A stretch of DNA of 33,820 nt from Nitrospirota bacterium (lineage in GTDB: Bacteria > Nitrospirota > Thermodesulfovibrionia > Thermodesulfovibrionales > Dissulfurispiraceae), in contig JAMCVZ010000050.1 of NCBI GenBank assembly GCA_023476565.1, forward strand, positions 1 to 33,820, in the 5' to 3' direction. Shown here in pieces: positions 1 through 33,820 of the stretch. How positions within the stretch are numbered: position 1 is the stretch's first letter; the number at the start of each line of letters is the position of its first letter. The position numbers and the translations under genes were made by a program. Below the pieces are notes generated by a model. It searched no databases. It worked only from the letters and a program-made list of their open reading frames with translations, and was not told the DNA's origin.

Positions 1-1
1 G

Positions 2-133
2 TTATGTGATTTAGATGACAGAGGAAATGTTATAGAAGAGTACTGCTTTTATGAAATGATCTCCAAAGAAACCGCTCGCCCCCAATTCGGTGCTCCCATT
101 TTCGGTGCTTTTTCTCTCCCGCCTACAACGTAA
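2..133 (+). CDS. 3' end of an unidentified protein (partial)
   Basis: An open frame enters from the left edge and runs 43 codons to TAA at 131-133. It reads as acidic and soluble and ends in GAFSLPPTT; I do not recognise the family. It overlaps the end of the topoisomerase fragment on the other strand, so at most one of the two frames is original coding sequence in this overlap. The topoisomerase similarity stops at about position 125, which would fit a recombination junction bringing this frame in. Evidence is only frame openness, so confidence is low. Confidence 0.25.
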   Translation, partial: LCDLDDRGNVIEEYCFYEMISKETARPQFGAPIFGAFSLPPTT

Positions 134-486
134 TCAAGAACCTCATCTACGAGCAACTGCCCTTCCCTATCTGGATCACCGACATGTACAATCTCATCAG
201 CCTTTCCTATAAGCTCCTTCACTTTTTTGAAATGATCCTTTGTATGAGAGGAAACAAGAAGCTTCCAGGATGACGGAATAATGGGAAGGTGATCGATCCT
301 CCAGGACTTGTATCCCTCATTGTATTCTTCGGGCATGGCTTGTCGTAAAACGTGGCCCACAAGCCAGGTTGCAAGCCCTCCCCCGGTCTCATAATAGCCG
401 TCTTTCCGGGCTATTGGACCGGATAAGTTCTTTGCGAGCTCCACGGCAACAGATGGTTTCTCAGCAATGTACAGACGTAGTGGCAT
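49..486 (-). CDS. topB: Topoisomerase III Toprim fragment (truncated)
   Basis: This encodes only the N-terminal Toprim domain of a type IA DNA topoisomerase (topoisomerase III, plasmid type). Residues 4-12 give the conserved YIAEKPSVA start, and HVGDPDREGQLLVDE near residues 102-116 carries the DxDxEG metal-binding motif. Full enzymes are about 600-700 residues and contain the active-site tyrosine in a later domain. Here the frame stops at residue 145, and family resemblance is lost after DYVV at about residue 120, so the product cannot be a complete topoisomerase. The ATG directly abuts the TAA of the upstream gene (TAAATG), indicating one transcript with the sigma and rep genes. topB genes are common on conjugative plasmids and ICEs. 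I infer a rearrangement near 120-130, although a free-standing Toprim protein is not excluded. Confidence 0.6.
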   Translation of the reverse strand: MPLRLYIAEKPSVAVELAKNLSGPIARKDGYYETGGGLATWLVGHVLRQAMPEEYNEGYKSWRIDHLPIIPSSWKLLVSSHTKDHFKKVKELIGKADEIVHVGDPDREGQLLVDEVLDYVVGGREKAPKMGAPNWGRAVSLEIIS

Positions 487-951
487 TTACGATCTCCTTC
501 TTGCATTTGTAATGAGCGACGCAAAAGGGTCGCCTATATGTATTGATCTTCGAGACTTCAATTGAAAATGAGCGACGACATATTTTTCTGGTGGTATGTC
601 CACTGGATCGATAGAGGCGGCTATCAGGGACTTGATCCACTGGAAAACAAGATTGCAGTTGTGGACGCCTCGAGTAAAAAAAAGAATGTCCGCGCCGGGC
701 TTAACCCCCGGTACGATCCGCCCCGGCTCTCCGGGCCATATTGAGCGGCAAATATAGTATTCTGCCTTTGTGGTGCCGTAAGAGTTTCTTTCATAGACGT
801 GCAAGGCAAAAATGGAGTCAGGCGCAAAGCAATGAACCATTGCCTTATTGTCAAACTTATAACTGAAAGGTATTGATTCACGAGAATTGCCGAATTCCAG
901 TTTTACGTGGCCGTTATCTTTTTCATCGGTATAAACTTCCGTTAAATACAT
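487..951 (-). CDS. Hypothetical protein of the mobile element
   Basis: A 154-residue soluble protein with no family I recognise. It has a mixed alpha/beta composition, no signal peptide or membrane segment, and a basic C-terminus ending in NARRRS. Its ATG lies inside the last codons of the sigma factor gene (10-nt overlap) and its TAA touches the topB-fragment ATG, so it is almost certainly translationally coupled in a rep-sigma-orf-topB operon. Its position beside topB suggests a DNA-processing or element-maintenance role, but this is context only. Base composition is AT-richer than the chromosomal genes to the right. Confidence 0.6.
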   Translation of the reverse strand: MYLTEVYTDEKDNGHVKLEFGNSRESIPFSYKFDNKAMVHCFAPDSIFALHVYERNSYGTTKAEYYICRSIWPGEPGRIVPGVKPGADILFFTRGVHNCNLVFQWIKSLIAASIDPVDIPPEKYVVAHFQLKSRRSIHIGDPFASLITNARRRS

Positions 952-1859
952 GTGACCCCATGAGAAAAAAAGTATTTTCTAATTTTATTCATGGCTCTTT
1001 TTTCGGACAGCCAAATAGAATCAGCAGTAGTATTGAGTTCTTTTGCAATCTCTGCTTGAGTAGCGCCGCCAGAACGAGCTGACAGCCCATAACGGCGCTC
1101 CAGTATATAGCGCTGCCGTGGAGTAAGAGTATCGAGGGCTTTATGAAGGAGCTCCCTTCGATAAAAATCGTCCTCGAAAGAATTTCTAAAGTCAGTGAAC
1201 GATTCGAGTGCATGTTTAACTTTGGAATCGTCATTGGGTGAGACAGCGTGAGGAAGCGTAAGGATATGGACTACGAGCTTTTCATTAAAACCTGTCTTGG
1301 TGGATATTGTCTTAATGTCCGGCTCCTGGCCGTTTAATAATACGTGTTGGTCAATTGCTTTGCGAACTCGGCGATATTTTGAACGCAGTTTCTCGGGTAT
1401 GCTTATAAGCTGCCGTTCGGATAACCCGTCTATTATTGCATTTTCTATTTTAATTTGAGCATATGTGCTGAATTTATAACCAAGAGAGGGATCATATAAT
1501 TTTACTGCCTTAAAGAGGCCTAAATTTCCGTCTGAAATGAGTTCAAGCATAGACCGTCCGCTTACATAAGTAATTTTGGAAGCTACATAAACCACCAAGC
1601 GCAGATTCGCGGAAATGAGTTTGTTTCTTGCTTCTTCATTTCCATTTTGTGATGCAATTGCTAATTCATTTGTAGTGTCTTGGTCTATGCGATCTATTTT
1701 AGAAATATCTCTTAGGTATGCTGCGAGAGAATTATACTCACGCCCCTTTCCAGGGAAGGGATATATGATAAAATCAGCTTTTTTTCGATTCCCCTTTTTA
1801 GGTAAAGATTGCGCTGGTGTATTTTCATTTAAAGGTGCCCTTTCCAAGAGTCCTTGCAT
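942..1859 (-). CDS. RpoD-like sigma-70 factor on mobile element
   Basis: A 305-residue sigma-70 family factor. A region 1.2-like segment (LAAYLRDISKIDRID, about 45-60) precedes region 2 (NLRLVVYVASK, then LISDGNLGLFKAVKLYDP and YKFSTYAQIKIENAIIDG, about 85-150). Region 3 covers about 150-220. Region 4 (LTPRQRYILERRYGL, then TQAEIAKELNTTADSIWLSEKRAMNKI) covers about 245-298. The layout is that of primary or group 2 sigmas, without the acidic 1.1 domain, rather than ECF or flagellar types. Region 2 departs from RpoD: the tryptophan-rich melting motif is replaced by YAQIKIENA. It lies 4 nt downstream of repA in the same direction. I infer that the element recruits host RNA polymerase to its own promoters. 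Confidence is high for the family and low for the targets. Confidence 0.88.
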   Translation of the reverse strand: MQGLLERAPLNENTPAQSLPKKGNRKKADFIIYPFPGKGREYNSLAAYLRDISKIDRIDQDTTNELAIASQNGNEEARNKLISANLRLVVYVASKITYVSGRSMLELISDGNLGLFKAVKLYDPSLGYKFSTYAQIKIENAIIDGLSERQLISIPEKLRSKYRRVRKAIDQHVLLNGQEPDIKTISTKTGFNEKLVVHILTLPHAVSPNDDSKVKHALESFTDFRNSFEDDFYRRELLHKALDTLTPRQRYILERRYGLSARSGGATQAEIAKELNTTADSIWLSEKRAMNKIRKYFFSHGVTCI

Positions 1860-1863
1860 TCCC

Positions 1864-3207
1864 CTAGCCTCCTGGTACTTTGTGATGCTTTTTTAGAATT
1901 TCTATAAATTCTTTTGAAACTCCCGAGCGATCCTCGTCAGATGGCGGAAGAAAGCTTTCCTTGAGCTTTCTTTTTTCTTCATCTTCGGAAATTCTTGCGC
2001 TTAATTCTATGTTGAGCTTGTTTATAGCGCCGGCGGAAGAAAAAATTGAGATTGCATAACTTGAGGATGTAATGAAGGAATCAGACGACCTGAAGAACTG
2101 AAGGACAAGGTTTTTCAAGTCGTCGTCGGAAAAAACACTAATAAGACCCGCGATAGAGTCTTCGTCTTTTTTGCTGATATAAGGTTTCTTATTAAACTTT
2201 TGAGAGTATTTCTTCGTGAAGAAGTTTTTGAACCTTTCGGCCCTAGAGAGGCCTTCGCTTTTTTGAAGGTCTTCGTATTCCGCTTTTATGGTGTCATGCC
2301 CTGTGATTATTTTCCCTGGGTAATAGTTAATGAGCCAGTCTTTTTTGTCTTCAGTCTTCTCCCATTCGACATCCGAAAGATAGCCTTTTTTGTAGAGATC
2401 TTCGCAGAAACGATCTACGATTTTCTTTGCATCGGAGAGGTACGCTTGCCTTTCACACGGAAATAACTGGCACTGGGTAGAATACCTCAGATTGACAGAC
2501 TTCTTTACTGCAAAGAACTTTGGGTCGAGGATCTCGAAGAGTCTGCGGGCTCCTGGGCGTTTCAGGCCCATGTAGAATTCATAGTCTATTGGCTTAACGA
2601 ATCTGTTGTTGATATTCGAAAGTAGGTAATCATCAATGGTTATAAAATTACTTTCCGATTTGTTGCCCTTCTCATCCTGTTCACCAGTGAATACTGCCTT
2701 CATAAAAGGTCTGAATATCTCTTCTCTTGTCCTGTACTTGCCGGTCTCTTTGATCAAGTAGGCATTGAAAGTATGAACTGTAGTCAAGGTCATTCTCTTA
2801 ACAGCATTTTTTGCCAGTTCAACATTTTCGTATTTATATGCTTTCCTAGCTAACTTGAGAAGACGGCTCCAGGACGTGATCTCATAAGGATTCTGTACCG
2901 GTTTCGAAAGAGTCTCTATGTCCCACATGATCGCAAAGAATATATCCTTGTCAAACGGCCCCGGCAGTCCGCCGTATTTGAGTTTCCCAAACTTGCCTTC
3001 CAACTCCTTAGGGATATCCTGGGAAGTGACCAGCCATTCAATTTTTCGGTCGTCTTTTTGGATATGGCATTGGATACACCCTGGTTTCCCTGCCTTGTCC
3101 TTGTCAAGAGTAAAGAGTGGGAACGTAAGTAGGTTTACCTCCAGACGAACCGTCTGGCTCAGAGAGCCTGTTTGCACAGGCTTTTTTTCGAGCTGTTCGT
3201 TCCTCAT
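1864..3207 (-). CDS. repA: Plasmid replication initiator protein (RepA/RPA type)
   Basis: A 447-residue protein resembling the replication initiator protein A (RPA) family of plasmids and ICEs. The N-terminal part has the family signatures: LLTFPLFTLDK at about 26-36, EWLVTSQD at about 57-64, and GLPGPFDKDIFFAIMWDIE at about 80-98, followed by helical, winged-helix-like segments. The C-terminal 100 residues are charged and may be a divergent tail. It should bind the iterons lying about 110-330 bp upstream of its start and recruit host replication proteins. The ATG at 3207 overlaps a short upstream frame (ATGA) and its Shine-Dalgarno is weak, so translation may be coupled or low. It heads the minus-strand operon. 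Family assignment is from remembered motifs, not a search. Confidence 0.75.
   Translation of the reverse strand: MRNEQLEKKPVQTGSLSQTVRLEVNLLTFPLFTLDKDKAGKPGCIQCHIQKDDRKIEWLVTSQDIPKELEGKFGKLKYGGLPGPFDKDIFFAIMWDIETLSKPVQNPYEITSWSRLLKLARKAYKYENVELAKNAVKRMTLTTVHTFNAYLIKETGKYRTREEIFRPFMKAVFTGEQDEKGNKSESNFITIDDYLLSNINNRFVKPIDYEFYMGLKRPGARRLFEILDPKFFAVKKSVNLRYSTQCQLFPCERQAYLSDAKKIVDRFCEDLYKKGYLSDVEWEKTEDKKDWLINYYPGKIITGHDTIKAEYEDLQKSEGLSRAERFKNFFTKKYSQKFNKKPYISKKDEDSIAGLISVFSDDDLKNLVLQFFRSSDSFITSSSYAISIFSSAGAINKLNIELSARISEDEEKRKLKESFLPPSDEDRSGVSKEFIEILKKHHKVPGG
3165..3188 (+). terminator. Rho-independent terminator antisense to the repA start
   Basis: AGCCTG and CAGGCT form a 6-bp stem around TTTGCA, followed directly by a run of seven T. 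On the plus strand this is a good intrinsic terminator. It lies inside the first codons of repA, pointing away from the repA reading direction. Just before it, 3141-3157 is a perfect CCAGACG-AAC-CGTCTGG hairpin. The pair resembles the end of a countertranscribed RNA that could control repA. Confidence 0.5.
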
Positions 3208-3249
3208 AAGCTGCCCATGAGGGAGAGAGCCCTTCCCTCTCTCTGAAAG

Positions 3250-3275
3250 CCTCTAAAAACCTCTAAAAACCTCTG
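3250..3275. repeat. Short tandem repeat between repA and the iterons
   Basis: CCTCTAAAAA occurs twice in tandem (3250-3259, 3260-3269), followed by a third partial CCTCTG unit. It lies between the repA start and the iterons and could be part of the replication origin, for example an unwinding or spacer segment. Function is inferred from position only. Confidence 0.5.
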
Positions 3276-3320
3276 CTTTTTTGTAGAATGGCTTCTGTCA
3301 AGGGTTTGAGGCCGATTCTC

Positions 3321-3538
3321 TCGACCGAAAGGGGTATATGAATTCGACCGAAAGGGGTATATTCTCTCGACCGAAAGGGGTATATGAATTCGACTGAAAA
3401 GGGTATTCTCTCGACCGAAAGGGGTATATGAATTCGACTGAAAAGGGTATTCTCTCGACCGAAAGTGACATTGAATTCGACTGAAAAGGGTATATTCTCT
3501 CGACCGAAAGTGACATTGAATTCGACCGGAAAAGGAAA
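3321..3538. repeat. Iteron array, probable replication origin
   Basis: About ten directly repeated units with the core TCGACCGAAAGGGGTAT or the variants TCGACTGAAAAGGGTAT and TCGACCGAAAGTGACAT start at 3321, 3344, 3367, 3390, 3411, 3434, 3455, 3477, 3500 and 3522. Spacing is 21-23 bp, about two helical turns, so all sites face one side of the DNA. The last unit is degenerate. The flanks of units alternate mostly between CTC and GAAT before the core. Position directly upstream of a RepA-type initiator, and unit size, are classic for an iteron oriV that also autoregulates rep. A CRISPR array is excluded because there are no unique spacers. Confidence 0.88.
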
Positions 3539-3674
3539 ACCCTTCATCGAGAAAATGTTTTGACCTTGAAAGGTAATATGGCTGAAGGATAGAATAAAAA
3601 TGAACAACTTGAGGGTCGTTCAATACTCGTTCAGAAGCTCTAAGGAATGATCTTATAAAACGGTAAATAGGGCA

Positions 3675-3698
3675 GGTTCGAATCTCACCCCCTCCGCT
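3675..3698 (+). other. tRNA-Ser 3' end fragment, probable attachment site
   Basis: The 24 nt comprise a T-arm 3' portion (GGTTCGAATCTCAC), a 7-nt acceptor strand (CCCCTCC) and discriminator G, as in the 3' end of a tRNA-Ser that would start GGAGGGG. The sequence to its left (AGGGCA) does not pair to complete the T-stem, and no tRNA 5' part lies within 100 bp. This is therefore a fragment, not a gene. Such copies mark the distal end (attR) of elements integrated into a tRNA 3' end. Its orientation predicts the intact tRNA-Ser to the left, beyond the window, with the element in between. No integrase is visible here. The stretch 3208-3773 holds otherwise only the repeats above. Confidence 0.65.
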
Positions 3699-3773
3699 CT
3701 CTTTTCCTTCTGGTAGCCAAAAGACTCGAGAGGCTGACAAGGACAAAAGGAACATCCTCTGACTGAGGGGCTG

Positions 3774-4502
3774 TTACCTTTCTATCTTTATCTTTAAAAC
3801 TGCAAGAATAATAACCCCGATCATAAAGCATATGCCTCCGACCAGCGCCCAGTAAGCGCCCGGATCTTTGCTGAACTGGAGGAGGATAGCCTTTTCAGGG
3901 AATGCCTGCAGGTCTTTTACATTGATGTTGAGGCCGGCCTGTAAGGAGGGGCTATTGGGTTTGATAGTATCTTTCAATACCTTCCCATTATTCATCATGT
4001 ATTCGACAGCAACCGCCCAATCAGTCATGTATCCCTTGGGATCGATCTGTATGTCTATAGCTTTAATAACGAAAGTAGTATTGCCGGGGATTTCGAATGA
4101 AGAGCCTTCACGCGCAACCGCCATGCCCTGAGCGCTTCCTGTGGCGCTGAGCAAGTGGGCAAGGAGGATAAAGAGAAACCCGATGTGGATTATCTGCGGC
4201 GAGATGAGGAGGAGCCACTGTGTTACTTTTCTCTTTTTTATTATTGACTCAATGCTGCACACGAGGGTGTTTGCGGTAAGGACCGCAAGAATCCCTATGG
4301 AGAGCCAGAGCCACCAGGTTATGCTGAGAGGCTGCTCTTGAAGCCATATGAAGAGAGGCGCGGAATGGATCGACTGGAACTCCTGTCTGGCAGGCATGAT
4401 ATAGGCGCCGGCAAGGAGCATGATTGTCAGAATGCTCAGAGACCAGATGGCTGTCCTGAGCGAGAGGAAGAATTCCACTAAGTGTTTGAGCAGGGCTTTC
4501 AT
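3774..4502 (-). CDS. resB: Cytochrome c biogenesis protein ResB-like
   Basis: A 242-residue ResB/Ccs1 homologue of the system II cytochrome c maturation complex, which chaperones apocytochrome and works with the heme exporter CcsA at the outer face of the membrane. Three N-terminal membrane segments lie near 14-34, 58-78 and 93-118, with the family-like LSLRTAIWSLSILTIML in the first. A roughly 95-residue extracytoplasmic domain follows, then a last membrane segment near 215-236. It is short; many ResB proteins are 330-450 residues or more, so this is the compact form. Its ATG follows the stop of ccsA with no gap (ccsA is upstream on the minus strand), so the two are coupled. The presence of c-type heme motifs in the sensor kinase at 14063 fits a need for this machinery. 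Confidence 0.82.
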   Translation of the reverse strand: MKALLKHLVEFFLSLRTAIWSLSILTIMLLAGAYIMPARQEFQSIHSAPLFIWLQEQPLSITWWLWLSIGILAVLTANTLVCSIESIIKKRKVTQWLLLISPQIIHIGFLFILLAHLLSATGSAQGMAVAREGSSFEIPGNTTFVIKAIDIQIDPKGYMTDWAVAVEYMMNNGKVLKDTIKPNSPSLQAGLNINVKDLQAFPEKAILLQFSKDPGAYWALVGGICFMIGVIILAVLKIKIER

Positions 4503-5216
4503 TTAAAAGCTGTGCGAGCTCTTCATCAGAAGACTCACGCCGAGATAGGTGAATAATACGACCCCAAAGCCCGCAATGCCCAGAATTACAAGCGGCCTCC
4601 CCATCCACCACTGCCGCAATCTCGCATGGAGGTAGAGGCTGTAAAATATCCATAAAATGGATGTCCAGAGCTCTTTCGGCGTCCAGAGCCAGTATGATCC
4701 CCACGCAAGGTATGCCCATATGCCGCCGAATATCATGGATAACGAGAATAAGCAGTAGCCGATAAATATCGATTTGTACTGCATGCCCTCAAAAGAGCTG
4801 TCTTTCTCTCTCAGGTACAAATAACCGAGTACGGCTGCGACCCCGAAGAGCGCATAAGATAAAAACGCCAGCACCACATGGGCTTCGAACCAGAGGGTCC
4901 TGAGCACAGGCGGCAGCAGTGAATTGTGCTGTTTTGAGACAAGGGCAAACGCGGTGAAGACAGAAGATGTAACCGCAATCCCGTAATGAAACCTTGAATG
5001 CCCTTTCAACGCAAAGCCGAACGGGATGGAGAATGCCGCTACAGATGCGGAAAGGAAAACGAGCGTGTCATGCGGCCCGACAAGAGGAAGTCTGCCGAGC
5101 TCGAGACCCCGTGAAACTATATAGGCTGTCTGGATTATAAGTCCGGCATACAGGAGCGGCCTTTTAAAAAGGCTGAAGAAATAAAGGGCGCATGAGGATG
5201 CGAGTAGTATGAGCAT
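4503..5216 (-). CDS. ccsA: Cytochrome c assembly protein CcsA/ResC
   Basis: A 237-residue polytopic membrane protein of the heme-handling CcsA/ResC family. The tryptophan-rich WWD region is clear: AYLAWGSYWLWTPKELWTSILW near residues 168-189. Candidate heme-ligand histidines lie in FEAHVVLAFLSYALFG and in YLHARLRQWW. About seven to eight hydrophobic segments span nearly the whole chain. One oddity: the usual WGxxWxWDPKE has T (codon ACG) where D is expected. It is first in the ccsA-resB pair and divergent from the DUF4912 gene across 178 bp. The aspartate change does not remove the tryptophans thought to shape the heme site, so I expect it to be functional. Confidence 0.88.
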   Translation of the reverse strand: MLILLASSCALYFFSLFKRPLLYAGLIIQTAYIVSRGLELGRLPLVGPHDTLVFLSASVAAFSIPFGFALKGHSRFHYGIAVTSSVFTAFALVSKQHNSLLPPVLRTLWFEAHVVLAFLSYALFGVAAVLGYLYLREKDSSFEGMQYKSIFIGYCLFSLSMIFGGIWAYLAWGSYWLWTPKELWTSILWIFYSLYLHARLRQWWMGRPLVILGIAGFGVVLFTYLGVSLLMKSSHSF

Positions 5217-5292
5217 ATGGGAGATATTTTACATTATTTTGGAAGCCGGAGGCAGAAGAAATGATGTAGGTTTGTTCAATTTTAGCCGGCAA

Positions 5293-5323
5293 TTGGAAGT
5301 TTATCGTCTTGTTGTTATATAAT
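5293..5323 (+). promoter_or_regulatory. Possible sigma-70 promoter of the DUF4912 gene
   Basis: TTGGAA at 5293-5298 and a perfect TATAAT at 5318-5323 are separated by 19 bp, about 70 bp upstream of the ATG at 5395. The spacing is longer than ideal. The -10 sits in a small near-palindrome GTTATATAATAAC. Confidence 0.4.
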
Positions 5324-5394
5324 AACGGGCATAAAGTAACTTATTGGTCTTTAAGGTATTAATTGCCTCTCTTTAAATACGATGGGGGTATGAC

Positions 5395-6543
5395 ATGGGA
5401 AAGCAGGACCTCAGGGATAGAAGTATTGCAGAATTAAGGGCTAGGGCAAAGAAATCGGGCATCACGGCCAAAAGAGGATGGGGGAAAGAGGATTTCATAA
5501 AGGCCTTATCAAAAGAGAGAGTTGCAAAAACAGCCCCCAGGAAACCAGTGGGGGAAGAAACTATAAAAAAGACCATGAAGAAGATCCAAAAGAAAGCTGA
5601 AAGGAAGATCCAAAAGAAAACTCAAAAGAAAGCGGCTCCTCAAGGGCGTCCTGAGAAAAAGGTAAAGCCAAAGGCTGTTCCTAAGAAAATATCAAAGGGG
5701 ATAAAGCCGGCTAAAGTTGTTAAGGCCCCCGCCAAAAATGCACCGGTAAAATCCGCTGCGAAATCTCTTGAGCAGTTGACTGTGGCCGAGCTCCGCACAT
5801 TAGCCAAAAAAAGTAATATAGCGCTAACGGGTATTAGCAGGAAAGAAGATATTATAGCAGCCGTAAACAGGGCAAAAGCCGAAAAGGAAGAGGTTAAGCC
5901 CCGACCCCCAAAGGTGAAGAAAGGCACGGCCCTGAAACCTGCCCGCAAAACCAAAGCCGCAATTGGAAAAGAGGCAAAAGCCAAGCCCGGGAAGCCTGCT
6001 AAAAGTATTGCCGTAAAGCCTGTTCCTCGGCCGAAAGAGGTGCGGAAGACGGTTGGAGAAACAAGGCCGTCTGCTGTAGCGGTATCTGCACCTGCGGAAG
6101 AGAGGAAGTCGCAAACAGAGGAGCAGGCTCCGAAAGGGGAGGCATCGCTGATAGAGATTGATAAGGATAGGATACTAACTATGCCTATAGCACCAAAGCG
6201 GCTCTATGTTTATTGGGAGATATCGGAAGATACTCTCTCCAGGCACAAGGGCAGCCTTAATCTCAAGATCATGGATGTGAAGACAGATGCTTTTTTCTAT
6301 GTGCCGATATCTGAACGGGTCGGCGAGCATTTCATCAGTGTAAGCTCTGAAGGGGATTATACAATTGAAATAGGGATTGTAGCTTACAGCGGGGAATTCG
6401 TCAATTTGGTGCAATTGAGTCCGGGAGAGGCGCGTGCTTTAGAAGCAGCGCCGGAGGGATCGATGGAAACGCCGGGATCATCCGGGGAGGGAGAGTTGCC
6501 TGAAGAATTTTTCGAGACACCGGAATCTGTAAGCTCGTATTGA
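5395..6543 (+). CDS. DUF4912 protein with two SAP/Rho-N-like motifs
   Basis: A 382-residue, very basic and alanine/lysine/proline-rich protein. Two similar helix-extension-helix motifs (LRDRSIAELRARAKKSGIT...KEDFIKAL at 6-38 and LEQLTVAELRTLAKKSNIA...KEDIIAAV at 125-157) resemble SAP or Rho N-terminal nucleic-acid-binding motifs. They are linked by histone-H1-like low-complexity tracts (50-120 and 160-245). The C-terminal part (about 255-355), with the YVYWEISEDTLSRHKG segment, is the DUF4912 domain, whose function is unknown. DUF4912 genes are often near glycogen or alpha-glucan genes, and galT-glgA lie downstream here. Start ATG 5395 follows GGGGGT. I infer a nucleic-acid- or glucan-associated scaffold. 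The basic linkers should be disordered. Confidence 0.75.
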   Translation: MGKQDLRDRSIAELRARAKKSGITAKRGWGKEDFIKALSKERVAKTAPRKPVGEETIKKTMKKIQKKAERKIQKKTQKKAAPQGRPEKKVKPKAVPKKISKGIKPAKVVKAPAKNAPVKSAAKSLEQLTVAELRTLAKKSNIALTGISRKEDIIAAVNRAKAEKEEVKPRPPKVKKGTALKPARKTKAAIGKEAKAKPGKPAKSIAVKPVPRPKEVRKTVGETRPSAVAVSAPAEERKSQTEEQAPKGEASLIEIDKDRILTMPIAPKRLYVYWEISEDTLSRHKGSLNLKIMDVKTDAFFYVPISERVGEHFISVSSEGDYTIEIGIVAYSGEFVNLVQLSPGEARALEAAPEGSMETPGSSGEGELPEEFFETPESVSSY

Positions 6544-6648
6544 AAGGATGCGAAAGATAAAAGAATCAACCTGCCTCTTAGCCCGGTTATCAACGATCCC
6601 GCGTTTATGTGTGTATCACAGACATCCTTTCAATGATATACTCCAGAT

Positions 6649-6795
6649 ATGCAACGAGATGTCAGAAGCCGCCTCTCATGGGTTGAGCTCTACCGGGCAA
6701 CTGGGGACGCAGGGTTGGTGTGCAGGAAATGCGGCATCTCCCCATGTGCGCTTTGCAGAGTGAGGGGAATGCAAATCTCATTGCATTTGGCTTAG
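6649..6795 (+). pseudogene. Remnant of an IS481-type transposase N-terminus
   Basis: A 48-codon frame in the DUF4912-RNase Z gap. Its first 33 residues (RSRLSWVELYRATGDAGLVC, then RKCGIS) match the N-terminal helix-turn-helix of IS481-like transposases as I remember it, where the sequence continues with a RPTLRKWxRRY-like helix. Here it decays to PCALCRVRG and then a stop, and no DDE catalytic domain follows. It is a scar of a former insertion. No terminal inverted repeats are identifiable. The rest of 6544-6820 holds only a short AATGCAA/TTGCATT hairpin at 6768-6787. Confidence 0.6.
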
Positions 6796-6820
6796 TTTCA
6801 CCACTTGAAGCATTAGCCCA

Positions 6821-7816
6821 TCATTTCTGTGGATTGGCGATTATACGCTCCCCTTTGAACTCCCTCATCGCCTCCTGATAGAGCTCCTCCGCGCACTGCC
6901 TGTATTTAGGCGAAAAATGCATTAACTCGAGGCCGCCCACCTGCGCCTCTTTCGCGATCCTTCCTGCAAGAGATGCGGTAAGATGGCGCCGCTCGAACGC
7001 CCTGTCCTTATCCCTGTCGAGGAAGTATGCCTCGCAAAACAGCAGGTCTGACCCGCTGACGAAGGGAATGATCTTTGCCATATTCTCCTCAGTAGGCGAT
7101 ATGTCCGTCACATAGGATATTTTCTGTCCCCGTGTGATGGTAACAATCCGCATCAGCTCTTGCAGGCTGAGTTGTCTACCTGAAACCTCAAAAATTGTAT
7201 TCTCAGAAGCGAGCTCCCTTACGGCCTTTTTTAAATCAGAAAGCCAGGGACCGACAGGAAGTTCCATATCGCTGAGGGCCGCCTTGTTGATATTGATATG
7301 GAACTTCTCTTCCAGCGAATAAGCCATTACAGGGATTTGATGGGAAAGTACCAGTCCCTTGATGTTAAAAAACGAATCTCTCAGTATGGTCCCCTGGAAC
7401 TCCGCTTCGGGGTGGTCGAATCTCGTGAAATTGTTCCCGGCATGGAAGCTTGCATGCGCTATTCTATTGTCCCTGATCGCAAAAGCCTCTATTTTAAGTG
7501 GATAGTCCTTTATCAGGTTCCATGTATACCCTTTGAGTTTGCCTTCAACGCACCCGATGATGTTCTCAGGGCCGAAGATCCTCAACGGCACGTCCCTCCT
7601 CAGTATGCCCCTCAGGATAAAGTCGAACCCTATAAAATGGTCTATATGGGTATGGGTGACGAAGGCGTCGGTGATTTTCATGAGACTGCCAAGCCCGAGC
7701 TTCCCGAGGTCCCCGAGGTCGAACAGCAGGGCCCTTTTCTCCCGCATGATCCTTATGTAAACGCAGGGATCCTCAAAGGGACCGTTAACAGGGTCTGCAT
7801 GAAAAGTTGGTTTCAT
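6821..7816 (-). CDS. RNase Z-like metallo-beta-lactamase-fold hydrolase
   Basis: A 331-residue MBL-fold protein related to tRNase Z. The metal motif THTHIDH (His55, His57, Asp59, His60) is intact, and FDLGDLGKL precedes it. The second half contains SYVTDISPTEEN, FCEAYFLDRD and the RNase Z-like HLTASLAGRIAKEAQVGGLELMHFSPKY, supplying the later Asp and His ligands. Canonical RNase Z is about 300 residues and removes tRNA 3' trailers. This one starts with a non-standard MKPTFHADPVNGPFEDPC, so it may be a paralogue with another phosphodiester or ester substrate. The gene is single on the minus strand and divergent from galT. Confidence 0.8.
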   Translation of the reverse strand: MKPTFHADPVNGPFEDPCVYIRIMREKRALLFDLGDLGKLGLGSLMKITDAFVTHTHIDHFIGFDFILRGILRRDVPLRIFGPENIIGCVEGKLKGYTWNLIKDYPLKIEAFAIRDNRIAHASFHAGNNFTRFDHPEAEFQGTILRDSFFNIKGLVLSHQIPVMAYSLEEKFHININKAALSDMELPVGPWLSDLKKAVRELASENTIFEVSGRQLSLQELMRIVTITRGQKISYVTDISPTEENMAKIIPFVSGSDLLFCEAYFLDRDKDRAFERRHLTASLAGRIAKEAQVGGLELMHFSPKYRQCAEELYQEAMREFKGERIIANPQK

Positions 7817-7945
7817 AGTGTTATAATTATACTCAAAAACAGTAACGAGTGGCGAGCAACCGTTGAAAGCAGTCTCTCTTTGTCCTTAACTCCTGGACAC
7901 GTTACTTGTTATTGATACCTGTTGCTGTTGTAATATGGAGGAGAT

Positions 7946-8944
7946 ATGCCCGAATTAAGGAAAGACCCCATCTCAGGAAGATGGGTAATCATATCTGTGG
8001 AGCGGGGCAAGAGGCCTACGGACTTCATATCACCGTCCCAGAAGAGGAGGGCCGGAGGGTTCTGCCCGTTCTGCCCGGGGAATGAGCATACGGCGCCGCC
8101 TGAGATAATAGCCTTCAGGCCCGCGAGCACGCCGCCGAACTCGCCGGGATGGTCGCTCAGGGTTGTTCCCAATAAATTCCCGGCCTTGCAGATACAGGGT
8201 GACCTGAACAAGAGGGGCGAAGGCGTGTTCGACAGGATGAACGGCGTCGGCGCCCATGAGGTAATCATCGAAACCCCCGAACATCAGCTTTCCCTTGCCA
8301 CCATGCCGCAGCGGGCCGTTGAGGATGTGCTCTGGGCCTATTATTTCAGACTGGCCGATCTGAAAAAGGACTCGCGCCTGAAATATGTATTGATCTTCAA
8401 AAACGAGGGTGAGATCGCCGGCGCATCCCTGGAGCATACCCATAGCCAGCTTGTCGCGCTCCCGATCGTTCCGAAGAGCGTGAAGGAAGAGATGGATTCC
8501 GCGAGGAAGTATTATGACAATAAGGAGCGGTGCATATTCTGCGATATCATCAACCAGGAATTGGGTTCGGACAAAAGGGTGATCTATGAGAACAACAAGT
8601 ATGTCGCCATTTCTCCCTTTGCGCCGCGAGAGCCCTTTGAGACATGGATATTGCCCAAGAACCATGAATCGAACTTTTTGCCGCCTGACAAGAGCTTTGC
8701 CAGCCTTGCGGAGATTCTGCAGCGGATACTGAAACAGCTTGACAGGGTGCTCGATACGCCGCCTTACAATTTTATAATCCATACATCCCCGTTCAAAGAG
8801 GAAGTCAACGACTATTACCACTGGCACATAGAGATTGTGCCCAAACTTACCAAAACAGCCGGGTTCGAATGGGGCTCGGGCTTCTACATAAATCCCACAC
8901 CGCCCGAAGAGGCCACGAAATTCATGCGGGAAGCGAAAATATGA
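7946..8944 (+). CDS. galT: Galactose-1-phosphate uridylyltransferase
   Basis: A 332-residue HIT-superfamily nucleotidyltransferase that moves UMP between UDP-glucose and galactose-1-phosphate (Leloir pathway); some homologues are ADP-glucose/UDP-sugar phosphorylases. The N-terminus is typical (LRKDPISGRWVIIS). Zinc-site cysteines are in CPFC (40-43). The active-site signature is EHTHSQL, with His164 a likely metal ligand and His166 the nucleophile. A second CxxC lies at 196-199 (CIFC), and the C-terminal YYHWHIEI is the second HIT-like motif. The variant HTHSQ instead of HPHGQ is typical of non-classical GalT-like enzymes. It follows a GGAGGAG Shine-Dalgarno and overlaps glgA by ATGA, so the two are coupled. 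No galK or galE is nearby, so a role in glycogen or glucose-1-phosphate metabolism is plausible. Confidence 0.88.
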   Translation: MPELRKDPISGRWVIISVERGKRPTDFISPSQKRRAGGFCPFCPGNEHTAPPEIIAFRPASTPPNSPGWSLRVVPNKFPALQIQGDLNKRGEGVFDRMNGVGAHEVIIETPEHQLSLATMPQRAVEDVLWAYYFRLADLKKDSRLKYVLIFKNEGEIAGASLEHTHSQLVALPIVPKSVKEEMDSARKYYDNKERCIFCDIINQELGSDKRVIYENNKYVAISPFAPREPFETWILPKNHESNFLPPDKSFASLAEILQRILKQLDRVLDTPPYNFIIHTSPFKEEVNDYYHWHIEIVPKLTKTAGFEWGSGFYINPTPPEEATKFMREAKI

Positions 8945-10434
8945 GGATAGCCATTGTAGCATCGGAGGCTGTTCCGTTCTCGAAGACCGGCGGGCTTGCC
9001 GATGTGGCGGGAACCCTCTTTAAAGAATATCTGAAGATGGGACTGGACGCTTATTTGTTTGCCCCTCTTTACAGGAGGACGGAGGAAAAGTTCGCGGATG
9101 AGATTCGCGATACCGGCCTCGTGCTCGATATCCCCCTGGGGAGGGCAGTAAGAAAGTGCAGGGTATTCACGCTCAGAGCACAGAAGACGGATAAAAATAG
9201 TCTGACTTCCGGCTTCCGGCTTCCGGCCTCCGGGAGGGTTTTCTTTATCGGCAACGATGATTTTTTCGGCAGGGGCGAGCTGTACGGCACACCGCGCGGC
9301 GATTACCCGGACAATGACCAGCGCTTCACCTTTTTCTGCAAAAGCGTCCTTGAGATATGCGTCAGGCTGGATCTCAAGGTGGATGTGATGCAGTGCAATG
9401 ACTGGCAGACTGGGCTCATCCCCCTTTATTTGAAAACGCTGTACAAAGGAGTTCCTGCATTGGGAACCGCCGTGTCCGTTTTTACAATACACAACCTGGG
9501 CTATCAGGGGCTCTTCCCGCCGCAGACCATGGCGATAACCGGTTTGAGTGTGGATATATTCAATCCCGAAGGCATCGAGTTCTACGGGAAAGTAAATTTT
9601 CTCAAGGCAGGGATTATCGGGGCGGACATCATAACAACGGTGAGCACAACGTATGCAAAGGAAATACTGACGCCGGAATTCGGGTTCGGACTGGACGGCA
9701 TATTGAGGAAGAGAGCTGATTCCGTTGTCGGAATACTGAACGGGATAGATTATGCTGAATGGGACCCCTTAACCGATGCCTTCATCCCCCGGAATTATCA
9801 TAGTGCGGACCTCCCGGGCAAGGCCGCATGTAAAAGGGCGCTGGCTGAAAGATGCTCGCTTGAAAGGGGCATGGCAGCGCCGCTCATGTGTTTTATCGGG
9901 AGGCTGTCAGCGCAGAAGGGTATCGATATACTGGCTGAAATCATCCCCGGTCTGATTACCGGTGGGGCAAATGTAATCGTCATAGGCAGGGGCGACGAGC
10001 ATTATCATACCGTGCTCGGCTCGCTGAGGACCCGGTTTCGCAAGTATTTTTTCTTCTGCACCGAATTCGACGAGGCGTTTGCGCATTTGGCCTATGCGGG
10101 GTCAGATATGTTCCTGATGCCTTCACGCTACGAGCCGTGCGGTCTGGGGCAGATGATAGCGATGCGTTACGGGACGATACCCGTTGCGCGGAGGACCGGG
10201 GGGATATCCGATACTGTTGAGGACGGCGCGACCGGCTTTCTCTTTGATGAATATTCGGCCGCCTCGTTTATGATGTCGGTTAAGAGGACGCTGGGAGCTT
10301 ATGTAAATGGAAAGACCTGGCAGACGCTTGTGGAGAACGCCCTGCTCAGGGATTTTTCATGGGAGCGATCCGCAAAAGCGTACGTGAAAATCTACGGGGA
10401 TGTTCTGAGGGCCAAGACCGGTGCGGCAGCGTAA
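8941..10434 (+). CDS. glgA: Glycogen synthase (ADP-glucose type)
   Basis: A 497-residue GT5 glycosyltransferase that extends alpha-1,4-glucan chains from ADP-glucose. The N-terminus RIAIVASEAVPFSKTGGLADV contains the KTGGL substrate-binding loop (Lys15). DWQTGLIPLYLKT and FTIHNLGYQG follow, then the C-terminal Rossmann half with CFIGRLSAQKGIDIL and PSRYEPCGLGQMIAMRYGTIPV, including the catalytic Glu region. I start it at the ATG overlapping the galT stop because the family begins MRIAI; a longer in-frame start at 8869 would add 24 residues translated from galT. An insertion near residues 86-98 is encoded by a short tandem repeat (9206-9233). It sits between galT and a sensor kinase gene. Confidence 0.95.
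   Translation: MRIAIVASEAVPFSKTGGLADVAGTLFKEYLKMGLDAYLFAPLYRRTEEKFADEIRDTGLVLDIPLGRAVRKCRVFTLRAQKTDKNSLTSGFRLPASGRVFFIGNDDFFGRGELYGTPRGDYPDNDQRFTFFCKSVLEICVRLDLKVDVMQCNDWQTGLIPLYLKTLYKGVPALGTAVSVFTIHNLGYQGLFPPQTMAITGLSVDIFNPEGIEFYGKVNFLKAGIIGADIITTVSTTYAKEILTPEFGFGLDGILRKRADSVVGILNGIDYAEWDPLTDAFIPRNYHSADLPGKAACKRALAERCSLERGMAAPLMCFIGRLSAQKGIDILAEIIPGLITGGANVIVIGRGDEHYHTVLGSLRTRFRKYFFFCTEFDEAFAHLAYAGSDMFLMPSRYEPCGLGQMIAMRYGTIPVARRTGGISDTVEDGATGFLFDEYSAASFMMSVKRTLGAYVNGKTWQTLVENALLRDFSWERSAKAYVKIYGDVLRAKTGAAA
9206..9233 (+). repeat. Four tandem 7-bp repeats inside glgA
   Basis: CTTCCGG is repeated three times (9206, 9213, 9220), followed by CCTCCGG. The tract encodes a surface-loop-like insertion (TSGFRLPASG) between conserved strands of GlgA. 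With a 7-bp unit, gain or loss of one copy would shift the frame. Confidence 0.7.
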
Positions 10435-10452
10435 TGCGCCGGCAAGGACAGC

Positions 10453-13224
10453 GTGAAAACAGACGATATGGCCAATGATATTGAAAATACAGGCAGGCAG
10501 GACGAGAGCATAGTTTCGAACGAGCGCAGTGAGGGCATGCTCCGGAAGCTGCAGACGGCCCTTGAGGCAAACGTGGACACACGGGAGCAGCTTGCCCGGA
10601 TTACGGTCATTTATGAACTCACCAGGGCGATACTGTCGGTCCGTGATTTTGACGAATTGCTGAAAAAGATCACCGAGGAGGCTGCCAAGCTCTTCCATGC
10701 AACAGGATGCGTAATACGCCTTATCGAGGAAGGCAGGCTGAAGGTCAAGGCGTCTTACGGGTTCCCCGAGGATATAAGGGATGCGATGACCGTCAGTATA
10801 GGAGAGGGCCTGGCAGGAAGAGTAGTGCAGGAGGGGAGGACGATACTCGCCAATAGCCCCGAAGAGTTCGGGTCGCTATCACCGGATATGCAAATACAGA
10901 CAGCCATATCCACCCCGCTCAAGATAGGCGACCAGATAATAGGCGCTTTTGGCCTCTATGATAAAAAGTCCCCGGACAAAGACGGCGTGGAGACGGTAAT
11001 TCCCTTCACGGATGAGGACACGATAACCCTTGAGGGCTTTGCTTCCATTGCAGCCATCGTGATAGACAAATCGATACTTTATGAGGATACGCTGAGGCAG
11101 GAGAAGGAGGCGCTGGAGGCCAAAAAGCGGGTTGAGGAATTAAAGGGTTATCTGCAGGGCTTTATAGATAATTCCGCCGACGCAATAGTGACCACGAACC
11201 CGGAGGGCATGGTCACTTCGTGGAATATCGGCGCCGAAAAGGTTTACGGTTACACGAGGGAGGAGGCGGTCGGCAGGGTCCTGCCCTTTGTCCCCGATTT
11301 CCTGATGGAGATCGAAAGGAATTACACCGAACGTGTGAAAAAGGGAGAGACTATAAAGGATATCGAGACCGTCAGAAGGACAAAGGACAGCAGGCTGATA
11401 GATGTCAATCTCACCCTGTCTCCGATCAAGGGCTCTTCGGGCAATGTCATCGGCATCAGCGGGATAGCCCGTGACGTTACGGAAAGAAAGCGGATAGAAA
11501 AGGACCTTTTGAACAAGAACGCGGTACTGTCAAAGCTCCTGATGATAAGCTCCGCGATGAGGGGCACCCTGGAACTGGACAGGCTGCTCAGGATGGTGCT
11601 GACAGCGGTCACCATGGGCGACGGCCTCGGTTTCAACAGGGCCATGCTTTTTCTCCTGGATGAGGAAAAGGGCGTTCTGAGGGGGGCGATGGGAGTCGGT
11701 CCTGCAAGCCATGAGGAGGCATGGGAGATATGGTCAAGGCTGACTATGGAGCGCAAAAGCCTGCATTCCATCATGCAGGAGATAGAGGACGGGCCCCTGA
11801 GAAAGGACTCCTTTATGGACAGGCTGTGCTGCGGCGTGGAGGTTTCCCTTGATACGGACACTATCCTTACGAAAGCGATAAAAGAGAAGAGGGCGTTCAA
11901 TGTGGCTGACGTCCACTCGGAGCCGCTTTCCGACACTATCCTGATACAGCAGCTCGGGACGCTTGCCTATGCGGTGCTGCCGCTCATATCAAGGGACAAG
12001 GTGATCGGCGTGCTGTGGGTCGACAATATTTATACGAGCAGGCCCATCACAGAGCACGATATGGAGTTCCTGAAAGGGTTTACCGACCAGATGGCTGCCG
12101 CCATAGAGAACGCCCGGCTTTTCGAGCACGTGGCGCAAGCCGAGCAGGAACTGGAAAATATTTTCGAATCCATCTCCGATCTCGTCTATTTCAACAGCAA
12201 CGACTACATTGTGAAAAAAGTGAACAAGGCCGTATTGAACAGGCTCGGCAAGCCCGCCGAGGCCATAATAGGGAAAAGATGCTATGAGGTCTTTCACGGC
12301 ACCGTCGAGCCGTGGAAGAGGTGCCCCCACCATAAAACCGTAGAGACGAAAAAGCCGTTCATCGAGGAGCTTGAGGACCCCCATCTCGGCGGGACGTTCC
12401 TGGTTTCCAGCTCACCCATTTTCGATAAATCAGGGGAGCTCCTGGGAACGGTCCACATAGTCAGGGATGTAACGGAAATAAAGAAGCTCAGGGAGAAGGT
12501 CGCCTCTGCCGAGAGGATGGCGGCCCTCGGGGAGATGGCCGCAAAGGTGGCGCATGAAATACGGAACCCCCTGCTTTCCATCGGGGGTTTCGCGCGGAGA
12601 CTCGAAAAAAGGCTGGACAGCGAGCTGAAAGAGTATTCGAAGATAATAGTCGATGAAGTAAGCCGCCTCGAGGGAATTTTGAATGACACCTTGAGTTTCG
12701 TTAAAACAGCCCAGGTGAAAAAGAGCGAGGTGGACATCAATGAGCTTGTCGATGGTATCATCAATCTCCTCGAGCCCGCGGCTTTTGACAGGGGGAATAT
12801 CCTTATCAAGGAGATGGAGCAGTCGATAAAATTAAATGTGGACTATGACAGGTTCAAGGAAGTCCTCTTGAACATTATGACTAATGCGAACCAGGCAACG
12901 GACAGCGGGTCCATCACTATAAGGGCCGGCACTGCATCGTTGTCCTCTGCGCCGGACCTTTTGGGACACAGCGCTGAAAAGCAGGAAGTCGTCGTGGAGA
13001 TTGAGGACAACGGATGCGGGATCAGGATGGAGGACATAAACCGCGTCTTCGATCCCTTTTTTACAACCCGCACCACCGGAACGGGCCTCGGGCTCTCGAT
13101 AACCAAAAGGATCATCGAGGAGCACGGCGGCAGGATTGATGTGGAAAGCATCTGGGGGGAGGGCACAAAATTTAAAATTTACATACCTTTGGAGGAGGAT
13201 AGATATGAAAGTTCTGGTGGTTGA
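10453..13224 (+). CDS. Soluble GAF-PAS-GAF-PAS sensor histidine kinase
   Basis: A 923-residue cytoplasmic histidine kinase with no membrane segment. Order: GAF (about 52-208), a short coiled coil (210-232), PAS (232-345, ending GISGIARDVTERKR), GAF (372-556), PAS (566-676, with a cysteine-containing WKRCPHHKT segment), HisKA with phosphoacceptor His701 in ALGEMAAKVAHEIRNPLLSI, and HATPase with N-box NIMTNANQAT, G1 DNGCGI and G2 TGTGLGLS. The GTG start is 18 nt after the glgA stop, so it is probably co-transcribed with galT-glgA. An in-frame ATG at 10468 is an alternative. The receiver gene overlaps its last 20 nt and is the likely partner. Multiple GAF/PAS modules suggest cytoplasmic redox, ligand or energy-state sensing; the ligands cannot be read from sequence. 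Confidence 0.92.
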   Translation: MKTDDMANDIENTGRQDESIVSNERSEGMLRKLQTALEANVDTREQLARITVIYELTRAILSVRDFDELLKKITEEAAKLFHATGCVIRLIEEGRLKVKASYGFPEDIRDAMTVSIGEGLAGRVVQEGRTILANSPEEFGSLSPDMQIQTAISTPLKIGDQIIGAFGLYDKKSPDKDGVETVIPFTDEDTITLEGFASIAAIVIDKSILYEDTLRQEKEALEAKKRVEELKGYLQGFIDNSADAIVTTNPEGMVTSWNIGAEKVYGYTREEAVGRVLPFVPDFLMEIERNYTERVKKGETIKDIETVRRTKDSRLIDVNLTLSPIKGSSGNVIGISGIARDVTERKRIEKDLLNKNAVLSKLLMISSAMRGTLELDRLLRMVLTAVTMGDGLGFNRAMLFLLDEEKGVLRGAMGVGPASHEEAWEIWSRLTMERKSLHSIMQEIEDGPLRKDSFMDRLCCGVEVSLDTDTILTKAIKEKRAFNVADVHSEPLSDTILIQQLGTLAYAVLPLISRDKVIGVLWVDNIYTSRPITEHDMEFLKGFTDQMAAAIENARLFEHVAQAEQELENIFESISDLVYFNSNDYIVKKVNKAVLNRLGKPAEAIIGKRCYEVFHGTVEPWKRCPHHKTVETKKPFIEELEDPHLGGTFLVSSSPIFDKSGELLGTVHIVRDVTEIKKLREKVASAERMAALGEMAAKVAHEIRNPLLSIGGFARRLEKRLDSELKEYSKIIVDEVSRLEGILNDTLSFVKTAQVKKSEVDINELVDGIINLLEPAAFDRGNILIKEMEQSIKLNVDYDRFKEVLLNIMTNANQATDSGSITIRAGTASLSSAPDLLGHSAEKQEVVVEIEDNGCGIRMEDINRVFDPFFTTRTTGTGLGLSITKRIIEEHGGRIDVESIWGEGTKFKIYIPLEEDRYESSGG

Positions 13225-13564
13225 TGACGAGAAAAATATATTGAAACTCTACCAGGCCGAGCTCGAGGACGAAGGCTACACGGTAGTGACCGCGAATTCC
13301 GGGAGAGAGGCCCTGGAGGTTTTCGAGAAAGAAAATCCGGACATCGTTACGCTCGATATCCTGATGCCCGATATGGACGGCATCCAGGTGCTGCGGCAGA
13401 TGAAGGAGAAGAGGTCCACGGTGCCGATCATAATGCTTACGGCGTATGACTACCGTGATGACTTTTCGGTCTGGATCTCCGATGCCTACGTGGTCAAGTC
13501 GTCTGATTTAGGTAATCTGAAGACCACCATAAAGCAGTTGCTGAAAAGAACAGCGACCTCATGA
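13205..13564 (+). CDS. Single-domain response regulator
   Basis: A 119-residue CheY-like receiver without an output domain. It has acidic Asp7-Asp8, phosphoacceptor Asp51 (TLDILMPDMDG), a conserved threonine in MLTAYD and the switch lysine in VVKSSD, where the usual KP is KS. The start is the ATG after GGAGGAGG, overlapping the kinase stop by 20 nt, so both proteins should be made together. It presumably works as a phosphate shuttle or by protein-protein contact. It ends the galT-glgA-kinase-receiver run and converges on the minus-strand receiver gene. Confidence 0.9.
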   Translation: MKVLVVDDEKNILKLYQAELEDEGYTVVTANSGREALEVFEKENPDIVTLDILMPDMDGIQVLRQMKEKRSTVPIIMLTAYDYRDDFSVWISDAYVVKSSDLGNLKTTIKQLLKRTATS

Positions 13565-13590
13565 GGACCGTGGAAGAGTATTGCCGGGAT

Positions 13591-13616
13591 ATGCGCAGTG
13601 TGTATGCGCAGTGTGT
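13591..13616. repeat. Exact 13-bp tandem duplication
   Basis: ATGCGCAGTGTGT occurs twice back to back (13591-13603, 13604-13616) in the 94-bp gap between two convergent receiver genes. The GC-rich sequence after it (CCCGGG-containing) may hold a terminator, but no T-tract is seen. Confidence 0.7.
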
Positions 13617-13658
13617 ACTCGCCCGGGGTGAGCCCGGACGTATGCTCCCGGGGGAAAG

Positions 13659-14054
13659 TTATCGGCCCTTGTCCTGCTTTTTCTCTTTCCTTTGTTCGAC
13701 TGCCTTTCCAATAGCCGACAGGATGCTGTCAGGAGTGAACGGCTTTTCTATATAATCAAATGCGCCGAGCTTTATCGCCTGCACGGCGGTGTTTATCGTC
13801 TGGTATCCGGTAATCATGATGATTTCGATGTCCGGCCATTCTTCCTTTACTCTTCTGAGGACTTCGATGCCGTCGATGTCGGGCATCTTGAGGTCGGTCA
13901 GCACAACGTCAAAACATTCCTCCCCGAGCAGTTTGAAACCCTCGACAGCGCTCTTTGTCGTCTTGACCTCGTAGCCCTCGGGGGCCAGTATGCGCTGGCA
14001 GCTCATCCTGACGATATCTTCGTCATCTATGACAAGAATTTTACCTGTATCCAT
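13659..14054 (-). CDS. Single-domain response regulator, NtrC-receiver-like
   Basis: A 131-residue receiver with Asp10-Asp11, phosphoacceptor Asp54 (LTDLKMPDIDG), the ITGY threonine and the KPF switch lysine. It has no output domain; the tail is basic (EQRKEKKQDKGR). It is closely similar to the receiver of the NtrC-type regulator at 19616: both contain VIDDE-IVR-SC-RIL, KEEWPD and DYIEKPFTP, so they are probable paralogues. It lies 8 nt downstream of the heme-motif kinase gene in the same direction and is its likely partner. Cross-talk with the NtrC regulator is plausible. Confidence 0.9.
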   Translation of the reverse strand: MDTGKILVIDDEDIVRMSCQRILAPEGYEVKTTKSAVEGFKLLGEECFDVVLTDLKMPDIDGIEVLRRVKEEWPDIEIIMITGYQTINTAVQAIKLGAFDYIEKPFTPDSILSAIGKAVEQRKEKKQDKGR

Positions 14055-14062
14055 AGTTCTGA

Positions 14063-15637
14063 TCAGCCGATCGGTATCCTTATATAAAAGCTGGCGCCTC
14101 TGCCGACCTCGCTTTTAACTATAATATTACCACCATGGTCTTTAATAATTCCATAACTAACTGCAAGCCCGAGCCCGGTGCCCTTGCCGACCGGCTTTGT
14201 CGTAAAGAACGGCTCGAATATCTTGGTCATATTCTCTTCGGAAATGCCGCAGCCCGTATCCGCAAATTCGATCTCCGCGAAGGCCAGGCCGTTTTCCATG
14301 ATATTTCGCGTGGAGATCGTCAGGGTCCCTTTACCGTCCATCGCATCAACGGCGTTCAGGATCATATTCAGGAAGACCTGCTGCAACTGCAACCCGCCCG
14401 CCTTCACAAGCGGCAGAGACTCATCTAAACGGGTGATGAATTTTACATCGAAGAAATCGGCCTTGTGGCTCATGATGTCCAGAGAGCGTTTCAGGAGCGT
14501 ATTGATATTCTCCCCGCCTTTTTCGGCAGAGGTGGCCCTTGAAAAACCCAGAAGCCCTTTGATTATATTCGAGCACCTGTTGGCCTGTTCAATGATAACC
14601 TCTATGTCCTGCCGTTCCTCGCTGCCCTCGGGGAACTTTTTCAGGAGCAGGTGACCGAAGGTGACGACCCCGGTCAGGGGATTGTTTATCTCATGGGCCA
14701 CCCCCGCGGCCATCCTGCCGAGCGACGCCAGCTTTTCGGACTGTATCAACTGCTCCTGGGCCTTTTTTATGGCCTCGGTCTTTTCCTCGACTTTCCTTTC
14801 GAGCGTGTGCCCCCATTCTATGAGTTCCGTTTTTGCCCGTGAGAGATCCGAAGTCATTGAATTAAAACATTTCGCAAGCTCGCCCATCTCATCCCTGGTA
14901 TTGATCTCCACCTTGTGCTCAAGGTCTCCTGCCGCGACTCTCTTCATCCCCTCAGCGAGAATGCTCACGGGAGTGGAAACGAACTTCCACAGTATCGCGC
15001 ACAGGACGACCGATATGACAGAGAGGAACACGAAGACATATATGGTTATCGCCAGGCTCTGCTGGTTGATCGCCCTGTCCAGCAGCGCCAGGGAGAGATT
15101 GGCCTCGACAAGGCCGAGTATTTTCCTGTTTTTGGGATGGACGTGGCAGGCCGAGGTATAGCATGCGGGCTCGTTGTAAATCGGCTGCACGATATTCAGC
15201 ACCCTGAACCCCTCCTCGCTCTTGCCTATGGACCATCTCGGCGTGAATGTGTGGGACTTGTCCGGTGGGTGGCACGCTAGGCAGGCAGGCGATTTGCTGT
15301 CAAGTATGATCCCGATATCTTTCTTTTGGGAGGAGTGCGCGACCTTCCCCTTGCAGTTGAAGATCTTTATCTGGACTACCCCTTCGGTGGAGCCGACCGC
15401 CTCAACGGTCTGCTGGATGAGGATTTCCTGGAAAGTGAGCATGCCGTAGCGCGTGGTCTTCCTGACATTATCCACAAAGGACATGCCGTATTTGACAAAA
15501 TTCGCAATGAGCTCTTTCTCCTGGTAGGTTATCAGAAAATACCAGAATATGGTGCTTACGACGGCCATGAGTGCTCCAATGGTCCAGAGGAGCCTCCCGG
15601 TAAGGGAATAGGGCGTTTTCCTTGGTTTTATCTTCAT
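14063..15637 (-). CDS. Membrane sensor histidine kinase with two heme-binding motifs
   Basis: A 524-residue kinase. A membrane segment at 16-37 precedes a periplasmic domain (38-193), a second membrane segment (194-217), HAMP (218-270), a coiled coil (270-300), HisKA with His315 in LGRMAAGVAHEINNPLTG, and HATPase (N-box NMILNAVDAM, G1 DTGCG, G2 GKGTGLGL). The periplasmic domain carries CLACH (119-123, classic CxxCH) and CYTSACH (159-165, CxxxxCH), so two covalent hemes are likely. PACLACHPP and IYNEPACYTSACH resemble sensor domains that detect redox state or NO/CO-type ligands. Heme attachment would need the ccsA-resB system encoded at 3774-5216. It is divergent from a close paralogue lacking this domain. 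The second motif's spacing is unusual, and heme occupancy is inferred. Confidence 0.9.
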   Translation of the reverse strand: MKIKPRKTPYSLTGRLLWTIGALMAVVSTIFWYFLITYQEKELIANFVKYGMSFVDNVRKTTRYGMLTFQEILIQQTVEAVGSTEGVVQIKIFNCKGKVAHSSQKKDIGIILDSKSPACLACHPPDKSHTFTPRWSIGKSEEGFRVLNIVQPIYNEPACYTSACHVHPKNRKILGLVEANLSLALLDRAINQQSLAITIYVFVFLSVISVVLCAILWKFVSTPVSILAEGMKRVAAGDLEHKVEINTRDEMGELAKCFNSMTSDLSRAKTELIEWGHTLERKVEEKTEAIKKAQEQLIQSEKLASLGRMAAGVAHEINNPLTGVVTFGHLLLKKFPEGSEERQDIEVIIEQANRCSNIIKGLLGFSRATSAEKGGENINTLLKRSLDIMSHKADFFDVKFITRLDESLPLVKAGGLQLQQVFLNMILNAVDAMDGKGTLTISTRNIMENGLAFAEIEFADTGCGISEENMTKIFEPFFTTKPVGKGTGLGLAVSYGIIKDHGGNIIVKSEVGRGASFYIRIPIG

Positions 15638-15701
15638 TTCACAGGGGGGATTACATTTTATTTTAGATTAAGCCGCCGCCTGTTTTATGTCAAGCTCTTT
15701 T

Positions 15702-15740
15702 TACCTCAGGATATTTGCTTATGAATTGGGCTCTGAGGTA
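15702..15740 (+). promoter_or_regulatory. Inverted repeat overlapping the kinase ribosome-binding site
   Basis: TACCTCAG (15702-15709) and CTGAGGTA (15733-15740) are perfect 8-bp inverted repeats with a 23-nt spacer in the intergenic region between the two divergent kinases. The right arm contains GAGG, the Shine-Dalgarno of the ATG at 15749. It could be an operator, or an mRNA hairpin that hides the ribosome-binding site. Confidence 0.45.
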
Positions 15741-15748
15741 TTATTAAA

Positions 15749-16891
15749 ATGATGCGCAGGATAATAGAGGTAATTAAAAAGAAAAAACTGCACTCCATTA
15801 CCGGCAAGCTCATACTCGCCATAGGTATTATGATGCTCACGGTGGGGCTGGTCTTCTCGTACATATTCATCGCGAAGAACCCCTATAGCAGGCTCGCAGA
15901 GGTCCTGCTGTACGGCGGCTCCTTTGTAGTCATAACATCCGTCTGGCTGTGCATAATTCTCTATAACATCGTTACCAAACCCCTCTCCTTTCTTGTCGAT
16001 GGAATGGACAGGTTGACGAGGGGCCATATGGACTACAGGATAACCCTCAATGCGAAAGACGAGATAGGCTTGCTGGCGCAGTCTTTTAATGCCATGGCCG
16101 AAGAGTTGATGCAGTACAAGGAAAAGATGGAAAACTGGACGAGGAGCCTTGAAGAGGAAGTCCAGAAAAAGACCGTGGAAATATACAAGGCGCAGGAACA
16201 ACTGATCAATACGGAAAAACTGGCATCCCTCGGCAGGATGGCCGCGGGGGTGGCCCATGAAATCAACAGCCCCCTGACGGGCATCGTGACTTTTGCGCAC
16301 CTGATGCTCAAACGTACGCCCCCTGGAAATGCCCAGGACATAGAGGATCTGAATGTCATCATAGACCAGGCGGAGCGGTGTTCGAAAATTATAAAAGGGC
16401 TCCTCGGCTTCTCCAGAAAGACCGCGTCCGAGAAGATCAGGGTCGACGTCAATGTGCTGATTGAAAATATCCTCTCGATGGTAAGGAACCAGGCCAGATT
16501 TTACAACATCGCTTTTGATCTCCGGCTCGACAGAACGCTTCCTGAAATAAGCATAGACGCGACACAGATCCAGCAGGTTTTCGTAAACCTCCTGCTGAAC
16601 GCCGCTGACGCGATGGAGGAGAAGGGCAAGATAAAGATAGCCTCGAGGGCCGTCGAGGACGCCGGGAGCAAGCTCATAGAACTTGAGTTTTCGGATTCGG
16701 GCCCGGGGATTCCGGAGGAGAATGTCAGCAAGATATTCGAACCGTTCTTTACGACAAAGCCGGTCGGCAAGGGCACGGGACTCGGGCTTGCCGTAAGCTA
16801 CGGGATTATAAAAAAGCATGAGGGGCAGATATTCGTCAAGAGCGCACCGGGCAGGGGGGCAAGCTTTTTCATACGGCTGCCCGCGGCATAA
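15749..16891 (+). CDS. Membrane histidine kinase without sensor domain
   Basis: A 380-residue kinase with two membrane segments (20-41, 52-74) joined by a loop of only about 10 residues, then HAMP (75-127), a coiled coil (128-155), HisKA with His170 in LGRMAAGVAHEINSPLTG, and HATPase with FVNLLLNAADAM, DSGPGI and GKGTGLGL. Its cytoplasmic part is strongly similar to the divergent heme-motif kinase: both end in a G2-region KPVGKGTGLGLAVSYGIIK. It is therefore a duplicated kinase that lost, or never had, the periplasmic heme domain. The annotated start is ATGATG. It is first in the run leading to the NtrC-type gene, which is its probable target. Without its own sensor, it may be driven by the membrane, by heterodimerisation with its twin, or by downstream ATPase/DRTGG proteins. 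Confidence 0.92.
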   Translation: MMRRIIEVIKKKKLHSITGKLILAIGIMMLTVGLVFSYIFIAKNPYSRLAEVLLYGGSFVVITSVWLCIILYNIVTKPLSFLVDGMDRLTRGHMDYRITLNAKDEIGLLAQSFNAMAEELMQYKEKMENWTRSLEEEVQKKTVEIYKAQEQLINTEKLASLGRMAAGVAHEINSPLTGIVTFAHLMLKRTPPGNAQDIEDLNVIIDQAERCSKIIKGLLGFSRKTASEKIRVDVNVLIENILSMVRNQARFYNIAFDLRLDRTLPEISIDATQIQQVFVNLLLNAADAMEEKGKIKIASRAVEDAGSKLIELEFSDSGPGIPEENVSKIFEPFFTTKPVGKGTGLGLAVSYGIIKKHEGQIFVKSAPGRGASFFIRLPAA

Positions 16892-16960
16892 AGGGCGGTT
16901 GTTTCAGCTGCACTCCTGATGCCTGTACATCCCCGTGGGGGCATAGAGAGTAAAATATTT

Positions 16961-17314
16961 ATGGAATTGGGCAAGGTGGTGGAGTTGCTGGGCGGAACGG
17001 TTGTCGTCAGTAAGAAAGACGGGGCATTTGACATTACCGCGGTCTGCACTACCGATATGATGAGCGATGTGCTGCGCTTTGCCAGGAGAGGCGAGCTGCT
17101 GGTAACATCGCTGAACCAGCCGCAGGTCATCAGGACTGCGGAGATAGCGGATATCCCTGTAGTCGTCGTGGTCCTGGGCAAGAAGATAGGAAAGGAAATG
17201 ATCGAGATGGCGGAAAAGATGAGTATCACGCTGCTCTCTACAAGCCTGCCCATGTTCACCGTATGCGGAATGCTGTATGCAAAGGGGCTTAAGAGCTGCG
17301 TGAATGGGAGATAA
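16961..17314 (+). CDS. DRTGG-domain-like small protein 1
   Basis: A 117-residue protein related to the DRTGG or HPr-kinase N-terminal-like fold: an N-terminal helix (MELGKVVELLGGTVV), a central VCTTDMMSDVLRFARRGELLVTS segment parallel to YISDLLSDVMAN in the second copy at 17746, and a C-terminal helix around GMLYAKGL. Such proteins probably bind a ligand or nucleotide and act in signalling; no reaction is known. I start it at 16961 because the homologous copy begins at this helix; an upstream ATG at 16919 would add 14 residues. It overlaps the next gene by 11 nt. It contains two cysteines (VCTT, VCGM). Confidence 0.72.
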   Translation: MELGKVVELLGGTVVVSKKDGAFDITAVCTTDMMSDVLRFARRGELLVTSLNQPQVIRTAEIADIPVVVVVLGKKIGKEMIEMAEKMSITLLSTSLPMFTVCGMLYAKGLKSCVNGR

Positions 17315-17762
17315 TAAAGGCCCCGTGGAGGGATGTTTTCAGTTGATGGGAGGGGCCTTCGCCAACGCCGGTACGGCCTCCAGCGAACTGAAAATCGTGC
17401 TCACCAACCTCGGGGTGCCGCAGGATATTACCAGGCGGGCGGCAATTGCGGCCTTCGAGGCCGAAATGAACGTAATAATACATGCTATTGCAGGGACCCT
17501 GCATTACGAGATTACCCCTGAACGGATACATATAGATATTACGGACATGGGGCCCGGGATAGAGGACATCGAGCTCGCCATGAGGGAGGGGTATTCTACA
17601 GCGCCCGACTGGGTCAGGGAAATGGGATGGGGGGCCGGCATGGGCCTGCCGAACATCAGGAAAAACGCGGATACGTTTAAAATAGACTCGGTGCCAGGCG
17701 AGGGTACAACACTCGAAATCGACATATTTCTCAGCGGGGGGCGCAATGCTGACAATAAATGA
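17304..17762 (+). CDS. RsbW-like ATP-binding regulatory protein
   Basis: A 152-residue GHKL ATPase of the anti-sigma regulatory factor/serine kinase type. It shows an N-box (AAFEAEMNVIIHA, with Glu and Asn), G1 DMGPGI and G2 GWGAGMGLPNIRKNAD, and lacks a HisKA dimerisation domain. Family members phosphorylate anti-anti-sigma proteins on serine or bind sigma factors. No STAS partner gene is adjacent. It overlaps the DRTGG-like genes on both sides (11 nt upstream, 17 nt downstream), so all three are translationally coupled and probably form a complex. The same trio is known beside [FeFe]-hydrogenase genes in Thermotogae and Clostridia. Its target here is unknown. Confidence 0.8.
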   Translation: MGDNKGPVEGCFQLMGGAFANAGTASSELKIVLTNLGVPQDITRRAAIAAFEAEMNVIIHAIAGTLHYEITPERIHIDITDMGPGIEDIELAMREGYSTAPDWVREMGWGAGMGLPNIRKNADTFKIDSVPGEGTTLEIDIFLSGGRNADNK

Positions 17763-18093
17763 TATTGCAGAAAAGCTCGGGCTGGACCTTAAAGCAAAAG
17801 GGGATGTGCACAAAGGTGTAACGGGGTGTTATATAAGCGACCTCCTCTCCGATGTCATGGCGAACAGCAAAGATCATGAATTATGGGTAACCCTCCAGAC
17901 GCATCCCAATGTTGTGGCAGTGGCGGCAATCAAGGGCATCTCGGGCGTCATTATTACAAACGGCAGGTCTCCTGAAGCCGATACCCTGAAGAGGGCCGCT
18001 GCCGAGAACGTGACCATTATGACCAGCCCGTATTCCACGTTTGAGCTCGCGGGCCTGCTCTACAACCTCCTGAAAAACGCGAACGTCAAATGA
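17746..18093 (+). CDS. DRTGG-domain-like small protein 2
   Basis: A 115-residue protein of the DRTGG/HPr-kinase N-terminal-like family. The N-terminal helix TINDIAEKLGLDLKAKG is followed by GVTGCYISDLLSDVMANS, ELWVTLQTHPNVVAVAAIKG, a GVIITNGRSP loop and a C-terminal TFELAGLLYNLL helix. It is a better match to the family than the first copy at 16961. The two flank the ATPase gene and may be ligand-binding partners. The start overlaps the ATPase gene end. Confidence 0.78.
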   Translation: MLTINDIAEKLGLDLKAKGDVHKGVTGCYISDLLSDVMANSKDHELWVTLQTHPNVVAVAAIKGISGVIITNGRSPEADTLKRAAAENVTIMTSPYSTFELAGLLYNLLKNANVK

Positions 18094-18205
18094 ACGGCTG
18101 GTCCGGGCATAGTGTCGGGACCGGCAGCAGGTTGGAGCAGCCCCGTTTAATGCGGTATCCGGGGAGCAGATGAGTGAATGGGCGCATGTGCTCATTAACC
18201 TCATA

Positions 18206-18937
18206 ATGAAAAGATTTATCGCGGACCTGCATATCCATTCCTGTCTTTCGCCGTGCGCCGAATTGGACATGACCCCCCGGAGGATAATAGATACGGCGGT
18301 CGCTCGGGGCATAGACATCATAGCCATATCGGACCACAATTCGGCGGAGAACCTTGAAACAACAATGAGGATAGCTCAAAACAAGGATATTACCGTGCTG
18401 CCTGCGATGGAAATAACGTCCTACGAGGAAGCCCATATCCTGGCCCTTTTCAGCTCCGTTGAGCATGCTGCAACAATGCAGGATATCGTTTACGGGAGTC
18501 TGCCCAAGGGTGTCAACGATGAACGGTATACGGGCTACCAGCTCATAGTGAATGAGGCTGATGAAATAATCACATTCAATAAGAGGCTCCTCATCAATGC
18601 CACAAGCCTTTCCATTAAAGACCTGGTTGACGCCATCCATTCCATGGGCGGGCTCGCCGTGGCGGGCCATATTGACAGGGAGATCTTCAGCGTCATTTCA
18701 CAGCTCGGATTTATCTCGGACGACATGGCGTTTGACGCCCTTGAAATCTCCTGCAATACGGAAAAGAGCAGGGCTGAAGCGGTATTTAAAGAGTATGCGC
18801 GTTTTCCCTGGATAACATCGTCGGATGCCCACAATCTTCAGGATATAGGCAGAAGGACTACAGCGTTTTTTCTCGAGGAGGCATCTTTTGACGAAATAGC
18901 CAGGGCGTTTAAGGGAGACGGGAAGATCGAGTGGTGA
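18206..18937 (+). CDS. PHP-domain metal-dependent phosphoesterase
   Basis: A 243-residue PHP protein. Metal motifs in order: ADLHIHSCLSPCAELDM (HxH), ISDHNSAEN, the Glu in PAMEITSYEEAH, AGHIDRE and SSDAHNLQDIG, so all four usual PHP motifs are present and an active phosphoesterase or nucleotidase is expected. Some PHP proteins act on nucleotides or on phosphorylated histidine or histidinol. I prefer the start at MKRFIADLHIHS; an ATG at 18170 with GGGGAG before it would add 12 residues. It follows the second DRTGG gene after a short gap. In this cluster it could hydrolyse a phospho-signal made or sensed by the ATPases, which is inference. Confidence 0.82.
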   Translation: MKRFIADLHIHSCLSPCAELDMTPRRIIDTAVARGIDIIAISDHNSAENLETTMRIAQNKDITVLPAMEITSYEEAHILALFSSVEHAATMQDIVYGSLPKGVNDERYTGYQLIVNEADEIITFNKRLLINATSLSIKDLVDAIHSMGGLAVAGHIDREIFSVISQLGFISDDMAFDALEISCNTEKSRAEAVFKEYARFPWITSSDAHNLQDIGRRTTAFFLEEASFDEIARAFKGDGKIEW

Positions 18938-18949
18938 AAAGTGAAAATT

Positions 18950-19067
18950 CTAAATTCGAATCCCTAATGAGAGGCAAGCACGAAACTCTAAGCTCTAAAT
19001 CCTAAACATAAGGAGACACGACAAAGTGTTTGGAGCATTTGAATTTAGAGTTTGTTTGGGATTTAGA
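18950..19067. repeat. Interleaved inverted repeats, MITE-like
   Basis: CTAAATTCGAAT (18950-18961) pairs with ATTTGAATTTAG (19037-19048), 11 of 12. TCTAAATCCTAAAC (18994-19007) pairs with GTTTGGGATTTAGA (19054-19067), 13 of 14. The arms interleave rather than nest. The CTAAAT-rich composition differs from surrounding genes and resembles dispersed intergenic repeats seen in some bacterial genomes. It provides the 5' flank of the next gene. Confidence 0.55.
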
Positions 19068-19077
19068 TATTGTACTT

Positions 19078-19614
19078 ATGGAAGATCTTTCGCTGCATAT
19101 ACTCGATATTGCTGAAAACTCCATAGATGCCGGGGCCTGCAGGATAGAAATAATAATTTCAGACAGCAGGCTTGAAGATACCTTCATGCTCCGGATAAAG
19201 GACAACGGAAAAGGTATGGACGAGGAAACCGTCAGGAAAATCAGGGACCCCTTTTTTACGACCAAGACCGCCAGGAGATTCGGCCTCGGCATACCGCTCC
19301 TTGCCCAGTCCGCAGAAGAGAGCGGCGGCGGGCTCTCGATAGACTCCCGGCAGGGCAAGGGCACGACCATAACCGCGGAATTCAGGAGAAGCCATATAGA
19401 CAGAAAGCCGATGGGCGATATCGGGGCCACCATGATGATCCTCATAGGCGGGCACCCGGAAACAGATTTCTCGCTGGACTATTCCGCAGACGGTTGTTCA
19501 TACAGGTTTGACAGTGCGGCGTTGAAAAAAGAGCTTGACGGCGTACCTGTTAATCTGCCGGATATTTTAAAATTGATAAGGGATGATATAAACGAAGCTC
19601 TAAGGGGGAGATAA
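19078..19614 (+). CDS. Stand-alone GHKL ATPase domain protein
   Basis: A 178-residue protein consisting of a HATPase domain and a C-terminal extension. ENSIDAGA is the N-box, of the MutL/Hsp90-like form. DNGKGM is G1, IRDPFFTTK the F-region, and RFGLGIPLL the G2. There is no HisKA, so it cannot autophosphorylate on histidine in the usual way. The last 60 residues (GGHPETDFSLDYSADGCSYRF...) look like a small accessory domain. The start is uncertain. A TTG at 19030 would give 16 extra residues translated from repeat DNA, so I use ATG 19078, although no clear Shine-Dalgarno precedes it. Relatives occur beside hydrogenase and DRTGG genes. It ends one base before the NtrC-type ATG, so they are surely co-transcribed. 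Confidence 0.78.
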   Translation: MEDLSLHILDIAENSIDAGACRIEIIISDSRLEDTFMLRIKDNGKGMDEETVRKIRDPFFTTKTARRFGLGIPLLAQSAEESGGGLSIDSRQGKGTTITAEFRRSHIDRKPMGDIGATMMILIGGHPETDFSLDYSADGCSYRFDSAALKKELDGVPVNLPDILKLIRDDINEALRGR

Positions 19615-19615
19615 T

Positions 19616-21013
19616 ATGGCAAAGCCCAGGATTCTCGTCATTGATGATGAAGAGATCGTAAGGTCGAGCTGCGTAAGGATACTCTCGACCGGGGGCTACA
19701 GTCTCGACACCGCGGAAAACGGCAATGAGGCGTTGAAAAAACTTCAGGGGGGCGCCTTCGACCTGGTGCTCACGGATCTTATGATGCCCGGCACAACAGG
19801 AATAGACCTGCTCAAGAAAATCAAAGAGGAATGGCCCGATACAGAGGTGATCATCATTACGGGGTACGGCACGGTCAAGACAGCGGTCGATACGCTGAAA
19901 TACGGGGCGTACGATTACATAGAAAAGCCGTTCACTCCTGAAGTATTGCTGAACGCTGTGGAGCGGTGCCTTGAAAAGAAGAGGCTCCTGTTTGAAAACG
20001 CCAGGCTCAGACAGGAGGTGAGCGCCCTTTACAGCCTTGAGAACATCATAGGCGTTTCAAAGGAAATGCAAAAGGTGTTCAAGCTTGTATCGACCGTGGC
20101 CCCGATAGGCAGCACGGTCCTGATAACGGGCGAAAGCGGCACGGGCAAGGAACTTATTGCGCGGGCAATACATTACAACAGCGCCAGAAGGGAGCAGCCC
20201 TTCCTGGTCGTCGATTGCGGGACAATACCCGAGAACCTTATGGAATCCGAACTGTTCGGGCATGCCAGGGGATCATTCACCGGCGCAGTGACGACGGAGA
20301 AGGGGCTTCTCGAAACCGCAAACGGCGGCACCCTGTTCCTGGATGAGATAAGCAATCTGCCGCCGGCGATGCAGGCCAAGCTGTTGAGAGTGCTGCAGGA
20401 AAAGGAACTCAGGGCCGTCGGCAGTAAAAAGGTGATGAAGATCGATATCAGGTTCATCGCAGCAACGAACAAGGATTTATCGGAGATGGTCAGGGAGGGG
20501 TTGTTCAGGGAGGATTTCTTCTACAGGCTCAACGTGTTCCCTATTAATATTCCGCCGCTGAGGGCCCGGAAGGAGGACATCCCCGCCCTCGCATACCACT
20601 TTTTAAATAAATACAGCAGCGAGATAGGCAGAAACGTAGCCACTATCTCGACCGAGGCGATGCGGAAGCTCGTTACCCATGACTGGCCCGGCAATGTGAG
20701 GGAGCTTGAAAACGTAATACACAGGGCCGTCATTGTCTGCAACGGCAAGATACTCAAGCCCGAACAGGTAATCCTTCCCCTGGAGGAAGAGATAGAGATG
20801 CCGAGGACCCTGGAAGAGCTGAAAAAGGTAAAGAGGGACCTGAGGCTTAAATCTATCGAGGAGATTGAAAAGACTTTCCTGGTAAACGCCCTGAAACGCA
20901 ATGACTGGAACATAACGAAGGCCGCGCTTGCCGTCGGTATGCAGAGGTCCAATTTCCATACGCTCTTGCGGAAGCACAATATATCAAAAGGCAGGGATGG
21001 AATCAGTGATTAG
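19616..21013 (+). CDS. NtrC-family sigma54 response regulator
   Basis: A 465-residue activator. Receiver (1-120) with Asp10-Asp11, phosphoacceptor Asp54 and the KPF lysine. AAA+ sigma54-interaction domain (about 142-375) with Walker A GESGTGKE (172-179), the sigma54 loop GSFTGA (219-224, Ser for the usual Ala), Walker B GGTLFLDE (237-244) and the arginine-bearing FYRLNVFPI region. A Fis-type helix-turn-helix (ITKAALAVGMQRSNFHTLLRK) ends the protein. It should open sigma54 promoters when phosphorylated. It is the output of the signalling run starting at 15749, and its receiver is a paralogue of the lone receiver at 13659. Shine-Dalgarno GGGGGAG. Target promoters were not identified here. Confidence 0.96.
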   Translation: MAKPRILVIDDEEIVRSSCVRILSTGGYSLDTAENGNEALKKLQGGAFDLVLTDLMMPGTTGIDLLKKIKEEWPDTEVIIITGYGTVKTAVDTLKYGAYDYIEKPFTPEVLLNAVERCLEKKRLLFENARLRQEVSALYSLENIIGVSKEMQKVFKLVSTVAPIGSTVLITGESGTGKELIARAIHYNSARREQPFLVVDCGTIPENLMESELFGHARGSFTGAVTTEKGLLETANGGTLFLDEISNLPPAMQAKLLRVLQEKELRAVGSKKVMKIDIRFIAATNKDLSEMVREGLFREDFFYRLNVFPINIPPLRARKEDIPALAYHFLNKYSSEIGRNVATISTEAMRKLVTHDWPGNVRELENVIHRAVIVCNGKILKPEQVILPLEEEIEMPRTLEELKKVKRDLRLKSIEEIEKTFLVNALKRNDWNITKAALAVGMQRSNFHTLLRKHNISKGRDGISD

Positions 21014-21083
21014 TTCCAGTGTTTAGTGTTGCTGAAAAGGATCAGAAAGAAATCCTTTTGCCGGCACTGGCACTAATCACTGA
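21003..21083. repeat. Large nested hairpin element after the ntrC-type gene
   Basis: CAGTGATTAGTTCCAGTG (21004-21021) pairs with CACTGGCACTAATCACTG (21065-21082), 17 of 18. Inside, AAAAGGAT (21035-21042) pairs with ATCCTTTT (21052-21059) around a 9-nt loop. The left arm includes the last codons and stop of the regulator gene. There is no T-run, so it is not a plain terminator; a REP/MITE-like element or an mRNA-stabilising structure is likely. Confidence 0.65.
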
Positions 21084-21108
21084 CACTTTGTATATGGGGA
21101 AAAAGAAG

Positions 21109-21282
21109 ATGGATTGTTTCAAGTGCAGCCATTTTTATGTTACCTGGGATAGGAGCTTCCCTTACGGGTGCAGGGCGATAGGATTTAAAACCAGGAATAT
21201 GCCGTCCGACGATGTTTATAAGGCCTCCGGCAGGAATTGCCTGGGATTCAAACTGAAGTCCGGCCCGCCCCTGAAGAGCTGA
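21109..21282 (+). CDS. Small cysteine-containing conserved protein
   Basis: A 57-residue protein with DCFKCSHFYVTWD, FPYGCRAIGFK and GRNCLGFK: four cysteines in a CxxC...C...C arrangement that suggests a metal-binding or structural zinc knuckle. Short proteins of this type are sometimes labelled uracil-DNA glycosylase-like, but it is far too short for that fold. I chose the second methionine because a GGGGAAAAAG stretch precedes it; ATG 21094 is the alternative. Function unknown. It lies just after the hairpin and converges on the DsbC-like gene. Confidence 0.6.
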   Translation: MDCFKCSHFYVTWDRSFPYGCRAIGFKTRNMPSDDVYKASGRNCLGFKLKSGPPLKS

Positions 21283-21310
21283 ATATAGCTTTTCAAGTAC
21301 TGACCTCGGA

Positions 21311-22075
21311 TTACCTGGCTGCCATCTCAATAAGGGTCTTTGCATCCACGTACCCGCTTATAATCCTGCCGTCAGGGAAAATAATAGCGGGCGTGCCCGT
21401 GACGCCGAGTTTCCTGGCAAGCTGAATAGTGTCATCAATGGCCGTTGTCTCGCATGTGGGCTTGGGCAAAGGCTTGCCCTCAAAGGCGTCTTCGAGAAGG
21501 GCAAGGGACTTCCCGCATACGATAGCCTTTGATTTATCATACGCATCTGCGTGCATGGGCAGAGGGAATAGTTTTATATAAAAGGCGATATTTTTCCTCT
21601 CCTGGATTACCTTCTTCATCTCCTGATGAAGTTTCCCGCAGTAGGGTCAATCGGGGTCGTCGAAAACAATAACTTTGTATTGTGCGTCCCTGTCTCCCAT
21701 TACAAGGGCGTCTTTCAGGGGGATCTGAGATGCGTCAACTTTGGTAAGCTCGGCAAGCCTTTCCTGGGTAAGGTTTTTCCGCTCTTTAATATCCGCAATT
21801 GCCCCGGCGAACAGATGCTTTTTTGAATAGTCGACATACACCAGGCTCTTCTGGCCGTTGGATTCGAAATCGACCTCCCATAGTGATTCTACCGGGGCTG
21901 GCCGGACATCGATCACTTTAATGTTCGGTATTATATCCTTCAGGAGGGTCGAGGCCTCATCTTTTGTCAGGGTATGGCCTTTCGAACAACCCTGATTATT
22001 TGTCGGGAAACCGTATGAGTAGGCCGCCGGATAAAATAATACAGCGATGAGTGCAGCTAACAGTGCTTTGCGCAT
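21311..22075 (-). CDS. DsbC-like thiol-disulfide protein with selenocysteine (TGA)
   Basis: Read through an in-frame TGA (21647-21649), this is a 254-residue exported DsbC/DsbG-type disulfide isomerase or reductase. A signal peptide lies at 1-20 (MRKALLAALIAVLFYPAAYS). The N-terminal dimerisation-like domain follows. At residue 143 the motif is DDPD-U-PYC-GKLH, where relatives have DPDCPYCRKLH. The TGA thus replaces the first, nucleophilic cysteine of CxxC. After it the protein stays family-like: FPLPMHADAYDKSKAIVC, PTCETT (second cysteine pair) and the cis-proline loop GVTGTPAIIFPDG. A perfect hairpin starts 16 nt after the TGA. This is strong evidence for selenocysteine rather than a broken gene. 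The start follows GGAGGT; standard gene callers split it in two. Confidence 0.85.
21614..21649 (-). promoter_or_regulatory. Bacterial SECIS-like hairpin downstream of TGA
   Basis: In the mRNA, counting from the base after UGA, CUUCAUC (16-22) and GAUGAAG (27-33) form a perfect 7-bp stem with loop AGGA (23-26). A short GC stem CCC/GGG lies immediately after the UGA. A small apical loop with a G in its first two positions at this distance matches the general bacterial SECIS pattern recognised by SelB. Confidence 0.75.
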
Positions 22076-22210
22076 CCATCCACCTCCATAATTCATAAAT
22101 AGTAGCACAAAAAGATCGAATCCGCAAACAAATAATTTTAAAAGTCATCTTTCTTATCCCCCACCACTTATACTCTTTTAGTGTTATGATATAGTATTAC
22201 CATTCAATAT

Positions 22211-22234
22211 ATTATCAGCTCGTTAGCTGATAAT
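22211..22234. promoter_or_regulatory. Perfect 10-bp palindrome upstream of the nucleoside-like gene
   Basis: ATTATCAGCT and AGCTGATAAT flank CGTT. The right arm covers the first bases of a possible ATG at 22233. With no T-tract on either strand, an operator or a 5'-leader hairpin is more likely than a terminator. Confidence 0.5.
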
Positions 22235-22292
22235 GCAGGAAGGAGGAGCAGAGGCTCAACCGGAAGGGATACGCAGTCTCTGTCAATTATTG

Positions 22293-22631
22293 ATGAGAAC
22301 GAAAGAGGTTCCAGAAAATAAGATTATCTTCATTACGGGCAGTACACGTTTTAAGGAATCCTACGAGACGCATGCCTTTACCTTTACTCTGAAGGGATAT
22401 ATTGTGCTCATACCCTCGGTGTACCAGCATGCCGATGGTCTTATATTCGACAAAGATACCAAGAGACTCCTTAAGGAAATGGACAAACCCAAGATCCTTC
22501 TCGCCGATGAGATTTTCGTCATTAACCCCGAAGGCTATATCGGTCATAGTACAGCGGAAGATATACAGTACGCTCAATCGCTGGGCAAGAAGATCACTTA
22601 TATGGAGGTCCCGAAGGTAAAGGCCGTTTAA
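22293..22631 (+). CDS. Nucleoside 2-deoxyribosyltransferase-like protein
   Basis: A 112-residue small Rossmann-like protein. The N-terminus KIIFITGSTRF is a first strand and loop. DEIFVINPEGYIGHSTAEDIQYAQSLGKKITYME resembles the catalytic half of the nucleoside 2-deoxyribosyltransferase superfamily, which includes short uncharacterised members. Activity cannot be assured. The start is uncertain: ATG 22233 would give 132 residues but lies inside the palindrome, before the only strong Shine-Dalgarno-like tract (AGGAAGGAGG). I use the ATG just before the conserved part. The gene is single, divergent from the DsbC-like gene. Confidence 0.55.
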   Translation: MRTKEVPENKIIFITGSTRFKESYETHAFTFTLKGYIVLIPSVYQHADGLIFDKDTKRLLKEMDKPKILLADEIFVINPEGYIGHSTAEDIQYAQSLGKKITYMEVPKVKAV

Positions 22632-22693
22632 GAAAGCTCAGGATTATTTACAATCAAAAGCAGTATAAAAAAAGACAGCCGGGAGGTAGAGTA

Positions 22694-23491
22694 ATGATGA
22701 AGTCGTTGAAGACAACGTTATTATTGCTTTTAATCTCATTGTTGCCGCTGAATGTGTTTGCCTCACAGGAGCTCCATGCGATTAGAGTAAATGCCTCTAC
22801 AAGCAGGCTCTATGAGCGTGCGCTGAATTTCTTCACCAAAAAGATTCCCGATGCCTTTGAAAAGAAGCTCGACAATTCCTACAAATATATTGATACGATA
22901 ACGGCCATATTCAGGGAGAAAAATATACCGCTTGATATAGCGTATCTCCCTCTTATAGAGAGCGGGTTTTCTCCTCTCTCGGTCGGTAGCGGCGATGCCG
23001 TAGGCTTGTGGCAGTTCGTCAGGAGCACCGGTCAGACGTATGGCCTTAAGATAGATAAATATGTCGATGAGCGGAAAGACCCTGTGAAATCGACCCATGC
23101 GGCAGCCAGATATCTGAAAGACCTCTATGGTATGTTCGGCGCGTGGGATATTGCGCTTGCGGCATATAATGCAGGCGAGGGCAAGGTCAAGCGTATGCTC
23201 ACCGGATACAGGTCTGTGCGGCTTCCGGATTTTTTACGTCTTTATCTTGCCAGGTTCATGGCCGCTTCCACAGTTGCTCAGAATCCCGAAGAGTACGGCC
23301 TGAAAACCCCTGAAGATATGCCGGACGACGACGCGGAGTATGTAGAAATAAAAACCGATGGGATAACCGGCCTGAACACGATAGCCGAACAGTACAATAC
23401 GACCGTCAAGATAATAAAAGAGCTGAATCCCGCCCTGCTCACCAACCAGACCCCGCCGTATCCGTATGTGCTGCGGCTGCCGGTCCCCTGA
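22694..23491 (+). CDS. Lytic transglycosylase, MltD/SLT type
   Basis: A 265-residue exported peptidoglycan lytic transglycosylase. A signal peptide covers about 1-24 (cleavage near VFASQ). The SLT domain has catalytic Glu89 in LIESGFSPLSVGSGDAVGLWQF, followed by TGQTYGL, DPVKSTHAAARYLKDLY and ALAAYNAGEGKV, all typical of MltD. The last 50 residues (GITGLNTIAEQYNTTVKIIKELNPAL) look like a single LysM-like cell-wall-binding motif. It cleaves the MurNAc-GlcNAc bond with 1,6-anhydro ring formation. Shine-Dalgarno GGGAGG; the next gene begins right after its stop. Confidence 0.92.
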   Translation: MMKSLKTTLLLLLISLLPLNVFASQELHAIRVNASTSRLYERALNFFTKKIPDAFEKKLDNSYKYIDTITAIFREKNIPLDIAYLPLIESGFSPLSVGSGDAVGLWQFVRSTGQTYGLKIDKYVDERKDPVKSTHAAARYLKDLYGMFGAWDIALAAYNAGEGKVKRMLTGYRSVRLPDFLRLYLARFMAASTVAQNPEEYGLKTPEDMPDDDAEYVEIKTDGITGLNTIAEQYNTTVKIIKELNPALLTNQTPPYPYVLRLPVP

Positions 23492-23494
23492 TTG

Positions 23495-24004
23495 ATGGGG
23501 GCCTTCGGTGCATTGTGGGGGCTGGCAGGTGTATCGCTGCTGCTTGGCAGCGCTGTTTACCGTCTGTCGCCCCTGGCCGCGGGGGCCTTTTCATGTGATC
23601 TGCTCTGGTATCATTGGGCAGCTCTGGCGCTTGTTGTTTTATTCATGGCCTATGCCGAGGGCTACCGGGGATTCCAGCAAAGATTTTCTCCGCGGGTGGC
23701 GGCACGGGCAAAATACTTAAAAGAGCATCCCAGATTTCTCCATGTGCTTCTGGCCCCGTTTTTCTGCATGGGCTATTTCCATGCCACAAAAAGGAGGCAG
23801 ATTACCTCAATCTCATTGACTGCGGGCATTATCGTTCTGATACTCCTGGTCCGCCTCTTGTCCCAGCCGTGGCGCGGGATTATTGATGCAGGCGTTGTGC
23901 TGGGGCTGGTATGGGGCCTCATTTCCCTGTTTGCTTTCAGTCTCAAGGCGTTTGCCTCAAAGGATTTTAAATACTCGCCTGAAGTTCCCGAAGAAGAGAG
24001 TTGA
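23495..24004 (+). CDS. Predicted four-helix membrane protein
   Basis: A 169-residue integral membrane protein with four hydrophobic segments (about 3-23, 37-55, 103-123, 131-153) and an amphipathic, basic stretch between the second and third (RGFQQRFSPRVAARAKYLKEHP). The tail is acidic. I do not recognise a characterised family. It begins directly after the transglycosylase stop (TTG ATG), so they form an operon and it may have an envelope role. No catalytic motif is visible. Confidence 0.7.
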   Translation: MGAFGALWGLAGVSLLLGSAVYRLSPLAAGAFSCDLLWYHWAALALVVLFMAYAEGYRGFQQRFSPRVAARAKYLKEHPRFLHVLLAPFFCMGYFHATKRRQITSISLTAGIIVLILLVRLLSQPWRGIIDAGVVLGLVWGLISLFAFSLKAFASKDFKYSPEVPEEES

Positions 24005-24079
24005 AAAGGACCTCCTCTATGAGGGCTCAAAGCAAAATAGATGCAGGATACTGCCTGGAATCAATGATGGATATCAAGA

Positions 24080-24109
24080 AAGGAGGACGGACACTGACCC
24101 GCCCTCCTT
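24080..24109. terminator. Terminator between convergent genes
   Basis: AAGGAGGACGG and CCGCCCTCCTT form an 11-position stem with one mismatch and an 8-nt loop. On the minus strand the stem is followed by TTTCTT, so it best terminates the NrfJ-like gene. It may also stop plus-strand transcripts from 23495. Confidence 0.7.
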
Positions 24110-24121
24110 GTGATGACGCTG

Positions 24122-24433
24122 TTACTGGATCGGTCCTGCTGAAAAATAGATTTTGTCGAATTTGCGCTTGAGGGTTTTGCTCTCGAAGTTTACCATTTCA
24201 GCTCCGGGCTGGAAGGCCATCTGCTGGCCCTTGGTTACTTTCATCTGCGGCACTGCAACCCAGGTCTTGTGGCCTTTGTTGTCGAGTTGGACATAGGTGT
24301 ATCCGCTGCTGTTCATGGTCTCGGTTACTTTTCCTGACAGCGGAGACGCTTCAGCCCCCGCATGGACGAACTGTCCGGCCATGGTAAGCATAAGAGCCAG
24401 GACCGTAGCTGCCACAACTAAAAATTTTTTCAT
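24122..24433 (-). CDS. Small exported OB-fold-like protein (NrfJ-like)
   Basis: A 103-residue secreted protein. The signal peptide covers 1-25 (MKKFLVVAATVLALMLTMAG, cleavage near VHAGA). The mature part, GKVTETMNSSGYTYVQLDNKGHKTWVAVPQ, is a beta-rich OB-like segment seen in small periplasmic proteins annotated as NrfJ or nucleic-acid-binding-like. It has no cysteines or heme motif in the mature protein. The start is the ATG after GGAGCGTGAA; an upstream start adds 11 residues. Monocistronic. Function unknown; association with cytochrome-containing respiration is known for relatives. Confidence 0.65.
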   Translation of the reverse strand: MKKFLVVAATVLALMLTMAGQFVHAGAEASPLSGKVTETMNSSGYTYVQLDNKGHKTWVAVPQMKVTKGQQMAFQPGAEMVNFESKTLKRKFDKIYFSAGPIQ

Positions 24434-24571
24434 TTCACGCTCCTTATATGGATTCGATACAATCACCGGCGGTAATCCCTACAATTATAGCATATGGCAG
24501 CTTTGTTAAACACGGTAATATCACCGGCAGGGAAACGGAATCCCGGAGATGAAAACCGCGCGGCTGCGGTC

Positions 24572-25390
24572 TTATTTTCTTTTTCTTATCCCTTCAAGAT
24601 TATGTACAAAGCCCGCGCCGATGAGGAAGATGCATGACGAATAGTATATCCACAGGAGAAATATCACGAAGGCTGAAAGAGGTCCGTAAATAGTTCCGAG
24701 CCGCGCAACTTTTACGACATACAGGGTAAAGAGATGCTTGGCCGCCTCAAGCAGGATGGCCGTGAACAACGCGCCTGACAGCGCATGGCCTATTCTCACT
24801 TTCCGTAACGGAAGCAATCCGTACAGGGTTGTCGCTGTCAGGAATACGAGCACAAACGGAACGACAAACCTTATCAGAAAGCCGGTTATCGTACCGATCT
24901 TCAAATCGGGGAAAAACTCCCTGAGCTCTTTAAGCATAGAGATACCCGAGGTCGCCCCGAAAGAGGTGATGACGAAGGTAATTATCAGCGTAACGATGAG
25001 CAGCGAGCGCAGCAGCGAAATTGCGAACGGCCGTTTGGCCCTTATCTTGAACAGGGCGTTTACGGCCGCCTCAAGAGAAGAGAAAAGCTGGTATGAGAGG
25101 AGGCCGTAAAGAACAAGCGTGAAGGCGCCGAGCCCCCTGTAAGATATCAGCTTTCTCAACTCTTCCGTTATCTTGTGGGTGATCGCCGGGAAGAGGCTCA
25201 CCAGTTTTGCTGAAAAAAATCTGAGGAAGGTTTCATTTTCGCCAAGGAAATATCCGAATATGGTTACCAGGAAGAGGCAGAACGGGATGAGCGTCATCAT
25301 AAAGAAATAGGACAGCGAGCCTGCCAGCATGAATCCGCCGTCCCTGAAGAAATCGATCAAGCCTTTGAAGATCGCCCGTGGATATTTCAT
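24572..25390 (-). CDS. YihY/BrkB family membrane protein
   Basis: A 272-residue protein of the YihY/virulence factor BrkB family (once called RNase BN). Six hydrophobic segments; typical landmarks are GGFMLAGSLSYFFMMTLIPF near 17-36, YGLLSYQLFSSLEAAVNALFKI, YGLLPLRKVRIGHALSGALFTAILLEAAK and YGPLSAFVIFLLWIYYSSCIFLIGAGF. Transport or membrane function is unproven. The basic C-terminus is cytoplasmic. The gene is single on the minus strand. The 104-bp gap to the next gene contains a GCCGGC-CCTGTT-GCCGGC hairpin without a T-run. Confidence 0.9.
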   Translation of the reverse strand: MKYPRAIFKGLIDFFRDGGFMLAGSLSYFFMMTLIPFCLFLVTIFGYFLGENETFLRFFSAKLVSLFPAITHKITEELRKLISYRGLGAFTLVLYGLLSYQLFSSLEAAVNALFKIRAKRPFAISLLRSLLIVTLIITFVITSFGATSGISMLKELREFFPDLKIGTITGFLIRFVVPFVLVFLTATTLYGLLPLRKVRIGHALSGALFTAILLEAAKHLFTLYVVKVARLGTIYGPLSAFVIFLLWIYYSSCIFLIGAGFVHNLEGIRKRK

Positions 25391-25494
25391 AGTATTTGCC
25401 GTACCTTTGCCTGATAATATACCATTTCAAGGGACGATAAGGGGATTGTCGGCGGATGCTGAGATGACATATGCCGGCCCTGTTGCCGGCGCGC

Positions 25495-26610
25495 TTAATT
25501 CTTTATCTTCAGGAGCAGTTCGAGCGATTTTCTGTAATCGGCCGCAGCCTCTTTCAGCATCCTGTTTTTCTCATAAACCTCTGCACGCAGGCGGTAGGTC
25601 GCAGGGTCGTACGGGTTGAGCGCTATCGCCTGCTCGAACGCGCCGAGCGCCTCTTTCAACTGCCCGTTCATCCCCAGGGCATAAGCGAGATAATAGTGGG
25701 CCGGAGTATATGTTTCGGTCTCGTTTTTCACTGTTTTGCCGAGAACCTCGACTGCCTCTTTTGACCTGCCGGTCTTTGAAAGCAGGTAGCCGTACTCGCT
25801 TGCAGCCATGATATTCTCAGGCTCTGAAGCAAGGGCCTTTTTCAATTCCTCTTCGGCCTCGGTATTTTTGCCTTCCAGTTCGTAAAGCTTTGCCTGCTCA
25901 ACGTAAGGGAGTATGAACCTGGGGTCTTTTTCTATCGCCTTCTTAAACAGCATATGGGCCATTTCATTTTGTTTTCTGTTCGCAAACTGGACGGCAAGGT
26001 TTGCGTCCGCAATGGCATCGTGACGCGCCCTGTATTTAGGCTCAAACTTCTTGCGGGGCGGCTCGCCTGCAAGGACGAGGAGATAATCGAACATATCCTC
26101 GGTGCCTACGAGGGGAAGCCCCGGAAGCGCATAGGCTACCTTGCCTTCCGCTATGACGAGGGTGGAAGGCAGGGCGATGATATCGTAAGTATGAAAGGTA
26201 TTCAGTTCTCTATCGAGAAGTACCGGAAAGGTGATGTCCAGTTCTTTGACCAGTTTTTTTATGCCCTCGATATCTGCGCTGGAGATTGTCTGGTTGTCCG
26301 CATTGATCCCGATGACCTGTATCCCCCTGTCCTTGTATTTCTTGTAAAAGCCCTCAAACCTTTTGAGCGCTTTCGGTGAATTGGCGCTCCACGTCGACCA
26401 GAACAGGATTACGGTCGTTTTATTCCGGGAGAATTGGGACAGTCTGACGGACTTGCCCTCCAGGTCCTTAAGGGAGAAATCGGGCGACTGCGCCCCCGGC
26501 TGCAGCAATGCCTGGGCCAGGGCCGTACAGGAGAAAAAGGCAACGGCCATTACGGTAAAGACCATTGCGCGCACGGCGAACTTTCCTGTTTTCCTGCTGG
26601 AATATTTCAT
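25495..26610 (-). CDS. TlpA-like thioredoxin fold with TPR repeats, no active cysteines
   Basis: A 371-residue exported protein. A signal sequence ends near TALAQA; an FFSC before it could also be a lipobox. The TlpA/AhpC-TSA thioredoxin-like domain (about 40-190) has PDFSLKDLEGKSVRLSQF, but the active site is FWSTWSANSPK, where relatives have WCxxC. Both cysteines are serine or other residues, so it cannot do disulfide exchange, although the cis-Pro loop ALPST is kept. The C-terminal 170 residues hold four to five TPR motifs (MAHMLFKKAIEKDPRFI, AEEELKKALASEPENI, ALGAFEQAIALNPYDP, AAADYRKSLELLLKI). I infer a periplasmic scaffold. The start ATG follows GAGAGCGG. Confidence 0.85.
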   Translation of the reverse strand: MKYSSRKTGKFAVRAMVFTVMAVAFFSCTALAQALLQPGAQSPDFSLKDLEGKSVRLSQFSRNKTTVILFWSTWSANSPKALKRFEGFYKKYKDRGIQVIGINADNQTISSADIEGIKKLVKELDITFPVLLDRELNTFHTYDIIALPSTLVIAEGKVAYALPGLPLVGTEDMFDYLLVLAGEPPRKKFEPKYRARHDAIADANLAVQFANRKQNEMAHMLFKKAIEKDPRFILPYVEQAKLYELEGKNTEAEEELKKALASEPENIMAASEYGYLLSKTGRSKEAVEVLGKTVKNETETYTPAHYYLAYALGMNGQLKEALGAFEQAIALNPYDPATYRLRAEVYEKNRMLKEAAADYRKSLELLLKIKN

Positions 26611-26688
26611 TGTACCGCTCTCGTTACCCGGTATAATATACAATATTCAGGAAAAATCAGCCAACTGTTTAAACCGGATAACCGAATC

Positions 26689-26716
26689 TTGACTTTTGGA
26701 GGTATAAAGTTTTAAT
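26689..26716 (+). promoter_or_regulatory. Probable promoter of tRNA-Phe
   Basis: TTGACT at 26689-26694 and TTTAAT at 26711-26716 are separated by 16 bp. The start of transcription would fall about 10 nt before the tRNA. Confidence 0.5.
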
Positions 26717-26734
26717 GTTTTAGATTATGGCTTT

Positions 26735-26810
26735 GGGCAGTTAGCTCAGTCGGTAGAGCAGGGGCCTGAAAAGCCCCGTGTCGGGAGTTCGATTCTCTCA
26801 CTGCCCACCA
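26735..26810 (+). tRNA. tRNA-Phe (GAA)
   Basis: A complete 76-nt cloverleaf with encoded CCA. The acceptor pairs GGGCAGT with ACTGCCC. The D-arm is GCTC-AGTCGGTA-GAGC. The anticodon arm is GGGGC-CTGAAAA-GCCCC with anticodon GAA. The T-arm is GGGAG-TTCGATT-CTCTC. The gene is intact, and no duplicated 3' end is seen nearby. After it, two 12-nt direct repeats of CCGCACCTGTT (26832, 26846) occur in the gap. Confidence 0.97.
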
Positions 26811-26897
26811 TTTCCGACTATTCCCGGTATACCGCACCTGTTCTCCCGCACCTGTTTATCCCCATCCGGCGCATGCGTTTTCAAACAGCCTTAAAAC

Positions 26898-26927
26898 TTG
26901 ATTTCCGAGCGGAAAATATGTTATAAA
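26898..26927 (+). promoter_or_regulatory. Probable promoter of the rpsF operon
   Basis: TTGATT at 26898-26903 and TATAAA at 26922-26927 with an 18-bp spacer, about 100 nt upstream of the rpsF ATG. This gives a leader long enough for the hairpins listed next. Confidence 0.5.
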
Positions 26928-26943
26928 TACAGACTTAATGGGT

Positions 26944-26979
26944 GACCGGAAGTTCTTATCAATAAAAGATTTCCGGGTC
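26944..26979 (+). promoter_or_regulatory. Candidate S6:S18 leader hairpin
   Basis: GACCGGAA (26944-26951) pairs with TTCCGGGTC (26971-26979), with one bulged G and a 19-nt loop. It lies in the rpsF leader. S6-S18 complexes regulate this operon in many bacteria by binding a leader stem with an unpaired CCG-type element. The match here is by position and general shape only. Confidence 0.4.
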
Positions 26980-26986
26980 CCTCCAT

Positions 26987-27006
26987 GCCCTTTCATATGA
27001 AAGGGC
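26987..27006 (+). promoter_or_regulatory. Perfect 20-nt palindrome upstream of rpsF
   Basis: GCCCTTTCATATGAAAGGGC is self-complementary and followed by TTTATAT, 14 nt before the Shine-Dalgarno GGAGGTG. It could be a weak attenuator or part of the leader control structure. Confidence 0.5.
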
Positions 27007-27030
27007 TTTATATCCATGTGGAGGTGTTTG

Positions 27031-27405
27031 ATGAACGTTTACGAGAATATGGTTATTCTGAATCCTTCCCTTAACGACGAGGAGATAAAATCCGCCGTCG
27101 ACAAGATCTCCGACCTCATTGCAAATTCCGGGGGAGAAGTGCTGAAAGCCGAGAATTGGGGAAGAAGAAAGCTTGCGTACGAACTGAACAGGCAGAAGAT
27201 GGGGTTGTATGTTTTCTTTTTATTCAAGGCCCCTTCCGCAACAGTAAAAAAGATCGAGGACTATTTCAAGGTCTTTGATCCTGTCCTCAAATTCATGGTC
27301 ATCAAGCTCGGCAGCAAGCAGATAGCGGCCCTTCCCAAAGAGGTTGCCGGAGCTCCCGCCCAGCAGGAAACAACGCAAGCCGCTGAGCAGAAGGCGGCTT
27401 CCTGA
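27031..27405 (+). CDS. rpsF: 30S ribosomal protein S6
   Basis: A 124-residue S6. VYENMVILNPSLNDEEI, GRRKLAYELNRQKMGLYVFFLF and DYFKVFDPVLKFMVIK are the family's conserved strands. An alanine/glutamine-rich tail of about 25 residues replaces the acidic tail of some homologues. The start follows GGAGGTG; a more upstream in-frame ATG (27016) would include the Shine-Dalgarno in the coding region. S6 binds S18 in the small-subunit platform. The TGA overlaps the ssb ATG by one base. Confidence 0.97.
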   Translation: MNVYENMVILNPSLNDEEIKSAVDKISDLIANSGGEVLKAENWGRRKLAYELNRQKMGLYVFFLFKAPSATVKKIEDYFKVFDPVLKFMVIKLGSKQIAALPKEVAGAPAQQETTQAAEQKAAS

Positions 27406-27806
27406 TGTTTAACAGGATCATACTCATAGGAAACCTTACGAAGGATCCGGAAGTGAGATACACGCCCGGTGGAACTCCCGTAGCGACCATGAGGCTTGCC
27501 GTAACATCCAAGTACAAGCAGGGCGATGAAGTAAAGGACGATACGCTCTTTATCGATGCGGTCGTTTTCGGCAGGCAGGCCGAAAGCTGCGGGCATTACC
27601 TGAGCAAGGGAAATCCGGTGCTTGTGGAAGGCAGGCTCAGGGAGAGGAAATGGGAAACGGACGGAGTTCAGAAGAACAAGGTCGAGGTGATTGCCAGCAA
27701 CGTAAGATTTTTACCGAAAAGGGAACAGCGTCCGGCCCGGACAGAGGGCACTGATTCAGCCGATACGACGCCGCCGGAGGAAATCACCGATCTTGAGCCG
27801 TTTTAA
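27405..27806 (+). CDS. ssb: Single-stranded DNA-binding protein
   Basis: A 133-residue SSB. The OB fold covers about 1-105 (FNRIILIGNLTKDPEVRYTP, LFIDAVVFGRQAESCGHYLSKG, VLVEGRLRERKWE, VIASNVRFL), followed by a short acidic tail ending in DLEPF. The tail resembles the DIPF-type tip that contacts repair and replication proteins, although it is shorter than in E. coli. ssb lies between rpsF and rpsR, as in many bacteria. It overlaps rpsF (TGATG). Confidence 0.96.
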   Translation: MFNRIILIGNLTKDPEVRYTPGGTPVATMRLAVTSKYKQGDEVKDDTLFIDAVVFGRQAESCGHYLSKGNPVLVEGRLRERKWETDGVQKNKVEVIASNVRFLPKREQRPARTEGTDSADTTPPEEITDLEPF

Positions 27807-27845
27807 GAATGAACTTTGATTTTTTGAAAGGAGACAGGAGATAGT

Positions 27846-28088
27846 ATGGCAATGAATCATGGACACGGACAGAAAAGATTTCAGAGGAGAAAGTTTTGCA
27901 GGTTTTGCGCCGATAAAGTGCCGTTTGTAGATTATAAGGACTTGAAGGGCCTGAGAAGCTACATGACCGAGCGCGGGAAGATACTCACACGGAAAATGAC
28001 CGGCACCTGCGCTTCCCATCAGAGGGAATTGACTGTAGCGATACAGAGGGCCAGGAACATAGCGCTCCTTCCATTCATGGAGAGGTGA
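27846..28088 (+). CDS. rpsR: 30S ribosomal protein S18
   Basis: An 80-residue S18: [40 protein letters not shown] is followed by the RNA-binding [19 protein letters not shown]. CxxC plus a later Cys suggest the zinc-containing form of S18. GGAGACAGGAG precedes the ATG. rplI, which often follows, is absent; DUF507 genes take its place. Confidence 0.97.
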
Positions 28089-28089
28089 T

Positions 28090-28371
28090 ATGCGGATACC
28101 GAAAAGCTGGGTGCCGTTCTTGGCGAAGCGGATTGTGGACACCCTCATCAAGAAAGAGCTCATAGAGCCGACTATCCCCGGGGATGAGCTTGTGGAAGAG
28201 GCGGGAAAACTGCTTATGAACGAGCTGATGGTCGAAGACAGGCTCCATGAGGAAGTGCGCCTGATTTTAAAGAAATACGAGTCTGAAATAGCGAAGGGAA
28301 GGCTTGATTATAAAAGGCTCTTTGATATGACAAAACAAAAACTGGTGAAAGAGAAGAACCTCGTATTATGA
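28090..28371 (+). CDS. DUF507 family protein, copy 1
   Basis: A 93-residue helical protein beginning one base after the rpsR stop. MRIPKSWVPFLAKRIVDTLIKKELIE, then EEVRLILKKYESEIAKGRLDYKRLFDMTKQKL, match DUF507, small proteins usually encoded in pairs. Function is unknown. The ATG of copy 2 overlaps its stop. Co-transcription with S18 suggests a growth-linked role. Confidence 0.85.
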   Translation: MRIPKSWVPFLAKRIVDTLIKKELIEPTIPGDELVEEAGKLLMNELMVEDRLHEEVRLILKKYESEIAKGRLDYKRLFDMTKQKLVKEKNLVL

Positions 28372-28646
28372 TGCTCTCGGACGACAAGGTAACCCATATG
28401 ACCTTTGTGCTGCTTAAGGGCCTGATGGACAAGGGCCTGATAACCCTGAAAGGGGATGATTCCCTTTTGAGAAGGGAAATAAAGCGGACGATCATCAACG
28501 AATTGAAAGCAGGGGAAGATGTCGACAGTGCGGTCAGGAAGAAGCTCCAGTCCTTTTCCAAGAAGCTTGTGGAGGGAAGCCCTGAATGGGATGTGCTGTA
28601 TAAAAAGTTTTTCGAAGAAGAGGAAGTGAAAAGAGGAAGAAGATAA
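28368..28646 (+). CDS. DUF507 family protein, copy 2
   Basis: A 92-residue DUF507 paralogue (MLSDDKVTHMTFVLLKGLMDKGLI, then IKRTIINELKAGEDVDSAVRKKL and a basic tail VKRGRR). It begins in an ATGATG that overlaps the stop of copy 1; the second ATG (28371) is equally possible. Sequence identity between the copies is limited but the helical plan is the same, which suggests a heterodimer. Confidence 0.85.
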   Translation: MMLSDDKVTHMTFVLLKGLMDKGLITLKGDDSLLRREIKRTIINELKAGEDVDSAVRKKLQSFSKKLVEGSPEWDVLYKKFFEEEEVKRGRR

Positions 28647-28649
28647 TTG

Positions 28650-28713
28650 CAAATGCAAAAGTGCACATTGAAAAGTTCAAATTGTAAAAAGGATTCCAGC
28701 AATTTTGCATTTG
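28650..28713. repeat. Nested inverted repeat before the HNH gene
   Basis: CAAATGCAAAA (28650-28660) and TTTTGCATTTG (28703-28713) are perfect 11-bp arms. Inside, TTGAA-AAG-TTCAA (28668-28680) forms a smaller hairpin. It has the same nested architecture as the element at 21003 but unrelated arm sequence. Confidence 0.55.
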
Positions 28714-28728
28714 GATTTTATAATTATT

Positions 28729-29016
28729 ATGTGGTTTGTATCGGATATTCCGGAAAGTGATGTAAAAAGGGAGAGGGCCATAGCCCGCGAGCTCCGCAAG
28801 AGCAGTTGGTGGAAGCGGAAGTGCGCGGAAGGCACGTGCTATTATTGCGGCTCGAAAGTGGCCGCCGGGGACCTGACCATGGATCATATCGTGCCTGTCA
28901 TCCGGGGCGGCAGGTCGGTGAAAAGCAACATTGTCACGGCCTGCAAGGAATGCAACAACAAGAAGAAATACCTGCTCCCCATCGAATGGGAAGAATACCT
29001 TCAAGGCTTTGAGTAA
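28729..29016 (+). CDS. HNH endonuclease
   Basis: A 95-residue HNH nuclease. The Cys-paired zinc site is in CYYCGSKV and CKECNNKK. The catalytic core is MDHIVPVIRGGRSVKSNIVTACKECN, with Asp-His of the HNH motif, a downstream Asn and the C-terminal NNKK. It is a small stand-alone domain of the type found in many genomes, with specificity unknown. I use the ATG at 28729, with an upstream start at 28705 giving 8 more residues. It follows the rpsR-DUF507 run after the inverted repeat. Confidence 0.88.
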   Translation: MWFVSDIPESDVKRERAIARELRKSSWWKRKCAEGTCYYCGSKVAAGDLTMDHIVPVIRGGRSVKSNIVTACKECNNKKKYLLPIEWEEYLQGFE

Positions 29017-29110
29017 TACTTCCGGATAACGGAATATCACCCCTTCGTTTTTTTAACTCCTGCCGCACCGATATCACGAAGCATGGACCGTGCCGGAATA
29101 CAGGCAGGCA

Positions 29111-29887
29111 TTATGCCAGCAAGGCATCTATTTTTCGCCCGATATCCTCAGTTTCCATAATTGAGGCGCCGATAAGCATCGCATCTATACCGGCGTCTAT
29201 TAGTTTAATCACGTCCACCCTGTCCCTGATGCCGCTCTCGCTGACCACTATCTTGTCTTTCGGTATACCCTTTTTTAACCTGAAGGTTGTGGACAGGTCT
29301 ATCCGCAGCGTCTTGAGGTCACGGTTGTTTATTCCTATGATTCCGGCATTGACGATAAGCGCCTTTTCAAGGTCGGCCTCGTTATGCACCTCAAACAATA
29401 CCTGGAGTCCCAGTTCGCCCGCAAGGTGCAGGTATTCGCCGGCCTGGTTTTTATCGAGCACAGCGGCAATCAGCAAGAGGGCATCGGCGCCATGCGCCCT
29501 TGATTCGTATACTTGATACTCATCGAAGATAAAGTCCTTTCTCAGGACCGGTTTGGAGGTTGCGCTCCTGACCTGCCGGATAAAGGACAGGTGACCCTGA
29601 AAGAAATCCTCTTCGGTAAGAACGGATACGGCATTGACGGCTTTTTCTTCGTATACGGACGCTATCCGGGCGGGGTCGAAGTCCTTTCTGATAACCCCCT
29701 TCGAGGGCGATGCCTTTTTGATTTCAGCGATGAGCCTTATGCCGCGCTCACCCTTTACAGCACGCGCAAAGTCCCTTGGCTTATCCGCCTCCCGCAGGCG
29801 GCTTTTAAGTTCGTGGAGTGGGATGATGCTTTTCGAGTGTGCTATGCGCTCGGCCTTCTTTTCGAGGATTTTATTCAAGACGCTCAT
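29111..29887 (-). CDS. trpC: Indole-3-glycerol phosphate synthase
   Basis: A 258-residue TIM-barrel enzyme of tryptophan synthesis (CdRP to indole-3-glycerol phosphate). LIAEIKKASPSKG with the substrate lysines, SVLTEEDFFQG, VLRKDFIFDEYQVYE, GINNRDL and VSESGI, plus the closing phosphate site GASIM, are all present. Length fits the family when started at MSVLNKIL. An upstream ATG would add 17 atypical residues, though neither has a clear Shine-Dalgarno. The gene is alone; no other trp gene is visible within the window. It is divergent from the SLC13 gene. Confidence 0.95.
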   Translation of the reverse strand: MSVLNKILEKKAERIAHSKSIIPLHELKSRLREADKPRDFARAVKGERGIRLIAEIKKASPSKGVIRKDFDPARIASVYEEKAVNAVSVLTEEDFFQGHLSFIRQVRSATSKPVLRKDFIFDEYQVYESRAHGADALLLIAAVLDKNQAGEYLHLAGELGLQVLFEVHNEADLEKALIVNAGIIGINNRDLKTLRIDLSTTFRLKKGIPKDKIVVSESGIRDRVDVIKLIDAGIDAMLIGASIMETEDIGRKIDALLA

Positions 29888-30009
29888 ATTGAAGATTTTA
29901 CTTGATACCGTTGCCGTGAAACAAGTTTTTTCTTCCATGGACAGGTTGTCTTCCAGACGACAGTAAGCCGTGGTTGTTTTTTACTATCATGTGGCAGGAG
30001 ATTTAAAAT

Positions 30010-30102
30010 ATGAGGGCAAAAAAGGAGGGGCCGCGAAAAGAGCACGCGCAGAAGCAGACATCAGGCTGCCAGGCCCGCAAAATGTGGTTGAGGGGTAATT
30101 AA
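30010..30102 (+). CDS. Possible 30-residue leader ORF
   Basis: A short frame with CAGGAG upstream, coding for a basic peptide (RAKKEGPRKEHAQKQTSGC...). It ends 36 nt before the SLC13 ATG. Only the Shine-Dalgarno and openness support it. It may be noise in the 200-bp intergenic region. Confidence 0.15.
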   Translation: MRAKKEGPRKEHAQKQTSGCQARKMWLRGN

Positions 30103-30137
30103 TAATCTGCAAGATTGAAAAATCGAGGGAGGATCAT

Positions 30138-31670
30138 ATGAAAGGATCAACAGATGCAGCAGGCATTGCTGTATCAGCCACAGGCAACAGGTTTTTCGGC
30201 CGGTTCATCGAAAACATTCGTGCCTCTGAACGCAAGCCGGTCAAGACCTTAACAGGTTTTTTCATTGCATGGCTGATTTTTTTCCTTATTTTGTGGGTCA
30301 TGCCGCTCCCTGAAAAGATGTCGCCTGCGGGCAAGTCAACGTTGGCCGTTCTGGCCTGGGCAACCATCATGTGGGTCACCGAGGCCCTGCCTGTCGGAGT
30401 CAGCGGTCTCCTTATTCCCATGCTGCTGGTCATGGGCGGCGCGGTGGACAAATTTCCCAAAGCAGCCAGCGGCTTCAATCAGCCGGTAGTTTTTTTAACA
30501 TTAGCAGCGTTCATATTTGCCGCTATCGTACAGGCTGCCGGTCTCGACAGGCGCATTGCCCTCACCCTCCTGAAAAAACTGCGTGTTAAGGAGGTGGGCG
30601 GGATCATATGGGGCATGTTCGGGGTCAACCTCATTTTGTCATTTATTATCCCGGCGGCCAACGCCCGCGCCGCCACACTGCTGCCTGTTGTAAACGGTAT
30701 TACGCGCTTGTTCGGCGACACGCCGGAGGAACGAGCGGGTAAAAAAGCCATTGTGATCCAGACCCTGGTATACGGCTCCATGATCAGCGGCATGTGTATC
30801 ATGACCGCGCATCTGCCCAACCTTATACTGGTCGGGCTTTTTGAGAAAGAGTTGAACTACCACCTCTCCTATGTCAATTGGTTTCTTCTGCAATGGCCGT
30901 ACCTCGGCATGTTTGTCATAACCCAGTGGTGGGTGCGCCATTACTTCAAGACGCGCGGGGTGGGCATTCCGGGAGGGTTGTCGAGGGTCAAGGAAATGCA
31001 TGCTGATTTGCCGGTGACCAGCCAGACCGAGTGGCTCATTATAGCCGTGTTTGCCTTTGTAGGGCTCATGTGGATGACAGAATCATGGCATGGGATCAAG
31101 GCGCACAATGCCGCCTTGATCGGTATTGCTATCATGTTTACTCCGGGATTGTTCGGCTTTAAATGGAAGACCCTTCAGGAACGCACTATCTGGGGCACCT
31201 GGCTGCTCCTGGCCGGCGCCATGTCCATGTCAGCAGCCATGGGTTCATCGGGCCTGGCGAAATGGCTGTCCGATATCGTGCACCCTCTCGCCGAAGGGCG
31301 TCCGTGGTGGGCGATCCTGTTTTTGCTCATGATCGGCACGCATGTCATTCGCCTCGGGATGCTCTCTAATGTTGCGGCTATTGCCATGCTGGCGCCCGTC
31401 TTGATCGCCCTGGCGCCTAAACTGGGATTGCATCCGGTGGCATTCACCATGCTGGTATCCGATACTGATACCTTTGCCTATATATTGCCCACACAAATCA
31501 CCGCAGCAGTGATCGCATACAGCAGCGGCACCTTCAGTATGGCGGATTATGCCAAGGTGGGTTGGGTATCAGTGCTCATTGCCATTTCATACGGCATTCT
31601 TGTTATGGCGCCGTGGTACTCGTTCATGGGGATGCCTGTTTGGAACCCTTCAGCTCCGTGGCCTTTCTGA
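30138..31670 (+). CDS. SLC13/DASS-family anion transporter
   Basis: A 510-residue sodium- or proton-coupled anion permease of the SLC13 (DASS) family. About 12 membrane helices; the two pseudo-symmetric substrate motifs are seen in the FIIPAANARAATLLPVV and VSDTDTFAYILPTQITAAVIAY regions. The usual SNT is changed to ANA and SDT, so substrate choice could differ. Other landmarks are WVTEALPVGVSGLLIPM and WGTWLLLAGAMSMSAAMGSSGLA. Family substrates are dicarboxylates, citrate or sulfate. The N-terminal 45 residues are cytoplasmic. The Shine-Dalgarno is GGGAGGA. It is adjacent to a PstS-like binding protein and a Crp/Fnr gene. Confidence 0.87.
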   Translation: MKGSTDAAGIAVSATGNRFFGRFIENIRASERKPVKTLTGFFIAWLIFFLILWVMPLPEKMSPAGKSTLAVLAWATIMWVTEALPVGVSGLLIPMLLVMGGAVDKFPKAASGFNQPVVFLTLAAFIFAAIVQAAGLDRRIALTLLKKLRVKEVGGIIWGMFGVNLILSFIIPAANARAATLLPVVNGITRLFGDTPEERAGKKAIVIQTLVYGSMISGMCIMTAHLPNLILVGLFEKELNYHLSYVNWFLLQWPYLGMFVITQWWVRHYFKTRGVGIPGGLSRVKEMHADLPVTSQTEWLIIAVFAFVGLMWMTESWHGIKAHNAALIGIAIMFTPGLFGFKWKTLQERTIWGTWLLLAGAMSMSAAMGSSGLAKWLSDIVHPLAEGRPWWAILFLLMIGTHVIRLGMLSNVAAIAMLAPVLIALAPKLGLHPVAFTMLVSDTDTFAYILPTQITAAVIAYSSGTFSMADYAKVGWVSVLIAISYGILVMAPWYSFMGMPVWNPSAPWPF

Positions 31671-31807
31671 AGCGCCACCGGCGGATGAAGTGCTGCTGTT
31701 TTGTGGTATGATAACGAGAGTTCTCGAACCCTGACTCATCGGTGTCGTTAAAGCGGCAGGGGCAAGAGAGGATTTACCAGTGTTCCGGAAGAGGAAGGAG
31801 GAACTCT

Positions 31808-32560
31808 ATGAAGAAAATCGTATGTGTATTGACAGCAGGCATCATCCTGATGTGGAGCGCCGGGGCCTTTGCTGATGGAATCAAAATAGGAGCAGGTGCG
31901 GCGCCTGTAAGTATATTAAAAACTGTAAAGGAACATTTTGAAAAGGCAACAGCGGTTAAGCTGACTATTTTAGAGGTAGGGCCTAAAGTAGCAATGCAAG
32001 ACCTCCTGAAAGGCACTATAGATGTTGTAGGGGCAGGAATTACACTTGACGAGTTGATTGCTGTCATGAAAAAGGATGGAATTGAGGTCAATAAAGCAGA
32101 GTTGCAAAGTTTCGTTATCGGAAAAAACAGGGCAGCGGCTTTTATAAATAAATCCAATCCTGTTTCAAGACTTACAAAAGAGCAATTAAAGGGTATATTC
32201 ACCGGAAAAATAACTAATTGGAAGGACGTAGGCGGGAAAGACATGCCAATCATTATAGTATGGGGAAAACTGACTCCCGGAGTGAATACACTACTCATAA
32301 GCAAGGTGCTTGATGGTGAATCCCCGACAAAGGATGTCCTTGAAGCCGTTACCGGTACTGATGTAAAACAAAATATAGCATCCAACCAGGAGGCAATAGG
32401 GATTGTAGCTTCAAATGTAGTTGATGATACCATCAAGGTCCTTGAGATACCCGAAATGTCGAGCGATATAATCCTCGTTACTCAAGGCAAACCATCTCCA
32501 AATGTCCGGAAGCTCATAGATTTCATCAAAGGAGAGGGACAGAAATACATAAGACAGTAG
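31808..32560 (+). CDS. PstS-like phosphate/oxyanion-binding protein
   Basis: A 250-residue exported binding protein of the PstS-like (PBP superfamily) type. A signal peptide covers about 1-23 (MKKIVCVLTAGIILMWSAGAFA). GAGAAPVSILKTVKEHFEKAT, KGTIDVVGAGITLDELIAVMK, NPVSRLTKEQLKGIFTGKITNWKDVGGKDMPI and EAIGIVAS follow; the middle stretch is the family hallmark. No pstC, pstA or pstB gene is adjacent, so it may serve another transporter or act as a sensor. The start was chosen at AAGGAGG; a longer frame gives a non-signal extension. Ligand unknown. Confidence 0.88.
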   Translation: MKKIVCVLTAGIILMWSAGAFADGIKIGAGAAPVSILKTVKEHFEKATAVKLTILEVGPKVAMQDLLKGTIDVVGAGITLDELIAVMKKDGIEVNKAELQSFVIGKNRAAAFINKSNPVSRLTKEQLKGIFTGKITNWKDVGGKDMPIIIVWGKLTPGVNTLLISKVLDGESPTKDVLEAVTGTDVKQNIASNQEAIGIVASNVVDDTIKVLEIPEMSSDIILVTQGKPSPNVRKLIDFIKGEGQKYIRQ

Positions 32561-32600
32561 GGGGCCGGGAGATAGCGATCTCAGGCGCCCCATAAGCTCT

Positions 32601-33290
32601 ATGGAAAAACGGTGGTATTTAAGCGCCATTGACATCCTCGATGAATTGTCGGAGGACGAGAGAGCATTCTTTTACCAAAAATCACATAATAAAAAATACT
32701 CCAAAGGCAGCATCATCTTTTCTCCCGGCGATCAGGGCAATTTAATTTATTATGTCCTGAGCGGCAGCGTTAAAATCTACAGCCTGTCGGGGTGCGGCAA
32801 GGAAATCATCCATTGGTTCTGCCAGCCGAAAGACTTCTTCGGACTTGCAGAGGTTTGCGGCGGTGAAATGAGGACCGTCTTTGCAGATGCGGTTGAGGAT
32901 ACCGAGGCCCTGTGCATAAACAGGGCGAATTTCGAAGAGCTCATCAGCAGGAACCCCAGGATAGCAATTTTTATCATGAGGATTCTCGGCAGCAGGATAA
33001 GGCAGGCGCACGAGACCATAAAGGATCTTGTCGCGTGCGATGTGCGCTCCCGGATGGCGCAGCTTCTCGTTAAGCTCGGACAGCTTTGCGGCTCAACGTG
33101 TAATGATATCGTTACCATAGAAAAGAAATTTACGCATCAGGAAATGGCGAACATGATCGGGGCCACGAGGACAACGGTAACGGAAGTGATGAATGAGTTC
33201 AGGAAGAGCGGCTTTATAGAATGCGACGGGAGCAGGATAACCATTCTCGATTATGCACGGCTCTCCAGCCTTATAGACCCTTCCGATTGA
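32601..33290 (+). CDS. Crp/Fnr family transcriptional regulator
   Basis: A 229-residue regulator with a cyclic-nucleotide-binding-like beta-roll (about 12-115, with GSIIFSPGDQGNLIYYVLSGSVKIY), a dimer helix (120-143) and a winged-helix DNA-binding domain (FTHQEMANMIGATRTTVTEVMNEFRKSG at 178-204). There is no FNR N-terminal Cys cluster. Eight cysteines (65, 74, 86, 105, 146, 163, 167, 208) are scattered, including CGSTC. The cAMP-contact residues of CRP are not seen. It may sense heme, redox or NO. Its likely targets are the two genes before it, but no operator was identified. The Shine-Dalgarno is weak. Confidence 0.9.
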   Translation: MEKRWYLSAIDILDELSEDERAFFYQKSHNKKYSKGSIIFSPGDQGNLIYYVLSGSVKIYSLSGCGKEIIHWFCQPKDFFGLAEVCGGEMRTVFADAVEDTEALCINRANFEELISRNPRIAIFIMRILGSRIRQAHETIKDLVACDVRSRMAQLLVKLGQLCGSTCNDIVTIEKKFTHQEMANMIGATRTTVTEVMNEFRKSGFIECDGSRITILDYARLSSLIDPSD

Positions 33291-33403
33291 TCCTTTTTGT
33301 CGGCTATTATCCCTTGTTCATTTCAGGGTTTGCATACAGGGCCTAACCGTTCGATATGCGCCAAAGCATCTTTTACAGAAATTATCACGTGAGACCAATC
33401 TCG

Positions 33404-33553
33404 GGAATTAAATGGGACGGTTCCAACACTGTTCGGCATAGCACTTGCTTGTCTTGAAAGGAATTAAATGGGACGGTTCCATTTATTTCTTGTCCTATCC
33501 TTTTGAGCACACTTCCTTGTTTCACGATTTAAATAGAACCGTCCCATTTATTC
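33404..33553. repeat. REP-like direct and inverted repeats
   Basis: The 22-nt GGAATTAAATGGGACGGTTCCA is repeated at 33404-33425 and 33460-33481, and an inverted relative AAATAGAACCGTCCCATTTATTC lies at 33531-33553. Each copy is a weak hairpin (AAATGG...CCATTT), and copies 2 and 3 form a larger inverted repeat. The AATGGGACGGTT core resembles REP elements linked to RAYT transposases. The rest of 33291-33706 shows nothing firm. Confidence 0.65.
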
Positions 33554-33706
33554 ACTGAGGAAGAGGGGATTTACCCGTCTAAAAGCTTTGTTTTACTGGG
33601 TCGGGTATGATGAATTCAGATTATTTTGGACAGCAGTGAGCATATGTCGTCTGTAAAACATATCCAACCGTTATGAGGTGGTAAGATAAATCAAGGGAGG
33701 AAAGCT

Positions 33707-33820
33707 ATGAATCCTGAAGAACTCAGATATCACAAAGAACACACATGGGTCAAAGTATCAGGCAAGAAAGCGACAATAGGGATAACCGATCATGCACAGG
33801 ACGCCCTGGGCGATATAGTC
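33707..33820 (+). CDS. gcvH: Glycine cleavage system H protein (partial)
   Basis: The first 38 codons of the lipoyl carrier protein of glycine cleavage: [20 protein letters not shown], then [14 protein letters not shown], are conserved across GcvH. The gene runs off the right edge before the lipoylated lysine. AAGGGAGG sits at a good distance before the ATG. No glycine riboswitch was recognised upstream. Confidence 0.94.

Follow-up and report, generated by a model that had tools for sequence, protein, structure and literature searches.

A 2026 inventory of prokaryotic selenoproteins lists 119 families, one of them called DsbG-like (NF041057) and another named as a thiol:disulfide interchange protein (PF13098, WP_011366075.1) (PMC13188914). 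The DsbG-like selenoprotein has been described as COG1651 (DsbG, protein-disulfide isomerase), a broad group that also takes in DsbC (PMC1088965), and the thiol:disulfide interchange family has been assigned to cd02953 (PMC2398784). DsbC and the DsbC_N domain are absent from the whole family table of the inventory and its text never mentions DsbC (PMC13188914); a literature search, in which few subscription papers were covered, returned no description of a selenocysteine (Sec) form of DsbC in Nitrospirota. Bacterial SECIS elements are recognised as a hairpin just downstream of the UGA with a small loop containing G (PMC1088965).

The gene described here lies in a window (the whole stretch of DNA analysed, 33,820 nucleotides) from a Nitrospirota bacterium, for which a sequence-only reading had proposed that a TGA replaces the first cysteine of the catalytic CxxC in an otherwise intact DsbC-like gene. 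This proposal held. The gene, which we call Sec-DsbC, starts with an ATG at 22075 and ends with a stop codon at 21313..21311 on the minus strand, giving 254 residues and a stop when the TGA is counted as a residue. The TGA (21649..21647) stands in place of the first Cys of CPYC, and when it is taken as a residue the frame is open from end to end (...VFDDPD-U-PYCGKLHQEMKK...) with Sec as residue 143 in ATG numbering, in the context DPD-U-PYC-GKLHQEMKK. The features of the locus are as follows.

22076..22089, minus strand: Shine-Dalgarno-like GGAGG just upstream of the ATG (sequence)
21311..22075, minus strand: Sec-DsbC gene (frame, Pfam domains and conserved residues)
22013..22075, minus strand: N-terminal hydrophobic stretch, probable signal peptide (from the sequence and an N-terminal helix in the structural model)
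21764..21952, minus strand: DsbC_N dimerisation domain, PF10411, residues 42-104 (Pfam)
21326..21685, minus strand: catalytic thioredoxin-fold domain, PF13098, residues 131-250, with the C187/C208 pair and cis-Pro229 (Pfam, alignment and fold)
21647..21649, minus strand: in-frame TGA (UGA), first residue of UPYC, read as selenocysteine (frame and homologous sites)
21638..21640, minus strand: codon of the resolving Cys146 of UPYC (frame and alignment)
21614..21631, minus strand: SECIS-type hairpin, 7-bp stem CTTCATC/GATGAAG with loop AGGA, from nucleotide 16 after the TGA (folding and comparison)

Elsewhere in the window, a 44-bp unit is repeated in tandem at positions 3315-3535 (4.9 copies with 93% matches).

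Pfam recognised DsbC_N (PF10411, 44 bits) and Thioredoxin_2 (PF13098, 75 bits) in the window protein, and DsbC_N was present in 64 of 66 homologues. Conservation continues past the TGA: C146, H150, C187, C208 and P229 are invariant among the 66 aligned sequences, in agreement with the earlier claim that PYC-GKLH, a second cysteine pair and the cis-Pro are kept downstream. A phmmer search retrieved structure chains of DsbC at E about 5e-17. DsbC structures were also the top Foldseek matches of an AlphaFold2 monomer model (pLDDT 92.7, pTM 0.79), with a full-chain TM of about 0.5 and a large rmsd, which a different placement of the two domains would explain, and a TM of about 0.8 at 2.6 A for catalytic-domain structures of DsbC. 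The best NCBIfam match of the window protein is DsbC (NF008129), a model matched by all 66 aligned members, at 79.7 bits against an equivalog cut-off of 215. By its sequence the window protein is thus DsbC-like and is not called as a DsbC equivalog. It shares with DsbC (PDB 1eej, 4npb; NF008129) the DsbC_N and thioredoxin domains, the position of the CxxC, the second cysteine pair and the cis-Pro, but differs in the replacement of the catalytic Cys by Sec and in a score below the equivalog cut-off.

The sequence-only reading had called the protein DsbC/DsbG-like, a name that can now be narrowed to DsbC-like. The DsbG-like selenoproteins of the Rcas_1661 family (NF041057; PMC13188914, PMC1088965) have a thioredoxin-like fold with UxxC as well, whereas the DsbC_N domain belongs to the Sec-DsbC family. 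The NF041057 model gave no match to the window protein and matched one of the 66 members, weakly (E 1.8e-4); it is a different family. The thiol:disulfide interchange family (WP_011366075.1) also combines a PF13098 thioredoxin domain with UxxC, but its assignment to cd02953, which we take to be DsbD-gamma, sets it apart, though some overlap with Sec-DsbC is possible.

An in-frame UGA at a site where homologues carry Cys is a mark of selenoproteins, and such exchange was abundant here. After removal of duplicates we counted 149 distinct homologous sites, 75 with TGA, 40 with TGT and 34 with TGC, that is 75 TGA against 74 Cys codons; the loci came from a peptide-pattern search of genome contigs (47 loci) and from whole-protein searches, which covered relatives and 246 genomes of the phylum. 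The closest named relatives of the window gene in the peptide-pattern search are Nitrospirota metagenome-assembled genomes (MAGs). The sole TGA copy filed outside the phylum comes from a Syntrophaceae MAG, UBA1163 (L056/L148), and because the tree places it with Nitrospirota sequences, it was probably transferred or mis-binned. No TGA was found among the matches listed for the class of a Geopsychrobacter MAG (146 genomes, 144 with homologues). Both forms can occur in one genome, as in G229 with one Sec and one Cys copy, and the window's own genome has a second DsbC paralogue with TGA and the same hairpin (L114). Immediately after this paralogue come a sensor kinase and a regulator of the NtrC type (L114:3103-6155; G000:C18), and similar kinase/regulator matches lie downstream at L048, L051, L057 and L058. 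Two TGA copies, L125 and L126, have Ser as the resolving residue (UPFS and UGVS).

The perfect 7-bp hairpin with loop AGGA that had been noted past the TGA was found at 21631..21614 (CTTCATC/AGGA/GATGAAG), its first nucleotide being nucleotide 16 after the TGA. Folding of the 41-nt stretch from the TGA gave -11.7 kcal/mol with a z-score of -2.3, and a 53-nt stretch a z-score of -1.2; as these single-sequence statistics are moderate, the case rests on comparison. When 0.93 Mb of DNA was searched for CTTCATC-N4-GATGAAG, every match on the sense strand had a TGA exactly 15 nt upstream, with the sole exception of one gene (L085) that has TGT; the remaining matches listed were the antisense of the same palindrome. 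All seven stem positions are paired in 74 of 75 Sec genes and in 1 of 69 Cys genes (those scoring at least 140 bits). The same holds at the level of codons, where the Leu codon in the hairpin is CTT in 75/75 Sec genes against 23/69 Cys genes and the last Lys codon is AAG in 75/75 against 30/69, while CTT makes up only 30% of the Leu codons outside the hairpin in Sec genes. The 18-nt hairpin is identical in 60 of the 75 Sec genes and the loop is NGGN in 74. The residues encoded by the loop vary (Q/L/R/P, E/V/A) and the stem is unchanged.

Two sister genes (L091 and L161) carry a compensatory change from U-A to C-G on both sides of the stem, at the price of a Met to Val replacement in the protein, and L189 is the lone Sec gene with a stem mismatch. 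Conversely, the Cys gene at L085:1954 (TGT) retains a perfect SECIS-type hairpin, as expected of a fossil left by a recent Sec-to-Cys change. Because the peptide-pattern search favours KLHQEMKK, the hairpin counts were repeated on genes from the whole-protein searches only, and of these 32 Sec genes 29 had the exact stem, two (L091 and L161) the compensatory change and one a mismatch. Since related sequences are not independent, a paired test was made on the tree; it drew 7 independent pairs from well-supported (starred) branches and again linked the hairpin to the TGA (median p 0.016). Comparison between genes shows a nucleotide sequence conserved beyond the needs of the protein and degraded where the codon is Cys, and once compared in this way the pairing of hairpin and TGA is far beyond chance. 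Homologues with TGC or TGT at the site do exist, but they are separate genes that have lost the hairpin, which supports recoding and does not refute it. With its 7-bp stem and small G-containing loop, the hairpin resembles known bacterial SECIS elements (PMC1088965) in lying right after the UGA and within the coding region, but unlike them it is nearly invariant across the family.

At least 22 Sec/Cys switches are needed on the tree, which is a quick one with many weak branches, and 7 of them are forced by well-supported (starred) branches. The hairpin varies so little across the family that a single origin of Sec with many later losses seems more plausible than many separate gains. With TGA and hairpin in 75 genes, nearly all from one phylum, Sec-DsbC looks like a true selenoprotein family that has apparently not been catalogued before. 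We consider it likely that this is an undescribed DsbC-type family in which Sec is ancestral in Nitrospirota (Thermodesulfovibrionia), with many switches to Cys and a SECIS element that stays nearly letter-identical where Sec is kept.

The selenocysteine machinery is partly recovered in the window's genome. Profiles matched selA (614 bits), selD (356 bits), which carries an in-frame TGA of its own, and selB (300 bits). The reading frame of the latter breaks at ten consecutive C (L067:10037-10046, minus strand; G000:C47) and continues in a second frame; this resembles a homopolymer indel, introduced by the assembly or present in the strain as a true frameshift. In this assembly (96% complete, 73 contigs) neither Rfam nor a search with the tRNA-Sec DNA of a same-genus genome, the latter run without positive control, revealed a tRNA-Sec. 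For Nitrospirae a selC that overlaps selB has been described (PMC8124441); around the selB of the window's genome ARAGORN and Rfam showed no tRNA. Given the completeness of the assembly, a gap is the simplest reading of the missing tRNA. Two Rfam tRNA-Sec matches in the genome at 47 bits (L001, L002; G000:C37, C70) are tRNA-Ser, so the Rfam cut-off (47 bits) taken alone overcalls tRNA-Sec in this group, and a 91-nt 'tRNA-Cys' placed by ARAGORN inside selA (L068:4455-4545) was not supported by Rfam.

In the same genus, selB is uninterrupted (G001) and a tRNA-Sec with anticodon TCA is present. Close homologues are present in 24 relatives; the 17 genomes among them with a TGA copy all have a tRNA-Sec match of at least 65 bits, and the anticodon is TCA in all those checked with ARAGORN (L070, L071, L074, L077, L110 and L113). 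Two genomes without tRNA-Sec, G004 and G009, have Cys copies only; a 53.9-bit match in G004 is a tRNA-Cys. Over the 24 genomes the association of a Sec copy with tRNA-Sec is not significant by itself (Fisher p 0.076). The expected set of Sec genes is thus present in the window's genome for selA, selB and selD, with selB frameshifted and the tRNA missing, so that the case for Sec insertion in this strain rests on its relatives.

Taken together these comparisons make it highly probable that the window carries a true selenoprotein gene belonging to the DsbC family, and Sec insertion itself appears very probable; an isomerase function would follow by analogy with DsbC. SelB with Sec-tRNA(Sec) would read the hairpin as a bacterial SECIS and insert Sec at the UGA. 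As in the DsbC family, the protein would then be exported to the periplasm and dimerise through DsbC_N. Sec143 would attack substrate disulfides, and either a thiol of the substrate would resolve the mixed selenosulfide, giving isomerisation, or Cys146 would do so, giving reduction. The enzyme may be kept reduced by an electron carrier in the membrane, for which a stand-alone CcdA-type protein of the genome is a candidate. Compared with Cys, Sec has a lower pKa and is a better nucleophile and a better leaving group, and may change the rate or the oxidant tolerance of the enzyme.

The function could differ from general disulfide isomerisation. Most homologues (117 of 143) carry a haem-c-like CxxCH motif between the signal peptide and DsbC_N, including the paralogue in the same genome (CRKCH; L114:3223-3237), and the DsbD_TM profile matches nothing in the genome but a 236-aa stand-alone CcdA-type protein. 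For these reasons cytochrome c maturation, or another reductase task, is a rival for the main role of the protein, one that concerns its function and leaves the selenoprotein claim as it is. We regard it as possible though rather unlikely: DsbC_N and the DsbC-like fold suggest a dimeric isomerase, and the window copy lacks the full motif (CSKGH, residues 30-34, 21974-21988, minus strand).

There is a much slimmer chance that the UGA is read by a suppressor tRNA as Cys or another residue and not as Sec. Some Deltaproteobacteria have been reported to possess Cys tRNAs that mimic tRNA-Sec and may be opal suppressors; in the window's own assembly no tRNA-Sec is recognisable, and homologues without the TGA have Cys in its place. 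However, a suppressor tRNA would have no need of a hairpin, which follows the TGA almost perfectly, and it would account neither for the tRNA-Sec genes of the TGA-bearing relatives, with anticodon TCA where checked, nor for selA, selB and selD in the genome. We therefore reject it on the linkage of hairpin and TGA and on conservation, as we do, with practically no doubt, a pseudogene or sequencing error in which a Cys codon one base away became TGA and translation ends there or restarts at an ATG inside the hairpin region, from which an open reading frame was indeed listed: the comparative data refute it, with the TGA shared by 75 distinct genes, spread over many genomes, and the C-terminal half conserved, including C146, C187, C208 and P229. 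The preferred reading remains that of a Sec-containing DsbC-like protein.

For annotation, gene callers that take UGA solely as a stop would truncate all Sec-DsbC proteins at the active site. It has long been asked why some enzymes retain Sec, a rare and costly residue. If our reading is correct, these genes would form a natural series in which a periplasmic isomerase has exchanged Sec for Cys many times. Closely related copies of DsbC carry either Sec or Cys at the catalytic site, so what disulfide isomerisation gains from Sec would become directly testable.
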